Source: Clostridia bacterium
Lineage (GTDB): Bacteria > Bacillota > Clostridia > Oscillospirales > QAKW01
Assembly: GCA_017464525.1 (NCBI GenBank)
Contig: JAFTZM010000019.1
Span: 1 to 64,000, forward strand
Length of the DNA: 64,000 nucleotides
Direction of reading: 5' to 3'
Each line of letters begins with the position of its first letter. Position 1 is the first letter of the stretch. A program made the position numbers and the translations under genes. The notes beneath the pieces are model-generated. The model saw only the letters and a program-made list of their open reading frames with translations, was not told the DNA's origin and searched no databases. Shown piece by piece: positions 1 to 64,000 of the stretch.

Positions 1-70
1 CCCATTGAAATTCACTGGAATTTTTGAAGGTTGTCTTTACAAAGGCGTACCCTCAAAAACCTTGCGCCAA

Positions 71-101
71 CGAAAAACCCAGTGTTTTCAAGGGTTTTTC
101 G
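71..101. repeat. 10-bp inverted repeat beside the cotJC breakpoint
   Basis: CGAAAAACCC at 71-80 and its exact complement at 92-101 are separated by 11 bases, about 20 bp before cotJC homology begins. Two arms around a short core are the usual form of a tyrosine-recombinase crossover site. No recombinase gene lies in the window, so an attachment site is only a suggestion. Confidence 0.4.
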
Positions 102-120
102 CACCGTGTTCTTCTTATGA

Positions 121-322
121 GTTCGCAGCAGAGCAAAAAGCCCGCACCACCTACGACAATCTGCTTCGGCTGATCCGTGACCCGGATGTGCGGGACCCCA
201 TCAAGTTCCTGCGCCAGCGGGAGATCGTGCACTTCCAGCGGTTCGGAGAATCCCTGGAGCAGGTTCGCCGCCATCTGGACAGCAAGAACTACTACCGCAT
301 GAACCCCGCTTTTGATAAATGA
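121..322 (+). pseudogene. cotJC: cotJC (manganese-catalase family spore coat protein), 3' remnant
   Basis: From about base 121 the frame reads AAEQKARTTYDNL and then FLRQREIVHFQRFGESL, the C-terminal helix pair of the CotJC/manganese-catalase family, and ends at a normal stop followed by a terminator. The known family member sits in the inner spore coat and has about 190 residues; only about 66 are here. Upstream of base 121 the frame stays open to the window edge but encodes nothing resembling CotJC, so the 5' part has been replaced by other DNA. A plus-strand start codon near base 5 exists only in that foreign part. It may be a remnant left by an element insertion whose other part lies outside the window, or a rearranged copy. 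The family call is firm from the motif; broken status is inferred from the missing N-terminus. Confidence 0.75.
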
Positions 323-330
323 TAAGCAAG

Positions 331-360
331 AGCAGATGAGCCCCGCTCATCTGCTTTTTG
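331..360 (+). terminator. Rho-independent terminator after cotJC remnant
   Basis: GCAGATGAG and CTCATCTGC form a perfect 9-bp stem around a 5-base loop, followed by TTTTTG. Confidence 0.85.
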
Positions 361-367
361 TTGTTTT

Positions 368-880
368 TTATTCTATTTCTTTTAAAAATCCCGCTATTTC
401 TTCGGCTGTTTCATGGACAGTTTTATTTGTATTATCCAGATAAAATTGAAATTTACCCGCATTTTTCTTAAACCAATTATTATATTGAATCTGCCCGGCA
501 ATAAATTCATCACTTCCGCACATTCTTTCTGCAGGTCTGGCCTTCAGCCTTCTTATGATCTCCTCATCCGAACAAGTCATACCGATTAAAAAGGTCGATG
601 TAATACTCTGCGGAAGATGGATGGATTGATAGAAATCACCCGGATTCAGGCAGGTCGTAAAAAGCAGATCTTTATCTCCTGACATTTTTACAGCCTCTGC
701 CAAACAATCGTCGCTGAATTTGGCTTCATTTTCTGTTCCCGCATAATGCCACCAATTGATGCCCACTTCATCAGTATCGATACAAGCCCAACGATCTGAG
801 ATCCCACATTCATTCAATGCATTTTTGATCGTTGTTTTGCCAACGCCGCAGGCTGCACTTAACACTACCAATTTTTTCAT
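368..880 (-). CDS. P-loop nucleoside/nucleotide kinase-like protein
   Basis: A 170-residue cytosolic protein with a P-loop at residues 8-17 (SAACGVGKTT). Ala stands where the first Gly of GxxGxGKT normally is. A later RRLKARPAER segment resembles the arginine-bearing lid of the shikimate/gluconate/adenylylsulfate kinase-like group. By family knowledge it should transfer phosphate from ATP to a small molecule; the substrate cannot be read from the sequence. It starts 19 bases after the stop of the sigma-like/cyclophilin gene on the same strand, so the two are probably cotranscribed. Its ribosome binding site is weak. Confident of the P-loop fold, not of the reaction. Confidence 0.65.
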   Translation of the reverse strand: MKKLVVLSAACGVGKTTIKNALNECGISDRWACIDTDEVGINWWHYAGTENEAKFSDDCLAEAVKMSGDKDLLFTTCLNPGDFYQSIHLPQSITSTFLIGMTCSDEEIIRRLKARPAERMCGSDEFIAGQIQYNNWFKKNAGKFQFYLDNTNKTVHETAEEIAGFLKEIE

Positions 881-899
881 CTCAATCCCCCTCGGTCTA

Positions 900-2177
900 T
901 TATGCCGTGCGAATGTTCACGGTTTCGATCACCGGCTGATCCGCGGCGGGGATGGTACCGTTACCATCGGTGGGCTGAGCGGTTTCGCAGATGGCATCCA
1001 CGATCTCCATCCCAGCAGTCACATAACCAAATACAGCATAGCTGCCATCCAGATGGGTGCTGTCCTCATGCACGATAAAAAACTGAGAACTGGCGCTGTT
1101 GTAATCATTGGAACGGGCCATAGAGATAGCACCCCGGGTGTGAGAAAGGTCATTCTCCACCCCGTTATCGGAAAACTCACCCAGAATATTCTGGCCGGAC
1201 CCACCGAAGCCGTCTCCCGCGGGATCACCGCCCTGCATCATGAAATTCTCTATAATGCGATGAAAGGTGAGTCCGTCATAGAAACCGCTTTCTGCCAGTT
1301 CCACAAAATTGGAAGCCGAAACCGGAGCCGATTTATGATCCAATTTCACCGTTACGGTGCCCTGATCCTTGATCACGATATCTGCATAATAGGTCAGGGT
1401 TTCATCCAGGGTGCTTGTGGTCTTCACCGAATCGGAGACCTTTGTATTGGCGGTGCTGCCGTCCCCGGCGGTGTAGGTGTTGCCTTTCGGAATAAAAATA
1501 ATGATCAGCGCCACAATTGCACACAAAAGCACTCCACCGGCCACCGCCAGAAAAGCGTGCTTCCTCTTTTTCTCGAAAGGAGCGGCAAGGCTGCTGATCA
1601 CCAACTCCACCTGCTCATCTACCTTGCGCGGAACCTCCACCATGCGTTCCGCCTTTATAAAGGCCTCTGTCATCCGGTCTACCTCGGCGGATTCTTCCGT
1701 TTGCAGAATCCGGAGAATATTGCGGTGCTCCGCCTCCAGCGCCTGATTGACGGTGCGGAGGTCAAAGTTAAAATAAGCGGTCATCCAGGCCGTGCCATAG
1801 CCGCCCACTGTGCGAAGCACAAAGATAAACCGCTGCAGGGCGGAAAACTGGGTGAGCACCTGCTCTGCATCGGCGGCAAAGCCTTCAAAATTCCCCTTGA
1901 TCAAAAAGTTGCTGTTGGGGGGCAGCTGAAGCTCCTTCGCCATCTTCCGCTTGCAATATTCGGCGGTTTTCCAAAGTACCTTTTGCGCAAACTCTTCTTC
2001 CGTTTCCGGCAGCTTGCGCAGAGTCTCGGTAAAGGCCCGGGCGGTCACATCGGCGGCGCGGCCGCTGTCCCGCAGCAGCTGCTTGGCTAAATAGTAGACC
2101 TTTTGTTTATGCTGATCGTAAAGGGTCTCCAGCGCCTTTCGCTGGCCCTTTGCGGCTTTTTTCATGATTTCGGACAT
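900..2177 (-). CDS. Sigma-factor-like domain fused to a membrane-anchored cyclophilin PPIase
   Basis: The 425 residues form three parts. Residues 1-160 resemble an ECF sigma factor: a region-2-like helical part (ALETLYDQHKQKVYYLAKQLL) and a region-4-like part near 108-158 (LQRFIFVLRTVGGYGTAWMT, then TVNQALEAEHRNILRIL). Residues 207-229 are a single membrane segment. Residues 262-424 are a complete cyclophilin domain with FHRIIENFMMQGGDP (307-319) and SASSQFFIVHED (361-372), which hold the usual Arg, Phe, Gln and Met active-site residues. With positive residues (KKRK) just before the membrane segment, the sigma-like part should be cytoplasmic and the isomerase outside. Cyclophilins speed proline cis/trans isomerisation. 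The start is chosen for the AAAGGGG motif 9 bases upstream. Whether the N-terminal domain still binds RNA polymerase or DNA is unknown. Confidence 0.85.
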   Translation of the reverse strand: MSEIMKKAAKGQRKALETLYDQHKQKVYYLAKQLLRDSGRAADVTARAFTETLRKLPETEEEFAQKVLWKTAEYCKRKMAKELQLPPNSNFLIKGNFEGFAADAEQVLTQFSALQRFIFVLRTVGGYGTAWMTAYFNFDLRTVNQALEAEHRNILRILQTEESAEVDRMTEAFIKAERMVEVPRKVDEQVELVISSLAAPFEKKRKHAFLAVAGGVLLCAIVALIIIFIPKGNTYTAGDGSTANTKVSDSVKTTSTLDETLTYYADIVIKDQGTVTVKLDHKSAPVSASNFVELAESGFYDGLTFHRIIENFMMQGGDPAGDGFGGSGQNILGEFSDNGVENDLSHTRGAISMARSNDYNSASSQFFIVHEDSTHLDGSYAVFGYVTAGMEIVDAICETAQPTDGNGTIPAADQPVIETVNIRTA

Positions 2178-2290
2178 ATTTATACACCCCTTTGACCTCT
2201 ATTATACTACAACTCTGTGAGTTTTGGATGATAAAAATATGAATACATCGTAAACAACTGCATATAATCCATCCAAGGGAGATGATTTCA

Positions 2291-2764
2291 ATGAAAAAAC
2301 GGCCTGTGCTGACCATTCTTTTAAGCATCGCCATTGCCGAAGGGGTGGGATTTCTTTCCGGCCTGCTGGCCGGCGACATCCGCACCGTCTACTACCAATT
2401 GAACCGACCTCCGCTGAGCCCGCCGGGGTGGGTATTTCCGGTGGTGTGGGGGATCCTTTACGCCTTGATGGGGATCGCCGCCGGGCTGATCTGGCTCAAT
2501 CGGGGAGACGAACGGAGCCGAGAGCAGGCGCTGATCTACTACAGCGTGCAGCTGGCTGTTAACTTTTCCTGGAGCATCGTGTTTTTCCGGTTCCAGTCCT
2601 TTTGGCTGGCGGTGATGATCATTCTGATCCTGGATGTGCTGGTATGGATCACACGCCGGCATTTCGACCGGCTGAGCCCCGCCGCCGGTTGGCTGTTGGT
2701 GCCCTACCTGGCCTGGCTCCTCTTTGCCACCTACCTGGCCATCGGGGTGTTTGTGCTGAACTGA
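2291..2764 (+). CDS. tspO: TspO/MBR family integral membrane protein
   Basis: A 157-residue, five-helix protein with hallmark tryptophan/proline-rich segments (RPPLSPPGWVFPVVWGILYA, NFSWSIVFF, LVPYLAWLLFATYL). The TspO family binds tetrapyrroles and other hydrophobic ligands in the membrane; its role in Clostridia is unsettled. An in-frame ATG exists 9 bases earlier, but AAGGGAG at 2275-2281 is correctly spaced only for the ATG at 2291. It is a single-gene unit, divergent from the sigma-like/cyclophilin gene and closed by its own terminator. The family call is secure. Confidence 0.92.
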   Translation: MKKRPVLTILLSIAIAEGVGFLSGLLAGDIRTVYYQLNRPPLSPPGWVFPVVWGILYALMGIAAGLIWLNRGDERSREQALIYYSVQLAVNFSWSIVFFRFQSFWLAVMIILILDVLVWITRRHFDRLSPAAGWLLVPYLAWLLFATYLAIGVFVLN

Positions 2765-2768
2765 AAAG

Positions 2769-2794
2769 CTGCGAGCGGATGCTCGCAGTTTTTT
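2769..2794 (+). terminator. Terminator after tspO
   Basis: CTGCGAGC/GCTCGCAG stem with a GGAT loop followed by six T. Confidence 0.88.
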
Positions 2795-2876
2795 GTCTAA
2801 AATATATTGACGATATTTCAATCATATGCTTTATTAAAAATATGAAGATGATTGCATAGAAAGGAGTGCCAAACTA

Positions 2877-3745
2877 TTGAAAACGAAGATATTATGTATC
2901 ATATTGATCCTAGCTGTTTTTCTTTCCGGCTGTGCCCGCACTAATAAAGAAAATGCCGCCGCAGATACAGTTGTTTCGGGCACCGCAAGCTCTTCAACGC
3001 AAGCAGAAGTATTCGGCGAAGCTGAAGAAGGAAAAGAAGTTTCTATTGAAATTTCTAAGGAGGAAACGGAAGGCTCCGAATCCCCCATTTCTACAGAAGC
3101 ACAAACCGAACAGATTTCAATGCCTATTCCCGAAGATGCAGCCATTTTACAGAAGTTTCAACTCTGAAGACAATGCTCACCTTGGATGACTATGTAATCT
3201 TCAAAGGAAAGAAAACAGGCTCTTTAGATGCGTTAAATGAAAGCCCCAGATTCCCCATCACTCTGCAGGTAGTGACTCCTTATTATGGATCTGTTGCTGC
3301 CGGGCAAACCATTGTCATGCGGGAAATATTAGGCACCGTTTATCATGGCGACGATGTTATCATGCCAATCAGTAGTGGAGACCTTGAAAAGATCGAGGAT
3401 AACGTGGAATACGTCTTCATTCTGCGCAAAACGGCAGATCCATCCACCGGCGAAGAATACTATACCTATGTGAGCCGAAATCATACCTTTTCAAAAACTG
3501 CCGACCGAGTCGCTCTGGCCAAAAAGATGGATCAGGGGGTCGCTACTGAGTTAGAAAAGTTCCGCAGTAGTGTTCTGGAGACCTATCTTGGAGAGACAGA
3601 TACTAAGCTGGATCTTTATGAGGAAGCCTCAAAATTTGTAAACGTGCTCAGCGAAACTGCAACTGAGGAGGAAATTTTGAACGCCCTTCCCACCGAAACA
3701 AAAGCCTTATTTGAAGCCATGATCGAGCAATACGGAACCAAGTAA
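2877..3745 (+). pseudogene. Lipoprotein gene interrupted by a one-base frameshift
   Basis: A TTG start with AAGGAG 10 bases upstream opens a lipoprotein signal peptide with lipobox LSGC (Cys19), then an acidic Ser/Thr/Glu-rich linker, and stops at 3165-3167. A second frame continues without a gap through STLKTMLTLDDYVIF to 3745, with no ribosome binding site at its first ATG (3173). Adding one T to the T-run at 3145-3148 restores a single 289-residue frame (AAIFTEVSTLKTMLTL). The C-terminal part has the character of an extracellular beta-rich domain followed by helices; no family was recognised. This is either a true one-base loss in a homopolymer (pseudogene or slippage-controlled gene) or a sequencing error. 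Confidence 0.8.
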
Positions 3746-3776
3746 AAAGCTGCGTGCAATCTGCCCGCAGCTTTTT
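3744..3776. terminator. Bidirectional terminator between convergent genes
   Basis: AAAAAGCTGCG and CGCAGCTTTTT form the stem, with T-runs on both strands, between the lipoprotein gene and the zinc-ribbon gene. Confidence 0.8.
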
Positions 3777-3777
3777 G

Positions 3778-4215
3778 CTATTTCAGAATAGTATACTGCC
3801 CGATGATGGGTAATTCCTTGGTTTCACCCCTGGCGGCGTTTACGATACCGATGATCATCCAGATCACCGGTAGCGCCTGTAAGACGACACCGGCCGGGAT
3901 CAGCACCACGCCTAAGATCCAGAGGACTCCGCCAAGAAGCTCCAGAAAAGCACCCACCGCCGAAAGGATCACCTCAATGATCAGCAGCACCAGCCCCTGA
4001 TTGGCATGAAACCGGGCAAATTTGGAGTCCTTGGGTGCCGCCAGAATAGGGATCAGCACCAGGATCCCAATATAGGCAAAAATGGCGAAAACCTTATTTT
4101 CTGCCACATCCTTTTCATAGGTCTTTTCGGCAGTCTCGGCCATTTTAGCGCCGCAGGCGGTGCAGAAATGCTCGCCGCTTTTAAACTCTTTTCCGCAATT
4201 TGTGCAATAAGCCAT
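3778..4215 (-). CDS. Zinc-ribbon membrane protein (DUF4870-like)
   Basis: A 145-residue protein. Residues 4-21 form a zinc ribbon (CTNC, then CTAC). After a short charged linker come hydrophobic segments (VFAIFAYIGILVLIPILAA; a central pair; a last segment ending in GIVNAARGE). FARFHANQGLVL is the signature phrase of DUF4870/Tic20-like small membrane proteins. Function is unknown; a membrane sensor or assembly role is only a guess. GGAGG lies 9 bases before the start, inside the end of the upstream YfhO-like gene, and the two overlap by 35 bases, so it is the last gene of the azlC-azlD-yfhO-like operon. Confidence 0.8.
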   Translation of the reverse strand: MAYCTNCGKEFKSGEHFCTACGAKMAETAEKTYEKDVAENKVFAIFAYIGILVLIPILAAPKDSKFARFHANQGLVLLIIEVILSAVGAFLELLGGVLWILGVVLIPAGVVLQALPVIWMIIGIVNAARGETKELPIIGQYTILK

Positions 4216-6760
4216 TCAAAACGCCTCCGTTCCATAATAATAAGATCAAACCCACGATACAAAGCAGCCCCGCCGGGACAGAATAGGGAGTGCGATAGGT
4301 CATGATCACTTCGTGGGCTCCGGCAGGGAGCAGGATCCCGCAAAGGCCGCTTTGAATGGAAAACACCTCTGCCGGCTCCCCATCCACGGTGGCCGACCAG
4401 CCCTCCTGCCAGGGTATCGCCGCGCAAGCGATGCCGGCTTCCGCCCGATCGGAGCGGAAGGAAAGTCCGGTCTTCTCCAGGGTGATGCCGGAGATCCCGC
4501 TATCAGCCAGGCTTTGGACCTGCGCCTCAAAATCCTCCAGAGGCTGAGCCACGATCCTTGCCTCATCAAAATAATAAATACCGGGCTCGGTAAAAACGAT
4601 CATGATCCGGTCCCGATCCTCCTCGGCAATTCCCAGATTGATCCAGAAATCGTGGTAGCCGCAATAATAATTATCATCGGAGGTCAGATAATTCAGCCGA
4701 TTTTCGATCTCCCCGCAATAGAAGCCCAAGCAGCTTTCGGTGGCATCACCCTTTAGCTCCGCCCGCAGGCCTTCTATCACAACAGCCGCTTCCTCGCCGG
4801 CTTTGATCTCAGTATTCAGAATGATCGCTGCGCCTTTAATATTCGCACGGATGCCCCCTTCCACCTGCTCAACACCGACCAAACTTTTGATCTCTGCCGA
4901 AACGGTACGGTGGGTAAAGGCAGGTTCTGCCTGCGGCAGCTCCACCTCTTCCTCCACCACAGCGCATTGGAGCAGCGTCTGCTGGCGTTCCTCCACCGTA
5001 AGATCGCCTTGATAAACCGTGTCAAAGGCATAGACCAGAGGGAGAGTCGCAGAACCGGTATACACATCCTCGGCAGTCTGTTCATCATAGCCGTAGGGGC
5101 GGGGTGCTGCGGTCTCCTCATTGGCAATGAAGTGAGACACCCCCAAGGCCGCCGCCAGATAGCTGCGGCCGTCCAGCCCTTTATATTGCTGCGCCATGGA
5201 GGAATTCAGCGTCAAACTGCTTCGGAAGGAATCGGTACCGGGGGTCGTGGTGCTGAAATAGAAGGAGGTACCGTTGGTATCCTGCTGCATGGCAGCATTA
5301 TAATAGACCAAAGAATCATAGGTACCGTCAAACCGGGAATCCTCGGGCAAGCCGGCAGAAGCCACTCTCTGATAGGCAGCATAGAGCTCTCCCTGACCGA
5401 CGCAATCCTCAGCCCGATCCGTGGTCCAGGCCAGGCTGTTGAAAGCCACAGCCCCCAGTACCAGTACAGCCATTGCAGGCCGGTACCAGCGGAAGCCCTT
5501 CAGCCACAGCAGACCCACAGCGGCAAAAAGAAAGAATACCGCCGCGTAGGTGCGCAGCACCTTTGCCTCAAAAGGCAGCAGGCAGATCCCTCCATAGATC
5601 GCCGCCAGAACCGTAAGTGCCTTGAGCTTCTCGGGGGAAAGCCGGGGCAGCCGATGAAACTGCAGGGCAAAGGTACAGCAAAGGGCCAGGATCAGTGCCC
5701 AGATCCAGCGGTTGGTGGCATAGGAAAAGCCGTTAAAGGCGGCGCCCACCGCCGGGAAAACGGCAAAGCACAGCAATCCTGCCAGGCTCCCCTTCAGCCA
5801 CCATTGCTTTTCGGAGAGAAACAGCGCCAGCACCGCCACCAGCACCGGAGCGGCCACCGCCACATAAAAATAAAACTGATTCTGATCGGAGATCAGGGAG
5901 GCAGGCAGCAGCTCATAATAGCTTTCCGGATAAAAAAGCGCATAGGTATGCTCCGCCCCCAGACGGTCGGATTGCAGGATGGTCTGTATATTGGGGATCA
6001 GCACCGGGGCAGCGATCAGAACCCCGATCACTGCACTGCGGAAGATCCGCCACAGCCGGAGCAGGATCTCCTTCCGCAGCATCAGAAAGCGTACCGCTGC
6101 GTAAATCACCGCCAAAATGACCAGCATATAGAAGAAATAAAAGCTGCTGACCGCCGCCAGCGCCACCGTTGCAGAAAAGAGCCAGGGCTTCTTTCCTTCC
6201 AGAATGTATTCCATCCCCAAAAGCAGCAGGGGGAACCAGATCATGGGGCCTGCAAAAAAGGGATGAAAAACACCCGGTGCAATGGCAAAACCGGAAAAAC
6301 AATAGCAAAGAGCACCCAAAAGCGCCGGCAAAGGTTGGGCCTTCCAATGGCGGAAAAAAGCCATAGCCGCCAGCCCGGCACAATACAGCCGTAAAACAAC
6401 AATAAGGCTGTAGCAAAGATCCATGTATGCAGCCGGGAAGAACACACTTAATAAATTAAAGGGATCCCCCAAGGCATAGTAATGGAGGGTAGTAATAATA
6501 TCTCCGCCCAGCCCGATGCTCAGATCCCATGCGGGAATGGCAAGGCTATGCTCCAGAAAGACCGTTTTCAGCACATCCCGCAGGTATTCTCCGTAATAGA
6601 TCAGGGCGGGAAAATGCTGCTCCACAGCATCAGAGAAGGTGGAGATCAGAACCTTACCCGCCATCCAATAGGGGGCAAAGATCACCAGCCCCATCACCAG
6701 AAAAACAGCGGTAAAGGCCAGATAAGGATGGCTTCGGAAAAAATCTCTTACTTTTTTCAT
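4181..6760 (-). CDS. YfhO family multi-pass membrane protein
   Basis: An 859-residue protein. Its N-terminal half has a dozen or so membrane helices, and a large extracytoplasmic C-terminal domain follows, ending in one more helix (SVPAGLLCIVGLILLLW). The order and length match the YfhO family; the Bacillus relatives act in glycosylation of lipoteichoic acid as GT-C-type sugar transferases. The start is set at MKKVRDFFRS: it overlaps the azlD stop by 4 bases, and the in-frame upstream reading lies inside azlD and is not protein-like. A cell-envelope glycosyltransferase is likely; the specific substrate cannot be told. Confidence 0.85.
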   Translation of the reverse strand: MKKVRDFFRSHPYLAFTAVFLVMGLVIFAPYWMAGKVLISTFSDAVEQHFPALIYYGEYLRDVLKTVFLEHSLAIPAWDLSIGLGGDIITTLHYYALGDPFNLLSVFFPAAYMDLCYSLIVVLRLYCAGLAAMAFFRHWKAQPLPALLGALCYCFSGFAIAPGVFHPFFAGPMIWFPLLLLGMEYILEGKKPWLFSATVALAAVSSFYFFYMLVILAVIYAAVRFLMLRKEILLRLWRIFRSAVIGVLIAAPVLIPNIQTILQSDRLGAEHTYALFYPESYYELLPASLISDQNQFYFYVAVAAPVLVAVLALFLSEKQWWLKGSLAGLLCFAVFPAVGAAFNGFSYATNRWIWALILALCCTFALQFHRLPRLSPEKLKALTVLAAIYGGICLLPFEAKVLRTYAAVFFLFAAVGLLWLKGFRWYRPAMAVLVLGAVAFNSLAWTTDRAEDCVGQGELYAAYQRVASAGLPEDSRFDGTYDSLVYYNAAMQQDTNGTSFYFSTTTPGTDSFRSSLTLNSSMAQQYKGLDGRSYLAAALGVSHFIANEETAAPRPYGYDEQTAEDVYTGSATLPLVYAFDTVYQGDLTVEERQQTLLQCAVVEEEVELPQAEPAFTHRTVSAEIKSLVGVEQVEGGIRANIKGAAIILNTEIKAGEEAAVVIEGLRAELKGDATESCLGFYCGEIENRLNYLTSDDNYYCGYHDFWINLGIAEEDRDRIMIVFTEPGIYYFDEARIVAQPLEDFEAQVQSLADSGISGITLEKTGLSFRSDRAEAGIACAAIPWQEGWSATVDGEPAEVFSIQSGLCGILLPAGAHEVIMTYRTPYSVPAGLLCIVGLILLLWNGGVLNGLLHKLRKRV

Positions 6761-7056
6761 AGAAACAACTCGCAAATAAACACCCCGGCGCAGGCCAGCA
6801 GGGCGGTGGGGAGCAGGCCCCACTCCAGAAATGCCACGATCAGCGCAACCCCGAAGCCCACCGCCGCCGAAAGGGGCGAAGTGGTAGACTCCAGTATGGC
6901 GGGAAAGGTCATGGCGGCCAATACCGCATAAGGGATATAATGCAGGAAGGAGCGGATAAACCGATTGGTGATCTTTTTCTTGAAGATGACCATCGGCAGC
7001 ATCCGGATCAGATAGGTGACCCCGGCCATGACCAGGATATACAATACTGTTTTCAT
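6757..7056 (-). CDS. azlD: AzlD family branched-chain amino acid exporter subunit
   Basis: 99 residues, four hydrophobic helices, with the family phrase VTYLIRMLPMVIFKKKI near the N-terminus. AzlD is the small partner of AzlC; together they export branched-chain amino acids and related analogues. It overlaps azlC by 4 bases (ATGA) and the downstream YfhO-like gene by 4 bases, which indicates translational coupling. Confidence 0.92.
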   Translation of the reverse strand: MKTVLYILVMAGVTYLIRMLPMVIFKKKITNRFIRSFLHYIPYAVLAAMTFPAILESTTSPLSAAVGFGVALIVAFLEWGLLPTALLACAGVFICELFL

Positions 7057-7748
7057 GCTTCATCCTCCACCGGCCGCAAAAGAGCCCCCACAGCCGCTGC
7101 GATCACAGCGCAGATAATAATAGCAAATCCGCCGGAGACCCGGTTCAGTACCGGCACCCATTCAAAGCAGCAGGCCAGCGCGGCAGCGCCCAGCGCAACC
7201 CCGGCAACCGCCATGCTGCGCTTGGCCGCCGGCAGGATGATGGCCACAAACATTCCGTAGATGGCGACCCCCAGCGCAGAAAGCACCGAAGCGGGCAGAA
7301 TACTGCCGGCCGCCGCCCCGATCAAGGTACCGCCGGTCCAGCAAAGGATAGGCAGCGTCATCAGGCCGTAAAAATAGGAAGCGGTCACCGTGCCCTTCTG
7401 GGCCACCGCAATGGCAAAATTTTCATCGGTGATACCAAAGGACATCAAAAACCGATCCCCCGCCCGTACGCTGCTGTCCAGCTTTTGAGAAAGGGAAATG
7501 GACATCAGCGCATACCGCAGATTGATCACCAGCTGGGTGACCGCCATTTCGATCAGGCTGCCCGCCGCCGCAATGACCGAAAGCCCCGCCAGCTGACCGG
7601 CAGAGGTCAGATTGGTCAGGGAGATCATCACCGCCGTAAAAACCGAAAGCCCGGACTGTACCGCCGCCACGCCAAAGGCGAAGGAGACCGAGAAATACCC
7701 CAGCCCCACCGGCAGGCCGTCCTTGAGCCCACGCAGATAGTTTGACAC
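7053..7748 (-). CDS. azlC: AzlC family branched-chain amino acid exporter subunit
   Basis: 231 residues with GLPVGLGYFSVSFAFGVAAV at the N-terminus and the internal phrases SAGQLAGL and MSFGITDENFAI, all typical of AzlC permeases of the inner membrane. The start is a GTG with GAGGG 9 bases upstream. It is the first gene of a four-gene minus-strand operon (azlC, azlD, yfhO-like, zinc-ribbon protein). No leucine-responsive or other regulator gene lies next to it. Confidence 0.92.
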   Translation of the reverse strand: MSNYLRGLKDGLPVGLGYFSVSFAFGVAAVQSGLSVFTAVMISLTNLTSAGQLAGLSVIAAAGSLIEMAVTQLVINLRYALMSISLSQKLDSSVRAGDRFLMSFGITDENFAIAVAQKGTVTASYFYGLMTLPILCWTGGTLIGAAAGSILPASVLSALGVAIYGMFVAIILPAAKRSMAVAGVALGAAALACCFEWVPVLNRVSGGFAIIICAVIAAAVGALLRPVEDEA

Positions 7749-7874
7749 GTTTATTACCCTCTTTTTGCAAAATTCTGAACCTTATTATAGCATAAATAAG
7801 CGATTTTTCAATAGAAAAAAGAAGACATTTTACAGGGTGTAGAAAAACCCATTTTTTTATTTCGTCGCCCTGAC

Positions 7875-8061
7875 CAGACTGCCGAAAAAGGCACCGACCG
7901 CAGAAAAAATTTAATTCAATTTCGTATTCTCATGCGGAAATTTTCCTTGATATAAACATAGGGAAAGAGCAGCCACTCTTTCCCTATATCGATTTTTTAA
8001 TATTGGCTACCGCCACAATTATTTTTTCTTTTTTGCGGCTGGTGCCTTTTTCGACAGTCTG
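7875..8061. repeat. 187-bp MITE-like inverted-repeat element (copy C)
   Basis: Left end 7875-7912 and right end 8021-8061 are imperfect inverted repeats of about 38 bp. Read inward from either end they give CAGACTG(C/T)CGAAAAAGGCACC, then CCGCA and an A-rich stretch. Between them lies a hairpin, GGGAAAGAG/CTCTTTCCC (7961-7984). The same terminus appears at one end of the repeat at 18.46-18.75 kb and, diverged, of the one at 52.94-53.23 kb. The element begins at the base after the stop codon of the leucine-rich protein gene. It has no coding capacity. The rest of the 7749-8061 gap holds only the azlC upstream region and AT-rich sequence. Confidence 0.6.
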
Positions 8062-8973
8062 TTACTTCTTTTGATATAAAACCTCATAATCCAGATGGGT
8101 ACTTCCTACGTACATATTGCCCCAATCGGCATACTCCTCGTAGTCCTCCCGGTCGGCCCCACGGACAAATGCATTTTCTCCCATGGGAGGCATAGCCACA
8201 TCATAATGGACACAAAGCGGCGGCACCTTCTTGATGTATCTGGATTCTTCATAATAGGAAAAAGCACCGGCCCCGATCTGCTTCAGGCTTCCGGGGAGAT
8301 AAACATCCGTCAGATACGGGAGCCCGGCAAAGCATTGCGCACCGATCACTTCAACGCCTTCTTCAATATGAACCTCCTTTAACTGCTCCGGCAGTGCACG
8401 GGTGCTGTCCGAGCAGAGTTCCAGCACTTGATGCCCATCGATGCAGGCCGGCACCGTCAGCTTTTCCGCTGCCAAAGGCTCTTGGGAATCTTTTGACCAC
8501 ACCCAGTCTTTTTTTATGCAGTTATCCCCTATTATTGCAAAAATATTGCAGGTGGTGCCGTTAAGTTCCTCGGCAAAGAAGTGGTACACCCCCTCATCCC
8601 TTCGGAATAGCCGGTTTTTTCTGGAGTAGTAGGCCTCGGAAAAATTAGGTACAAACACGCTGTTCATCCCGGTCGAAAGCTGGCTCAGCCCCAAAAACGC
8701 CGTATTTTCCGGCAGATGGAGCAGTACAACATCCAACCCGTTATGCCTGTAGCCGTGGATATAATCCACATCCAGCCACAACTTGTCCACGATCAGCACC
8801 GGGAGCCCGTCGATGGTTTCGGGAATGTGAATGTGAAAATAGCTTTTTCCGTCCTCCTCTCCGGTAAATTGGAGGGTTCCGTCCTCATGCCCATAGCCGG
8901 TGATGCGGATGTATTTTCCGTTATCCACATAGGAAAATGTTTCCTTTCCAACGGTGATTTCCTTTTCCATCAT
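8062..8973 (-). CDS. BspA-type leucine-rich repeat protein, no signal peptide
   Basis: 303 residues. The C-terminal half carries leucine-rich repeats of the BspA/LRR_5 type (KEVHIEEGVEVIGAQCFAGL; LTDVYLPGSLKQIGAGAFSY); the N-terminal half is beta-rich and unrecognised. There is no signal peptide or membrane helix, so it should be cytosolic, unlike the giant LRR protein at 36.5 kb. GGAGG lies 7 bases before the ATG, inside the end of the RpiB-like gene, and the gap between the two genes is 2 bases, so they are cotranscribed. LRRs of this kind bind proteins; the partner is unknown. Confidence 0.75.
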   Translation of the reverse strand: MMEKEITVGKETFSYVDNGKYIRITGYGHEDGTLQFTGEEDGKSYFHIHIPETIDGLPVLIVDKLWLDVDYIHGYRHNGLDVVLLHLPENTAFLGLSQLSTGMNSVFVPNFSEAYYSRKNRLFRRDEGVYHFFAEELNGTTCNIFAIIGDNCIKKDWVWSKDSQEPLAAEKLTVPACIDGHQVLELCSDSTRALPEQLKEVHIEEGVEVIGAQCFAGLPYLTDVYLPGSLKQIGAGAFSYYEESRYIKKVPPLCVHYDVAMPPMGENAFVRGADREDYEEYADWGNMYVGSTHLDYEVLYQKK

Positions 8974-8975
8974 GC

Positions 8976-9548
8976 TTATTCCTCCGGTTTGGTTTCCAGG
9001 CTCAGGGGATAGTTGCCGAGATAATCCAGCTTGAAACCGTTTTTCTTATAGGCATCATAATCAAAGGCCTCCAGCTCATCGATGGCCAGCTTATGGAACT
9101 CATAGAAGTTATGCCACCACTCATAGCCGCTGCCCAGCTCCGCATTGAGATAGGCATCGGCGATATCGCAGCCCATGGCAGGTGCCACATAGAAGGCACC
9201 CATAGCCAGCACATTGACCCCGTTGCCGGTAATGGCACGCAGGGCGGCGGGAACACTCTCCACTACACCGGCATGAACATGGGGACACTTGCTGGCGGCG
9301 ATATGGATCCCCATACCGGTGCCGCAGAAGAGCAGCGCCCGTTCAAATTCACCCTCGGAGATCTTACTGCCTACCCGCAGACCTACCCGATGGAACATCA
9401 TTTCGGGATCGTCTGCATTGGGATCGGTGACCCCCAGATCGGTGATCTTCCAACCCTTGGCCTTCAGATGGGCGACCACCGCCTCCTTCAGGGGATAACC
9501 GGCAAAATCAGCGCCTACTGCTAAATACTTGTCCTTAACTGTTTTCAT
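8976..9548 (-). CDS. RpiB/LacAB family sugar-phosphate isomerase-like protein
   Basis: 190 residues. LLFCGTGMGIHIAASK (residues 73-87) holds the catalytic Cys75 of the RpiB/LacA/LacB family, and NVLAMGAFYV matches the family's later motif. Family members interconvert aldose and ketose phosphates. Two things are unusual. The first motif reads GADFAGYPLK where RpiB has SDHAGF, so the usual His is Phe. There is also an extra 40-residue C-terminal tail rich in Tyr and Trp. It may therefore act on a different sugar phosphate. It lies 3 bases after the SGNH lipoprotein gene and 2 before the LRR gene. Confidence 0.8.
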   Translation of the reverse strand: MKTVKDKYLAVGADFAGYPLKEAVVAHLKAKGWKITDLGVTDPNADDPEMMFHRVGLRVGSKISEGEFERALLFCGTGMGIHIAASKCPHVHAGVVESVPAALRAITGNGVNVLAMGAFYVAPAMGCDIADAYLNAELGSGYEWWHNFYEFHKLAIDELEAFDYDAYKKNGFKLDYLGNYPLSLETKPEE

Positions 9549-9551
9549 AAT

Positions 9552-10940
9552 CTACACTCCTAATTTTATAAGAATTTCTTCTGAGCAAGGGGTCATTGTA
9601 CGCATATAGTCTGCAATATACGGGGAAAGCACGTCATACCCGGAAGGCAGGGGATGGATAAAATCCTTGGTATGGGTATTGGTGGTAAAGGCCAGTTCCC
9701 GGGTGATTTCCTGATGATTATACATATCAAAATAGGTAATGCCCCATTTATCGCAGATCTTTTTGGCCACCTCGTTATAAGCGGTCATATCGGAAATACG
9801 GCCGTTGGTGCAATTGGGTGCCTTAAAGTTGATCAGGTAGCCGATGGCGGCGATATCGCCGTAGGTAACGATGGCATTGTAGATCAGCGTTTCCAGACCG
9901 CCGGCAAAGGTGGAGGTATTGAAATAGGCGGGATCGAAGCTTTCCTCCATTTCCCCTACCTCCACACTATCCCATGCGTCGTTAACGCCGCCGTGGAGCA
10001 CCACATATTCAAAATCCTGGCTCTTTTTTTCCATCAGCTTGGTCAGCACCGTTCCGCCCCGGTTGGTGACCTCCCGGACATCGGAAACAGAAGCGCCGCT
10101 GCGGCCGTTGTTCACCGCATTCAGCCCTGTATCGGCGGCGATGCGCTGCGCCCAGCCCCGTATGCCGCCTGCAGTATCCTGGGAGCCGTAGCAGATGGAA
10201 TCCCCCACAAAGAGGGCGTTTTTATCCCGCAGTACATCATCGATGAACTCTGAGCTCTTGCCGGTAAGGGTCTGGTAGCCCTTTAGATCAAAGGGATGGT
10301 TACGGGCGATGACAAAATCACTCTTCACCCCGCTATGCACATTCATCTTGATGCCGGCAGCATCGGCGGGCACCGTATAGGTATAGATCTTCATGCCATA
10401 GGCAAAGGTAGCCTCCTCCTTCAATACCGAAGCATTGATCAGCTGCAACGGCTTCCCGGCGGCGTCAAAGGCATAGCCCTGCACCACCTGCGCCGAGGGG
10501 GCGGGACCGAAGGTCACCGTATCCCCCGCCTTCACCGTCACCATCTTGGAGACATTATAATCCGCCGCCTTGGTATTCTTCCCGTTGATCCCCAGCACAG
10601 AGCCGGCACTGCCGCTCTCGTAAAGGTTAGCCAGCGCCTCCTCGGGAGAAGGAACCGCCTGAACCGGCGTTTCCTCCTTGGGGGTGGATTGCTCTGCCTT
10701 GGGGGTCTCCGCCGAGGGCTTTTCTTCCTCCTTCGGCGTTTCTTCGGAAGGGGTCTCTTCTTCCTCAGGTGTTTCCGCGGGCTTTGAGGCGAGGATCTCA
10801 TCCTCCTGCTGCTCCGGAGTGTCCTCCCCTTCTACTGCCACATCAGTAACGGCCCCTTCCTCCAGCTGGGAAGTTTTACAACCGGTAAACAATCCTATAA
10901 ACAATACAATAAGTAAAATAAAAATAACGGGTTTTTTCAT
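9552..10940 (-). CDS. SGNH/GDSL-type hydrolase lipoprotein
   Basis: 462 residues. Signal peptide with lipobox FTGC (Cys21), then a long Glu/Pro/Thr linker, a beta-rich segment, and an SGNH esterase domain: nucleophile block FVGDSICYG, GGVND (Gly/Asn block III), and the DFIHP catalytic block near the C-terminus. It should be an outer-face lipid-anchored esterase, perhaps deacetylating a polysaccharide. An in-frame start 8 codons upstream exists, but GGGG about 10 bases before the ATG at 10940 favours MKKPVIF. It begins 20 bases after the metA stop and so probably shares the T-box-controlled transcript. Confidence 0.85.
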   Translation of the reverse strand: MKKPVIFILLIVLFIGLFTGCKTSQLEEGAVTDVAVEGEDTPEQQEDEILASKPAETPEEEETPSEETPKEEEKPSAETPKAEQSTPKEETPVQAVPSPEEALANLYESGSAGSVLGINGKNTKAADYNVSKMVTVKAGDTVTFGPAPSAQVVQGYAFDAAGKPLQLINASVLKEEATFAYGMKIYTYTVPADAAGIKMNVHSGVKSDFVIARNHPFDLKGYQTLTGKSSEFIDDVLRDKNALFVGDSICYGSQDTAGGIRGWAQRIAADTGLNAVNNGRSGASVSDVREVTNRGGTVLTKLMEKKSQDFEYVVLHGGVNDAWDSVEVGEMEESFDPAYFNTSTFAGGLETLIYNAIVTYGDIAAIGYLINFKAPNCTNGRISDMTAYNEVAKKICDKWGITYFDMYNHQEITRELAFTTNTHTKDFIHPLPSGYDVLSPYIADYMRTMTPCSEEILIKLGV

Positions 10941-10960
10941 GAAAATTACCCCTTTTCTTC

Positions 10961-11884
10961 TCATTTTTTATTGATTTTATTCAGATCATAGGGGGTCGTC
11001 TGGTAGACAAAGTAGTTCAGCCAGTTGCTATAAAGCAGGTTGGCGCAGGAGCGCCAGGTGACCTTGGGCTTTTTCTTGGGATCGTCGCCGGGGTAGTAGT
11101 TCACCGGGATCTTGATGGGCTTTCCAGCGTCCACATCCCGCCAGTATTCGCTGTCCAGCGTCATGGCATCATATTCCGAGTGGCCGGTAATAAAGATCTG
11201 CTTGCCCTTCTTGGTGGAGATGGCATAGACCCCCGCCTCCTTGGAGGAGGCCAGGATCTTCAGCTCCGGCACCGCCTCGATATCCTCCCGCTTCACAGTG
11301 GTGTGGCGGGAATGGGGCACCATGAAGGTATCGTCGAAGCCCCGGAAAAGGATGGACTTTTTATGATCCAGCTTATGGGGAAAGATGCCGAACATCTTTT
11401 CCGGCAGAGGCTGCTTATCGATGCCGAAATGGTAGTAAAGCCCGGCCTGAGCGCCCCAGCAGATATGGAAGGTGCTATGAACATGGGTCTTGCTCCATTC
11501 CATGATCTCGCAAAGTTCCTCCCAATATTCCACCTCCTCAAAGGGCATCTGCTCCACCGGCGCGCCGGTGATGACCAGGCCGTCGAAGTTGCGGTGCTTG
11601 ACCTCATCAAAGGTCTTATAAAAGGCCAGCATATGCTCGTGAGGGGTGTTTTTGGATTCATGGCTCTTGGTGCGGATCAGTTCCAGCTCCACCTGCAGCG
11701 GGGTATTGCCCAGCAGCCGGGAGAGCTGGGTCTCCGTTTCGATCTTCTTGGGCATCAGGTTCAAAAGCAGGATGTGCAGGGGGCGGATCTCCTGGGATCT
11801 CGCCCGGTTCTCTGTCATCACAAAGATGTTTTCTTTTTGCAGGGTCTCTGCCGCTGGCAGACCGTTTGGGATCTTGATCGGCAT
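10961..11884 (-). CDS. metA: Homoserine O-acyltransferase (MetA type, Glu111: probably acetyl-CoA)
   Basis: 307 residues, full length. The catalytic Cys142 (HICWGAQ) and the ITGHSEYD block with His and Glu are present. The enzyme acylates homoserine, the committed step to methionine. Residue 111 is Glu (GAPVEQMPF). In work on this family, Glu here goes with acetyl-CoA use (Bacillus cereus type) and Gly with succinyl-CoA use (Escherichia coli type), so the product should be O-acetylhomoserine despite the MetA fold. That matches the sulfhydrylase encoded 15 bases upstream. AAGGAGG precedes the start. Both genes lie under the same T-box leader. Confidence 0.93.
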
Positions 11885-11899
11885 AGGAGCACCTCCTTA

Positions 11900-13174
11900 T
11901 TATACATTCTTCAATGCGTTATCGATATCGGCGATAAGATCGTCGGCATTCTCCAGGCCCACAGAGAGGCGCACCAGATCGCCGGGCACTCCGGCAGCGA
12001 TGAGCTCTTCATCAGTCATCTGGCGATGGGTAGCGGTGGCGGGATGGAGGCAGCAGCTCCGGGCATCCGCCACATGGGTCTCGATGGCGGCGATGGTCAG
12101 CCCCTTCATAAATTCGGCAGCGGCCGCCTTGCCACCCTTCACGCCAAAGCTGATGACGCCGCAGCTGCCATTAGGCAGATACTTCTTGGCCCGCTCATGC
12201 TCGGGATCGCCGGGAAGGCCGGGATAGCGTACCCAGCCCACCTTAGGATGGTTGCTGAGAAATTCAGCGATTTTCTGGGCGTTGGCGCAATGGCGCTCCA
12301 TTCTCACATGGAGGCTTTCCAGCCCCAGATTCAGCAGGTATGCGCTCTGGGGGGATTGCACACAGCCCAGATCCCGCATCAGCTGGGCGGTAGCCTTGGT
12401 AATATAAGCCCCCTCCAGGCCAAACCGCTCGGTATAGGTCACGCCGTGATAGCTATGATCAGGGGTGCAGAGACCGGGAAACTTTTCTGGATATTTTGTC
12501 CAATCAAATTTCCCGGAATCCACGATACAGCCGCCGACTGCGGCACCGTGGCCATCCATATACTTGGTGGTGGAATGGGTAACGATATCTGCTCCCCACT
12601 CAATGGGGCGGCAGTTCACGGGCGTTGCAAAGGTATTATCGATAATGAGGGGCACCCCATGGGCATGGGCAGCATTGGCAAACCGCTCGATATCCAATAC
12701 ATTCAGGGCAGGATTGGCAATGGTCTCGCCGAAAACAGCCTTGGTATTGGGCCGGAAGGCAGCCTCCAGCTCCTCATCGGAACAATCGGGAGCAACGAAG
12801 GAGAAATCGATCCCCATCCGCTTCATGGTAACGGCAAAAAGGTTATAGGTGCCGCCATAGATCGCAGAGCTGGCCACCACATGATCACCGATGCCGGCAA
12901 TATTAAATACCGCAAAGAAGGAGGCCGCCTGACCGGAGCCGGTCAGCATGGCAGCAGAGCCGCCCTCCAGCTGGCAGATCTTGGCAGCCACCGTATCGCA
13001 GGTGGGATTCTGCAGGCGGGAATAAAAATAGCCGCTGGCCTCTAAATCAAAGAGCTTGCCCATATCCTCGCTGGTAGCATACTTAAAGGTCGTGCTCTGG
13101 ATAATGGGGATCTGGCGGGGCTCGCCGTTTCCGGGGGTATAGCCCCCCTGCACACATTTGGTTTCGATCTTCAT
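11900..13174 (-). CDS. metY: O-acetylhomoserine sulfhydrylase
   Basis: 424 residues, a cytosolic PLP enzyme of the Cys/Met metabolism family. THSTTKYMDGHG holds the PLP-binding lysine; GSGQAASFFAVFNIAGIGDH and YPGLPGDPEHERAKKYLP are typical of the O-acetylhomoserine aminocarboxypropyltransferase branch, which makes homocysteine from O-acetylhomoserine and sulfide. The start is MKIETKCVQGGY, with AGGAGG 8 bases upstream; an in-frame reading 32 codons longer runs through the T-box terminator and is not coding. First gene of the methionine operon. Confidence 0.94.
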   Translation of the reverse strand: MKIETKCVQGGYTPGNGEPRQIPIIQSTTFKYATSEDMGKLFDLEASGYFYSRLQNPTCDTVAAKICQLEGGSAAMLTGSGQAASFFAVFNIAGIGDHVVASSAIYGGTYNLFAVTMKRMGIDFSFVAPDCSDEELEAAFRPNTKAVFGETIANPALNVLDIERFANAAHAHGVPLIIDNTFATPVNCRPIEWGADIVTHSTTKYMDGHGAAVGGCIVDSGKFDWTKYPEKFPGLCTPDHSYHGVTYTERFGLEGAYITKATAQLMRDLGCVQSPQSAYLLNLGLESLHVRMERHCANAQKIAEFLSNHPKVGWVRYPGLPGDPEHERAKKYLPNGSCGVISFGVKGGKAAAAEFMKGLTIAAIETHVADARSCCLHPATATHRQMTDEELIAAGVPGDLVRLSVGLENADDLIADIDNALKNV

Positions 13175-13189
13175 AAAAATTCCTCCTAA

Positions 13190-13426
13190 AAAGAAAATCG
13201 CCTCAAGATCATTCTTGAGGCGAAATAGTTCCGCGGTACCACTCAAGTTGCGTGAGACCACGCCACTCAACCACTTTAACGCAGTGCATACGGGAAGGCC
13301 CTACCTATCGAACCCTCCGACTCGGGAGCCATAGATCCTGCCCTTCCCCGCTCACCGCCTCACACCAACCGGCGGCTCTCTGATCTGCGTTTCGGGTCCA
13401 GCACCCTCTCCGTCACTGTCTTTAAC
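13190..13426 (-). promoter_or_regulatory. T-box riboswitch leader, probably methionine-specific
   Basis: The minus strand carries the invariant T-box sequence TGGTACCGCGG (13231-13244 region) directly before a terminator hairpin, CGCCTCAAG/CTTGAGGCG (13199-13222), with a T-rich tail. Upstream are a long stem-I region with GGAGAG-type and GGTTGGTG loop elements. An AUG triplet (13330-13332 complement) sits at the place expected for the specifier codon, before GGCTCCCGAG. In T-box leaders uncharged tRNA pairs with the specifier and the T-box and prevents termination. The genes served (metY, metA) agree with tRNA-Met. The T-box itself is certain; the specifier assignment rests on position and context. 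Confidence 0.92.
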
Positions 13427-13432
13427 AGATTT

Positions 13433-13461
13433 ATTATATCAATGTCTTTTTCATTTGTCAA
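13433..13461 (-). promoter_or_regulatory. Sigma-A promoter of the T-box/met operon
   Basis: Perfect TTGACA (13456-13461), 17-base spacer, perfect TATAAT (13433-13438), placing transcription start near 13426 at the head of the T-box leader. Confidence 0.88.
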
Positions 13462-13596
13462 TATTGAAAAAACGGGAAGCCCTCCCCCTTACATTACCGC
13501 AAGAATTGCAATATCCACAACAATTTAATCAATATTCATTGTAAAAAATAAATGATATACTGAAGCCACAATAAATAGGAATCAGGAGGTACCGCT

Positions 13597-15756
13597 ATGT
13601 ATATCGGAAAACTGAACTACACCGCCCCCGCCCTGCCCATGACCGCGGAATGGGGCACCCTTTGGGAACGCCCCTTGAAACTGATCCTCGCGCTGGAACA
13701 GCAAAGTTTCGTGGACCGCATCACCCTGCGGTTTGGAGAAAACACGCAGTTAACGGCCGTATCCGTTGCAGGCTACGCCGCCCACACCGCCGAAACGGGC
13801 AAGCACATCACCGAACGGGAGATCACCCTGCAGGTCAACGCCCTCTGCGAAAAACTGGACCTTAGCATTCAGGCTGACTACACCGATATCGAATTGTTGG
13901 ACCTCACCGTCTTTGGTGCAATTATGGAAGGCATTGCCCTCTTCCCCACCCCCGACCGTGCGGAGACCGACGGCCGCCGCTTCCCCGCCGCCAACTACCC
14001 CACCTTCTCTGCGGAACTTCCTTTAAAGGCAGAGGCTGTCCTTGCCGAAAAATGGGCGGAGGAAACAGGCCTCACCCTGCAGAAGGCCGAAAAGGGTACC
14101 ATCCGCTTTGTGAAGGGCGACCTGCCCGCCAACGGCTATACCCTCTCTGTTACCGAAGCGCAGATCACCCTCACCGCCTCCGACGAGCGGGGCTTTGTTA
14201 TCGCCGCAGAGACGCTGATCAAGCTGTTGAAGGATGGTACTCTCCCCGCCTGTACGATCACCGATGCCCCGGCCCATCCCTTCCGGGGGGTGCACCTCTA
14301 TCTGCCCGCCGCCGATCAAGTGGACTTTGCCAAGCGGCTGGTGAAATATCTTCTTTCCCCCATGGGCTATAATGCCGCCATCATCGAGATCGCCGGCGGC
14401 ATGAAATTCGACTCCCACCCCCTCATCAATCAAAAAACAGAAGAAGCCATCGAAAAGGGCAATGCAGGAATCTGGCCGTCCTTCCCTCACGGCGGCGTAG
14501 CCGGCGGCAGATCTCTGGAAAAAGAAACGGTGCGGGAATTTGTGGATTACATCCGCAGTTTCGGCATCGAGGTCATTCCCGAGATCCAGAGCCTCGGCCA
14601 TGTGCAGTTCATGACGCAGGCCTACCCGGAGATCGCCGAGCTGGACCAGATCAGCGAGACCCTCACCGACACCCGCGCCGAGGATACCCGCCCCAATAAA
14701 TTCTATAAGCATTGCTATTGCCCCTCCAACCCCCGTTCCTATGAGATCCTTTTTGATCTGATGGACGAGATCATCGAGGTCTTTCGCCCCACCGAATATG
14801 TGCATATGGGGCACGACGAGGTCTATGAGATCGGAGTCTGCAAGATCTGCCGCAGTAAAGATCCTGCCCGGCTCCTTGCCGACGATATCAATAAGATCTA
14901 TGATTATCTGCAGAAAAAGGGCCTGAAAATGATGATTTGGGCGGATATGCTCCAGCCCCGCAAAAACGGCAGGCTGACCCACCCCGCTGCCGACCGCATC
15001 CCCAAGGACATTCTGATGCTGGATTTCATCTGGTATTTCCACCCGGAGGAGGATATCGAGGATCACCTGCTGGAAAAAGGCTTCAAGGTGGCCGTAGGCA
15101 ACCTCTATTCCAGCCATTATCCCCGCTATAACAGCCGCATCGCCAAGCCCGGCATGGTGGGCGGCCAGATCAGCGCATGGGTGCAGACCAAGACGGAAAA
15201 TCTGGCGCAGGAAGGCAAGCTTTTCGATTTCCGTCTCACTGCCCAGATGCTCTGGAGCAAGGCTTATGCCCCGGAATATACCAATGTTTATACCGATATG
15301 ATCCTCAAAGGTACCCCTGCTTTGCGGGAAAAGCTGGAGAGCATCACCCTTCCCTCCCTCCACGGCGAAGGAGAGAGGCTTTCCGACCCCGCCGCTATCC
15401 ACAAAACCGGCAAGAGCCTGCGGATCCGCCATATGCTGGCAGCCCCCGTCACCAAGGAGCCCTGGAAAAAAGGGCCTAAGGTGGGTGAATATCTTCTCAC
15501 CTATGCCGACGGCACTCAGCAGCGATATGAGCTCTTTTCCGGCTGGAATATCGCTATGGATCGCCGACCCTACGGCCCCAACCCCCATAAGCTCTACCGT
15601 CATACGGGCTACGCCGCCGATTACTACTGCACCCCCTCCCCCCTTGGCGGGCAGGTCATCGAGATCCCCCTCATGGAAAAGGAGCTCTCCTCTGTCCGGC
15701 TGATCCAAGAACCGGGCGTCCTTATTTCGCACTTTGATACGGAGATGATCAAATGA
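13597..15756 (+). CDS. Glycoside hydrolase family 20 (beta-N-acetylhexosaminidase-like)
   Basis: 719 residues without a signal peptide, so cytosolic. After a beta-rich N-terminal domain, FRGVHLYLPAAD opens the catalytic barrel. VHMGHDEVYEIG carries the GH20 Asp-Glu pair (Asp407-Glu408) used in substrate-assisted cleavage of N-acetylhexosamines. FGIEVIPEIQSLGHVQ is another family block. A C-terminal domain of about 150 residues follows. It likely trims imported amino-sugar oligosaccharides. AGGAGG precedes the start; the stop overlaps the queH start by 4 bases (ATGA), giving coupled translation of two unrelated functions. Confidence 0.88.
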   Translation: MYIGKLNYTAPALPMTAEWGTLWERPLKLILALEQQSFVDRITLRFGENTQLTAVSVAGYAAHTAETGKHITEREITLQVNALCEKLDLSIQADYTDIELLDLTVFGAIMEGIALFPTPDRAETDGRRFPAANYPTFSAELPLKAEAVLAEKWAEETGLTLQKAEKGTIRFVKGDLPANGYTLSVTEAQITLTASDERGFVIAAETLIKLLKDGTLPACTITDAPAHPFRGVHLYLPAADQVDFAKRLVKYLLSPMGYNAAIIEIAGGMKFDSHPLINQKTEEAIEKGNAGIWPSFPHGGVAGGRSLEKETVREFVDYIRSFGIEVIPEIQSLGHVQFMTQAYPEIAELDQISETLTDTRAEDTRPNKFYKHCYCPSNPRSYEILFDLMDEIIEVFRPTEYVHMGHDEVYEIGVCKICRSKDPARLLADDINKIYDYLQKKGLKMMIWADMLQPRKNGRLTHPAADRIPKDILMLDFIWYFHPEEDIEDHLLEKGFKVAVGNLYSSHYPRYNSRIAKPGMVGGQISAWVQTKTENLAQEGKLFDFRLTAQMLWSKAYAPEYTNVYTDMILKGTPALREKLESITLPSLHGEGERLSDPAAIHKTGKSLRIRHMLAAPVTKEPWKKGPKVGEYLLTYADGTQQRYELFSGWNIAMDRRPYGPNPHKLYRHTGYAADYYCTPSPLGGQVIEIPLMEKELSSVRLIQEPGVLISHFDTEMIK

Positions 15757-16313
15757 ATAAACTCCTCTTACACATCTGCTGCGCCCCCTGCTCGGTAGCC
15801 TGTATTCAGCAATTACGGGAGGAGGGGATCGATCCCACCGGATTCTGGTATAATCCTAACATCCACCCTTATCAGGAATATAAGGCCCGGCGGGACACCC
15901 TCATCGAATATGCCGATTCCATCGATCTGGCTCTCATTGTCCGGGACGAATACGGCTTAAAAAAATTCACCCAAGCTGTCAGCAATAACATCGAAAAACG
16001 CTGCGGCTATTGCTACGCCGTCCGCTTCGAGGAGACCGCCCGAACTGCTGCTGAGCAAGGCTTTGAAGCCTTTGCCACCACCCTCACCGTCTCCCCCTAT
16101 CAGGATCATCCGCTGATCTTTGAGATCGGCCAAAAGGCCGCCGCTAAATACGGAATCGAATTCCTGCCCTACGACTTCTCCCCCCGTTTCCGTGCCGGTC
16201 AGGCAGAGGCTCGGGAGCTGGGAATGTATATGCAGAAATACTGCGGCTGCATCTATTCCGAAGAAGACCGCTACCAAAAACAGATCGAAAAGGACCAAAA
16301 GAGGTTTCAATGA
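15753..16313 (+). CDS. queH: Epoxyqueuosine reductase QueH
   Basis: 186 residues (formerly DUF208). Cysteine motifs HICCAPC (7-13), RCGYCYAVR and YCGCIYSEED match QueH, the iron-sulfur enzyme that reduces epoxyqueuosine in tRNA to queuosine and replaces QueG in many anaerobes. TLTVSPYQD is another hallmark. It is translationally coupled to the upstream GH20 gene. No other queuosine genes are in the window. Confidence 0.95.
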   Translation: MNKLLLHICCAPCSVACIQQLREEGIDPTGFWYNPNIHPYQEYKARRDTLIEYADSIDLALIVRDEYGLKKFTQAVSNNIEKRCGYCYAVRFEETARTAAEQGFEAFATTLTVSPYQDHPLIFEIGQKAAAKYGIEFLPYDFSPRFRAGQAEARELGMYMQKYCGCIYSEEDRYQKQIEKDQKRFQ

Positions 16314-16342
16314 AAAAGGATGCGATTTTCGCATCCTTTTAT
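16313..16342. terminator. Bidirectional terminator, queH / minus-strand gene
   Basis: AAAAGGATGCGA and TCGCATCCTTTT stem overlapping the stop of the converging gene. Confidence 0.8.
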
Positions 16343-17007
16343 TTTTCCATCTTTTCCAATAACTTCTTTCTCTTGGTCTCATCCATCCGGTGAAACCGCA
16401 AAAGGGTTTTAAAGATCTTTTTGTTTCTCGCCAGCCGCTTGACCCAGCCCACTTGAAGAGGATAGGTTATGATCAGGGAAAGCCCGAGCTGCATCAGGGC
16501 CAGTTTTTTAGCGGAGCCCACCACCGCGCGGCGGTTGATCTCAAAGGCATCCACCGGAGCAAAGCGCTCCCCGTGATAAGACGCCTCATAAAACAGATAC
16601 ATCACCGGAAAAAGATCCAGCAGCTCCGCCCAGAAATGAAACCCGAAGGCATACCCCTGCAGATCCAACTGCACCGTTTCCCCATCGGGAACGCCCCGGA
16701 TCTGATAGCTGCAGCCCACCCGCAAAGGAGCCTCTTCCACCATGGAAAGAAGCTTATGCAGCGCCTTTTTAGCTAGTTTTTCCTTCCAATCGGCAGCCTC
16801 CATTTCATCGACCGCCCCCTTCATATCTGGCATCTCCGGCCAGAGGGTCAGCTCAAAGGAAGGATCATTCACCTCCAGCGCCGTCAACTGATCGGCAGCC
16901 TCCTCCCCCTCCATGGCACTGACCCGGTATCTGCGGGTGCCTTGCCCATCGGTGATCTGTAAAACCGTATCAAATATGCTGTTTTTCACTAAAAACCTGA
17001 GCTTCAT
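16339..17007 (-). CDS. Conserved-looking hypothetical protein, possibly leaderless
   Basis: 222 residues from MKLRFLVKN. No family recognised. The N-terminal half reads as beta strands (LRFLVKNSIFDTVLQITD, RRYRVSAMEG), then comes an amphipathic helical stretch (DWKEKLAKKALHKLLSMVEEA), a Tyr/Phe-rich middle, and a basic C-terminus. No signal peptide or clear membrane helix. A longer reading from 17106 would run through a strong promoter and is unlikely. TATAAT ends 6 bases before this ATG, so transcription should start at or next to the start codon, leaving no room for a ribosome binding site. It is divergent from dpaAB. Confidence 0.6.
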   Translation of the reverse strand: MKLRFLVKNSIFDTVLQITDGQGTRRYRVSAMEGEEAADQLTALEVNDPSFELTLWPEMPDMKGAVDEMEAADWKEKLAKKALHKLLSMVEEAPLRVGCSYQIRGVPDGETVQLDLQGYAFGFHFWAELLDLFPVMYLFYEASYHGERFAPVDAFEINRRAVVGSAKKLALMQLGLSLIITYPLQVGWVKRLARNKKIFKTLLRFHRMDETKRKKLLEKMEK

Positions 17008-17013
17008 GCTTCC

Positions 17014-17043
17014 ATTATAGCAAGGATTTTTAAAATTTGTCAA
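17014..17043 (-). promoter_or_regulatory. Sigma-A promoter with its start point at the ATG (leaderless arrangement)
   Basis: TTGACA (17038-17043), 18-base spacer, TATAAT (17014-17019). The expected transcription start, 6-7 bases on, coincides with the A of the ATG at 17007. Confidence 0.75.
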
Positions 17044-17050
17044 CCGTATC

Positions 17051-17084
17051 GCACCCTTTTTTGTTTTGTTCATAGCATAAGGTA
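17051..17084 (+). promoter_or_regulatory. Candidate sigma-K promoter of dpaAB
   Basis: AC at 17053-17054 and CATAGCATA at 17071-17079, 16 bases apart, fit the mother-cell sigma-K pattern (AC, 16 bases, CATAnnnTA). A second overlapping CATAAGGTA begins at 17076. In known spore formers dpaAB is transcribed by sigma-K, which supports the match. The AGGAGG begins only 6 bases after the -10, so the leader would be very short. Confidence 0.4.
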
Positions 17085-17098
17085 TAGGAGGAAATGCC

Positions 17099-17878
17099 AT
17101 GACCATACATCTGATAGGCGGGGATGCGCGGCAGCTGTATCTTGCAGATTACATAAGCGACCGGGGTTTTCCGGTCACCTGCTCCTTCCTTGGCGGCACC
17201 GGTCTGCCGCAGTGGGATGCGGATATCATGATCCTCCCCCTCCCCGCCACCCGGGACGGTATAAATCTGAACACACCCCTGGCCCAAGAGACCCTTCCCT
17301 TGGCTCATATTTTTAAACACTTCAAGGGGAAACAACTTTTTGGCGGAAAGCTACCGCCGGGTGCACCGGGCATCGACTATTATCAGGCCGAGGAGATCAC
17401 CTTAGCCAATGCAGCGCTGACTGTAGAAGGGGCCTTGGCGCTGGCCATCCTGCACACCCCCTTCGCTCTGCTCCGGCAGCCGGTTCTGGTGCTGGGTGCC
17501 GGGCGGATCGGTCAGCTTCTGGCTCTGCGGCTCACCGCATTGGGAGCCCGGGTAACAGTGGCCGCCCGTCGGGCAGAATCCTTAGCCCTTTGCCGGGCGC
17601 TGGGGGCCGAGGGGCGCTTCTTTGAGGATGTGCCATACCAGCGGTTCCGGCTGATCTTCAACACTGTGCCGGCCCGGGTGCTGCCACTGGACCGTTTGCA
17701 GGAGGATACCACCCTCATCGAGCTGGCCTCGGCTCCCGGCGGTTTTGATGCCGGGGAGGCCCAAAGGCTGGGGCTGCAGGTGATCACCGCCCCCGGTCTG
17801 CCGGGAAAATACACCCCGGAATCTGCCGCCGCTTTCATCGGCGAGTTTATTTTAAAGGAGATGGAACGTCTTGCTTAA
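17099..17878 (+). CDS. dpaA: Dipicolinate synthase subunit A
   Basis: 259 residues with an N-terminal domain ending in KLPPGAPGIDYYQAEEIT and a Rossmann fold ([17 protein letters not shown]). Together with DpaB it oxidises the lysine-pathway intermediate to dipicolinic acid in the mother cell; the product loads the spore core. It is a few tens of residues shorter than the Bacillus protein, mostly at the N-terminus, but all recognisable blocks are present. AGGAGG lies 7 bases upstream. It overlaps dpaB by 8 bases. Confidence 0.92.
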   Translation: MTIHLIGGDARQLYLADYISDRGFPVTCSFLGGTGLPQWDADIMILPLPATRDGINLNTPLAQETLPLAHIFKHFKGKQLFGGKLPPGAPGIDYYQAEEITLANAALTVEGALALAILHTPFALLRQPVLVLGAGRIGQLLALRLTALGARVTVAARRAESLALCRALGAEGRFFEDVPYQRFRLIFNTVPARVLPLDRLQEDTTLIELASAPGGFDAGEAQRLGLQVITAPGLPGKYTPESAAAFIGEFILKEMERLA

Positions 17879-18434
17879 GATCGGCATTGCCCTGACCGGT
17901 TCCTTCTGCACCCTCCACCGGGTGCTGGAAGCCCTGGAGCCGCTGGCCAAACAATATGAGCTTTACCCCATCATGTCCCCCATCGTTTATCAGACCGACA
18001 CCCGTTTCGGTACCGCCGCCTTTTTCCGGGAACAACTGGAAAAGCTTTGCGGCAGACCCATCTGGCACACCATCCCGGAGGTGGAGCCCATCGGCCCCAA
18101 AAAGCTACTGGATGGGCTGGTGATCGCCCCCTGTACCGGCAATACCCTGGCAAAACTGGCCCTCGGCGTTACCGATACTGCCGTGACCATGGCGGCCAAA
18201 TCCACCCTGCGGAATGAAAAGCCGGTGGTGCTGGCCCTCTCCACCAACGATGCCCTGAGCGGCTCCGCTAAAAATATCGGCGTTTTGCAAACCCTCCGTC
18301 ATTATTATTTTGTACCCTACGGGCAGGATGACGCCGATACCAAGCCCCGCTCCTGCGTGGCACATTTTGATCTGCTGGGAGAGACCATCGCGGCGGCGCT
18401 GAAGGGGCACCAGCTACAGCCTTTAATTTGGTAA
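17871..18434 (+). CDS. dpaB: Dipicolinate synthase subunit B (flavoprotein-like)
   Basis: 187 residues, TTG start with AAAGGAG 10 bases upstream inside dpaA. IGIALTGSFCTLHRVLEAL and the later PCTGNTLAKLALGVTDTAVT and NEKPVVLALSTNDAL blocks are those of SpoVFB/DpaB, a flavoprotein-family partner of DpaA. The presence of both subunits shows the organism makes true endospores. Its natural terminator has been split by a MITE-like element just downstream. Confidence 0.94.
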   Translation: MLKIGIALTGSFCTLHRVLEALEPLAKQYELYPIMSPIVYQTDTRFGTAAFFREQLEKLCGRPIWHTIPEVEPIGPKKLLDGLVIAPCTGNTLAKLALGVTDTAVTMAAKSTLRNEKPVVLALSTNDALSGSAKNIGVLQTLRHYYFVPYGQDDADTKPRSCVAHFDLLGETIAAALKGHQLQPLIW

Positions 18435-18458
18435 CAAAAAAGCAGCCATCAGGCTGCT

Positions 18459-18746
18459 CAGCGTGTCAAAAAACTCTATTTTTATTTTTGACACGCTGGG
18501 AGATTGCCAAAAATGTTTCTGAATTCGTCAACCCGATCTCGTCGGCGTACATAGGTACGGTAGAGAGCGGGTTGGCGGATAGCAGAAAAAAGTTCAACAA
18601 AAATGCGGCTTTGGCCGCATTTTTTCCTTATAACAACCCCTCCACCGCTAATGCGGTCTCCCCCCTTACACAAGGGCGGCAGGGTCTACATTATGCATAT
18701 GTTTTTTCTTTTTTCTGCGGTCGGGGACTTTTTTGACAGTCTCACC
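18459..18746. mobile_element. MITE-like element, copy A, with 15-bp target duplication
   Basis: A 288-bp non-coding element between direct copies of AGCCATCAGGCTGCT (18444-18458 and 18747-18761). Removing the element and one copy restores a perfect bidirectional terminator (AAAAAAGCAGCC, ATCA, GGCTGCTTTTTT) between dpaB and the converging MFS gene. Ends share AG(C/A)(G/C)TGTCAAAAAA(C/G)TC in inverted orientation. Inside are a hairpin CAGCGTGTCAAAAA/TTTTTGACACGCTG (18459-18499), a second hairpin AAATGCGGC/GCCGCATTT near 18603-18625, and about 200 bp also found inverted at 52.95-53.16 kb. Confidence 0.8.
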
Positions 18747-18751
18747 AGCCA

Positions 18752-19951
18752 TCAGGCTGCTTTTTTAATCTTTTTATACGGTAATGCCACAATGACGCCC
18801 AGCATCATCAGCCCCAACCAAATGAGGATCAGGTTTTCCCAACCGATGGCGGAGACCGCATTGGCGAAAAGGGTGGAGGAAACAGAGGCCGCCATATAGC
18901 TCATGAAATCCAGAAATCCTGTGGCCCCGGAGACCATCCCCGTATCCCGCAAGCTGGGGCAATAGCGGCTCCAGAGCATGGTTGCGGCAGCATCGGCGGC
19001 CATGATGGCCAGCACCATGAAGATGATATTCAGGGCGGGCTGGCGGATCAGAAAGACCAGCAGAAAGCACACCGCCGAGGCCGCAAAGAACAGCAGAACC
19101 GTAAGATCCATGTTACTGCCCAGCCGCTCATACACAAAGATGGCCACAAAGGTGGTCAGGGAGATCACAAAGGTGGAGACGGTGAAGATCATGGCCGAGC
19201 GCTCGGCAGAGAAGCCCAAAAACTGAGCAATATAGGTGGGCAGCCAGAACACAACGGTGGTACGCACCACCCCGGTCAGCACCGAGACCAGGGTATATTT
19301 CACGATCTGATGCTGAAGCAGCAGCTGGATCCCGCCGCCGGAGCCCTTAGGCTTTTGATATTGCCCATATTGCACGATTCCTTTTTTCTCCAGCAGCAGA
19401 AAGACCAGAAAGGCCACGCCGCCCATCAGGATCAGCATGATACTGCTGACATTGAATACTCCCTGCCAGGCCAGCACCGCCGCCAGCGCACCTGCCGCCG
19501 GGGAGCCGAAAAAGGAGGCAAAGGTATAGCCGAGGCTGCAGCGGGTGGCATAGACCGGCTCGGTATTCTCTGCCACCACCTTGGTCATGGGACCGTAGAT
19601 CATGGCCAGGAAAAAGCCAGTGAGGGCATAGGCCGTATAGGCCACCGCCAGAGAGCCTGCTCCATAAGTAAAGACCAGATTGCTGATTCCCGCCAGGATC
19701 AGCCCGAAGCTGATCATATATTTTGCCTTGATCTTATCGCCGATGATCCCGTTGATCAGCTGGCCCACCGCATAGGTGATAAAATAGACCGAAGAAAGGG
19801 TGCCGATGCTCCCGGTGGTAAAAATACCGTCCTCGATCATCTGGGGAGATATAGCGCTGAGGATATTTCTTGCCACATAGACCGCCAGATAGGAGACTGA
19901 GCAGGTTCCGCCGATCAGGATGGCATTTTTGGCTGATGTACTGATTTTCAT
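18752..19951 (-). CDS. MFS transporter, organophosphate:phosphate antiporter type
   Basis: 399 residues with 12 predicted membrane helices. The pattern near the N-terminus (SYLAVYVARNILSAISPQM, then GTLSSVYFITYAVGQLINGIIGDK) resembles the GlpT/UhpT sugar-phosphate antiporter branch of the major facilitator superfamily. The substrate is probably a phosphorylated sugar or glycerol phosphate, but this is inference. It is monocistronic; its terminator is the one split by the MITE-like element. No adjacent regulator. Confidence 0.8.
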   Translation of the reverse strand: MKISTSAKNAILIGGTCSVSYLAVYVARNILSAISPQMIEDGIFTTGSIGTLSSVYFITYAVGQLINGIIGDKIKAKYMISFGLILAGISNLVFTYGAGSLAVAYTAYALTGFFLAMIYGPMTKVVAENTEPVYATRCSLGYTFASFFGSPAAGALAAVLAWQGVFNVSSIMLILMGGVAFLVFLLLEKKGIVQYGQYQKPKGSGGGIQLLLQHQIVKYTLVSVLTGVVRTTVVFWLPTYIAQFLGFSAERSAMIFTVSTFVISLTTFVAIFVYERLGSNMDLTVLLFFAASAVCFLLVFLIRQPALNIIFMVLAIMAADAAATMLWSRYCPSLRDTGMVSGATGFLDFMSYMAASVSSTLFANAVSAIGWENLILIWLGLMMLGVIVALPYKKIKKAA

Positions 19952-20077
19952 CTTTTACCTTCCGATTCTATTTATTTGCGAAAAGAGTATAACCCAACCG
20001 CCGAAAAGTGTCAATGATTTTACTTGAAAAAAAGTGAAAAAAGTGCTACAATTTCCAAAAAACAAAGGGAGTTCCAA

Positions 20078-20956
20078 ATGCACGCTTTAACCATCACCGA
20101 TGTTCGCGCCCACCCGGGGGACAGCGCCTTCTTGATCGACGACGGTACCACCGCCATCCTCTACGATTCCGGCTTTGCCTTCACCGGCTATGCGGTGGCC
20201 GATAACATCAAAAAAGAGCTGGGCAGCCGGAAGCTGGACTACATCTTTCTGACCCATTCCCACTACGACCATGTTCTGGGCTCGGTCTATGCCCTGCAAT
20301 ACTGGCCGGAGACGCAGGTAGTGGCAGGGGAATATGCGGTAAAGATCTTCCAAAAGGAATCGGCCAAACGGGTCATGCGGGAGCTGGACCGCAAATTTGC
20401 CGTTCAATGCGGGGCAACTGCATACGAGGATCTCATCGATCAATTGAAGGTGGACATCATCGTGCGGGACGGCGATATCATTCAGGCCGGTGCCATGACC
20501 TTCACCGTCCTGGAGCTGCCGGGGCACACCCGCTGCTCCATCGGCTTTTATCTGCCGGAAAACAAGCTGCTCCTGAGCTCCGAAACGCTGGGCGTATTCG
20601 ACGGGGAGGAAACGGTGATCCCCTCCTACCTTATCGGTTATCAGGTAACGCTGAATTCCATCCAAAAGGCCGAGCAGTTGGAGATCGAGGCTCTGCTGCT
20701 TCCCCACTACGGCCTGCTGAACCGGGAGCAGACCGCCTTCTACCTGCAAAACGCCAAAAAGAATGCCATAGAGACCGCCGCCGAAATTCTGGAAATCCTG
20801 CAACAGGGCGGCAGCCACGCCGATGCCTTTGCTTTCTTCAAAAAGAAATATTACTGCGGAAAGGTGCCGGAGATCTACCCCATCGATGCCATGATCCTCA
20901 ACACCAATATCATGATCGATCTCATTGACCGGGAATTGAACCAAAAAAACAGCTGA
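20078..20956 (+). CDS. MBL-fold metallo-hydrolase
   Basis: 292 residues. THSHYDHVLGS is the zinc-binding HxHxDH motif of the metallo-beta-lactamase fold; LPGHTRCSIGFYL supplies the next histidine. Specific reaction not identifiable; relatives include thioesterases, glyoxalase II and other small-molecule hydrolases. The start is MHALTITDV, with AAAGGGA at 20064-20070; a reading 18 codons longer lacks a ribosome binding site and is Lys/Ser-rich noise. Confidence 0.82.
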   Translation: MHALTITDVRAHPGDSAFLIDDGTTAILYDSGFAFTGYAVADNIKKELGSRKLDYIFLTHSHYDHVLGSVYALQYWPETQVVAGEYAVKIFQKESAKRVMRELDRKFAVQCGATAYEDLIDQLKVDIIVRDGDIIQAGAMTFTVLELPGHTRCSIGFYLPENKLLLSSETLGVFDGEETVIPSYLIGYQVTLNSIQKAEQLEIEALLLPHYGLLNREQTAFYLQNAKKNAIETAAEILEILQQGGSHADAFAFFKKKYYCGKVPEIYPIDAMILNTNIMIDLIDRELNQKNS

Positions 20957-20980
20957 TAGTTTAGCCTATCAGCTGTTTGA
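20947..20980. terminator. Bidirectional terminator, MBL gene / ppa
   Basis: AAACAGCTGATAG and CTATCAGCTGTTT stem with a 6-base loop between convergent genes. Confidence 0.87.
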
Positions 20981-20982
20981 TT

Positions 20983-21516
20983 TTATCGACAAAAGCACTC
21001 TATATAGTGATCCAAAGCCTGCTGAATAACCTTCACCGCAGCCTCCTTGCCCTGCACCTCGCCGGCAGCAGCTTCCTTATTCTCCAGCGCCTTATAGACG
21101 GAGAAGAAGTGCTTCATCTCGTCAAAGATGTGCGGGGGCAGATCGGTAATATCCTTATATTCATTGTAGGTGGGGTCGCCGTAGGGGATGGCGATGATCT
21201 TTTCATCGTTGCGGCCGCCGTCCAGCATGGTGATATAGCCGATGGGATAGCAGCGCACCAGGGTGAGAGGCTCCAGCGCTTCGGAGCAGAGCACCAGCAC
21301 ATCCAGGGGATCGCCGTCGTCGCCGAAGGAACGGGGAATAAACCCATAGTTTGACGGATAGTGGGTAGAGGTATAAAGCACCCGATCCAGCATAATCAGA
21401 CCGGTCTCCTTATCCAACTCATATTTCTTTTTGCTGCCCTTGGAGATCTCCACAACAGCCACAAAATCCTCCGGGGTAATGCGCTTGGGATCGATATCAT
21501 GCCAAATGTTACTCAT
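20983..21516 (-). CDS. ppa: Inorganic pyrophosphatase, family I
   Basis: 177 residues, cytosolic. YGFIPRSFGDDGDPLDVLVL contains the family-I signature with the metal-binding aspartates (DGDPLDV). The enzyme splits pyrophosphate to drive biosynthetic reactions. Monocistronic, with its own start region between two terminators. Length is normal. Confidence 0.95.
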   Translation of the reverse strand: MSNIWHDIDPKRITPEDFVAVVEISKGSKKKYELDKETGLIMLDRVLYTSTHYPSNYGFIPRSFGDDGDPLDVLVLCSEALEPLTLVRCYPIGYITMLDGGRNDEKIIAIPYGDPTYNEYKDITDLPPHIFDEMKHFFSVYKALENKEAAAGEVQGKEAAVKVIQQALDHYIECFCR

Positions 21517-21547
21517 AGTTTCCTCCGTATTCCGATTCTTTAAAGGA

Positions 21548-21574
21548 CAACTCCCTCAAAGGAGGGAGTTGTTT
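21548..21574 (-). terminator. Terminator of the rubrerythrin operon
   Basis: CAACTCCCTC/GAGGGAGTTG perfect stem between the rubrerythrin stop and the ppa start, with only a short T-tract on the minus strand. Confidence 0.7.
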
Positions 21575-21582
21575 CACTTTGC

Positions 21583-22131
21583 TTACTTAAAATATCTGTT
21601 CAGCAGACCCTGGAAGGCCTTGCCGTGGCGAGCCTCATCCTTAGCCATTTCGTGGACAGTATCGTGGATAGCATCCAGATTGGCAGCCTTAGCCATCCTA
21701 GCCAACTCGAACTTACCGGCGGTAGCGCCGTTCTCGGCAGCCACACGGGCCTCCAGATTTTCCTTAGTGGAGGCGGAAACACACTCACCCAGCATCTCGG
21801 CAAACTTTGCGGCGTGCTCGGCCTCTTCATAGGCGGCCTTCTCCCAATAGAGGGCGATCTCGGGATATCCCTCACGGGCGGCGGCACGGGACATTGCTAA
21901 GTACATTCCCACCTCGGTGCACTCGCCGTTGAAGTTGGCGCGCAGGCCCTCGATGATCTCCTCGGGCACACCGGCGGTAATGCCGATCTCATGCTCGCAG
22001 GCCCAAACCATGCTACCGTCTTCCTTTACCTCTTCAAACTTTTCTGCAGGCTGGCCGCACAGAGGGCATTTTGCAGGGGGCATTTCGCCTTCAACGATCT
22101 CACCGCAGACAGTACATCTCCATTTTTTCAT
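21583..22131 (-). CDS. Reverse rubrerythrin (rubredoxin domain first)
   Basis: 182 residues. Residues 1-40 are a rubredoxin-like iron site ([21 protein letters not shown]); the rest is a four-helix di-iron domain with Glu/His ligands ([39 protein letters not shown]). In ordinary rubrerythrins the rubredoxin part is last. The reverse form is known from clostridia as an oxygen- and peroxide-protective NADH-linked peroxidase. The start ATG has AGGAGA 9 bases upstream; the DUF4364 gene ends one base before it, so the two are coupled. Confidence 0.92.
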
Positions 22132-22132
22132 G

Positions 22133-22687
22133 TTATTGTTCTCCTTTTCTGAATAAATTTTCATCTAAAACCACTTCCATGATCTTCTGGTAATAGCCTG
22201 AAGGGTTTTCACGGAAGCGTTCAGCAACATAATAGGCCGCCTTACGATCGGGCACCAGCACGGTATAGGAGAGCATGGTCTCGCCGCCCTCCCGGACGGT
22301 GCAAGTCACGGTAAAGCCGCTATCAGAGGGCTTGATCTCAGCAAAGATCTCATCATCCTCCTGCTTTTGCCGCAGATTGGCGCGCAAGGCCTCCAGCGTT
22401 TTAGTTTTCACATTATGTGGCAAGCGCTGCTCGTATTCCTCCACCACCGCAAGCCCCTGCTTGGTGATCCGGTAGCTGCCGGTCTCCTCCAGGGAGGCAA
22501 TATCGATCATCCCGGCGATCAGCAGTTCTTCGATGGCTTGGGTGCAATCAAAATATTCCACCAGCCCGTCTGCCATCATCACATCGGTCAGCTGGCCTTC
22601 CTTCAGGATGCAGTTTGCCTCCTTCAGCAGGTAAAGGACCAGCGCCTTGATATCTGCCATTTCATGTAATCCGCCTAATTCGGGCAT
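22133..22687 (-). CDS. DUF4364 family protein
   Basis: 184 residues. The N-terminal third looks like a winged helix ([49 protein letters not shown]), followed by an alpha/beta domain. This layout is DUF4364, found widely in Clostridia and presumed to be a DNA-binding regulator. GGAG is 8 bases before the ATG at 22687; a later in-frame ATG has no site. Because it is first in an operon with reverse rubrerythrin, a part in oxidative stress control is possible but unproven. Confidence 0.82.
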
Positions 22688-22718
22688 ACTGATTCTCCTT
22701 TAGCAATTCTATTGAGAT

Positions 22719-22747
22719 ATTATAACACAAATCCCTGCATAAAGCAA
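22719..22747 (-). promoter_or_regulatory. Sigma-A promoter of DUF4364-rubrerythrin operon
   Basis: TTGCTT (22742-22747), 17-base spacer, TATAAT (22719-22724), about 30 bases before the gene start. Confidence 0.75.
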
Positions 22748-22814
22748 GTGAAAATCCTTGAGACATCTTGCAAAAGCCGGGTTTTTTTAGTATACTACAA
22801 GGGAGGTGAGAAAA

Positions 22815-23414
22815 ATGATAAAAATTCCCTATAGCAAGGATTTAATTTTACCGGCAGAAGCCGCCGGCACCATGAGCCATTTCCTTTGGGAGAAAAACGG
22901 CTACACTCCCCGGGCGGAATTCCGGCTGGTCTACAACGAGGATGCCCTTCGGGTGCAGCTTTCCTGCGATGTGGAGCAGGTGACGGTCTATGCCCTGGAG
23001 GATAACGGAAACGTCTGGGAGGACAACTGCATGGAATTCTTCTTCCAGCCCTTCCCGGCGGATCCTGAATACATCAATTTTGAGTGCAATGCCATTGGCT
23101 GCATGGTCATCGGCAAGGGGATCGACCGCAACAACCGCACCTGCGTGCTGAACCGCATCAAGCCCCAAATGGAGGTCTCTACCGCCATCCGCCCCGGCAA
23201 GGGCTGGGAGGTCAGCTACATGATTCCCTTCCGGGCCATTGAGGAGATCTACGGCAAGCCCTACGCCCCCAAAAAGGGAGATACCTTCCGCTTTAATGCC
23301 TACATCTGCGGCGAACGGACTCCGCTGATGCACTTCGGCGCCTGCTTCGATCTGCCCATCGCCCAGCCGGATTTCCACCGCTCGGAATATTTCGGAGAGG
23401 GGCTGCTGGACTGA
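22815..23414 (+). CDS. CBM9-like (carbohydrate-binding family 9-type) protein
   Basis: 199 residues, a single beta-sandwich domain without a signal peptide. FRLVYNEDALRVQLSCD, NGNVWEDNCMEFFFQPF and the final YFGEGLLD match the CBM9-like/DUF1083 family that caps some carbohydrate enzymes; here it stands alone. A ligand-binding role is likely but the ligand is unknown. The GTG nine bases earlier sits on the ribosome binding site itself (GGGAGG), so the ATG at 22815 is preferred. The next gene begins one base after its stop. Confidence 0.78.
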   Translation: MIKIPYSKDLILPAEAAGTMSHFLWEKNGYTPRAEFRLVYNEDALRVQLSCDVEQVTVYALEDNGNVWEDNCMEFFFQPFPADPEYINFECNAIGCMVIGKGIDRNNRTCVLNRIKPQMEVSTAIRPGKGWEVSYMIPFRAIEEIYGKPYAPKKGDTFRFNAYICGERTPLMHFGACFDLPIAQPDFHRSEYFGEGLLD

Positions 23415-23415
23415 G

Positions 23416-23730
23416 ATGGGCTTATTTAAAAAGAAAAAGGAAAGCGACAGTAACCTGGCCCTCCTGAAAAAGCTGGACAAGCGGGGCATCTCCTATTTTT
23501 CCCAGCGGGATCCCAAAACCTACCAGGAGCGGATCTTAGGCCGGGAGGGGGCCTTCAGCATCGCCGATGAGACCCTCATCATCTCCTGCGGCAATCAGGT
23601 GCTTTTCCGCCACCCCCTTAAGGAGATCAAGGCCGGGGAGCTGATGAATCTTTCGGGCATCACCCTCAATGTGGGGGACGAGCGGTATATCGCATATTAC
23701 ACCGACGGCAGTTTAGGAAAAAAGAAATAA
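23416..23730 (+). CDS. Small hypothetical protein
   Basis: 104 residues, with a Lys-rich N-terminus (GLFKKKKESD) followed by beta strands (GAFSIADETLIISCGNQVLF, GITLNVGDERYIAYYTDG). It has the look of a small pleckstrin-like or beta-barrel domain, but no family was recognised. Coupled to the CBM9-like gene (1-base gap) and closed by a terminator. Confidence 0.65.
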   Translation: MGLFKKKKESDSNLALLKKLDKRGISYFSQRDPKTYQERILGREGAFSIADETLIISCGNQVLFRHPLKEIKAGELMNLSGITLNVGDERYIAYYTDGSLGKKK

Positions 23731-23763
23731 AAAATCGCTCATCTGCGGATGAGCGATTTTTTT
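23730..23763. terminator. Bidirectional terminator
   Basis: AAAATCGCTCATC/GATGAGCGATTTT stem with T-runs on both sides, between convergent genes. Confidence 0.87.
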
Positions 23764-23766
23764 CAC

Positions 23767-25758
23767 TTACGGTAATATGATTTTCTCTTTCAGTACTACT
23801 GCAGTACGGGCAGGAAGGTAAAGTTCCAGATAATGCTTGCCGTCAAACATTTTTGTGGAGTAGGTCATATGCTGAATCTGCCCCCAGCCGCCGTATTTTT
23901 CATCGTCGGTGGAGAGGAGGACTTTATACTCGCCGGGCTGATGGACAGGGATCAGCACGCTTTCCAGGGAATTGGAGGGATGGAAGTTAAAGGCAAAGAG
24001 CAGCCCGCCCCGGTAAAAGGCCAGCATCTTCTCCGGCCGCTTGCTGAGCATCAGATCCCCCATCTGCTGGCGGAACATCCCGTTTTCCTTGGTCACAGCA
24101 ATCATATCCCGATCGAAATCGGCCAGCCAGCCGTATTTGAGGAGCCCGTTATCCCGGAGACTCCATTGGCGGCGGCAGTAATGGAAGCTCCAGCCGTTAC
24201 CCTCTCGGGGGAAATCGATCCATTCCGGGTGGCCGAATTCGTTGCCCATAAAGTTCAGGTAGCCCTCACCGCCCCCGCCTAAAGTGAAGAGGCGGATCAT
24301 TTTATGAAGAGCGATGGCACGGTCGATGATCAGATTATGGCAATCCCGGTTCATATCGGTATACATGGCCGCATCCGCCAGACGGAAGATCATGGTCTTA
24401 TCCCCCACCAGCGCCTGATCGTGGGATTCCACATAGGCCACCGTTTTTTCGCCGGGGCGGCGGAGGCACATATCCCCCCACATCCGCTCAATATCCCATT
24501 GCAGATCGTCGGTCATTTTGGCGGCCTTGACCCACATATCCGGCAAGCCCATGCCCAGCCGGTAATCAAAGCCGATGCCGCCCTCCCCGATGGGCAGGCA
24601 CATCCCCGGCATTCCGGACATATCCTCGGCGATGGTCAAGGCATCCGGCTTGACCTGCCGGATCAGCTCATTGGCCAGCTGCAGATAGGTGATGGCCTCG
24701 GTATGGGTATTCAAGGAAAAATACTTGCTGTTATCGTTGAAATCCGAGCCCAGCCCGTGATCGTGGTAAAGCATGGAGGTGATGCCGTCGAAACGGAAGC
24801 CGTCGAAATGGTACTCCTCCAGCCAGAATTTCAGGTTGGAAAGCAGAAAATGCAGCACACCGCCGCTGGCATAATTGAAGCATTTGGTCCCCCAAGCAGG
24901 ATGTTCCCCCTTGGCCCCGTCGTGGAAGAACTGATGGACCGTACCGTCGAACATATTGATGCCCTCGGCGGTATTCTTCACCGCATGGGAGTGCACCAGA
25001 TCCAGCAGCACCCGGATCCCCATTTTATGGGCCTTATTGACTAAATATTTCAGATCCTGCGGCTTGCCGAACCAGGAGGACGCTGCATAAAAATTTGAGA
25101 CTTGATAGCCGAAGGAGCCGTAATAGGGATGCTCCATAATGGCCATCAGCTGAACGGTATTGTAGCCGGCCTCCTTAATACGGGGCAGGGTCTGATCCGC
25201 AAACTCCCGGTAGGTGCCGATCCGCCCCTCCTCCTGCGCCATGCCCACATGGGCTTCATAGATATAAACATCCTTTTCCGGCTTGAAGCCTTTATCGCCC
25301 CAGCGGAATTTTTTCTGATCATCCACCACCTCTGCATGGAAGGAAAGGGTCTTTTTATCCTGCACCACCCGGCGGGCGTAAAGCGGGATATGCTCGGTGC
25401 GGGACAAATTGGCGTCCACCACCGCTTTGACCCTGCAGCCCTCCCAAAGGGCATCATCGCCGGGCAGAAACAGTTCCCAGCTGCCGCCCTCCAGCTTCTT
25501 CAAGGGATGGGAGGTCTGGTTCCAATCGTTGAAATCACCCTCCAGATACAGCTGATGGGCCGAGGGCGCCCACTCCCGGTAGTACCAGCCTCCCTCCACA
25601 TGGTGAAAACCGTAAAACTGATGGGCGTTGGCAAAATCACAGAGGGTCTGCCCCTCGGAGAGCAGCCGCTCCTTGGTACTGCGATACAGATCCATCCGCA
25701 GGTCGATGTCTCCCTTGAAGGGCTCCAACTGGGGATTCAATTCCAGAATACGGTACAT
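23767..25758 (-). CDS. glgB: 1,4-alpha-glucan branching enzyme, eukaryotic-like GH13
   Basis: 663 residues. A CBM48-type N-terminal domain (FHHVEGGWYYREWAPSA, LEGDFNDWN) precedes a GH13 barrel with DGFRFDGIT (nucleophile Asp), IAEDMSGMPG (acid Glu) and YVESHDQALVGDKT (third Asp). The opening ELNPQLEPFKGDIDLRMDLY and the GMPGMCLPIGEGGIGFDYRL block resemble eukaryotic glycogen branching enzymes more than the Escherichia coli GlgB type. It makes alpha-1,6 branches in glycogen. AGGAGG is 8 bases before the ATG at 25758 and too close to the one at 25764. No other glycogen gene is adjacent. Confidence 0.88.
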   Translation of the reverse strand: MYRILELNPQLEPFKGDIDLRMDLYRSTKERLLSEGQTLCDFANAHQFYGFHHVEGGWYYREWAPSAHQLYLEGDFNDWNQTSHPLKKLEGGSWELFLPGDDALWEGCRVKAVVDANLSRTEHIPLYARRVVQDKKTLSFHAEVVDDQKKFRWGDKGFKPEKDVYIYEAHVGMAQEEGRIGTYREFADQTLPRIKEAGYNTVQLMAIMEHPYYGSFGYQVSNFYAASSWFGKPQDLKYLVNKAHKMGIRVLLDLVHSHAVKNTAEGINMFDGTVHQFFHDGAKGEHPAWGTKCFNYASGGVLHFLLSNLKFWLEEYHFDGFRFDGITSMLYHDHGLGSDFNDNSKYFSLNTHTEAITYLQLANELIRQVKPDALTIAEDMSGMPGMCLPIGEGGIGFDYRLGMGLPDMWVKAAKMTDDLQWDIERMWGDMCLRRPGEKTVAYVESHDQALVGDKTMIFRLADAAMYTDMNRDCHNLIIDRAIALHKMIRLFTLGGGGEGYLNFMGNEFGHPEWIDFPREGNGWSFHYCRRQWSLRDNGLLKYGWLADFDRDMIAVTKENGMFRQQMGDLMLSKRPEKMLAFYRGGLLFAFNFHPSNSLESVLIPVHQPGEYKVLLSTDDEKYGGWGQIQHMTYSTKMFDGKHYLELYLPARTAVVLKEKIILP

Positions 25759-25790
25759 AGCCATTACCTCCTTTTCTTTATTATAGCACA

Positions 25791-25820
25791 AAAAAAGCGC
25801 AGTATCAACTGCGCTTTTTG
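25791..25820 (-). terminator. Terminator downstream of the orphan RHS fragment
   Basis: AAAAAGCGCAGT/ACTGCGCTTTTT stem with an ATCA loop; a T-run follows on the minus strand. Confidence 0.82.
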
Positions 25821-25830
25821 TAATTTGCGA

Positions 25831-25862
25831 TCAATCACAGAACCGTCCCTTGATTGATCCAT
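25831..25862. repeat. REP-like palindrome at the RHS fragment 3' end
   Basis: GATCAATCA and TGATTGATC arms flank a GGGACGGTTC-containing centre (minus-strand reading). It replaces the RHS sequence after DSNGNG and supplies the last residues and stop of the fragment. A related copy lies at 29152-29185. Confidence 0.65.
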
Positions 25863-26571
25863 TCCCGTTGGAATCGGTGACTCTGGCTTTGTTGCCGTAG
25901 GCGTCGTAGGTGTATGCGGTCATGTTGCCAAGAGGATTGGTTTCGGAAAGCAGTTTTCCGGCTGCCGAATATTCATATACGGTAACACCGCCGGCAGGGT
26001 TGACCGTGCGGATCAGCCGGGACATACAATCGTATTCGTTGGTGGTAACATTACCAAGCGCATCGGTGACAGTCAGAACATTGCCCATGGCATCATAGGT
26101 TCTGCCGGTAACGCCGCCAACTTGATTGGTTTCGCTTACTACATTTCCGACGGCGTCGTATTGATACTGAACAGAACTGCCGTCCGCAAACTGGGTGGAA
26201 GTGATTCTGCCGCCTTTATCGTAGACTGTAACGGTTTCATTGCCTTCCTGGTCGATGGTTTTGATCAGGCGATCCTCGGAGTCATACTCATACTGAATAG
26301 TGTTACCATCGGGGAGTGTTGTCAGCACCGGCTTCATGTTGCCGTTATAGGAATAGGTCGTGGTGTTTCCGTTGGCATCGGTTTCGGAGATTTTCTGATA
26401 GTTACAATCGTAAGCATAGGAAACACTTTTGCCGTCGGCGTTAATGGCCTTGAGCAGATTGCCGGACAGGTCATATTCATAGGCGGTTTTCTGACCGGAA
26501 GCATCGATCTTTTCGGTCATATGATTAATAAGGAGTTCCTTCCAATTCTTCGTCCAAAAGAAAACACCCAC
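25831..26571 (-). pseudogene. RHS/YD-repeat core fragment, truncated at both ends
   Basis: About ten consecutive 21-residue YD repeats of the RHS type (YEYDLSGNLL, YDAVGNVVSETNQVGGVTGRT, YDAYGNKARVTDSNGNG). RHS repeats build a hollow shell around a C-terminal toxin. This piece has neither a secretion N-terminus nor a toxin tip. RHS homology begins near MTEKIDASG (about 26520) after unrelated residues, and ends abruptly where the palindrome at 25831-25862 begins. It is the missing upstream half of the RHS frame at 27595-29061, yet lies downstream of it on the same strand. It is GC-rich, like the flanking genome. Confidence 0.85.
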
Positions 26572-26598
26572 ACTTCATTATTTAATGAAGTGTGGGTG
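26565..26598 (-). terminator. Terminator after the membrane immunity candidate
   Basis: CACCCACACTTCATT/AATGAAGTGTGGGTG, a 15-bp perfect stem followed by TTTTCTTTT on the minus strand. Confidence 0.85.
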
Positions 26599-26649
26599 AA
26601 ATAAACATTATCCCTCTTTTCAAAATTGTATTTTGACTGTGAGAGAGTT

Positions 26650-27321
26650 TCAATTGGCTACTAACATATCAAATTGGAATTTATGAGCAATATGGTAAAG
26701 TTGAAAGAACATGCAACTTACTATTAACCATATAAAAGCAATGACCAAACAAATGAGTGAAACACTATAAGTTAGATGTGAAAGTGCGGCATTGTAGAAT
26801 TTCAACCCATTTATAAAGCAAGCACAGAAGATAGGAGTCGTCGCTATCATTGGTACCCACATGGAAACAAAATATCTAATTGATAATTGTTTTTGATTAA
26901 CTTTTGTCAGAAAACATTGACGTTTTATGGTGAAAAGAATTGTTCCTCCAAGCCCTAGAAATATGACAACAGTATGGATAGATGAAAAAGGAGTTTTTGT
27001 TTCTGCCATATATATGAAAGTGACAATGAAAAGAACAATACAACTTATTGATGCAACAATTCCTTCAAAGAGAATACCAAGGGACGGGCGTGTTTGCATA
27101 AATTTTGAGAAAATTAAATATAAACTCAAAATAGCAACAAAGATTCCGCTAAAGATCCAGTATATTAGTGTGATTTGAGGAAATGAACTTTTGAATTGAA
27201 AGAGAACCCCTGTAAATCCAAAATAGATAAAGCAAAATAAAAACAAGATGCTAAATAACATAAGACCCAGTTGGAATTTCTTTTTGAGAATAACATTGAA
27301 TCCAAACAACAAGTGATTCAT
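26650..27321 (-). CDS. Polytopic membrane protein, candidate immunity protein for the RHS toxin
   Basis: 223 residues with about six hydrophobic helices (LGLMLFSILFLFCFIYFGFT; LIYWIFSGIFVAILSLYLIF; SISCIVLFIVTFIYMAE; VVIFLGLGGTILF; a segment around MWVPMIATTPIFCACFI; SLICLVIAFIWLIVSCMFF). No family recognised. Its DNA is strikingly AT-rich compared with the flanking genome, as is the RHS tip. The first gene after an RHS toxin tip commonly encodes its immunity protein, and a multi-pass membrane protein would fit protection against a membrane-active toxin; this is inference. AAAGGA lies about 13 bases upstream of the ATG. A terminator separates it from the RHS stop, so it may have its own or read-through expression. 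Confidence 0.7.
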   Translation of the reverse strand: MNHLLFGFNVILKKKFQLGLMLFSILFLFCFIYFGFTGVLFQFKSSFPQITLIYWIFSGIFVAILSLYLIFSKFMQTRPSLGILFEGIVASISCIVLFIVTFIYMAETKTPFSSIHTVVIFLGLGGTILFTIKRQCFLTKVNQKQLSIRYFVSMWVPMIATTPIFCACFINGLKFYNAALSHLTYSVSLICLVIAFIWLIVSCMFFQLYHIAHKFQFDMLVAN

Positions 27322-27360
27322 ATTTGAGTGCGCCGTCCTTTCAATATTGTGATTCTTTTT

Positions 27361-27391
27361 AAAAAAGGAGCGGTCATACTACGACCGCTCC
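27361..27391 (-). terminator. Terminator between RHS tip and immunity candidate
   Basis: GGAGCGGTC/GACCGCTCC stem with TTTTTT after it on the minus strand (27361-27366). It would limit read-through from RHS into the membrane protein gene. The remaining bases of the gap 27392-27594 are AT-rich and show no other feature. Confidence 0.78.
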
Positions 27392-27594
27392 CTCAAAATA
27401 GATGAAATATGAAGAATCCATATTCATGTTTTGATTAAAATTAAGAATTGGATTTGGCGGTATTGCTGCTAAAACTTTATATTTGTTACAAGTTAACGTT
27501 GATTTAATTCAATATGACAATAAGGAAGTTATATGAATCCACTCCTCATAGAGCTAATTGGGCATTAATACATAGCCTAGTTTTAGATAGATCA

Positions 27595-29061
27595 TTAACC
27601 GAAAATGTTAGTTGCAGCTTGACCGGCATAATCCTTTGTTACATCTATTGCCGTTTTTCCGTTAACAGTAATGACATCAGTAGCAACATAAAAAATAAGT
27701 CCTCCTATCATACCTCCAACGAATCCAGCTAATGCTCCAACTGCATTCCCTGCTCCAGGCACTACTGATCCAGCAACAAGACCAGTCGCAAATCCAGCTG
27801 CTGCATTTGAAAACAACATACCAAAAACACCAAATCCAACATCAACGGCTAAATCGGAACCGATTATATACCATTCTTCACCATTTTTATAATTTTCAAT
27901 AACTCCTAATAAAGCATCAACACCAATAGATATCTGATCATTATATTTAATATATTCTCCGATTTTGGAATTGACACCCACAAAATCTTCCACCCAAGTT
28001 TTGCTACGCTTAATGCTTTGATTCCATGAATCCCAATCTACATTCTCGGGGCGTTTGGCATTGTCAATATAATCCATTAACGTGGTGTAAAATGAAGAGC
28101 GAGTATACTCATTAAAGACTATATCTTTAATTTGATCGTTTAGAACCTTTGGATCGACCAGGTTAGACCAATCAAAACCATAAAGTGGATCAATTGAACT
28201 GGAATTCTTATCATCCGCACTCAAGCCCATAGGATCCACATTAGAAACCGGATTACCATTAGCATACGCATAGCGATTGAGGGTGGGAGAGTTGGAAATT
28301 TCACCAGCCACAATATCTGCGTTGATGAACCGTCTGAGTTCAGGGCTGTAGTAGCGAGCGCGCATGTAGTACAGGCCATTATCTTCGGTCATAACGCCGT
28401 CCCGGCCATTGTACAGGAACGGAGTATCGGTTTCACCGGTTCTGCTGATCAGCTTTCCGTAGGTATCATAGGCAAAGGTATCGGTGATGTTGCCAACCAT
28501 ATCGGTGATCGCCACGGTGCTGCCGCGGTAATCAAAGTGATAGGTCTTGAAAGTGCCCTGCTTTTCTTCTCCGATAAGACCCAACCCGTATACATACTTC
28601 GTAACAACACCTTGGGTCTGCTTATGCAAAAGCTGACTCAGTTTTGCATTGGTGTTATAGGTGTAGTAGGTCGTCACACCATTGCAGATACTTCGAATTC
28701 GGGTGTTCTCTGCGTTGTAGGTATAGGTATGGGTACCGTCAGAGATCAGCCGATTGCGGGAATCGAAGATGTAGAAAGAAATGGGATCATTTTCGGTATG
28801 AACTACCGTGATATTACCGTCTGCATCATAATCAAAGTAAAACTCGTTGTGCTGAACCAATCTATTATTGGCATCATATACAGACTGACTGTCATTATTG
28901 GTAAGCAAATTACTGGCCGCATCGAAGCTGAAACTTTCATTGGTAATAACGCCGGTGTTGAGATCCGCTATTCTGCGGTTGCATACGCGACAGAGATCAT
29001 CATAAGTATAACTCATCTGGATATTTTTTGCAATATCTTTTTCGATTTCGATCCTGCCCAT
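27595..29061 (-). pseudogene. RHS-repeat protein C-terminal part with variable toxin tip, N-terminally truncated
   Basis: 488 residues from the first ATG. Residues 1-280 are YD repeats and the conserved RHS-associated core, with GLYYMRARYYSPELRRFINA (229-248) and LNRYAYANGNPVSNVDPMGL (261-280). The latter is the junction after which polymorphic toxin domains begin. Residues 281-488 are the variable tip: a soluble helical part, then a glycine-zipper hydrophobic region (about 402-460: GSDLAVDVGFGVFGMLF, GLVAGSVVPGAGNAVGALAG, FVGGMIGGLIFYVA) and VNGKTAIDVTKDYAG. RHS homology continues upstream of the ATG in frame (FSIYDDHQRVISTVERTAKG) until a stop made by the palindrome at 29152-29185, so the N-terminal export and shell part is gone. 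The tip DNA is AT-rich, the core GC-rich. Confidence 0.85.
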
Positions 29062-29151
29062 GGGGCCGTAAGTGAATTCAAATCCGGAGACGATCTCACC
29101 CTTTGCAGTGCGTTCTACCGTAGAAATTACACGCTGATGATCGTCGTAGAT

Positions 29152-29185
29152 CGAAAATCAGGGGACGGTTCTATGATTGACAAAT
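29152..29185. repeat. REP-like palindrome at the RHS fragment 5' end
   Basis: AATCA and TGATT arms around GGGGACGGTTCTA. The same core, with one or two changes, ends the other RHS fragment at 25831-25862. RHS coding homology stops exactly here. Confidence 0.62.
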
Positions 29186-29209
29186 AATCAGTAGAGATTT
29201 GCTCAAAGC

Positions 29210-29233
29210 GTCACATTGTGCGCACAATGTGAC
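29210..29233. repeat. Perfect 24-bp palindrome, possible operator
   Basis: GTCACATTGTGC followed directly by its reverse complement. It has no T-run, so it is not a terminator. The rest of the 29186-29411 gap is AT-rich and purine-biased (GAAAGAGAAAG) without a gene. Confidence 0.5.
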
Positions 29234-29411
29234 AGAGAGTAAGAGTAAAAGAAAGAGAAAGAATCAGATCAAAAGGTAGAGGTAGATGTAGATCAATTTA
29301 AGTATACCAAAACATGGCAAATATGTAAATATATCCGACATAAAATTTATAGATTTTGTATAACATCACAATATTTTGCTGGATCTATTGTAAAAAACAA
29401 CGAAACAAAAG

Positions 29412-29449
29412 GCCGCAGGAAAGAACGGGTTCTTTCCTGCGGCTGATGC
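29412..29449 (-). terminator. Terminator after the GH172 gene
   Basis: GCCGCAGGAAAGAAC/GTTCTTTCCTGCGGC 15-bp perfect stem just past the gene's stop. Confidence 0.85.
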
Positions 29450-29457
29450 TTTTTCGA

Positions 29458-30504
29458 TTATAAAATCTCCAGTCCGTCCCAGTCGGGCAGCGGGGGAAAT
29501 TCATCCTCCAGATGATCGGAATACCAATAGGCCACCGAGGAAATATCATCTTGCAGGGGCTGATACCGCTTACCGCTGCGCCAGCCCAGCGCCTGGATGG
29601 TGACCTTCAGATCCTCTTTAAAATAAACGGGATCGTTGATATGCCAGCGATACATATTGAAATACCGCTGAGATTGATAGATCTCATCCGTATGCCCCAC
29701 CTTATACATCCCGGAATAGGGGGTGGTGAATTCGGTATATTTCCCGTCCACATCAAAATTATAGGCGCCGCAGAAATAATCCTCGGTGCCGGTACCGCAG
29801 ACGGTGGGGAATTCCCGGTCGCCGTCGAGATAGAATTTGATCTCTCCTTCTCCCCACCAGCCGTTGGACTTGACGCCCCAAAACAGATAGGTTCCCACAT
29901 AATGGCCATTGCCTTTAATATGATCCAGAATGGTATAGTTTTCTTTATAAGGCAAGGGATTGACCCGGCGGAACTGGGCGTGAAAATAAAGGCTTTCGGC
30001 GGGGATCTTCTTTTCCTCGCAATCGATCTGATAATACACCTTGCACTCCTCGCCGAGATTTTCCAGTTCAAAGCGGAAGCCCTCAAAATAAGGCATCTCA
30101 AAATAGCAGTTGAGCCCCTTTTTAGGGTTTACGCAGATGGCAAGGCTGCTCAGCTGGCGGTATTCCCGGTAATCAGCGTTACAGAAGAAGTCCGAAAGCG
30201 GCACCTCCACCGTTTTATGACCGTCGAAATACATCCGCAGGATCAACTGGCGGCCATACTTGGCACTATCGGTGATCCAGAAATGGCGCACAGAGCCCTG
30301 ACCCTTGATATCGGCCAGCACCGCGGTTTCCCCGGCCCCCAGCACGATATACGGATTGACCTTCCAGCCCTGGCCCAGATCCCGGGCGGCGGCAGAGGCG
30401 CTGCCCTCCTTGGCCATTCCGCCCTTTCCCTTTTCACCGGTCAGATTTTCCGGAGAGACCGAAAAGGTGCGGATCTCTTTTTTCAGCGTTAATTGATTTA
30501 ACAT
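29458..30504 (-). CDS. GH172 (DUF2961) glycoside hydrolase-like protein
   Basis: 348 residues, no signal peptide. LGQGWKVNPYIVLGAGETAV, GQGSVRHFWITDS, GNGHYVGTYLFWGVKSNGWW and GTGTEDYFCGAYNF are DUF2961 blocks. The family, now GH172, includes difructose anhydride and alpha-D-arabinofuranosidase enzymes; the acidic residues in EGEIKFYLDGD and GTEDYF are near the expected active site. The exact sugar is unknown. It is transcribed divergently from an AraC regulator 93 bases away, which probably controls it. Confidence 0.85.
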   Translation of the reverse strand: MLNQLTLKKEIRTFSVSPENLTGEKGKGGMAKEGSASAAARDLGQGWKVNPYIVLGAGETAVLADIKGQGSVRHFWITDSAKYGRQLILRMYFDGHKTVEVPLSDFFCNADYREYRQLSSLAICVNPKKGLNCYFEMPYFEGFRFELENLGEECKVYYQIDCEEKKIPAESLYFHAQFRRVNPLPYKENYTILDHIKGNGHYVGTYLFWGVKSNGWWGEGEIKFYLDGDREFPTVCGTGTEDYFCGAYNFDVDGKYTEFTTPYSGMYKVGHTDEIYQSQRYFNMYRWHINDPVYFKEDLKVTIQALGWRSGKRYQPLQDDISSVAYWYSDHLEDEFPPLPDWDGLEIL

Positions 30505-30597
30505 TTTTATCCCTCCTTTGTTTACATTTTAACAAAGAAATGCTATTATATAAATGATTTTTCTTGTTTATTATTTAACATTTCTTGCAGGTGTATC

Positions 30598-31419
30598 ATG
30601 GACATTCATACTTTAAACCCCTATATCCGGGTGGCCATGCGGTCGGTACTGCCCGCAGGCCACACCATCCGCCGCATCATCTATGATTATGAGCTGATCT
30701 TCCTGGAAAGCGGGAATCTGCGCTTTTGCTATGCCGACCGGGAATACTGCTGCCATCCGGGTCAATGGATCTTTATTCGCCCGGGGATTCCCCACAGTTT
30801 TCATTGCGAGAAAGGGGAGGTCTCCCAGCCCCATATCCATTTTGATCTGATCTACACTCCTGAAAGCGAGCAGATCCCCGTCTGCTTTCAGGATCTGCCG
30901 GAAGCGGATGCCGGCCGGATCCGCCCGGATATCTTCCGGAAATATCCCCTTTCCCCCTTGGTGAAGCTCTCTTCCCCGGAATTATTTTTTTCGGTGCTGA
31001 GTGCGGAGCCGCTGCTTCAAAAAGGGTTGTTTTTGCAGTTGTTTCATGCACTGATCACCGAAAATTTCCCCGGTCTCTTTCCGCCGGCAGCCAAACAAAG
31101 CGTTGCCCGTCAGATCAAGGATTACATCGATTCCGGCCAAGGCCTTCCGGCGGGTCTTGAAGAGCTGGAAAAGCAGTTTAATTACAGCCGTTTTTATCTG
31201 GAAAAGGCTTTCCGCCGGGAATTCGGCACCAGCCTCATCGCCTACCGCAATGAAAAGCGGATGGAATTTGCCCAAAAGCTACTGGAGACCCATTCGGTCA
31301 CCACCGCCGCAGAACGGGTAGGCTACCGTTCCATCTACGCCTTCAGCCGGGCCTATAAAAACCACTTCGGCGTACCGCCGAGCAAAAAACTTTATCTTCC
31401 ATTTTCAAAGCGTTCATGA
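30598..31419 (+). CDS. AraC family transcriptional regulator
   Basis: 273 residues. The N-terminal cupin domain (YELIFLESGNLRFCYADREY, HPGQWIFIRPGIPHSFHCEK, HIHFDLIY) senses a small ligand. The C-terminal pair of helix-turn-helix motifs runs from about 165 (VARQIKDYIDS; FNYSRFYLEKAFRREFGTSL; SVTTAAERVGYRSIYAFSRA, ending FGVPPSKK). Its position divergent from the GH172 gene suggests it activates that gene in response to the matching sugar. It has no obvious ribosome binding site beyond GCAGGTG. Confidence 0.9.
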   Translation: MDIHTLNPYIRVAMRSVLPAGHTIRRIIYDYELIFLESGNLRFCYADREYCCHPGQWIFIRPGIPHSFHCEKGEVSQPHIHFDLIYTPESEQIPVCFQDLPEADAGRIRPDIFRKYPLSPLVKLSSPELFFSVLSAEPLLQKGLFLQLFHALITENFPGLFPPAAKQSVARQIKDYIDSGQGLPAGLEELEKQFNYSRFYLEKAFRREFGTSLIAYRNEKRMEFAQKLLETHSVTTAAERVGYRSIYAFSRAYKNHFGVPPSKKLYLPFSKRS

Positions 31420-31458
31420 TATAATAAAATTACTATTATGCAAAAAGGAATGAGGAAA

Positions 31459-32136
31459 ATGAAAAAAATCAGCAGTGTAATTTGGGGAATCGTACTGATT
31501 GCAGCGGGTGCATTATTTGCGCTCAATGCATTAAACATCACCAATATCAACATCTTCTTTGACGGTTGGTGGACGTTATTGATCATCGTGCCCTGTGCGG
31601 TTGGCTTATTGACCGAGCGTGAAAAGACAGGCAACCTCATCGGCCTCGCCATTGGTGTGTTTCTGCTGTTGTGTTGCCAGGATATATTGAGCTTTTCTAT
31701 GCTCTGGAAGCTCCTTGTACCTGCCATTATCGTAATTGTTGGAATTAAAATGGTATTTTCCGGGCTTTTTGGCAATAAGGCAAATGAGATCATCGCCGAG
31801 ATCAAGCAAAACGGCGGTGAAACAAAGGTCGGTTGCGCAACCTTTTCGGGCTGTAATCTGAATTATGACGGAGAAGTATTTGAAGGTGCCGAGCTTACCG
31901 CTACTTTCGGCGGTGTGAAGTGTGATCTGCGCAATGCTATTATCGAAAAAGACTGCGCCATTCAGGTTTCTGCCATCTTTGGTGGGATCGATATATTCGT
32001 TCCCGATAACATTAATGTAAAGGTGAGCTCCAACTGTATCTTTGGCGGTATCTCCAATAAAACCTCGGCGCACAAGGATGCTCCTACTATTTACATAAGC
32101 GGTACTTGTATGTTTGGAGGCGTTGAGATCAAATGA
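31459..32136 (+). CDS. LiaF-like membrane protein
   Basis: 225 residues. Four N-terminal membrane helices (VIWGIVLIAAGALFALNAL; WWTLLIIVPCAVGLL; LIGLAIGVFLLLC; LLVPAIIVIVGIKMVF) precede a C-terminal beta domain with repeated FGG turns (ATFGGVKCDL, AIFGGIDIFVP, CIFGGISNKT, CMFGGVEIK), the LiaF-like layout. LiaF restrains the LiaRS envelope-stress system in Bacillus; no LiaRS pair is adjacent here. The ATG at 31459 is preferred because a TATAAT at about 31422 would place transcription start next to the earlier ATG at 31438. It overlaps the next gene by 4 bases. Confidence 0.78.
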   Translation: MKKISSVIWGIVLIAAGALFALNALNITNINIFFDGWWTLLIIVPCAVGLLTEREKTGNLIGLAIGVFLLLCCQDILSFSMLWKLLVPAIIVIVGIKMVFSGLFGNKANEIIAEIKQNGGETKVGCATFSGCNLNYDGEVFEGAELTATFGGVKCDLRNAIIEKDCAIQVSAIFGGIDIFVPDNINVKVSSNCIFGGISNKTSAHKDAPTIYISGTCMFGGVEIK

Positions 32137-32924
32137 CCACTTTTCAAAAAGTAATTAAATATCTGGCCATGGCCTTTGCCATCCTTCTCACGGTCAGCAT
32201 TATCGGAGGGTTGATAAGTATCCTTGGTATATTCACCGGGGGCGATGCGGTAAGGGAAGATGTCAAGACTTATGCGGTTTCATCCGATATAAGCAACCTG
32301 GAAGTGAAGATCAACGCCGCTGATTTTACAATAAAACAGGGCGAAAACTTTTCTGTTGAAAGCAATTTAAAGCATCTTACAGTTGAGGATAAAGGCGGCG
32401 TTCTGTCTATTAAAGAAACCAAAAGGTTCGGCAGCACCTATACCGGTGCCGTGCTGACGCTCTATATCCCCGCAACCACGGTATTTGAAAAAGCAAGCAT
32501 CACCACCGGCGCAGGAAAGCTGACAGTTGATCATTTATCTGCCGACACCATGAACCTTGAACTGGGCGCCGGCGAAGTTACCATCGATACGCTGATCGCC
32601 ACCTCAGAGGCCGATATTGACGGCGGCGCCGGAAAGATCACCGTATCCGGTGGTGCACTCCATGATCTTGATCTGGAAATGGGCGTCGGTCAATTAAACC
32701 TGACCTCTGCGCTCACTGGCGAAAGTGAATTCGATTTAGGCATCGGCGAGTCTAATATAACGATCATCGGAAATAAGGACGATTATAAGCTCGATATCGA
32801 AAAAGGTCTTGGAAATATCACCGTTGACGGCACAAGCATTTCCAATACCAAGGGCTTCGGAAACGGTAATAACCGCATAGACGTCCGCGGCGGCATCGGC
32901 GCCATAAACGTAGAATGGGAATAA
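32133..32924 (+). CDS. DUF4097/LiaG-like beta-repeat membrane-anchored protein
   Basis: 263 residues: one N-terminal membrane helix (AMAFAILLTVSIIGGLISILGI), then an extracellular right-handed beta-repeat region of the DUF4097 type with short repeats (TTGAGKLTVDHLSADTMNLE, LGAGEVTIDTL, GGAGKITVSGG, MGVGQLNLTS, GLGNITVDGTS, GGIGAINVEWE). Translationally coupled to the LiaF-like gene; LiaG-LiaF neighbours are common in Firmicutes. It probably senses or buffers envelope stress. Ends at a terminator. Confidence 0.8.
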   Translation: MTTFQKVIKYLAMAFAILLTVSIIGGLISILGIFTGGDAVREDVKTYAVSSDISNLEVKINAADFTIKQGENFSVESNLKHLTVEDKGGVLSIKETKRFGSTYTGAVLTLYIPATTVFEKASITTGAGKLTVDHLSADTMNLELGAGEVTIDTLIATSEADIDGGAGKITVSGGALHDLDLEMGVGQLNLTSALTGESEFDLGIGESNITIIGNKDDYKLDIEKGLGNITVDGTSISNTKGFGNGNNRIDVRGGIGAINVEWE

Positions 32925-32932
32925 TAAAATGA

Positions 32933-32964
32933 GGGGGTACAGCGAAAGCTGTACCCCCATTTTA
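32933..32964. terminator. Bidirectional terminator
   Basis: GGGGGTACAGC/GCTGTACCCCC stem with a GAAA loop between convergent genes. Confidence 0.85.
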
Positions 32965-32967
32965 CGT

Positions 32968-33804
32968 TTATTTCTTCATAACCTCATTATAGATCTCATT
33001 TTTTGCCACGCCCCGATCAGCGGCAGCGGCCTTGATGGCATCCTTTTTCGCCATGCCGGTCTGTACATAATAATCCACATGAGCGGCCACAGAAAGCTTC
33101 TGCCAGAAGGCCTCCTCCTGCTTTTCTTCGGCGGCGCCCTCCAGCACGATGACATACTCACCCCGAGGGTCGTTTTCCTCATAAAAGGCGATCATTTCTG
33201 AAAGGGTCCCCCGCTGCACCGTTTCATGGAGCTTGGTCAGCTCCCGGCAGAGGGCAATGCGGCGATCCCCGAAGGTCTCCATAAAATCCCGGAGGGTATT
33301 GCGGAGCTTCTGGGGCGCCTCATAAAAAATGAGGGTCTCTTTGGTATACTGCACACTTTCCAGATGCTCCCGGCGGCTCTTTTTGGCGGTGGAAAGAAAG
33401 CCCTGGAAGGAAAACCGACCGGTAGGCAGGCCGGAAAGCACCAGAGCGCTGATGAGGGCGCAGGGCCCCGGCACCACCGAAACGGTATAGCCCTCCTCGG
33501 CCAGCAGCTTCACCAGATCCTCGCCGGGATCGCTGATGCCCGGCATCCCCGCATCGGTGACCAGGGCACAGGTCTTGCCCTCCCGGATGCGGCTTAAAAT
33601 TTCCAGCCCCCGCTCCCGCTTGTTATGCTCAAAGTAGCTGATCAGCGGCTTTTTTATTTCCAGATAATTCAATAATTTTAAGGTATTGCGGGTATCCTCG
33701 GCGGCGATAAAATCTACCTCTGCCAAAATTTCCCGGCAGCGGGGAGAGATATCCCCCAAATTGCCGATGGGGGTGCCCACCAAATATAAAACCGGCTCGC
33801 TCAT
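32968..33804 (-). CDS. rsmI: 16S rRNA 2'-O-ribose C1402 methyltransferase
   Basis: 278 residues. YLVGTPIGNLGDISPRCREI at the N-terminus and VPGPCALISALVLSGLPTGR are RsmI signatures; the rest covers the SAM-binding tetrapyrrole-methylase-like fold. It methylates C1402 in the ribosomal decoding centre. It is the last gene of the dnaD-loader-trmN6-rsmI operon and overlaps trmN6 by 4 bases. Confidence 0.95.
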   Translation of the reverse strand: MSEPVLYLVGTPIGNLGDISPRCREILAEVDFIAAEDTRNTLKLLNYLEIKKPLISYFEHNKRERGLEILSRIREGKTCALVTDAGMPGISDPGEDLVKLLAEEGYTVSVVPGPCALISALVLSGLPTGRFSFQGFLSTAKKSRREHLESVQYTKETLIFYEAPQKLRNTLRDFMETFGDRRIALCRELTKLHETVQRGTLSEMIAFYEENDPRGEYVIVLEGAAEEKQEEAFWQKLSVAAHVDYYVQTGMAKKDAIKAAAADRGVAKNEIYNEVMKK

Positions 33805-34538
33805 TCCTTCCGCTCCCTTCTGTAGATCTGCAATAATTCATCGGTCATCCCGCCGTCCTCCCGGTGAAGGATGAGGGTAGGCTCCGCCTCCAGCTCCCGG
33901 CGGGAATGAAGGATCCCTTCAATAAGCACCACCATGGGGCGCTCACCGGCGTGCCCCTCCACCATCCGGATACGGGAGGGGGTGAGATGATAATTTTCCA
34001 TGGTTCTTAAAATTTCCGGCAGACGGAACACCCGATGGACCATGGCCAGCCGGCCGCCGCTTTTCAAAAGATAGGCCGCCCCGCCGATCACATCCTCCAG
34101 GGTACAGGCCACCTCCCGGCGAGCCAACTCCCGGTGGGGGTTCTGCCCCAGGATGCCCCGGCCCATGGGCTCATAGGGCGGGTTGACCGTCACCAGATCA
34201 TAGCAGCCGCCCCGGCAAAGGGAGCGGATCTCTTTCAGGTCGCCCTCGAGGACCTTGAATCGGTCCTCGCAGTTATTTTGCCTGCAGGAGCGCTCCATCA
34301 GCCGGCAGAGATAAGGCTGCAGCTCCACCGCTTCGGCGGCCGCCGCATCCCCCCGGGCCAGCAGCATAAAGGGCACGAGTCCGGTGCCGCTGCAAAGATC
34401 GATATATTTTTCCTTGGGCCTGCACCGGGCAAAATCCGCCAGCAGCACCCCATCGGTGCCGAAGCGAAAAAACCGGCTGTTCTGCCAGATCTGCCAGCCG
34501 TTCAGCTGCAGATCGTCCAGCTGATCATACTGCTCCAT
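33801..34538 (-). CDS. trmN6: tRNA1(Val) A37 N6-methyltransferase-like protein (TrmN6/YabB)
   Basis: 245 residues. The Rossmann SAM site YIDLCSGTGLVPFMLLAR and catalytic VTVNPPYEP (NPPY, N6-adenine type) are clear; FRFGTDGVLLADFA is typical of this family. It probably methylates a tRNA adenine. The start codon overlaps the stop of the helicase-loader gene (TAATG), with GAGGGC 7 bases upstream; the longer reading from 34592 lies in that gene. Confidence 0.9.
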   Translation of the reverse strand: MEQYDQLDDLQLNGWQIWQNSRFFRFGTDGVLLADFARCRPKEKYIDLCSGTGLVPFMLLARGDAAAAEAVELQPYLCRLMERSCRQNNCEDRFKVLEGDLKEIRSLCRGGCYDLVTVNPPYEPMGRGILGQNPHRELARREVACTLEDVIGGAAYLLKSGGRLAMVHRVFRLPEILRTMENYHLTPSRIRMVEGHAGERPMVVLIEGILHSRRELEAEPTLILHREDGGMTDELLQIYRRERKE

Positions 34539-35482
34539 TAGATGCCCTCTTTTGCGGATCTGATCCGCAGATCGTCGCCGTAAAAATAGCAATAGCTGAA
34601 ATGCCCCATCAGCCGAGAGACGATCCGTTCATCATAGGCCTTTTGCAGGCCGTCTAAATTCAGGTTGGTAGAAAAGAGCATGGGCTTACCCAGCCGGATC
34701 CGCTGATCCATCAGGTCGGTGAGGGTTCCCACCGTGTAGGCGGTGCGGCTCTCGGTGCCCAGATCGTCGATGATCAGCATATCCGCCTCAAAAAATTGCT
34801 GCAGCTGCCCCTCTTCATCATTGAAACGGGAGGCTTCTAACCGCCGGGCCAGCTCCGGGGCGCTGATATAGATCACGCTCCGGCCCTGCTCCAGCAATTT
34901 TTTGGCGATGGCCGTAGATAAAAAGGTCTTGCCAAGTCCGGTGGCCCCCACAAACAGCAGACTTTTGGTCTGCTGATCAAACTGCTCTGCATAATTCTTG
35001 CAAAGCTGATAGATCCGGCGCATATTCTCCCGGGGGGAAAGAAGACCGCCCCGGGCCTCGCTGCTGTAAAGAGAAAGATCAAAATGCTCAAAATTCTGGT
35101 GGGCCAGCGCCTGCTCCAGATTGGAGCTGCGGAAGTTTTCGGCGATCAACTCCCGGCGGAAGCATTCGCACATTCCATCGGGACCCATGCCGGTATCCTG
35201 GCAGTTATTACATTGATAGTGAGGCTCCAGATCCGCATGGATGGAGGCCAGAAAATCTGCCCGCTTTTTCTGCAGCGCCTCCAACTCCGCCTGCAGCGCC
35301 TCTGCATCCCCGCCGGTCAGGGAGGCGATGCAATAGCGGCTGCCCGCCTCGGTGATCTGCTGATCCATCTGGAACAGAACGGGATTTTCCCGGTAGACCT
35401 GCTCCCGCCGTTCCTCTGCCTGCCATACAGCCTCCGCATGGCGGGCGGCAAAAGCGGCCCAAAGTTGCTCTTTATTACTCAT
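34538..35482 (-). CDS. DnaI/DnaC-type replicative helicase loader
   Basis: 314 residues. An N-terminal zinc motif (CNNCQDTGM, then MCECFRR) is followed by an AAA+ domain with Walker A FVGATGLGKTFLS, Walker B MLIIDDLGTE and the family's LFSTNLNLDGL and DERIVSRLMG sensor motifs. It loads the hexameric helicase at replication forks, together with the DnaD-domain protein encoded directly upstream (4-base overlap). Confidence 0.92.
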   Translation of the reverse strand: MSNKEQLWAAFAARHAEAVWQAEERREQVYRENPVLFQMDQQITEAGSRYCIASLTGGDAEALQAELEALQKKRADFLASIHADLEPHYQCNNCQDTGMGPDGMCECFRRELIAENFRSSNLEQALAHQNFEHFDLSLYSSEARGGLLSPRENMRRIYQLCKNYAEQFDQQTKSLLFVGATGLGKTFLSTAIAKKLLEQGRSVIYISAPELARRLEASRFNDEEGQLQQFFEADMLIIDDLGTESRTAYTVGTLTDLMDQRIRLGKPMLFSTNLNLDGLQKAYDERIVSRLMGHFSYCYFYGDDLRIRSAKEGI

Positions 35483-36387
35483 TCGTTATTCCCTCCGGAT
35501 TGCATCTGCGCGATCATCATCTGCTCCAGCTCGGAAAGGCCGGAATGTTGCTGGCGGCCGGTGGCTGCCTCCTCCCGGATATCCGATACCTTTTTATAGC
35601 CCTTCTGGCCCCAATTTTGCAGAATCTTGTTGATATAGGGAAAGGACATCTGCCCCTTTGCATCCATGCAGCGGTTATAAGCCTCCAGGATCAGCTCCTC
35701 GGTGATGCCTGCCTCCAGCCAGCTTTGAATAAATTCCTTCTGCTTGGCAGAAAAATTGGTAGCGATCCCAAAGGCCTTCCTAAGGCGGTTTTCCAGCCCC
35801 TGCCGGGCCTCCAGCTGGCGGATCTTCTTTTCCGCCTGCTCAAAGGTGGTGATCCCCTCATCAAACCAATCCACCGCCACCGCCTCCATGTAGCGATAGG
35901 CAAACTTACCGATGCTGTTGCAGTAAGCGGCCAGTTGGACGATCATTTCCGGGGAAAAATGCAGGTTTTCCGCAAAATTATAAAAGAGCGAAACGGTAGT
36001 AGAATTGATGGGCTTGCCCACGATCCGCTGGATCTCTGCCACCATGGCCTGAAAATCCTCGCCGGTCTCTGCCAACACGATGGTGGGCGCCACCTTGGGC
36101 AATTCCTTGGTCTGCACCGTTTTGATGCCGTTCACCAGCCGCAGCTTGCCCTGCTCCAGCACAAATACCTTTTCCCGTACCCAGAAGCGCACCGCATCAT
36201 CCACCTCTTCCGGCTTCAGATTGCAGAATTCGGCGATCCCCTCGCTGGTGTGCCCCAGCTTATCGAACCGTAGCAGATAAAGCAATACCTTCAGCTGTGC
36301 CCCGGTGGCAATATTCATAAACTGATCGACCACCCGCTCCGGCACCGCAAAGCAGGGCATCCGTGTATCCTCAAATTGATAGTTCAT
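35479..36387 (-). CDS. dnaD: DnaD-domain replication protein
   Basis: 302 residues. An N-terminal winged helix (MNIATGAQLKVLLYLLRF, EGIAEFCNLKPEEVDDAVRF) precedes two DnaB/DnaD-type C-terminal domains (SLFYNFAENLHFSPEMIVQL, AVDWFDEGITTFEQAEKKI, FPYINKILQNWGQKG). DnaD takes part in primosome assembly before the loader acts. GAGG lies 7 bases before the ATG at 36387; an ATG four codons earlier lacks good spacing. First gene of the operon. Confidence 0.9.
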   Translation of the reverse strand: MNYQFEDTRMPCFAVPERVVDQFMNIATGAQLKVLLYLLRFDKLGHTSEGIAEFCNLKPEEVDDAVRFWVREKVFVLEQGKLRLVNGIKTVQTKELPKVAPTIVLAETGEDFQAMVAEIQRIVGKPINSTTVSLFYNFAENLHFSPEMIVQLAAYCNSIGKFAYRYMEAVAVDWFDEGITTFEQAEKKIRQLEARQGLENRLRKAFGIATNFSAKQKEFIQSWLEAGITEELILEAYNRCMDAKGQMSFPYINKILQNWGQKGYKKVSDIREEAATGRQQHSGLSELEQMMIAQMQSGGNNE

Positions 36388-36519
36388 TTCCAACCTCATT
36401 TTTATGTAATAAACTCATTATATAAAATTCCGGGGTAAAAATCAACAATTCTTTTCTTCTGCTTGAATTTTCCAGCAATAATGATATAATATGATTAAAA
36501 TAACAAAAGGAGAATAACC

Positions 36520-39500
36520 ATGAAAAGAGGCTTATCCCTGCTTTTGACCCTGGCGCTTCTGCTCAGCGCCCTTTCTGTTTTCACCTTCAGTACCGTTGCC
36601 GCCACCACCGGCAGCTGCGGCACCAATGTTACCTATGCCTTCGATGAGGCAACCGGCACCCTGACCATCTCCGGCAGCGGCCAGATGGCAAACTACAGCG
36701 ATGGCGGCACCCCTTGGTACGCGAACCGCTACAAAATTTATACGATCATTGTAGAAAGCGGGGTCACCCGCATAGGAAACTACGCCTTCGCCGGCTGTAG
36801 CTATCTGAATGATGTAACACTTCCCGAAGGCTTGACTGTCATCGGAAGTTATAGTTTTGCCGGGTGCCGGGCATTAACGAAGATCATTCTTCCGGAAAGC
36901 CTGACCACCATCAATATGCTTGCTTTTTACTCTTGCTCAAGCCTTGTAGAAATCACCCTTCCCAAGGCGGTAAGTGCCCTCGGCTCCAACCCTTTTTACG
37001 ATACTCCTGCACTGGAACGGATCAATGTTGCCGAGGACAATGCTTATTTATGTGAGCAGAACGGCGTTCTCTTCAATAAAGCCATGACCGTTCTGATCGC
37101 TTGCCCCGGGAATAAGACCGGCGCTTATACTGTTCCGGACAGTGTGAAGCAGATTGCCGTCAACGCCTTTACCTTCTGCAAAAAGCTCACCGGAATCAAG
37201 CTGCCCAAAAACCTTACTTCTATAAACGGTGCAGCCTTCAGTTACTGCTATCAGCTCACCGTAATGCGGATCCCCGAAGGGATCACCTCCCTACCAAGCT
37301 ATCTCTTTTTAAGAGATAGCGCCCTTAAGACCCTTTATATTCCCTCCAGTGTTACAAGCATCGACAGCACCATCCTCAATTATACCGGTGATGTAACGAT
37401 CTACGGCTATTCCGGCACCGCCGCCGAGACCTTTGCTTCCGGCAAGGGGTTCAGCTTTGTTGCGGTGGATGAACTGCCCACCAGCGGTAACTGCGGCAGC
37501 ACCGCCAGCTATACGTTTGATGCCAAAACCGGCCTGCTGACCATCTCCGGTACCGGCGCAGTAACGCAGAACCCCTGGCTCTCCTATATTGACTTGATCG
37601 ATGCGATCATGATCGAAGAAGGGATCACCTCCATCTCTGTAGGCGGAGCCTTCGCCGGTGCCGATCTGCTGAAAACAGTTACCCTGCCTGATAGCCTGAC
37701 CTATCTGGGCAACTCAGCCATTACCGATTGTCCCCAACTGGAAACGGTACATATCCCCGCCGGCCTGACCACTTTGCTCCAATCCAATTTCACCGGCTGC
37801 CCCGGCTTGACCGCCTTCACCGCCGATGAAGAAAACTTCAACTTTTCCGCCGAAAACGGCATTCTTTTTAACAAAGACAAAAGTACCCTCTGGCGCTATC
37901 CCGCCGCGCTGACCGGCTTTTATGCCCTGCCTGAGACCGTTGACCAACTGGATCTCTACGCCTTCAGCGACACCTCTTTAAGCTGGCTGCAGATTAGCAA
38001 TCCCGATGTAACCATCAGATCCCGCGCCTTTGCCGATGCGGCCGACAGTTTTTTCCTGCTTGGTCTCGCCGACTCCACCGCCGAAAAATATGCAGAGGCC
38101 AATGATCTGACCTTCGGCGCCTATACCGGCAGCTGCGGCCCCGATGCCACCTATTATTTTGACGCCCCTACCGCCACCATGACCATTTCCGGCACCGGCT
38201 ACACCGAACACAAAAACAGCACCCTCCTCTACCCTTGGGCAAGCTTCCGGGATCATGTTAAAAAGATCGTGGTGGAAGCGGGGATCACCGAACTGGGCAA
38301 TTCTAATTTTTCCTATTTCCGCAATCTTACCACCGCCCAGCTGCCCAACAGCCTGACCGCAATTTCCTCCTCCCTGTTTATGAATTGCTCCTCCCTCACT
38401 ACAATTTCCTGCTCCGATCAACTGGAGAGTATCGGTTCCTCCGCATTTAACTCCTGCTCCTCCCTTGCTTCCTTTACTATTCCGGAAACAGTGACCTCCA
38501 TCGGCGGCAATGCTTTTACCGGCTGCAGCAAATTGAAAGCCATCACCGTTCCTGCTTCCGTTACCAGCTTGGGAGGCGGCGCATTTTCCAACTGCTCTGC
38601 TCTTTCCAGCTTGACCGTGGACGAGGCCAACACAGCCTATTGCTCTAAAAGCAATATCGTTTATAACATTGCTAAGACCGCTTTGATTGCCTGCACTCCC
38701 GCTAAGACCGGCATTCTCATCGTCCCCCAGACCGTAACGGAAATCGGTCCCTCTGCATTTAGTTCCTGCTCTGGGCTGACCGCCATTATTTTGCCCGCCG
38801 GCCTTCGCACCGTCGGTGGCAGCGCATTTTCCGGTTGCTCCGCCCTGACCACCCTCACCATCCCGGAGGGTGTACGTGAACTGCCGATCAACTGTATCGA
38901 CAACTGCGCTGCTCTGACTTCTGTTTCGATCCCGTCTACAGTAGACACGATCTCCACCAATTTCTCGAACTGTCCTAAACTGACTGACATTCAGATTTCT
39001 GCCGATAACCCCTTCTTCTGCTCCATCAATGGAGATCTGCTGAATAAGAAAGGAACGACCCTGATCATGGTCGCTCCCGGAAAAACCGGTGCCTATATCA
39101 TTCCGGAGGGTGTTACCTCCCTTTACAATGGTCTTTTCAATAGCAAATTGACCTCTATCCACATTCCGAAAAGCTTAAGAAATTTCACCAAGTATACCAT
39201 CACCAGCTCATACGGCCTTACCGAGATCACCGTGGCCGAGGATCACCCCACCTTAAAAGCCGAGGGCAAATTCCTTTACAGCCGGGACGGCTCTGTTCTG
39301 TATCTGGCTCTGACCACCCTTTCCGGAGATGTGGTGATCCCCGAGGGTGTGACCGAAATTGCAGCCAGTGCTTTTTCTTCCTGTACCAACATCACCTCCC
39401 TGACCCTGCCGGACAGCCTGACCACCATTGGTAATGAAGCCTTTGCAGGCTGCCGCAAGGTTCCATCCATCACCATCCCGGCCAACGTTTCCTCCATCGG

Positions 39501-41283
39501 GGTCGGTGTCTTTTCCAGAAACGTCGCCATGACCGAGATCAAGGTAGCAGAAGAGAATCCCTACCTCTCTGCCCAAGACGGTGTGCTCTTTGATTACGAA
39601 AAAGAGAGCCTGATCATCTATCCCCTTGGAAAAGCCGGAGAGTATACCGTTCCGGAAGGCGTTAAAACCATCAAAAGTTATGCCTTTGATTCAATTAGCA
39701 ACCTTACTGCTCTTACCCTTCCCGAAACTCTGGAGGTTCTGGAAAGCCACGCGATAAACAGTTGCCAGCAGATCACCTCAATTTACCTTCCCGCTTCTGT
39801 CAACACGTTGTATTACGACTCCCTGTATAATTATAATCTAACAGAAGTACAGGTTGCGGAAGAAAACGAGACCTATTGCTCCATCGACGGTATTGTATAC
39901 GACGAAGCGGTAACCACCGCCATCTTGTGCCCCAACGGAAAGACCGGTGCTGTCACCATTCCGGAAGGTGTTACCACCATCAATGATTCTGTTTTCTATT
40001 CACGCCGAAACATCACAGAGTTTAGGCTTCCCAATAGTCTGACCTCCATCGGTAACAGCAGTTTTTCTTCCACCAACCTTACTGAATTGATCCTGCCAGA
40101 AAGCCTGGTTTCCATCGGCGAACGCGCCTTTTTCGGTACCTATTTAAAAACCATTTCCCTGCCGAAAAATGTGCAGACTCTCGCAACCAATGCCCTTTAT
40201 ATTACCAGCCTGACCGACATTTTCGTAGATGATAGCAACCCATATTTCTGCGATGTAGATGGTGTGCTCTTCAGCAAGGATCAAACCATCCTGCTGCAAT
40301 ATCCTGCAAACCGGATCGAGGATACCTCCTATGCTCTGCCGGAGGGCACCGTTTCGATCGGAAACAACGCCTTCATCGCCTCGGATTTTCAGGAGCTTCA
40401 TCTCCCCGCCTCCTTTACTGAATTCGATCCTGTTACCTTCTGCCAGGCCACTTGCCTGAAAACTATTACGGTGGCTGAAAATAATCCGGCCTTTTGTGCA
40501 GTAGACGGGGTGCTGTTCAGCAAGGATCAAACCACGCTGCTGCGGTTCCCCTATGCCCGGAGCGGCGCCTATACTGTTCCTGAAGGGGTGACCAAGATCG
40601 GCACCAATGCCTTCTGCCATTGCCACTACCTAGAGGAGGTCACCCTGCCCTGTAGCCTACAGACCATCTGCGAGCAAGCCTTTTTCGGCAGTAAGCTCAT
40701 CAGTCTTTCCATCCCCGGGAATGTGACTCTGATCGAAAAAGATGCGCTGGTCGGCATTCGAAAAGAGGTATTCATCCCCAAGAATGCTCAGTTGGGCGGA
40801 AACACTTACGCCTCCTCCGATACCCTGACCGTTTACGGCTACAGCGGTTCTTCGGCTGAGCGGTATACCGAAAAGACAGGGCTCCGCTTTGTAGATGTGG
40901 AAAAGCTCCAGCCGCTGGCAGGAGCCATCACCAATCCGGCCAATAAGACCTACTTCATGCCCGGTGACGAACTGATCACCGACGGTCTGGAGGTCACCTG
41001 GAATTATTCCGACACCATCGCCGAGCGGCAGCTGAATGATTTCAACATCACCGGCTATGATCCCAATCAAACAGGAACCCAGACGGTTACCGTCACCCGC
41101 GGTGATATCTCCCTGAACTATCAGGTCACCGTACAGGAGCTGGATACCAGCGCCACCATTGAACTTCTGCAGATCCTTCTGGGAGCAGAGTCCAACGCCA
41201 ATCGGGAGCTTCTAGACCAGAACGGCGACGGGAAGCTGACCATCTCCGATGCAATTGCCCTGATGCGAAAATTAGCCGCATAA
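36520..41283 (+). CDS. Giant BspA-type LRR surface protein with Ig-like and dockerin-type ends
   Basis: 1587 residues. A signal peptide (LSLLLTLALLLSALSVFTFS, cleavage near TVAA) leads into three modules, each opened by a GSCG-type beta segment: TGSCGTNVTYAFDEATGTLT (about residue 32), SGNCGSTASYTFDAKTGLLT (about 325), TGSCGPDATYYFDAPTATMT (about 536). Each is followed by LRR_5/BspA repeats of about 23 residues (VTSIGGNAFTGCSKLKAITV), many interleaved with FCSIDGIVYD and TGAYTVPEGV insertions. Near 1460 comes a bacterial Ig-like domain (NPANKTYFMPGDELITDGLE). The last 45 residues hold one dockerin-like calcium loop (DQNGDGKLTISDAIALMRKL); the other half seems to lack it. It is likely secreted and docked to a scaffold or the cell surface, for adhesion. 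AAAGGAG precedes the ATG. Confidence 0.88.
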   Translation: MKRGLSLLLTLALLLSALSVFTFSTVAATTGSCGTNVTYAFDEATGTLTISGSGQMANYSDGGTPWYANRYKIYTIIVESGVTRIGNYAFAGCSYLNDVTLPEGLTVIGSYSFAGCRALTKIILPESLTTINMLAFYSCSSLVEITLPKAVSALGSNPFYDTPALERINVAEDNAYLCEQNGVLFNKAMTVLIACPGNKTGAYTVPDSVKQIAVNAFTFCKKLTGIKLPKNLTSINGAAFSYCYQLTVMRIPEGITSLPSYLFLRDSALKTLYIPSSVTSIDSTILNYTGDVTIYGYSGTAAETFASGKGFSFVAVDELPTSGNCGSTASYTFDAKTGLLTISGTGAVTQNPWLSYIDLIDAIMIEEGITSISVGGAFAGADLLKTVTLPDSLTYLGNSAITDCPQLETVHIPAGLTTLLQSNFTGCPGLTAFTADEENFNFSAENGILFNKDKSTLWRYPAALTGFYALPETVDQLDLYAFSDTSLSWLQISNPDVTIRSRAFADAADSFFLLGLADSTAEKYAEANDLTFGAYTGSCGPDATYYFDAPTATMTISGTGYTEHKNSTLLYPWASFRDHVKKIVVEAGITELGNSNFSYFRNLTTAQLPNSLTAISSSLFMNCSSLTTISCSDQLESIGSSAFNSCSSLASFTIPETVTSIGGNAFTGCSKLKAITVPASVTSLGGGAFSNCSALSSLTVDEANTAYCSKSNIVYNIAKTALIACTPAKTGILIVPQTVTEIGPSAFSSCSGLTAIILPAGLRTVGGSAFSGCSALTTLTIPEGVRELPINCIDNCAALTSVSIPSTVDTISTNFSNCPKLTDIQISADNPFFCSINGDLLNKKGTTLIMVAPGKTGAYIIPEGVTSLYNGLFNSKLTSIHIPKSLRNFTKYTITSSYGLTEITVAEDHPTLKAEGKFLYSRDGSVLYLALTTLSGDVVIPEGVTEIAASAFSSCTNITSLTLPDSLTTIGNEAFAGCRKVPSITIPANVSSIGVGVFSRNVAMTEIKVAEENPYLSAQDGVLFDYEKESLIIYPLGKAGEYTVPEGVKTIKSYAFDSISNLTALTLPETLEVLESHAINSCQQITSIYLPASVNTLYYDSLYNYNLTEVQVAEENETYCSIDGIVYDEAVTTAILCPNGKTGAVTIPEGVTTINDSVFYSRRNITEFRLPNSLTSIGNSSFSSTNLTELILPESLVSIGERAFFGTYLKTISLPKNVQTLATNALYITSLTDIFVDDSNPYFCDVDGVLFSKDQTILLQYPANRIEDTSYALPEGTVSIGNNAFIASDFQELHLPASFTEFDPVTFCQATCLKTITVAENNPAFCAVDGVLFSKDQTTLLRFPYARSGAYTVPEGVTKIGTNAFCHCHYLEEVTLPCSLQTICEQAFFGSKLISLSIPGNVTLIEKDALVGIRKEVFIPKNAQLGGNTYASSDTLTVYGYSGSSAERYTEKTGLRFVDVEKLQPLAGAITNPANKTYFMPGDELITDGLEVTWNYSDTIAERQLNDFNITGYDPNQTGTQTVTVTRGDISLNYQVTVQELDTSATIELLQILLGAESNANRELLDQNGDGKLTISDAIALMRKLAA

Positions 41284-41286
41284 CAC

Positions 41287-41321
41287 CAAAAAAGCTGTGT
41301 GCAAAAGCACACAGCTTTTTT
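41287..41321 (+). terminator. Terminator after the LRR/dockerin gene
   Basis: AAAAAGCTGTGTGC/GCACACAGCTTTTTT stem and T-run. Confidence 0.87.
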
Positions 41322-41372
41322 GATTGAATTTTTACTTTTTATATGTTAAAATTCAAAGTTGAGGTGAGACTC

Positions 41373-41957
41373 ATGATATTTGATAAAAAAGAGCGATATA
41401 TGATCGTAGGCCTGGGAAATCCGGGCAAGCAATACGAGAGTACCCGCCACAATGCAGGTTTTATGGCCATCGACGTTCTGGAAAAGGAATTCGGCGCCGC
41501 CCCCTTCGGTAGCAAGCAGACCGCCACTATGAGCAAGGCGAAGGTGGGAGATGCCGAAGTGATCCTGGTGAAGCCGCTGACCTTCATGAACCTTTCCGGC
41601 AATGCGGTGAACGAGGTGGGCTCCTTTTACAAGATCCCCCAGGATCACATCATTGTGATTTGCGACGATGTTTCGTTGGATGTGGGCCGGATGCGGATCC
41701 GAGATAAAGGAAGCGACGGCGGACACAACGGCCTGAAGGACATTATCCGGGTGTTGGGCAGCAATCAGCTGGTGCGGATCAAGATCGGCGTGGGGCAGAA
41801 GCCTCACCCGGACTACGACCTGGCCGATTGGGTCTTAAGCAAATTTCCCAAAGAGGATCTGGAAACGCTGGAAAAGACGCTGAATGCCGTTCCGGGTGCC
41901 GTAAAACTGCTTTTAAAGGGCGATGTAAGCGGTGCCCAGAACCGCTTCAACAGGTGA
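41373..41957 (+). CDS. pth: Peptidyl-tRNA hydrolase
   Basis: 194 residues. MIVGLGNPGKQYESTRHNAG carries the catalytic His; KPLTFMNLSGNAV and GSDGGHNGLKDI are further Pth hallmarks. It frees tRNA from stalled peptidyl-tRNA. The start is MIFDKKERYM, with GAGGTGA upstream; an ATG ten codons earlier has no site. mfd follows after 3 bases, the usual pairing in Firmicutes. Confidence 0.96.
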   Translation: MIFDKKERYMIVGLGNPGKQYESTRHNAGFMAIDVLEKEFGAAPFGSKQTATMSKAKVGDAEVILVKPLTFMNLSGNAVNEVGSFYKIPQDHIIVICDDVSLDVGRMRIRDKGSDGGHNGLKDIIRVLGSNQLVRIKIGVGQKPHPDYDLADWVLSKFPKEDLETLEKTLNAVPGAVKLLLKGDVSGAQNRFNR

Positions 41958-41960
41958 TCT

Positions 41961-44900
41961 ATGGACTTTTTATCTCTCCTGAACCGGGAGCCGGCGCTGC
42001 AGGAGCTGCCCTTTGAGGGCAGGTACCCCTTAGCCATCAATGGGCTGCAGGGGCAAAGCAGCCTGCTGACCGCCGCCTACCTTTGCAAACAATTTCATCA
42101 TAAGGGGATCTATGTGACCCGCCAGGAGGCGGGGGGTAAGGAGATCCTCGCAGCCTTTCGCGCCCTTTTGGGAGAAAAGGTGTATTATCTGCCGGAGCGG
42201 GATTTTCTTTTTGATTCCTATTCTGCCCGCTCCAAGGACCGGGAAAATGAGCAGGCAGAGGTGCTGAAAAAGCTGCGCCAGGGGGATTACGCCATGATCG
42301 TGGCTCCCCTGAGCGCTCTGCTGATGCCTATTGCCCCGCCGGAGGTGGCGGAGGAGCAGGGTCTCCTGCTGAAGGTAGGCGTCACCTATGAGCTGGAGGA
42401 GCTGACCGCCTATCTCGTTGAAAACGGCTACACCGCCTTCGAATTGGTGGAGGGTAGCGGCAGCTTTGCCCGCCGGGGCGGCATTCTGGATATCTTCTCC
42501 CCCAACTATCCTGACCCGCTGCGGGTGGAATTCTTCGGCGACGAGATCGACCGTATCGTCTTTTTTGACGTGCTGACCCAGCGCACCTTAGAGACCGCCG
42601 AAGAGGCAGAGATCGTCCCTTGCCACTCCCGTAAGGGGGAGGAACGGCGGTTGATCCCCCTGCTGCAAACCATCGACCATCCCGGAGCCAAGGCCGATCT
42701 GGAACGGCTGAAAACCGGCCGCAGCATCGCCGCCGACCGATACCTACCTCTGCTCTATCCGGAGCTTTTCACCCCTCTGGAGCTCCACGACGACCTGCTC
42801 TTCATCGAAGAATACGGCAACCAGCAGAAGGTCTTTTCCTTCATGGAATGGCAGCTGAAGGAAGAGATGGAGCGGCTGGCAGAAAAGGGCGAATACATGG
42901 CAGACGGCGCTTACTTTTTAAGCAAGGAAGCCTTTGAAAAGCGCTGGAACGGCAAAACGCTGCTCCTTTCCGCCATTGCACCGGGGGTCACAGACTGCCC
43001 CATGGGCGCCCTGCGGCAGCTGCGGGTGCTGGAGGATCATATCCCCTTCTATCAGGAGGATACCCTGCTGGCAGAGCTGGAGCGGGCCGTGGAGGAGGAT
43101 TATGCGGTGGTGCTCACCGCCGGAGATCGGCGGGCGGCAGAATTAAAGGCGGCGCTGACCGCCAGGCATATCCCCCTTTCCGACGCCCCGAAGAACGGCT
43201 TTGTCTGCTGCACCGAGAGTACCCTCTCCTTTAATCTGCGGTTCCCCGATGCCAAATTCCTGCTGCTTTGCGATGGAAACCGCAAGGCGGAGCAGCTGGC
43301 CCGCCGGAAGGGTACCCCTAAAGGGGAAAAGATCCGTTCCTTCAATGATATTACCCCCGGAGATCTGGTGGTGCACGTTTCCCACGGCATCGGCGTCTAT
43401 AAGGGCATCCGTCAGGTAGAAAACCAGGGAGTGACCAAGGATTATATCGTCATCGGCTACGATAAGGGAGACACCCTTTTTGTCCCCTGCCCCCAATTGG
43501 ATCTGATCTCCAAATATATCGGCACCGCCGAGGATCATACCGTCAAGCTTTCCCGGCTGGGCGGCACCCAATGGGAAAAGACCAAGGCCAAGGTGAAAAA
43601 CCAATCCCGGGAGGTGGCCCGGGAGCTGATCGCCCTATACGCCAAGCGGCTGAAGGCCCCCGGCATCCCCTTTGATCCGGATACCGATTGGCAGTTGCGG
43701 TTTGAGGAACGGTTTCCCTATGCGGAGACCGACGATCAGATCCGCTGCGTGGAGGAGATCAAAAAGGATATGGAGCAGCCCAACCCCATGGATCGTCTGC
43801 TTTGCGGAGATGTGGGATTTGGCAAGACAGAGGTGGCCCTCCGGGCGGCCTTCAAGGCGGTGGACAATGGCTTTCAGGTGGCCATCCTCTGCCCCACCAC
43901 CATCCTTTCGGAGCAGCATTATCAGACGGTGAAGGAGCGTTTTTCCGATTTTCCCATCACCTCCGCAGTGCTCAACCGGTTCCGCACCGCCAAGGAGACC
44001 AAGCAGATCCTTTCCGATCTGGAGACCGGGCGGGTGGATATCCTGATCGGTACCCACCGCATTTTATCCGGGGATATTCATTTCAAAAAGCTGGGCCTGC
44101 TGATCATCGATGAGGAACAGCGGTTCGGCGTCAAGCACAAGGAAAAGATCAAGGAGCTTTCGGTGGGTGTGGATGTGCTGACCATGAGCGCTACCCCTAT
44201 CCCCCGTACACTCAATATGGCTCTTTCCGGCATCCGGGATCTTTCCATCATCGAGGATCCCCCCGCCGACCGCCAGCCGGTGACCACCTATGTACTGGAA
44301 TATGATCAGGATCTGATCCTTTCCGCCATCGCACGGGAATTGAAACGGGGCGGCTGCGTCTTTTATATGAAGAACGACGTCGAAGCGCTGGATCACATCG
44401 CTGAGCGGCTCTCCGCCAAACTGCCGGAGGCCCGCATCGCCATCGGCCACGGCAAAATGAGCGGAGTAGAATTGGAAAAGACCTGGGAACGGGTGCTGAA
44501 GCATGAGGTGGATATTCTGGTCTGTACCACCATCATCGAAACCGGCATCGACGTTTCCTTCGCCAACACCCTGATCATTGAGGATGCAGACCGCTTGGGC
44601 CTCTCCCAGCTCCACCAGATCCGGGGCCGGGTGGGCCGCAGCAGTACCCGGGCCTATGCCTACCTGACCTACCGCCAGGGCAGCATCATGAACGAGGTGG
44701 CCGCCAAGCGGCTGGCCACCATCCGGGAATTCACCGAATTCGGCAGCGGCCTGAAGATCGCCATGCGGGATCTGGAGATCCGGGGCGTCGGCGCCCTGCT
44801 GGGAGAAAAACAGCATGGCCAGATGAATATTGTGGGCTATGATATGTATATGCGGATCCTGAAGGAGGCGGTGGAGGAAGAGCAAGGTATCACCGAGCAG

Positions 44901-45362
44901 CCCAAGGCTGATTGCGCCATTGATATCTCGGTCAGCGCCTTTATCCCCAAGGACTATGTACCCAGCGAAAAGACCCGTATCGACCTCTATAAAAAGATCG
45001 CCGCCCTCTCTACCCAAGAGGACTACGAGGATATGGTGGATGAGCTCTGCGACCGCTTCTCCGATCCTCCTGAAAGCATCCTCAACCTGATGAAGATCGC
45101 CCTCCTGCGGGCGCTGGCCCGCAGCAACGGCATCATGGATATCAAGCAAAAGCAGGATTCTGTCCTCTTTTTCGTCAGCGAACCCCAGCCGGAACTGCTC
45201 TCTAAGCTGGTGCACGCTATGAAGGGACGGGTGCTCTATTCCATCGGAGCAAAGCCCTACTTCACCCTCCGGATCCAGAATCGGGAAAACCTGCTGGAGG
45301 AGATGAACCATTTCCTCCAGACCTATTCACAGCTATCAAAAGAGTCCCCGCCGCAAAAATAA
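41961..45362 (+). CDS. mfd: Transcription-repair coupling factor Mfd
   Basis: 1133 residues, full length. UvrB-like N-terminal part ([20 protein letters not shown]), RNA polymerase interaction domain ([20 protein letters not shown]), then a superfamily-2 translocase with [19 protein letters not shown] (Walker A), [16 protein letters not shown] (DEEQ box), [14 protein letters not shown] and the [10 protein letters not shown] motif, and a C-terminal regulatory domain. It removes stalled RNA polymerase and recruits excision repair. Cotranscribed with pth. Confidence 0.97.
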
Positions 45363-45423
45363 AATTGGCCGCCGACTCTGCTCCCCCAATTGAATTGGGG
45401 TGAAAATATACCCACAAATATTA

Positions 45424-45466
45424 AGGGGCTGTAAAAAATCTTAACGATTTTTTACAGCCCCTTTTT
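45424..45466. terminator. Bidirectional terminator, mfd / histidine kinase
   Basis: GGGGCTGTAAAAAATC/GATTTTTTACAGCCCC, a 16-bp perfect stem with a TTAA-containing loop. A smaller palindrome CCCCAATTGAATTGGGG lies just upstream. Confidence 0.85.
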
Positions 45467-47096
45467 ATGGCCTATCCAAAGGTAGAGTAACTGTAAAGGT
45501 ACTGCCCACCCCTTCGGCGGAGACCGCCGTGATGGTACCGCCCTGACTTTCGGTGATGAGCTTGGCAATGGAAAGTCCCAATCCAAACCCCTTTTCATTA
45601 TGGGAGGAATCTCCCTTATAGAACCGCTCAAAGATTCGGCCGGCCACTTCATCGGACATTCCCACCCCGTCGTCTGTCACGCTGACAGCAGTATTTTTCT
45701 GCCCCATGGCAATTTTCACCGTGATATTGCCCCCATCGGCGGTAAATTTCACCGCATTATCCAGCAAGATCGTCAGGATCTGCTGCACCAGATTGGGATC
45801 GCACCAAGCGGTGCCCTCTCCCTGCAGGATAAAGGTACGCTTCGGCTGCAGCAGCCGGAAATCCTGCAGCAATTCGGCGGCCAGAGGTGCCAGTTCGGTC
45901 TGTTCCGGGCTGGCCTTCACCGTGCCGTTTTCGCTGCGGGCGATATAGAGCAGCCGTTCCAGCAGCTGCTGCATATTGGCAGATTGAGAAAGGATGGCCT
46001 CCACCGCCTCCTTCCGCACAGCGGGATCCTCCCCGCCCCAGCGGGAAAGGATATCCGCATACCCGTGGATCACCGCCAGAGGGGTGCGCAGCTCATGGGA
46101 GGCATCGGAAACAAACTGTTTCTGCCGCTCATAGGCATCCTCGATCTTATCCAGCATCCGGTTATAGGATTCCACCACCTCCACCAGCTCCGTGCGAATA
46201 TTTTTCGTTTCCAGCCGGTCGGAAAGGCGGGCAGCGGACATCTCCTCCATCGCCCGGCCCAGCACCCCGATGGGGCGCAGCTGCTTCCGGGCGGTGCGGT
46301 AGCCCACAAAATAGCACAGGCACAGCACCAACGCAATGGAGACCAGCATCAGATTGATCAGCAGGGAAAGGATGGCATTTTCTGTCTGCATACTTTTGGC
46401 AACATTAAGATAAAACATCCCATCGGCGGTCTCTGCCTTTTTAGAGTAGATCCGCAGGGTATCGGTCTGATAGCGGAAGGAAAAGGGCACCTCCCATCGG
46501 GTATTATAGGGCAGCACCTTGCTAAGGCTTTCCTCACCGCAGGCATAGACCAGGCTGCCATCGGCCCGGTAAAGGGCGATATGAAAATTGGGATCCTCCA
46601 CCAGCCGCGCGGCGATCTCCTGCTGCAGGCCGCCGGCCTCCAGCGTATTGGCCACAGTCAGCACCGCATCGGTGGCTCGCCGCTCCAGAGTATAATAAGA
46701 AGAAGCGATCACAAAGACGCTCTGCAGCACTGCAAACACCAAAAAGATCAGCACATAGCTCAAAGTCAGGCTGCCCACCAAGGATTCCGGCACCCGCTCA
46801 GCCACCATCTGCACCACGCTGCCCAGCTCCTCTCGCTTTTTCTTTTTGAGGGCGGCAGCCTTTTCCAGATAGATGGATTTTTGCAGATAGGCTTCCTTTT
46901 TATACTCCTTTTTGGCATCCCGCAGGGCTTTTTTTACATTTTTAACCTCCGCCTTCGGCCCGTTCTTCCGCTGATATTTCAGCTCCTCGCGGGCCATACG
47001 GTAGGCATATTTTCGCCGTTTTTTCCCGGTTTTATAGTCCAGTTTCAGCTCTTTTTTGCAATAAAAATAAGCTGTTTTGATCTCTTTTTTATTCAT
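45465..47096 (-). CDS. Sensor histidine kinase with Lys-rich cytoplasmic N-terminal extension
   Basis: 543 residues. Residues 1-108 are extremely Lys/Arg/Glu-rich and helical (KKRRKYAYRMAREELKYQRK, ALRDAKKEYKKEAYLQKS). The first membrane helix comes only at about 110-133, then an extracellular sensor region, a second helix (LINLMLVSIALVLCLCYFVG), HAMP, HisKA (FVSDASHELRTPLAVIHGYA with the phosphorylated His) and HATPase (DNAVKFTADGG, DDGVGM, GFGLGLSIAK). Its start overlaps the end of the response regulator gene by 8 bases. The kinase core is certain. The extension is unusual for this family and may bind phospholipid heads, nucleic acid or a cytosolic partner. Confidence 0.92.
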   Translation of the reverse strand: MNKKEIKTAYFYCKKELKLDYKTGKKRRKYAYRMAREELKYQRKNGPKAEVKNVKKALRDAKKEYKKEAYLQKSIYLEKAAALKKKKREELGSVVQMVAERVPESLVGSLTLSYVLIFLVFAVLQSVFVIASSYYTLERRATDAVLTVANTLEAGGLQQEIAARLVEDPNFHIALYRADGSLVYACGEESLSKVLPYNTRWEVPFSFRYQTDTLRIYSKKAETADGMFYLNVAKSMQTENAILSLLINLMLVSIALVLCLCYFVGYRTARKQLRPIGVLGRAMEEMSAARLSDRLETKNIRTELVEVVESYNRMLDKIEDAYERQKQFVSDASHELRTPLAVIHGYADILSRWGGEDPAVRKEAVEAILSQSANMQQLLERLLYIARSENGTVKASPEQTELAPLAAELLQDFRLLQPKRTFILQGEGTAWCDPNLVQQILTILLDNAVKFTADGGNITVKIAMGQKNTAVSVTDDGVGMSDEVAGRIFERFYKGDSSHNEKGFGLGLSIAKLITESQGGTITAVSAEGVGSTFTVTLPLDRP

Positions 47097-47772
47097 GGCC
47101 GGTACCGAATGCATAGCCCAAGCCCCGCACGGTACGGAAGTAGTGCACCCCGAACCGATCGTCGATCTTGGTGCGGAGATACCGGATATACACATCGATC
47201 AGGTTGGTATCCCCCACATAATCATACCCCCAGACCTCCCGGAGGATCTGCTCCCGGGAGCAGACCACATCGGGGTGCTCCATAAAGAATACCAGCAATT
47301 CAAATTCCTTGCGGGTGAGGGTCAGCTCCTCTTTGCCGTAAAAGGCCCGGAAGGCCAGCCGATCGGCCCGCAGCTCCCCGGCAGACAATTCTGTTTCCTC
47401 CCCGGCAGAAGCCCGATGGCGCAGGGCTGCCCGCACCCGGGCCACCAGCTCCCGCATGGCAAAGGGCTTGGTGAGGTAATCATCTGCCCCCAGATCCAGC
47501 CCCTTGACCCGGTCATCGATCTCCCCCAGAGCAGTCAGCATAATGACCCGGACCTCCGAGCGTTGCCGTAGCCGCTGCAGCACCGTGAGGCCGTCCAGCT
47601 TGGGCAGCATGATATCCAGCAGCACCAGATCATACTCCCCGCTGAGGGCGGCCTCCAGGCCGGCTTCACCGTCGTGAGCGCAGCTGCAGAGGTATCCCTC
47701 CCGCTCCAGCTCCAGCCGGATCATCCGGGCAATATGTAATTCATCTTCAACGATCAAAATCTTATCGGCCAT
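47089..47772 (-). CDS. OmpR/PhoB family response regulator
   Basis: 227 residues. Receiver domain with acidic pocket (IVEDE), phospho-acceptor in YDLVLLDIMLPKLDG and KPFAMREL lysine; C-terminal winged helix (LTRKEFELLVFFMEHPDVVC, then SREQILREVWGYDYVGDTN and VDVYIRYLRTKI-type recognition region). AGGAG precedes the ATG. Partner of the Lys-rich kinase immediately downstream. Divergent from a second two-component pair with interlocked promoters. Confidence 0.93.
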   Translation of the reverse strand: MADKILIVEDELHIARMIRLELEREGYLCSCAHDGEAGLEAALSGEYDLVLLDIMLPKLDGLTVLQRLRQRSEVRVIMLTALGEIDDRVKGLDLGADDYLTKPFAMRELVARVRAALRHRASAGEETELSAGELRADRLAFRAFYGKEELTLTRKEFELLVFFMEHPDVVCSREQILREVWGYDYVGDTNLIDVYIRYLRTKIDDRFGVHYFRTVRGLGYAFGTGHE

Positions 47773-47798
47773 AAAACACTCCTGAATTTGTTAAATCT

Positions 47799-47827
47799 AT
47801 TGTAACACAGTTTTCCCCCCTTGGCAA
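47799..47827 (-). promoter_or_regulatory. Minus-strand two-component promoter sharing its -35
   Basis: TTGCCA (complement of 47822-47827), 17-base spacer, TACAAT (complement of 47799-47804), reading toward the response regulator at 47772. Confidence 0.75.
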
Positions 47828-47849
47828 GACCTCCGTCTTGTGTTAAAAT
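47821..47849 (+). promoter_or_regulatory. Plus-strand two-component promoter sharing its -35
   Basis: TTGGCA (47821-47826), 17-base spacer, TAAAAT (47844-47849). The -35 overlaps the minus-strand -35 by five bases. Confidence 0.75.
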
Positions 47850-47871
47850 AAAGATAAATGGAGGTGTTCCC

Positions 47872-48558
47872 ATGAAACACATCTTGATCATTGAAGACGA
47901 TCCCAGTATTCTGGACATTGTTGCATTCAATTTAGAAAAAGAAGGCTACGCCGTACACACTGCCGCAGACGGGGAGCAGGCGCTGCTGACCTTTGCCGCC
48001 CATTCCTTTGATCTGGTGCTGCTGGATATCATGATCCCCCGGCTGAACGGGCTGGAGGTGCTGGATTCCATCCGTGCCCGATCCGATGTACCGGTGCTGA
48101 TCATGAGCGCCAAGACCTCCGAGGAGGACCGGCTGGAGGGGCTCACCCGGATGGCCGACGATTACATCTGCAAGCCCTTTTCGGTGAAGGAGCTGATGCT
48201 GCGGGTAAAGGTACATCTGGCCCGCTATGAAGGCAAGGTAAGCGGCCAGAAGCTGGTCCATTGGGGCGATTATGTGCTGGATGAGCAGACCGGAGCCGTT
48301 ACCAAAAACGGCGAGGCGCTGATCCTTTCCCGGAAGGAATTCAGCCTGATGCTGATCTTTGCCAAAAATCCCGGCCGTTGCTACACTCGGGAGGATCTGC
48401 TGCTGGCCATATGGGGCTATGATCAGATGCAGCCCGACGACCGCACGGTGGATGTGGCGGTGCGGCGGCTGCGGGGCAAGATCGAAAAGGATCCCTCCGA
48501 CCCCCGCTATATCATCAGCCGCCGGGGCGTAGGCTATGTATCGGGTACCGGGAAATGA
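47872..48558 (+). CDS. OmpR/PhoB family response regulator (PhoP-like)
   Basis: 228 residues. Receiver (IIEDDPS, FDLVLLDIMIPRLNG, KPFSVKELML) and winged helix (ILSRKEFSLMLIFAKNPGR; YTREDLLLAIWGYDQM; DRTVDVAVRRLRGKIEKDPS; RRGVGYVS). GGAGG is 8 bases upstream of the ATG. It overlaps the next kinase gene by 4 bases. The similarity of the pair to PhoP-PhoR is in layout only; no phosphate genes are adjacent. Confidence 0.93.
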   Translation: MKHILIIEDDPSILDIVAFNLEKEGYAVHTAADGEQALLTFAAHSFDLVLLDIMIPRLNGLEVLDSIRARSDVPVLIMSAKTSEEDRLEGLTRMADDYICKPFSVKELMLRVKVHLARYEGKVSGQKLVHWGDYVLDEQTGAVTKNGEALILSRKEFSLMLIFAKNPGRCYTREDLLLAIWGYDQMQPDDRTVDVAVRRLRGKIEKDPSDPRYIISRRGVGYVSGTGK

Positions 48559-50183
48559 GAAAGCATCTGCGTTACCGCCTGATGGGCTTTATGATGGCGC
48601 TGGTGGTGCTGGTGATGATCTTTGTGGGCGTAATGCTGTTTACCAACATCGCCATGGACTATAACCGGGCGTTTTACAACGATATGACTGAGCTGCAATC
48701 CATCATCGAGCTCTTTGAGGTCAATGAAGGAAATCTGGAGGATCTGGTGGACTTTTTGCCCACCCAAGACAGCCTGAACCCTCTGCTGACCGACCGTACC
48801 TACTACATTCTGCAGCAAAACACCATTCTATACAGCAACATCTACGGCGGGCCGGTGAAAAAGACCGATAACCTGCGGCAGGTGCTGAACGGCGGCACCA
48901 ACCGCCAGGCCGGCGCCTTCGCAGAGACGCTGGACTTTGCCTGGAATTTGCGGGACGGCCACACCCTTTATGTGGTGGATCACCGCACCGGGCTGATGGA
49001 CGATATCCGCAACTATCTGCTGCTCTTTATCCAGGCGCTGCTGATCGGTATCGTGCTGACGGTAGCGGTGAGTTTTTTGCTGGCACGGCAGTTCCTGATC
49101 CCCATTCAAAAGCTGATCATCGGGGCCAAGGCCATGCAGCTGACCGGCGAATTCAAGGAGATCCCCACCGCCTCCAAGGATGAGGTGGGGGAGCTGACGC
49201 GGGTATTCAACGCCATGGGCACCCGCATCACCAAAAATTTCCAGATGCTGCAGGATCTGCTGCGCAACATTCCCAAGCCCCTTTTCGCCATCAATCAGCA
49301 GGGCACCATCGTCCACTCCAACGAGGCCTTCAAGCTGCTCTTTGAGCAGCCTCCCTTAAAATCCATCTTTATGGGCCATGATCAGGAGACCCGCTTTATG
49401 GCGGAGATTGACGGCCGGTTCTTCTGCGTTTACCGCAGTATGTTCCTGCTGGGGGACGGCTCCGAGGGCACCCTCTTTCTGCTGGATGATATCACCGAGG
49501 CAGAGTCCCTGGAAAACGAGCGCAAGCAGTTTGTAGCCAATGTTTCCCATGAGCTCAAGACCCCCCTTACCGTCATTAAAAGCTATAGTGAGACCATGCT
49601 GGAGAGTGAACTGGACGAGCCCACCCGCCGCAGATTCCTGCAAACGGTGGAGCGGTCTGCCGATCAGATGAATGCAATGGTCAATCAGCTGTTGGAGCTG
49701 AGCAAAACAGAGGCCGCCCCCCGGGGGCATCTGGAGCCGCTGGATCTGGCGGCTGCAGCCCGGGAGGTCTGCGATGCCATGCAGCTGGAATTCAAAAAGA
49801 AGGAGCTGCAATGCCTCACCCGGCTGCCGCCCCGGCGGGAGCTGCTCTGCGAACCGGATCAGGTGCGGCGGGTGATGGTCAACCTGCTGAGCAACAGCAT
49901 CAAGTATTCCAACCCCGGCGGCAAGGTGACGGTTACTGTGGAAAATACCCCGGGCGGGGTGCTTTTCTCGGTGGCAGATGAGGGCATCGGCATTGAAAAA
50001 AAGCATATTCCCCACCTTTTTGATAAATTTTACCGGGTGGATAAGGCCCGCTCCCGGGAGACCGGCGGCACCGGGCTGGGGCTCTCCATCGTCCATTCCA
50101 TTGTAACGGGTATGGGCGGCCGGGTCACCGTGGATAGTACCTTCGGGAAGGGCTCCACCTTTACCTGCTATTTTCCCGATTGA
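48555..50183 (+). CDS. Sensor histidine kinase, PhoR/WalK-like with HAMP and PAS
   Basis: 542 residues. Two membrane helices (residues about 8-30 and YLLLFIQALLIGIVLTVAVS) enclose an extracellular sensor of about 120 residues. Then HAMP (RQFLIPIQKLIIGAKAMQ), a PAS domain (IPKPLFAINQQGTIVHSNEA), HisKA (FVANVSHELKTPLTVIKSYS) and HATPase (NLLSNSIKYSNPGG, DEGIGIE, GGTGLGLSIVHSI). It is coupled to the response regulator before it. Signal unknown. Confidence 0.93.
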   Translation: MRKHLRYRLMGFMMALVVLVMIFVGVMLFTNIAMDYNRAFYNDMTELQSIIELFEVNEGNLEDLVDFLPTQDSLNPLLTDRTYYILQQNTILYSNIYGGPVKKTDNLRQVLNGGTNRQAGAFAETLDFAWNLRDGHTLYVVDHRTGLMDDIRNYLLLFIQALLIGIVLTVAVSFLLARQFLIPIQKLIIGAKAMQLTGEFKEIPTASKDEVGELTRVFNAMGTRITKNFQMLQDLLRNIPKPLFAINQQGTIVHSNEAFKLLFEQPPLKSIFMGHDQETRFMAEIDGRFFCVYRSMFLLGDGSEGTLFLLDDITEAESLENERKQFVANVSHELKTPLTVIKSYSETMLESELDEPTRRRFLQTVERSADQMNAMVNQLLELSKTEAAPRGHLEPLDLAAAAREVCDAMQLEFKKKELQCLTRLPPRRELLCEPDQVRRVMVNLLSNSIKYSNPGGKVTVTVENTPGGVLFSVADEGIGIEKKHIPHLFDKFYRVDKARSRETGGTGLGLSIVHSIVTGMGGRVTVDSTFGKGSTFTCYFPD

Positions 50184-50209
50184 TTTTTTCATAAACCTGT
50201 GATACAATA
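50181..50209 (+). promoter_or_regulatory. Promoter of the DUF1292 gene
   Basis: TTGATT (50181-50186), 17-base spacer, TACAAT (50204-50209); begins at the stop codon of the kinase gene. Confidence 0.65.
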
Positions 50210-50238
50210 GAAGCACCAAGAAAAAAGGAGCATGATCC

Positions 50239-50541
50239 ATGGCAAACGAATACGGAAACGATTATGTAGTTCTCACCGACGAAGAAGGCCGGGAGCTGGA
50301 ATTCGAGGTGCTGGGTAGCATTGAATGTGACGGTATGACCTATGTGGGGCTGATCGAGCAGTTCGAGGATCCCCAAGAGCAGCTGGAAAGCGACGGTCAG
50401 CTGGTAGTCCTGAAGGCCATCGAGGACGATAACGGCGAAGAGGTTTTCGTCACCATCGATCAGGAGGAGCTGGCGAAGGTTTTACCCTTGCTGGAAGAAG
50501 CTTTGGGTGAGGTCTACGATTTAGACTCCGAAGAAGAATAA
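50239..50541 (+). CDS. DUF1292 family protein
   Basis: 100 residues, very acidic (DEEGRELEFEVLGSIECDG; EQLESDGQLVVLKAIEDDNG; ending DLDSEEE). This is the DUF1292 layout of short Firmicute proteins of unknown function. It is usually found near yrrK/holliday-resolvase or adjacent small genes, not here. A stand-alone gene with its own promoter, directly upstream of the 6S RNA. Confidence 0.85.
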   Translation: MANEYGNDYVVLTDEEGRELEFEVLGSIECDGMTYVGLIEQFEDPQEQLESDGQLVVLKAIEDDNGEEVFVTIDQEELAKVLPLLEEALGEVYDLDSEEE

Positions 50542-50557
50542 TCTTTGATTTTTCAAC

Positions 50558-50563
50558 TATAAT
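50558..50563 (+). promoter_or_regulatory. -10 box of 6S RNA
   Basis: TATAAT, 7 bases before the first base (G50571) of the closing helix of the RNA; the -35 region is weak. Confidence 0.65.
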
Positions 50564-50570
50564 AATTTTC

Positions 50571-50770
50571 GAGCACCTGCGGTGTGCGTGGTTTGTACTA
50601 CTTTGAGCCTACACTTTTAAATCGGGAATGCGTTCGGGAGCTGTGAGCATGCCGGCCCTGGGTTTTACCCAACGTCGGAAGCCTGTGAAGCCACCCCGGC
50701 TAACACCCACCTGACAATGTCAGGGATCAACTGTGTGCACTCCACGGCATCTGCGGGGCTCATTTTTTTT
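50571..50770 (+). ncRNA. ssrS: 6S RNA
   Basis: About 191 bases (50571-50761) plus a T8 tail. The ends, GAGC...CTGCGG...GTGG and CCACGGCATCTGCGGGGCTC, close a long helix. Inside, in the same order as in Escherichia coli 6S RNA, are TTGAGCC, GTGAGCATGC, GAAGCC, then ACACCCACCTGA and a CAGGGATCAA strand opposite a large internal bubble. 6S RNA mimics an open promoter and sequesters the housekeeping RNA polymerase holoenzyme as growth slows. It lies between DUF1292 and tcdA genes, and the terminator falls before the tcdA ribosome binding site. Confidence 0.88.
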
Positions 50771-50819
50771 GCGAAGCAAAAAATATCCGCCGATGGCGGT
50801 ATGTAACGGAGGGATAAAA

Positions 50820-51548
50820 ATGGCATCAACCCGCTTTTTAAGAACCGAAGCCTTGGTGGGCCCCGAAGGGCTTGCCCGGCTGCAGAACGCCCATGTAACA
50901 GTTGTGGGTGTAGGCGGCGTGGGCGGTGCTGCCCTGGAAGGGCTGGTACGGGCCGGGATCGGCAGCATCACCGCCATTGACGGTGACGTAATTTCCGAAA
51001 CCAACTGCAACCGCCAGCTTCTGGCCCTCTCCTCCACAGTAGGGAAAGGCAAGGTGACCGTTGCAGAGGAACGCATGACGGAGATCGACCCTCAGCTGTG
51101 CTTTACCGCCCGGCAGGCCTGGATCAACGAGGAAACGGTAGAAACCCTGATCTCCAAAGATACCGCCTTTGTAGCCGATTGCATCGACGATGCGGCCGCC
51201 AAGCTGGTGCTGGCGGAATACTGCCGAAAAAATAACATTCCCATGATCATGTGCATGGGCACCGGCAATCGGCTGACCTCAGCCGGGCTGCAGATGGCCA
51301 ATTTCGATAAGACTGCCGGCTGTCCTCTGGCCAAAAAGATGCGGCTTGCCCTGAAAAACGCCCGATTCCGCAAAATGCGATGCCTCTACTCCACCGACAC
51401 GGTGGTGCCCGCCTTTCCCATTGAGGACGGCGGTAAGCGCACGGTGGGCTCTATTTCCTTTGTGCCCACCATCGCCGGCATGAAGCTGGCCGAGCATATC
51501 ATCAACCGGCTGCTGAAAGATGAAACCGCGTTAGATGTTCCAAAATAA
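50820..51548 (+). CDS. tcdA: tRNA threonylcarbamoyladenosine dehydratase (TcdA/CsdL)
   Basis: 242 residues of the ThiF/MoeB/E1 superfamily. VVGVGGVGGAALEGLVRAGI binds ATP; DGDVISETNCNRQLLAL and FVADCIDDAAAKLVLAEYC and the RFRKMRCLYSTD block match TcdA, which dehydrates t6A37 in tRNA to its cyclic form. The start is MASTRFL with GGAGGGA upstream; a longer reading runs back into the 6S RNA and is rejected. Confidence 0.92.
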   Translation: MASTRFLRTEALVGPEGLARLQNAHVTVVGVGGVGGAALEGLVRAGIGSITAIDGDVISETNCNRQLLALSSTVGKGKVTVAEERMTEIDPQLCFTARQAWINEETVETLISKDTAFVADCIDDAAAKLVLAEYCRKNNIPMIMCMGTGNRLTSAGLQMANFDKTAGCPLAKKMRLALKNARFRKMRCLYSTDTVVPAFPIEDGGKRTVGSISFVPTIAGMKLAEHIINRLLKDETALDVPK

Positions 51549-51549
51549 A

Positions 51550-51575
51550 AAGCAGAGCGTTGCTCTGCTTTTTTT
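51550..51575 (+). terminator. Terminator after tcdA
   Basis: AGCAGAGC/GCTCTGCT stem with T7. Confidence 0.87.
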
Positions 51576-51622
51576 GAGGATCGGAAAAATAGTTTGGAAG
51601 TAGCAAAGGCCCTTTATAATAG

Positions 51623-51652
51623 AAAAAATAGCGCTGTTTGCGCTATTTTTTC
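51623..51652. terminator. Second hairpin in the tcdA/DUF362 gap
   Basis: AAAAAATAGCGC/GCGCTATTTTTT stem; bidirectional in form, probably serving the minus-strand DUF362 gene. Confidence 0.65.
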
Positions 51653-51739
51653 TTCCTTTTTTCTTCTAATATGGCTGTTTCTTTGCAAAATCTTTTGTTT
51701 TTTCTGCTCTTTGCGGTCCAGGCTATTTTAACAGCCCCT

Positions 51740-52885
51740 TTACAGTTTTTTAGCAATTTTAGCGATCAGCGGGCGATGTACCTTCATGGCCCCCTTGGGG
51801 CAGAATTCCTGGCAGCAGAAGCAGCGGATGCACTTTTTCCGATCGATCTGCGGCTTTTTCCTCACCATAACAATGGCATCGGCGGGGCAGATCTTTTCGC
51901 ACTCCCGGCAGCCGATACATTCCTCTTTTTTTAGTTTGGGGTAAGAAGCCAGCGCCCGATCCATAAAGACGGCGCTGATGCGGCCGAAAAATTTTTCCGA
52001 TCCCTGATTAAACCGCAAGGAACGCACCGTTTCCACCTTTTGATAATCCGCAATGATGAAGGGTTTCCATTCATCTGCCTCCAAAAGCTCCGGTCCCTCG
52101 GGGATCAGCCCCCGGCGGATGGCCGCCACCAGAGTGGGAACCTCCTCGGTTTTCAGGCCGATGACCGCCGCCCCGATCAGGTCGGCGGCGTGGGGGCTTT
52201 CCGAAGCGATGAGCACCCCCACCGGGCGGGGCGTACCGGCGGTGGGGCCATTACCCTCCATTCCCACCACCCCATCGATGATGGAAAGGCAAGGCTTGAA
52301 ATATTCATCCAGATCCACGATCATATCCGCAAAGGCGGCGGGCTCCGGAAAGCGGTAATGATATTCCGGCTTCACCGTGCCCGGCACCGCACCGAACATA
52401 TTCTTCGCCGCCCCACTCATGGACATCATACCGTGGGTCTTTAGCTTGCAGAAATTGATGATAGCATCGCAGGAGTCCAGCCAGCCGGTATAGGAAAAGT
52501 TCTTGGCGCTGCGGGCCTCCGGGAAAGCGGCCTCTTTCACCGAAAAATCCCGATTGAGGCTTGCGCCTGCCGCCTCTGCCGCCTTCATGCCGGTGGCGGC
52601 GTAGACCCGGTCCAAATAGACCTTGGTGTAAAGCCCGCCGGGGCTGTCCCCCAAGATCACCTCGGCACCCCTGGCCCTTAGCATTCTGATGAGGGCGCAG
52701 AGCAGCGCCGGATGGGTGGTTGCGGCTGCCTCCGGCTTGGCAAAGGTCACTAAATTGGCCTTAATGCCCACCACCATCCCGGGGGTGACCCAATCAAGGC
52801 CGCCCAAGGGCTGCAACAGCGCCTCCAGCGCCGCCGTTACCTCCGCCTCTTCATAGCTTTTACATTCTTTTACTGAAACGTACAT
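51740..52885 (-). CDS. DUF362 protein with C-terminal 2x[4Fe-4S] ferredoxin domain
   Basis: 381 residues. The DUF362 part (VGIKANLVTFAKPEAAATTH; ILGDSPGG; INFCKLKTHGMMSMSGAAKN; IIDGVVGMEGNGPTAG) is followed by two ferredoxin clusters (CIGCRECEKICPADAI, CIRCFCCQEFCPKGAM). Such proteins are common in anaerobes and are thought to move electrons; the partner is unknown. The start MYVSVKECK has AGGAGA 7 bases upstream. A longer in-frame reading goes into the repeat element upstream and is not genuine. Confidence 0.88.
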   Translation of the reverse strand: MYVSVKECKSYEEAEVTAALEALLQPLGGLDWVTPGMVVGIKANLVTFAKPEAAATTHPALLCALIRMLRARGAEVILGDSPGGLYTKVYLDRVYAATGMKAAEAAGASLNRDFSVKEAAFPEARSAKNFSYTGWLDSCDAIINFCKLKTHGMMSMSGAAKNMFGAVPGTVKPEYHYRFPEPAAFADMIVDLDEYFKPCLSIIDGVVGMEGNGPTAGTPRPVGVLIASESPHAADLIGAAVIGLKTEEVPTLVAAIRRGLIPEGPELLEADEWKPFIIADYQKVETVRSLRFNQGSEKFFGRISAVFMDRALASYPKLKKEECIGCRECEKICPADAIVMVRKKPQIDRKKCIRCFCCQEFCPKGAMKVHRPLIAKIAKKL

Positions 52886-52944
52886 GAACTTCTCCTGCAT
52901 TTTTTCTTCATTATAGCACAATAAAACGCCACCCGCAAGGGGGC

Positions 52945-53234
52945 AGTCCCCCACCGCAAAAAAGAAAAGACATATGCATAATATAGACCCTGCCACCCCT
53001 ATGTAAGGGGCGGTGGAGGGGTTGTTATAAGGAAAAAATGCGGCCAAAGGCCGCATTTTTATTAAACTTTTTTCTGCTATCCGCCAACCCGCTCTCTACC
53101 GTATCAATACGCCGACGAGATCGGGTTGACGAATTCGGAAACATTTTTTAAGTGACACCCCAAATCTTCGATTTGGTTGGTGGAACTTATGCATAGCTGA
53201 GAGTCTCCCAGCGTGTAAAAAAATAGAGTTTTTA
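52945..53234. mobile_element. MITE-like element, copy B (inverted relative to copy A)
   Basis: Read on the minus strand, about 200 bp match copy A in order: AAATGTTTCCGAATTCGTCA, then the GAGAGCGGGTTGGCGGATAG block, the AAATGCGGC/GCCGCATTT hairpin, CCTTATAACAACCCCTCCAC and the TATGCATATG tail. Copy A's inner hairpin arm (ACACGCTGGGAG) is present at 53204-53218, but about 55 bp of other sequence lies between. One end abuts the stop codon of the sugar-acid dehydratase gene (53235); the other end has diverged (GACTGCCCCC). It fills the 52886-53234 gap upstream of the DUF362 gene. No coding capacity. Confidence 0.7.
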
Positions 53235-54395
53235 TTAGAAATAAAAGATGGATTTGGCAGGCCGAATCTCGGTCAGAGCGCCGGTGTAGTGCCGCAGGTC
53301 GTGGGGAATGTAGGGATGCTGGGCGGCACATTCCTCGTTCAGTTCCAGGCCCAAGCCGGGCAGATCGGGAATGCGGATGCAGCCGTCCTCGAACACCAGG
53401 TTTTCGTTGGTGATCTCCTTCCGCCACTCCACATCGGTGAGCATGATCTCCAGGATCTCAAAATTGGGGCAGCAGGCAGCCAACTGGAGGGTGGCCGCAT
53501 TGGCCACAGGGCCGCTGGGATTATGGGGCGCAAAGGGAATATATTTGGCCTCGGCCATGGCGGCGATTTTTTTCAGCTCCATGATGCCGCCGGCATGGCT
53601 GATATCTGGCTGGATATAATCGGCAGCCCGGCGCTCAAACAGCTCCAGGAAGGCCCGCCGGCCGTACAAACGTTCGCCGGCAGAGATGGCCACGGGAGAT
53701 TTATCCCGCACCGCAGCCAGCGCCTCCAGATTATCGGGGGGTACCGGCTCTTCAAAGAAAAGGGGCTTAAAGGGCTCGATGGCCTTGGCGATCTTGATGC
53801 CGGTGGGCACATCGAACCGGCCGTGCCCCTCGATGAGAAGGTCCACCTCATCCCCCACCGCTTCCCGCACAGCGGCGATATTGCGGATGGCCTTATTGAA
53901 CACATCGTTATCGATATTCATATAGGACTTGCCGAAGGGATCCCATTTCATAGCCTTGATCCCCCGCTCCACCGCCCGTTTGGCGGCGGCGGCAAATTCC
54001 TCCGGCTCCTTGGCACCGGCGAACCAGCCGTTGACGTAAATTTTAACCTTATCCCGAACCTTACCGCCCAGCAGACGGTAGACCGGCACGCCCAGCGCCT
54101 TGGCGCTGATATCCCAAAGGGCCATCTCGATGGCGCTGACAGCGCTCATCAGCACCGGACCGCCCCGCCAGTAGGCATCCCGGTACATCTTATGATAATG
54201 CTCCTCAATGTTGGTGGGATCCTTGCCGATAAGGTAGCGGCGCTGGTCCTCGATGGCACCTGCCAGAGCGTGCTCCTTATATTCCAGAGTCCCCTCGCCG
54301 ATGCCGCTGATCCCTTCATCGGTCTCGATCTTCACAAACACCCAGTTGGTGCGATAGCAATCCACGATAAATGTTTTTAAATCGGTAATTTTCAT
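53235..54395 (-). CDS. Sugar-acid dehydratase, enolase superfamily (galactonate dehydratase-like)
   Basis: 386 residues. MKITDLKTFIVDCYRTNWVF opens the mandelate-racemase-type cap; IEGHGRFD, FFEEPVPPDN and ISAGERLYGR supply the metal-binding Asp/Glu residues, and FAPHNPSGPVA the catalytic-side His region. The DgoD/GlcD group dehydrates sugar acids to 2-keto-3-deoxy acids. Which acid is uncertain. AAGGAG precedes the ATG at 54395. An AraC regulator ends 62 bases upstream on the same strand. Confidence 0.85.
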   Translation of the reverse strand: MKITDLKTFIVDCYRTNWVFVKIETDEGISGIGEGTLEYKEHALAGAIEDQRRYLIGKDPTNIEEHYHKMYRDAYWRGGPVLMSAVSAIEMALWDISAKALGVPVYRLLGGKVRDKVKIYVNGWFAGAKEPEEFAAAAKRAVERGIKAMKWDPFGKSYMNIDNDVFNKAIRNIAAVREAVGDEVDLLIEGHGRFDVPTGIKIAKAIEPFKPLFFEEPVPPDNLEALAAVRDKSPVAISAGERLYGRRAFLELFERRAADYIQPDISHAGGIMELKKIAAMAEAKYIPFAPHNPSGPVANAATLQLAACCPNFEILEIMLTDVEWRKEITNENLVFEDGCIRIPDLPGLGLELNEECAAQHPYIPHDLRHYTGALTEIRPAKSIFYF

Positions 54396-54456
54396 ATTCT
54401 CACTCCTTATCGTTAGAATCATAACATAGAAATCACCCGGATTCTATCATTTTTAT

Positions 54457-55221
54457 CTACATTTTTTTAGATTTTCTATACTCTGCCGGGGTACATCCGA
54501 GGGAGCTTTTAAAATTCCGGTTAAAGCTGCGCAGGGAATCATACCCGCTTTCCAGCGCACAGCGCAAAATGGGGAAGTCGGTATTTTCCATCAGGTAGCA
54601 GGCATGGCTCAGCCGGTAATGGTTGACATAGGCGTTAAAGGAGATCCCCACCGTTTTCCTGAAAAACCGGGAAAGATAGGAATAATCATAGCCGATGGCG
54701 GAGGCCAGCGCCGCCAGGGAGCAATCCCCGGCGAACTCCTGCTCCACAAAGGAAAAGATCCTCCAAAGCAGCTTTTCCCGGTCCGCCGGGCGGGTCTCAT
54801 AGACCGCCTCCCGGTCGAACTGCCCGCAAAGCAGGTAAAGCACCCCCTTTTTCTCCGCCGGGCCGGCGCTCTCCAGCGTTCCCAGCGCTTGGATCAGGTA
54901 GGGATCAGGGGTAAAACGGTTGCCCTTGGGAATCTGCCCCGCCAGCCGGGTGGCAAAGGCCTGCACCAGCCGGGGAGAAAAGATGCAGAGCAGATGTTCG
55001 CTTTGCTCCGAGCGCAGATCGTGGATCTGGTTGGGGAAGATCAACAGCCCTTCCCCGGCATGAAGCGCAAAGGCATGGCCATCCACCGTGACCTCCATTT
55101 CGCCGGAAAGCAGGGTGATCACCTCAAAGCATTGGTGGAGATGGGGCGGAAAGTTGAAATTCTGCCCCCTTTCGATCTTCAGATAATCCGGGGAGCCCAG
55201 ATGGGTGAACTGATAAAACAT
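54457..55221 (-). CDS. AraC family regulator, probable xylose-locus activator
   Basis: 254 residues. Cupin domain (NFPPHLHQCFEVITLLSGEM, HAGEGLLIFPNQIHDLRSEQ) and two C-terminal helix-turn-helix motifs (SLAALASAIGYDYSYLSRFF, GYDSLRSFNRNFKSSLGCTP, AEYRKSKK). It is divergent from xylB, with about 100 bases between start codons that contain a paired direct repeat. GGAG with 6 bases to the ATG at 55221 decides the start over the TTG four codons earlier. By position it should respond to xylose or a related pentose. Confidence 0.9.
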   Translation of the reverse strand: MFYQFTHLGSPDYLKIERGQNFNFPPHLHQCFEVITLLSGEMEVTVDGHAFALHAGEGLLIFPNQIHDLRSEQSEHLLCIFSPRLVQAFATRLAGQIPKGNRFTPDPYLIQALGTLESAGPAEKKGVLYLLCGQFDREAVYETRPADREKLLWRIFSFVEQEFAGDCSLAALASAIGYDYSYLSRFFRKTVGISFNAYVNHYRLSHACYLMENTDFPILRCALESGYDSLRSFNRNFKSSLGCTPAEYRKSKKM

Positions 55222-55232
55222 GGTTTTCTCCA

Positions 55233-55286
55233 AAAAGTCAAATTTTGTCCATTAATTATCTCACATTTTGCGAGAAAAGTCAAATT
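55233..55286. promoter_or_regulatory. Paired AraC-type operator candidate and xylB promoter region
   Basis: AAAAGTCAAATT occurs twice in the same orientation, at 55233-55244 and 55275-55286, 42 bp apart (four helical turns). The second copy lies 9 bases before TATAAT (55295-55300), the position for an AraC activator contacting polymerase. No good -35 hexamer is present, as expected of an activator-dependent promoter. Confidence 0.6.
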
Positions 55287-55319
55287 AAACCTATTATAAT
55301 GAGGGCAAGAGGTGATTTT

Positions 55320-56771
55320 ATGCATTATTACATCGGTGCCGATCTGGGCACCTCCGCCCTCAAGCTGTTGCTTGTGGACACCAAGGGGCAGATCTGCCGA
55401 TCTGTTTCCCGCAGCTACCCCGTTTCCTACCCCCGCCCCGGCTGGAGTGAGCAGGAGCCCGCCCATTGGTGGGGCGCCTTTACCGAAGGGATCCGGGAAC
55501 TGACCGCCGGCATTTTTGGAATCCGGGGCCTCGCCCTCGGCGGGCAGATGCACGGGCTGGTGATCCTGGACGATGAGGATCAGGTCATCCGCCCTGCCAT
55601 CCTCTGGAACGACGGACGCACCCAAAAGGAAACAGATCTCCTGAATCAGCAACAGGTCTCTGCCCACACCGGCAACATCGCCTTTGCCGGCCTCACCGCC
55701 CCCAAGCTTTTATGGCTGAAAGCCAACGAACCGGAAAGCTTTGAAAAGATCAGCAAGATCATGCTCCCCAAGGATTATATCAACTACCGCCTCACCGGCG
55801 TCCACGCCACCGATTATTCCGACGCCTCGGGAATGCTGCTTCTGGATGTAAAAAACAAATGCTGGTCGCCGAAAATGCTGGAGTTCTGCGGCATTTCGGA
55901 GGAGCAGCTGCCCCGGTTATACGAAAGTTATCAGCCCATCGGCGGGCTGCTGCCGGAGATCGCCGCCCAGCTGAACCTTCCCGCCGGGCTGCCGGTGATG
56001 GCCGGAGCAGGGGATAACGCCGCAGCAGCGGTAGGGACCGGCACTGTTACAGAGGGCGGCTGCAACATCTCTCTGGGCACCTCCGGAACGGTCTTTATTC
56101 CCTCCGATGCTTTTTCGGTGGATCCCTTCAATGCCCTTCACGCTTTCTGCCATGCCAACGGCGGCTACCACCTGATGGGCTGCATTCTTTCCGCCGCCTC
56201 CTGTAATAAATGGTTCTGCGAGGAGATCTTAAAGACCGATGATTACGCCGCAGAGCAAGCCCCCATCACCGAGGAACAGTTGGGAAATAACCATGTATTT
56301 TTCCTGCCCTACCTGATGGGAGAGCGCAGCCCCATCAACGATACCGACGCCCGGGGCGTTTTTCTGGGAATGCGGATGGATACCACCCGTTCTCATCTGG
56401 TACAGGCAGTGCTGGAAGGGGTGGCCTTTGCCATCCGGGATAATTTAGAGATCTCCGGCATCTCCATCCAAAGCAGCAGCCTCTGCGGCGGAGGAGCCCG
56501 TTCGGAATTGTGGCAAAAAATTCTTTGCAATGTGCTGGGCATCCCCCTCCGCCTGCCCCAAACCGAGGAAGGCCCTGGCTACGGCGCCGCCATGCTGGCC
56601 ATGGTGGGCTGTGGGGAATATCCCGATGTGCACCGCTGTGCCGAAGCGCTGGTGCAGACCAAAGCAACGATTCTGCCCGATTCCGCCCTCACCGCCCGCT
56701 ATGAGGCCCAGTATCAGAAATTCAGAAAGCTTTATCCTTCTATGAAGGAACTATTCAAAAAAATTCAGTGA
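55320..56771 (+). CDS. xylB: Xylulokinase
   Basis: 483 residues of the FGGY kinase family. YIGADLGTSALKLLLVD (phosphate-binding), GLALGGQMHGLVILDDEDQV (xylulokinase substrate block), GAGDNAAAAVGTGTV and LCGGGARSELWQKILCNVLG are all present. It phosphorylates D-xylulose. GAGGTGA precedes the ATG; the longer reading has no site. The next gene starts 9 bases after the stop. Confidence 0.94.
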   Translation: MHYYIGADLGTSALKLLLVDTKGQICRSVSRSYPVSYPRPGWSEQEPAHWWGAFTEGIRELTAGIFGIRGLALGGQMHGLVILDDEDQVIRPAILWNDGRTQKETDLLNQQQVSAHTGNIAFAGLTAPKLLWLKANEPESFEKISKIMLPKDYINYRLTGVHATDYSDASGMLLLDVKNKCWSPKMLEFCGISEEQLPRLYESYQPIGGLLPEIAAQLNLPAGLPVMAGAGDNAAAAVGTGTVTEGGCNISLGTSGTVFIPSDAFSVDPFNALHAFCHANGGYHLMGCILSAASCNKWFCEEILKTDDYAAEQAPITEEQLGNNHVFFLPYLMGERSPINDTDARGVFLGMRMDTTRSHLVQAVLEGVAFAIRDNLEISGISIQSSSLCGGGARSELWQKILCNVLGIPLRLPQTEEGPGYGAAMLAMVGCGEYPDVHRCAEALVQTKATILPDSALTARYEAQYQKFRKLYPSMKELFKKIQ

Positions 56772-56780
56772 GGAAACGCT

Positions 56781-57386
56781 ATGATCAAGCAAATTTTATT
56801 TGATTGCGGCGGCGTGCTGGTGGAGATGAAGTTTAAAGATACGATGCTGAGAATCTCCGGAAACAACGAGATCGCCGACTATTTTATCAAAAACATCTGG
56901 GCGCCCGGCTCTCCCTGGCTTCGCTACGACCGCGGCGAGATTGGAACAGCGGAGGTTCTGGCAGAACTTAAAAACTTCATGCCGCAAGAGTATCACCGCT
57001 TTCTGGAGCAGTTTGTTGATACCTGGCTGGATGCCCTGCCGCCGATGGACAGCATGCCGGAACTCATCGACGCTTTACATGAACGCGGATATCCCTGCTA
57101 CCTACTCTCAAATTTCGCCGAACGCTTTGAAGAAATGCCCGACCGCACACCGGCTTTGAAAAAGCTGGACGGTACGATGGTCTCCTATCAGGCGCATATG
57201 CTCAAGCCCGATCCCGCTTTTTATCTGCTGGCCGCAGAGACCTTCGGTTTCAAGCCGGAGGAAACACTGTTTGTTGATGATGTTGCCGCCAATGTCGAGG
57301 GTGCCAAAGCCGTCGGCATGGAGGGATATCTTTTCACAACCCCCGCTGCGTTTCATACATATTTGAAACAATGCGGCATTCTTTAA
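56781..57386 (+). CDS. HAD-superfamily phosphatase (YihX-like)
   Basis: 201 residues. [16 protein letters not shown] is the HAD first motif of the FDxGGV type (nucleophile Asp9 region), [13 protein letters not shown] the second, [10 protein letters not shown] the lysine motif, and [20 protein letters not shown] the last. It resembles the YihX sugar-phosphatase group. Placed between xylB and xylA in one operon, it may remove phosphate from a toxic or stalled sugar phosphate. That role is inference. Confidence 0.88.
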
Positions 57387-57405
57387 TAATCAAGAGGTGT
57401 CAACT

Positions 57406-58725
57406 ATGAATGAGATTTTTAAAAATATACCGACTGTACGCTTTGAAGGGAAAGACAGCCAAAATCCCCTGGCCTTCAAGTTTTACGATGCCGACCGCAT
57501 CATTCTGGGCAAGCCCATGAAGGAGCATCTGCCCTTTGCCATGGCCTGGTGGCATAACCTCTGCGCCGCCGGCACCGATATGTTCGGCCGGGATACCGCC
57601 GATAAATCCTTCGGCACGGAAAAGGGCACCATGGCCCACGCCAGAGCTAAGGTGGACGCCGGTTTTGAATTCATGCAAAAGCTGGGCATTGAATATTTCT
57701 GTTTCCACGACGTGGATCTGGTTCCCGAAGCCGAGGACATCAAGGAGACCAACCGCCGCCTGGATGAGATTACCGATTATATGCTGGAAAAGATGCAGGA
57801 GACCGGCATCAAGTGTCTTTGGGGCACCGCCAATATGTTCAGCAACCCCCGGTTCATGAACGGCGCCGGCAGCACCAACTCCCCGGAGGTGTACTGCTTT
57901 GCGGCGGCGCAGATCAAAAAGGCCCTGGAGCTCACCGTCAAGCTGGACGGCAAGGGCTATGTATTCTGGGGCGGCCGGGAGGGCTATGAGACCCTTCTCA
58001 ATACCGATATGAAATTAGAGCAGCAAAACATCGCCCGGCTGATGCGGATGGCGGTAAACTACGGCCGTTCCATCGGCTTTACCGGCGATTTCTATATCGA
58101 GCCCAAGCCCAAGGAGCCCATGAAGCATCAGTATGATTTCGATGCCGCCACCGCCATCGGCTTTCTGCGGCAGTACGGCCTGGACAAAGACTTTAAAATG
58201 AATATCGAGGCCAACCACGCCACCCTGGCCGGCCACACCTTCCAGCATGAGCTACGGGTCTCCGCCATCAACGGAATGTTGGGCTCCATCGATGCCAACC
58301 AAGGGGATCTGCTGCTGGGCTGGGACACCGACGAATTCCCCGCCAATGTCTATGAAGCCACCTTGTGTATGTATGAGGTGCTGAAAGCGGGCGGCCTTAC
58401 CGGCGGCTTTAATTTTGATGCTAAAAACCGCCGCCCCAGCTATACCACAGAGGATCTGTTCCACGGCTTCATTCTGGGCATGGATACCTTCGCCTTAGGC
58501 CTCATCAAGGCCGCCGCCCTCATCGAGGACGGCCGGATCGATGCCTTTATCCGGGAACGCTACGCCGGCTACGAAACCGGCATCGGCAAGACTATCACCG
58601 AAGGCACCGCCACTCTGGAAAACCTCGCCGCCCATGCGGAGTCCATGGGTGCCCCCGCCCTCCCCGGCAGCGGCCGACAAGAATATCTGCAAAGCATTCT
58701 GAATGAGATCCTTTTCAAGGCATAA
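57406..58725 (+). CDS. xylA: Xylose isomerase
   Basis: 439 residues, the normal length. [13 protein letters not shown] (catalytic His), [37 protein letters not shown] (metal-binding Glu/Lys), [10 protein letters not shown] and [13 protein letters not shown] are the class II XylA signatures. It converts xylose to xylulose for XylB. GAGGTG with 9 bases to the ATG at 57406 rules out the GTG nine bases upstream. Last gene of the operon, followed by a strong terminator. Confidence 0.97.
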
Positions 58726-58757
58726 AAATACCGCCATGCATCAGCATGGCGGTATTT
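58725..58757. terminator. Bidirectional terminator, xylA / PncC fusion
   Basis: AATACCGCCATGC/GCATGGCGGTATT 13-bp perfect stem with an ATCA loop. Confidence 0.88.
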
Positions 58758-59812
58758 TACTTCAATTGTTCCAGCAGGGTGTCATAAACAAATGCCACGC
58801 TGGCGTCCCGCACCGCATTGCGGCCGATGGCGCCAAACTGCCGGGTGGCGGAAAAGGTCTTTCCGTCCAAATAAAACCCGAAGCAGACCATCCCTACCGG
58901 TTTCCCGGGGGTCGCTCCGGTGGGGCCGGCAATGCCGGAGATCCCCACGCCCACCTGCGCACCATTTTCCCGGGCCGCACCGATAGCCATTTCCAGCGCC
59001 ACCTGCTCGCTCACCACCCCATACTGTCGGATGGATGCGGGGGAGACCCCCAGATATTTCACCTTGGCCTCGTTGGCATAGGTCACAAAGGAGCCGTCGA
59101 ACACCGATGATGCGCTGGCCACATCCACGATGCCTGCCGCCGCCTTACCGCCGGTGCAGGACTCCGCAAAGGAGATCCGCCAGCCCTTCCCGGCAAGGGT
59201 GTCCACCAGCCGGTGCGCCTTCTGATTGGTGGAGGCCACCGGCAGATACCCACCCTTTCGGGCGGTTTCTGCTGCCTGATTCAGATCCTCTGCCGAGCGG
59301 ATCAGCCCCTCCCAGAGGTTATTACGGCCGATGAGGCTGCAAAGGCTGCGCAGCCCGGCAGCATGGGCCTCCTCCCCGCCGGACGCCCCGCAATACTGGG
59401 CCAGTACCAGGGGGCGGATCCCCGCCTCAAACAGATCGGTAGCGGTGGCCAGAACACAGCATTCGGTATCCACCCCTGCAATAAAGAGGTGCTCCGGCAG
59501 ACTTCCTCCGTTTTCCCGGCGAAGCAGCTCCAGCAGTTCTCCGGAGCAGGCCGAATAGGTGGTCTTTTCCAAAAAATGATCCGACCGCAGAGCAGCCTCC
59601 CCCACCACCGCCTGCTCTTCGGCGGTCATCAGCTTATCCCACCCCATCAATCGGACAATAGGGCTGTTTTCATAGTTGCGGTAAACGGTGGAGATCACGC
59701 AATCAAAAAGCTCCGCCCGTAGCAGCGCATCGATCCGCTCCTTGGCCTGCTCACCGGTTTTTTCGGTGATAAAGCCCTTCTGCACATCGATCACTAATAA
59801 AATCTTCTTCAT
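58757..59812 (-). CDS. Fused isochorismatase-like (nicotinamidase-type) and CinA-C/PncC amidohydrolase
   Basis: 351 residues. Residues 1-185 are an isochorismatase-fold hydrolase with the amidase triad Asp9 (LLVIDVQKGF), Lys83 (FLEKTTYSA) and Cys119 (AGVDTECCVLATATD). Residues about 196-351 are a CinA C-terminal domain with FAESCTGGKAAAG, YGVVSEQVA and GISGIAGPTGATPG. Stand-alone CinA-C proteins (PncC) deamidate NMN, and nicotinamidases deamidate nicotinamide, so both halves may recycle NAD degradation products. The PncC half is well supported; nicotinamide as the first substrate is inferred. GGGAG is 9 bases before the ATG. Confidence 0.88.
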   Translation of the reverse strand: MKKILLVIDVQKGFITEKTGEQAKERIDALLRAELFDCVISTVYRNYENSPIVRLMGWDKLMTAEEQAVVGEAALRSDHFLEKTTYSACSGELLELLRRENGGSLPEHLFIAGVDTECCVLATATDLFEAGIRPLVLAQYCGASGGEEAHAAGLRSLCSLIGRNNLWEGLIRSAEDLNQAAETARKGGYLPVASTNQKAHRLVDTLAGKGWRISFAESCTGGKAAAGIVDVASASSVFDGSFVTYANEAKVKYLGVSPASIRQYGVVSEQVALEMAIGAARENGAQVGVGISGIAGPTGATPGKPVGMVCFGFYLDGKTFSATRQFGAIGRNAVRDASVAFVYDTLLEQLK

Positions 59813-59814
59813 CT

Positions 59815-61116
59815 TCAGTTTCTCCCTTTTATCATGACCCAAACACACACCGCCGTAATGCCCGCCATCACCGCCATGGTGATCAGATCGTTATGGGTAA
59901 AGGTGGTCTTGGTCAGTAATTCCCCCACCACACCGTAGATCTGCAGCAGGGCAATGATCAGCAGCGAAAGATCGGAAAGCAGCGCAAACCGGGATTTCTT
60001 TCGCTCATCCCCCATGATCTTCAGCTTTAACTTATTGGAGATCAGCCCGTGCATCCGCTCATAAATGGTGTTGATATCAGAGGAACGGATGAGGGAATTG
60101 CGCATGATATGGCGGCTGGGCTCCATATTGGAGGATATATCGTTATCCAGCTTTATTTTAACAAATTCCACCCGGTTTAGTATACCCTGCAGCTGCATGG
60201 AAGAAAGCTCCATCCGCACAATATTTTCGCTGTAGGCATCAAAAAGCAGCCATTGGGATTGCAAAAAGATCTCAAACTCCATCAGCCAGGTGATGCAGGT
60301 CTGATTCTTTTCCAGATCCCCTGCCAGCAGCACCCCGGACCAATTATCGGCAAACACCAGCGTTTCGCTGAGCTCCTTCAATTCCAGATCGTCGATCCCG
60401 TCGTTATCGATCCGTTCCCGGATGGTATTCCATTGCTCTTTTTTATAAATATTATTGAAGGCAGAGGTATCCAGCAGAGCCCGGAAATTCTTTTTCATCT
60501 GCAGATCCACCCGGTTGGAAACCAGATCCGGGATATCCACCATGGTGATGCAAAGGGTGTAGGGCACCCCTCGATTACCGTATTTTTCTGAAGCGGAATA
60601 GGAAAATTCCTTATTGCCCACGCACCGCCAAAGAAGCTGCAAAAAGTCATAGAGCGGCTTCTTTCGGGGGCTGTCCTCCGGGTTACAGCAGTAATCATCC
60701 TCATAGACCTGCCGCTCATAAAAGGCATTGATAGCAAAATAGCGTTCCTCTTCCACCGGAATGGGCGTTCCCCGTTCAAAAAACACCGCCGTGCCGTTGA
60801 CCAAAACATAGCAAAACATCTGCTCTGCCACCTGATATTTGGCGATGCAGCCCTGGATCCCCGGATATTGCTCCACAAAGGTCGCCTGATTCTTCCGCAA
60901 GGAGCACCGCAGCCGCACTTCCTCCAGAAAGCGGCGCATCTCCTGGATCGCCTTATAATCCTGCCGGCTGAAGGCCTGCTTATCCACCGGCAGCTCCGGA
61001 TCATTGACCAGGCGATATAGGCTCTCATCCGCCGCTAAGGTAGTATCGGAGGGATCAAAAAACTCTACCCCCAGATCCACCGGAGTAACGTGCCATAATG
61101 AAACCGATCGAATCAT
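59815..61116 (-). CDS. Large hypothetical protein with two C-terminal membrane helices
   Basis: 433 residues, family not recognised. A soluble N-terminal region of about 350 residues has mixed strands and helices (LRKNQATFVEQYPGIQGCIA; FCYVLVNGTAVFFERGTPIP; YTLCITMVDIPDLVSNRVD). Then a long helical part (MELSSMQLQGILNRVEFVKI, SSDINTIYERMHGLISNKLK) leads into two membrane helices (FALLSDLSLLIIALLQIYGV; LITMAVMAGITAVCVWVMIK). Long helices before a terminal helix pair recall CorA- and DUF155-type proteins, but key motifs of those families were not seen. It lies 3 bases after the azoreductase-like gene and 2 bases before the PncC fusion, so the three form an operon. The ATG is poorly spaced from GAGG, so the start is uncertain. 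Confidence 0.6.
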   Translation of the reverse strand: MIRSVSLWHVTPVDLGVEFFDPSDTTLAADESLYRLVNDPELPVDKQAFSRQDYKAIQEMRRFLEEVRLRCSLRKNQATFVEQYPGIQGCIAKYQVAEQMFCYVLVNGTAVFFERGTPIPVEEERYFAINAFYERQVYEDDYCCNPEDSPRKKPLYDFLQLLWRCVGNKEFSYSASEKYGNRGVPYTLCITMVDIPDLVSNRVDLQMKKNFRALLDTSAFNNIYKKEQWNTIRERIDNDGIDDLELKELSETLVFADNWSGVLLAGDLEKNQTCITWLMEFEIFLQSQWLLFDAYSENIVRMELSSMQLQGILNRVEFVKIKLDNDISSNMEPSRHIMRNSLIRSSDINTIYERMHGLISNKLKLKIMGDERKKSRFALLSDLSLLIIALLQIYGVVGELLTKTTFTHNDLITMAVMAGITAVCVWVMIKGRN

Positions 61117-61119
61117 CCT

Positions 61120-61701
61120 TTAAAAATCCTCGCTTATTTTCAAGCCCTCTGCCACCGCCAGCTCCAGCCGGCGGGTGCGGGTCTCTTCGTCTGTCACATC
61201 CATTCCCCAAGCGGCCACCGTATCCACCTGCGGGATCCCCCAAAGCCAGCCCAACGCCTTCAGGTATGAGGTTCCCTGATCCAGCGGGGAGCCGGTGGGG
61301 ATCTCCATCCCCCGGGTGGTGATCAGCAGCAGCCGCTCTGCCCGGCAGTTTCCCTTGGTATTTCCGTCCTCTAAATTCACAAAGGTGAGATCCGGCGCGG
61401 AAATATGCTCAAAAAACACCTTCAGCACCGCCGGAAAGCTCATATCCCAAAAGGGAGCGGCGATCACAATGCGATCGGCCTCTGCCACCAGCCGCCCGGC
61501 CTCCAGATCCTCCGCCGAAAGCCCCTCCTGCCCCCGCCGGGCAAAAAGCGTGGCAGTAACCGGCAGACGGTCATCATCGGTCAGATCCAACTGTTGAATT
61601 TCATAACGCTCTGCCAGTTTTTGCAGGATCGGCTTTGCCACCGCCAGCGTACGGGACTCCTCCCGCCGGATGCAAGCGTTGATAAAGAGTAGCTTTTTCA
61701 T
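61120..61701 (-). CDS. Flavodoxin-fold NAD(P)H oxidoreductase (AzoR-like)
   Basis: 193 residues. KKLLFINACIRREESRT is the phosphate-binding FMN loop; ADRIVIAAPFWDMSFPAVLK and ITTRGMEIPTGS are typical of the FMN-dependent azoreductase/quinone reductase family. It transfers two electrons from NAD(P)H to quinones, azo dyes or nitro compounds; the natural substrate is unknown. GGAG is 8 bases before the ATG at 61701. Confidence 0.87.
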   Translation of the reverse strand: MKKLLFINACIRREESRTLAVAKPILQKLAERYEIQQLDLTDDDRLPVTATLFARRGQEGLSAEDLEAGRLVAEADRIVIAAPFWDMSFPAVLKVFFEHISAPDLTFVNLEDGNTKGNCRAERLLLITTRGMEIPTGSPLDQGTSYLKALGWLWGIPQVDTVAAWGMDVTDEETRTRRLELAVAEGLKISEDF

Positions 61702-61759
61702 ACCTTTTTCTCCATCGGTCAATGTTATATATTCATTATAATCGTCTGGAAGAACAATG

Positions 61760-61984
61760 TCAACTTCCATTAAAAATACGCAAAAAGATCTTTACGATCC
61801 CGATTCTAGTACGCTCAAAAATATTATCCATCTCCGGATGCGGAATCGGCGCTCCAGCCCGCTCCCGAAACACCCGGTTCATTTTTTTCTCAAATTTATT
61901 GCTGAAAGTAATCTCCGGCCCTTCATCCGCCTCTTCTTTGCTGACTTCTTTTAAAATATTCACAAATTCTTCTTTTGAAATCAT
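61760..61984 (-). CDS. Small hypothetical acidic protein
   Basis: 74 residues from MISKEEFVNILKEVSKEEAD; includes EITFSNKFEKKMNRVFRERA and a basic C-terminus (RTRIGIVKIFLRIF). No family recognised. It reads like a small helical partner or anti-regulator. GAGGAG lies just upstream of the ATG. It is divergent from an XRE regulator across a promoter region full of inverted repeats, so it may be its target. Confidence 0.55.
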   Translation of the reverse strand: MISKEEFVNILKEVSKEEADEGPEITFSNKFEKKMNRVFRERAGAPIPHPEMDNIFERTRIGIVKIFLRIFNGS

Positions 61985-61994
61985 ATCTCTCCTC

Positions 61995-62040
61995 ATATAC
62001 TATAAGCATAAAAACATAAATTTTAATGCTTATAGTATAT
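61995..62040. promoter_or_regulatory. Perfect 15-bp inverted repeat upstream of the small gene
   Basis: ATATACTATAAGCAT (61995-62009) and its exact complement (62026-62040), spacer 16 bases. It lies just outside the start of the small minus-strand gene and overlaps its promoter region. Confidence 0.55.
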
Positions 62041-62060
62041 ATTTTCGGAAATAGATATCA

Positions 62061-62102
62061 ATAGTCTATGGAATATTTTTTATAGGATTTATAGACTATA
62101 AT
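62061..62102 (+). promoter_or_regulatory. Two operators for the XRE regulator, the second over the -10
   Basis: ATAGTCTAT (62061-62069) and ATAGACTAT (62091-62099) are each palindromic around one base and are 30 bp apart, three helical turns. The second overlaps TATAAT (62097-62102) upstream of the XRE gene, a usual autorepression layout. Confidence 0.6.
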
Positions 62103-62123
62103 AAAAACGAGATAGGTAGAAAA

Positions 62124-62459
62124 ATGAGCGACATTGCTAAAATAATCGGGCAAAGAATCCGTAATTACAGAAACAAAAGCGGTTTGAGCCAGGAAAAGCT
62201 GGCAGAGCTAGCCGGCTGCCATCCCACCTATATCGGGCAGTTGGAACGGGGCGAAAAAAATGCCACATTGGAAAGTATCGAAAAGATCGCCGCCGCATTG
62301 AAGCTTCCCCTTTCCCAACTGTTCGAAAAAATCGGCAGCCAGAGCAACCAGTCCCCGAATATTCCGTTGGCTTGCTATGATCTGTTTGCCGCAAAATCCC
62401 CCAAGGAGCAGGAGCAGCTTTACCGGATCCTATTGGAGATCGAGCAATATAAAGAATAA
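62124..62459 (+). CDS. XRE family transcriptional regulator
   Basis: 111 residues. Residues 5-65 are a helix-turn-helix of the Cro/C1 type (IGQRIRNYRNKSGLSQEKLA, ELAGCHPTYIGQLERGEKNA, TLESIEKIAAALKLPLSQLF); the tail is short and helical (EQEQLYRILLEIEQYK) and may mediate dimer formation. It probably represses itself and the divergent small gene through the ATAG(T/A)CTAT sites. Followed by a terminator. Confidence 0.9.
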   Translation: MSDIAKIIGQRIRNYRNKSGLSQEKLAELAGCHPTYIGQLERGEKNATLESIEKIAAALKLPLSQLFEKIGSQSNQSPNIPLACYDLFAAKSPKEQEQLYRILLEIEQYKE

Positions 62460-62493
62460 AAATCGCAGTCCGTATTGGACTGCGATTTTTACA
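62459..62493. terminator. Bidirectional terminator
   Basis: AAAATCGCAGTCC/GGACTGCGATTTT-type stem between the XRE and DUF554 genes. Confidence 0.86.
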
Positions 62494-63175
62494 TAAACAA
62501 GCAAAATACCAACGGCAAAAAGCAGGCCGGTATAAAATTGACCACCTTGATCTTGGTCATCCCCAGCATATTAAAGGAGATCGCCACGATCAGGATGGAG
62601 CCCACGCAGGTCATTTCACCGATCATCGCCTCGGTCAGAAAACCGGCGATGGCGCTTCCGCCCAACGCAATGGCACCCTGATACAAAAAGCAGACGATCC
62701 CCGCAAAGGCGACCCCGATCCCCAGAGTAGAGGCCATGATCATACAGGAGCAAAAGTCGATGAGGGATTTGGCAAAGATAGTGGTGTGATCCCCCCGGAT
62801 ACCGCTGTCCAGCGCCCCGGTAATGGCCATCGCCCCCACGCAGACCAGCAGCGTGGCGGTCACAAACCCTTCCCCGAAGGTGGAGCCGCTTTCGTTCTTG
62901 GTCAGCTTTCGCTGCATAAAATTGCCGAACCGGTTGAGGTATTTATCGATATCGATCCAATGCCCCAGCGCACCGCCGATGGCGATGGAAAGGATGGAGA
63001 TCAGAAAGTTTTCCCCGTCAAAGAAGCCCTTCACACCGATGGCCATCACGCAAAGAGCCATCCCCTGCATGATGCCCTTGCTCACCCGCTCGGGCAGGCC
63101 TTTTTTCAATAACACACCGATCAAGGCCCCTGCGATGATGGTGAGTCCGTTCACAATACTGCTGAATAATACCAT
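62489..63175 (-). CDS. DUF554 family membrane protein
   Basis: 228 residues, seven or so hydrophobic helices. GLTIIAGALIGVLLKKGLPE, GGALGHWIDIDKYLNRFG, GAMAITGALDSGIRGD and YQGAIALGGSAIAGFLTEAM are the DUF554 hallmarks. This family (YdfK/YqgA-like) is thought to be a membrane transporter or channel; function is unproved. Monocistronic. Confidence 0.9.
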   Translation of the reverse strand: MVLFSSIVNGLTIIAGALIGVLLKKGLPERVSKGIMQGMALCVMAIGVKGFFDGENFLISILSIAIGGALGHWIDIDKYLNRFGNFMQRKLTKNESGSTFGEGFVTATLLVCVGAMAITGALDSGIRGDHTTIFAKSLIDFCSCMIMASTLGIGVAFAGIVCFLYQGAIALGGSAIAGFLTEAMIGEMTCVGSILIVAISFNMLGMTKIKVVNFIPACFLPLVFCLFM

Positions 63176-63189
63176 AATAAATCACCAAA

Positions 63190-63220
63190 GTGCGGCACGG
63201 GAATTTTCCCGTGCCGCAAC
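63190..63220 (-). terminator. Terminator after the sugar isomerase/epimerase
   Basis: GCGGCACGGGAA/TTCCCGTGCCGC perfect stem. Confidence 0.8.
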
Positions 63221-63224
63221 ATAA

Positions 63225-64000
63225 TTACATGATCTCTTTCAGATAGTTGATGCTGATCTCAGCACACTCCATGGGAGTCTTTTCCATGCTGGGGTTATCC
63301 TGCTCCACAACCACCCAAGTGGCGCCGGCAGCCTTGGATGCCTTCAGGATGGCGGGGAAATCCTGCAGACCCTTACCCAAGGGGCGGAACTCAAAGTTCT
63401 TTTTCTTCGGCTTCTTCTCTTCGCTCTTGATACCGATCAGCTCATAGAGGGGCTCGTCTGCATCCACCGTCTCCCGGTAGAAATCCTTCAGATGAACCAC
63501 CGGGCAACGGCCGTCATACTTACGGATATAATCGGCGGGATTCTCGCCGCCCACATTGACCCAGCAGGTATCCAGCTCGGTCTGCAGATACTCGGCGGGC
63601 ACCATGCGATAGAGCATATCCAGGCCGTACTCACCGTCTACCTTGGTGAATTCGAAATCATGGTTGTGATAGAGCAGGGTGAGGCCCTTCTCCTTGGCAA
63701 CGGCGCCGATCTTGGCAATGGCGTCAATGGTGGGCAGCCAGCCCTCGGTACCGGGGCGGCGGTCGCTATCCACATAAGGAACGACCACAAACTTCACGCC
63801 GATCTCCTTATAAGTATTGAGGGTGCCTTCGCAATCCTCGATCATCTCCTTGAGGGGTACATGAGCGGAGATGGGATCGAGACCGATCTCCTCGCACCAG
63901 CCCTTGATGGTGGCGGCATCATGATCAAACAGACCGGCGAACTCCACGCCGTCGTAGCCCAGAGCCTTCACCTTCTCCAGGGTGCCCTTGAAATCTTCCT
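63225..64000 (-). CDS. Sugar phosphate isomerase/epimerase (TIM barrel), 5' end beyond window
   Basis: The frame is open to the window edge (EDFKGTLEKVKALGYDGVEF in the last 60 bases), so the start lies outside; about 258 residues are visible. Blocks DGVEFAGL, GLDPISAHVP, YVDSDRRPG, LLYHNHDFEF (metal His/Asp), LQTELDTCWVNVGGE (Glu/Asp) and VVHLKDFYRE place it in the xylose-isomerase-like/AP-endonuclease-2 TIM-barrel family, which epimerises or isomerises sugars and inositols with a metal. Substrate unknown. Confidence 0.87.
   Translation of the reverse strand, partial: EDFKGTLEKVKALGYDGVEFAGLFDHDAATIKGWCEEIGLDPISAHVPLKEMIEDCEGTLNTYKEIGVKFVVVPYVDSDRRPGTEGWLPTIDAIAKIGAVAKEKGLTLLYHNHDFEFTKVDGEYGLDMLYRMVPAEYLQTELDTCWVNVGGENPADYIRKYDGRCPVVHLKDFYRETVDADEPLYELIGIKSEEKKPKKKNFEFRPLGKGLQDFPAILKASKAAGATWVVVEQDNPSMEKTPMECAEISINYLKEIM

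Follow-up and report, generated by a model that had tools for sequence, protein, structure and literature searches.

Architecture of the fusion protein

The window (the whole stretch of DNA analyzed, 64,000 nucleotides) contains a gene, at 900 to 2177 on the reverse strand, that joins a domain resembling an ECF sigma factor to a cyclophilin across a predicted membrane helix. This raises the question of whether such a protein relays the state of protein folding at the cell surface to transcription or has put a sigma fold to another use. An earlier note described sigma region 2- and 4-like segments, one membrane helix, and a complete cyclophilin within a single 425-residue protein, and this layout was confirmed by the open reading frame, profile searches, hydropathy, and homologues. 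The frame begins with ATG, homologues are collinear with it over the full length, and AAAGGGG at 2187 to 2193 (reverse strand) reads as the likely ribosome-binding site of the long form. One public gene call for the contig has the protein begin only at residue 179 (window 1641 to 1643; P0009), omitting the sigma-like part. Chance fusion or misassembly was ruled out by homologues on independent contigs. The gene and the window differ little in GC content (0.538 and 0.529, respectively). Two nearby frames resemble, by eye, a small nucleotide-kinase-type ATPase (368 to 880, reverse strand) and a TspO/MBR-type membrane protein (2282 to 2764, forward strand) and have no obvious tie to the fusion.

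All parts of the gene lie on the reverse strand. Profile matches and residue counts delimit a sigma2-like region (residues 1 to 80; 1938 to 2177) and a sigma4-like region (residues 104 to 160; 1698 to 1868), separated by a connector (residues 81 to 103; 1869 to 1937). Juxtamembrane helices, predicted by the model, follow at residues 161 to 206 (1560 to 1697), where the alignment reveals the family motif VPxxxDE...IAxPxEKKxKK, and hydropathy predicts a single membrane helix at residues 207 to 229 (1491 to 1559), with a hydrophobic core at about 211 to 229. A linker predicted to lie outside (residues 230 to 261; 1395 to 1490; pLDDT of <50 at 229 to 250) leads to the cyclophilin domain (residues 262 to 424; 906 to 1394), which is defined by PF00160 (1.8e-43, matching residues 265 to 405), PDB sequence matches to 2e-29, and fold matches. 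The stretch preceding the membrane helix is rich in lysine and arginine; we therefore infer that the sigma-like part is cytoplasmic and the cyclophilin extracellular.

PF00160 is present in 34/34 family members. In the active-site motif FHRxxxxFMxQGG, R307 and F312 are found in ≥90% of aligned proteins and Q315 in all 34, the motif aligns with that of PDB cyclophilins, and the modeled fold matches cyclophilins. By these features the fusion protein is a cyclophilin, and it is expected to be active as a prolyl isomerase.

Loss of contact residues in the sigma-like domain

The sigma ancestry that the earlier note had proposed for the N-terminal ∼165 residues was borne out at the level of the family. 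For the window protein alone, sigma region 2 matched at residues 19 to 59, under Pfam's cut-off, and several NCBIfam ECF sigma models matched residues ∼2 to 60 (best, 6.1e-7), every one under its cut-off. Family-level profiles and the predicted fold recovered the ECF sigma2 and sigma4 regions, which the model places in a closed arrangement.

Residues were compared across four sets of N-domains. The first comprised 34 fusions (alignment A1, i.e., the window protein and 33 of 52 others, the remaining 19, mostly near-copies, having been set aside by eye). The second comprised nine genomic rows, i.e., eight fusions and the split protein of genome G193 (L173 is a near-copy of P0113; L182, which encodes the P0110 protein, was omitted). 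The third consisted of 16 membrane-fused sigma factors of the same order, chosen by open-frame length from an order-wide match list (295 genomes), and the fourth consisted of 25 stand-alone ECFs, i.e., matches to our own profile or Sigma70_r2 in open frames of <260 amino acids.

Core-binding Q46 of the sigma2 motif DxxQE occurs in 0/34 fusions and 0/9 genomic rows, compared to 14/16 membrane-fused sigmas and 20/25 ECFs; the adjacent acidic residue 47 occurs in 1/34 and 1/9, compared to 13/16 and 23/25. Both −10 residues of the motif WLxxIAxN are missing from every fusion and genomic row (0/34 and 0/9 each), in contrast to W66 in 16/16 membrane-fused sigmas and 23/25 ECFs and N73 in 12/16 and 24/25. 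Most basic residues of the recognition helix are gone as well: R/K146 is found in 0/34 and 0/9 (versus 15/16 and 24/25), S145 in 1/34 and 0/9 (versus 12/16 and 24/25), and the mean net charge of the segment is −0.12 in the 34 fusions and −1.33 in the nine rows, compared to +3.5 in membrane-fused sigmas and +4.68 in ECFs. In Mycobacterium tuberculosis sigma-H, the contacts to the β′ coiled coil are made by conserved residues, and full activity requires W81, which stacks with the −10 element (PMC6411747); judged from the family motif, positions 46/47 and 66 would be the same sites.

Other features are retained or new. A41 is kept in all sets (34/34, 9/9, 16/16, and 25/25), R/K116 is kept in 33/34, 9/9, 16/16, and 25/25, and sigma4 L111 is kept in 23/34 fusions and 8/9 genomic rows; among the sigma-like charges, acidic 43 survives in 24/34 and 3/9 and R/K151 in 20/34 and 4/9. 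Newly conserved are an aromatic residue at position 117, in the helix of residues 113 to 123 (30/34 and 7/9, versus 1/16 membrane-fused sigmas and 0/25 ECFs), connector residues P86, N90, and F91 (≥90% of 34), and the premembrane VPxxxDE...IAxPxEKK stretch. This new conservation is weaker in the divergent genomic members (E60 in 4/9 and F63 in 5/9).

We conclude from these residues that the N-domain is a pseudo-sigma, of sigma ancestry but with the main core RNA polymerase and promoter contacts gone, and that by the residues examined the fusion protein is not an ECF sigma factor. The combination of lost contacts, a kept core, and new conserved positions suggests a new use and not decay. That the N-domain decayed recently is not favored, since 52 other proteins carry it in the same reading frame as the cyclophilin.

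Distribution and gene neighborhoods

Searches with the full protein (120 of 5,465 matches listed) and with residues 1 to 205 (11 listed) together yielded 127 different proteins, 55 of which matched the N-domain probe. One of these, P0009, represents the window gene in its shorter public call, and two, P0125 and P0126, do not have a full cyclophilin; there are thus at least 52 full-length fusions besides the window protein among the matches listed. P0125 ends before the cyclophilin is complete, the sequence of P0126 diverges ahead of the cyclophilin, and P0129 ends after the sigma-like part. P0128 (331 amino acids) consists of the N-domain, membrane helix, and an acidic tail with no cyclophilin, on a 1,344-base contig that is too short to judge. 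P0006, P0008, P0010, and P0011 each contain two cyclophilin signatures, and no other outside domain was seen on the pseudo-sigma among the sequences inspected.

Among whole genomes, a survey of 295 from the order recovered the fusion in that of the window, G176, and G144; one of 150 from a single family recovered it in G409, G340, and G343 (N-termini were inspected at 12 loci and in G193 and G024, a count that does not take in the long frames of G274, G153, and G413); and one of 391 from the class recovered it in G734 (seven loci inspected). There was no second carrier among the 16 genomes of G734's family and no full-length match in the other 11 genomes searched of the window's own family. 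In named genomes, a profile scan with alignment A3 found none and one with alignment A4 found four, namely, records of Candidatus Avimonas, an uncultured Clostridia bacterium, a Roseburia MAG, and a Lachnospiraceae MAG. Checked across Clostridia, the architecture thus occurs in scattered genomes of one class, and this patchy spread suggests loss or transfer.

The surroundings of the fusion were inspected in the window, in G176, G144, G193, G024, G409, G340, G343, and G734, and at L180, L182, and L183. No conserved partner or signaling gene and no NepR-type anti-sigma partner gene were seen in these neighborhoods. The only features to recur among the neighborhoods were a two-component system in L180 and L181 and a gene set shared by G193 and G024. 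The former is, by eye, a response regulator/histidine kinase-like pair (L180:2859-4753 and L181:186-2128) upstream of the fusion, directly so in L180; the latter comprises an acetyl-CoA-hydrolase-like gene, a cyclophilin, and a tadA-like gene (the first and last by eye). A scan returned seven promoter-like matches (1.6 expected) and three terminator-like matches (1.9 expected), and no match was attributable to the fusion gene. Within the fusion proteins, the sole candidate for an anti-sigma domain ahead of the membrane helix in a profile scan was Sigma_reg_N, in 3/34 (best E value, 0.042).

Origin of the fusion

In a first tree of 78 N-domains, 34 cyclophilin-linked rows formed one clade (96/100), the G193 row being incomplete. 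A second tree, which included the whole G193 protein, L180, and L183 and dropped nine near-copies or duplicates, placed 34 of 35 cyclophilin-linked N-domains in one clade (99/100). The exception, the G343 N-domain (L128:2607-3806), lies apart from this clade, on a long branch joined to another long one, and a single origin including it appears in 22% of bootstrap trees; G343 represents either a second origin or an artifact.

In G193, the N-domain and membrane helix form a separate protein, followed 33 bases on by a membrane cyclophilin gene and then the tadA-like gene. G024, from the same genus, has a cyclophilin frame (L002:1390-2088) whose opening 21 residues are similar to those at the N-domain's start and run straight on to the linker, the pattern expected had the domain and helix been lost by deletion. 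Fused and unfused forms are interspersed in the cyclophilin tree, with 11 changes, at least six of them forced. Since the cyclophilins fall into no single group, and given the G193 and G024 forms, the trees and sequences indicate that related surface cyclophilins have gained or lost the pseudo-sigma on more than one occasion.

Possible function

The best-fitting described case is PhyR of Alphaproteobacteria, which has a correct ECF fold with degenerated promoter and core regions and titrates an anti-sigma factor (PMC8103513; PMC4598750). The pseudo-sigma shares with the sigma-like domain of PhyR the ECF fold, degenerate core and promoter regions, and a closed sigma2-sigma4 arrangement, here predicted (PMC8103513; PMC4598750). 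It differs in that PhyR carries a receiver domain and has NepR as its partner, whereas here there are a membrane helix and a cyclophilin; a Pfam scan of the whole fusion protein listed the cyclophilin and no receiver domain. For lack of that domain, the fusion is not a PhyR, although it perhaps works like one.

On this analogy we tentatively favor a membrane-bound sigma mimic that works, like PhyR, with a cytoplasmic partner normally holding a real sigma factor, and the fit to PhyR is the reason for preferring this to a plain anchor. The pseudo-sigma would bind, inside the cell, a partner otherwise occupied by the real sigma, presumably an anti-sigma-type protein. Outside, the cyclophilin would be either bound or unbound to an unfolded or proline-exposing surface protein, and its state might alter the binding of partner and N-domain across the membrane. 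The full version, a transmembrane prolyl-isomerase receptor in which the cyclophilin senses unfolded surface protein and the pseudo-sigma captures the anti-sigma to free the real sigma, making it a PhyR counterpart outside Alphaproteobacteria, is speculative and, on present evidence, rather unlikely. Of the link between envelope folding and transcription suggested in the earlier note, a route by mimicry as in PhyR stands as a possibility, with no partner found in the neighborhoods inspected. The direct form, a tethered working sigma, is unlikely, since homologues have lost the DNA and core contacts, an outcome that the note had named as refuting, at the four main positions in 43/43 rows, with a few other acidic or basic residues surviving.

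Almost as likely as mimicry is that the sigma-like domain is a mere cytoplasmic anchor or docking element for a surface cyclophilin, a co-opted fold with no role in transcription. Related unfused cyclophilins are anchored otherwise, by lipoprotein-signal-like N termini or, in G003 (of the genus of G193 and G024), by a plain membrane helix. The G024 remnant, the mixing of forms in the cyclophilin tree, and the lack of a conserved signaling neighbor in the inspected neighborhoods point the same way. However, an anchor would hardly require ∼200 residues of folded cytoplasmic domain in which connector and aromatic positions are conserved, and a cyclophilin of G347 has a kinase domain at the same position. 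That 803-residue protein (L123:2111-4522) consists of a protein kinase (PF00069, 1e-30), a hydrophobic stretch, an acidic linker, a cyclophilin (PF00160, 3.7e-42), and a further C-terminal stretch, and, as a single example, it hints at a sensing role for the cyclophilin.

It is improbable that the sigma4-like half binds the RNA polymerase β flap, tethering or damping transcription at the membrane with no titration of an anti-sigma: retention of L111 and R/K116 would suit this, as hydrophobic sigma4 residues of sigma-H contact the flap-tip helix (PMC6411747), but the sigma2 glutamine expected at the β′ coiled coil is gone and aromatic 117 is new to its helix. Least probable is a working, very divergent sigma, held at the membrane and freed by regulated proteolysis once the cyclophilin senses stress; despite clear sigma ancestry and the existence in the same order of intact ECF domains that a membrane helix links to outside domains, the absence of Q46, W66, N73, and R/K146 from 43/43 rows, positions that intact membrane-fused sigmas largely keep, makes it unlikely.

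Other known systems resemble the fusion only in part. SigW and other ECF sigmas share its sequence and predicted fold but have the main core-binding and promoter-reading residues and not the predicted membrane helix. ECF41, ECF42, and ECF238 likewise carry a regulatory domain behind sigma4 but are described as ECFs inactive until ligand binds, and the available portion of PMC8103513 mentions no membrane-spanning cyclophilin extension for them. PpiA/PpiB-type bacterial cyclophilins have the same fold and active-site motif but no pseudo-sigma domain across a predicted membrane helix. A literature search (sigma plus cyclophilin, membrane-bound or fused sigmas, leucine-rich-repeat sigmas, and kinase plus cyclophilin), covering portions of works including PMC8103513, PMC7406223, PMC6372665, PMC6411747, and PMC4598750, returned no description of the fusion; ECF classification and evolution papers may yet describe a group with a membrane extension.

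In this layout, a dead sigma and a folding enzyme are predicted to face opposite sides of the membrane, the sigma the cytoplasm and the enzyme the exterior. If the protein signals, it would couple surface protein folding directly to transcription, bypassing any classical membrane anti-sigma protein, in a way open to testing; if not, it would be a clean example of a sigma fold recruited to another job.

Related, apparently tethered sigma-like proteins

The same order contains ECF sigma domains fused via a hydrophobic helix to large domains (L060:283-2055, L048:1426-3252, L055:1576-3186, and L072 to L079). In seven of eight such proteins scanned, both sigma regions were above Pfam's cut-off, and some carry leucine-rich repeats or Big_2; these are apparently membrane-tethered sigma factors. 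Together with the pseudo-sigma fusion, the intact helix-fused sigmas of the order open a little-studied class. Another degenerate sigma-like N-domain followed by a hydrophobic helix occurs in G734's family (L155:1456-3057, L156:139-1755, and L162:1411-3114). L155, the one of the three that was scanned, has a DUF5050 domain, and this type adjoins a gene resembling, by eye, cardiolipin synthase.
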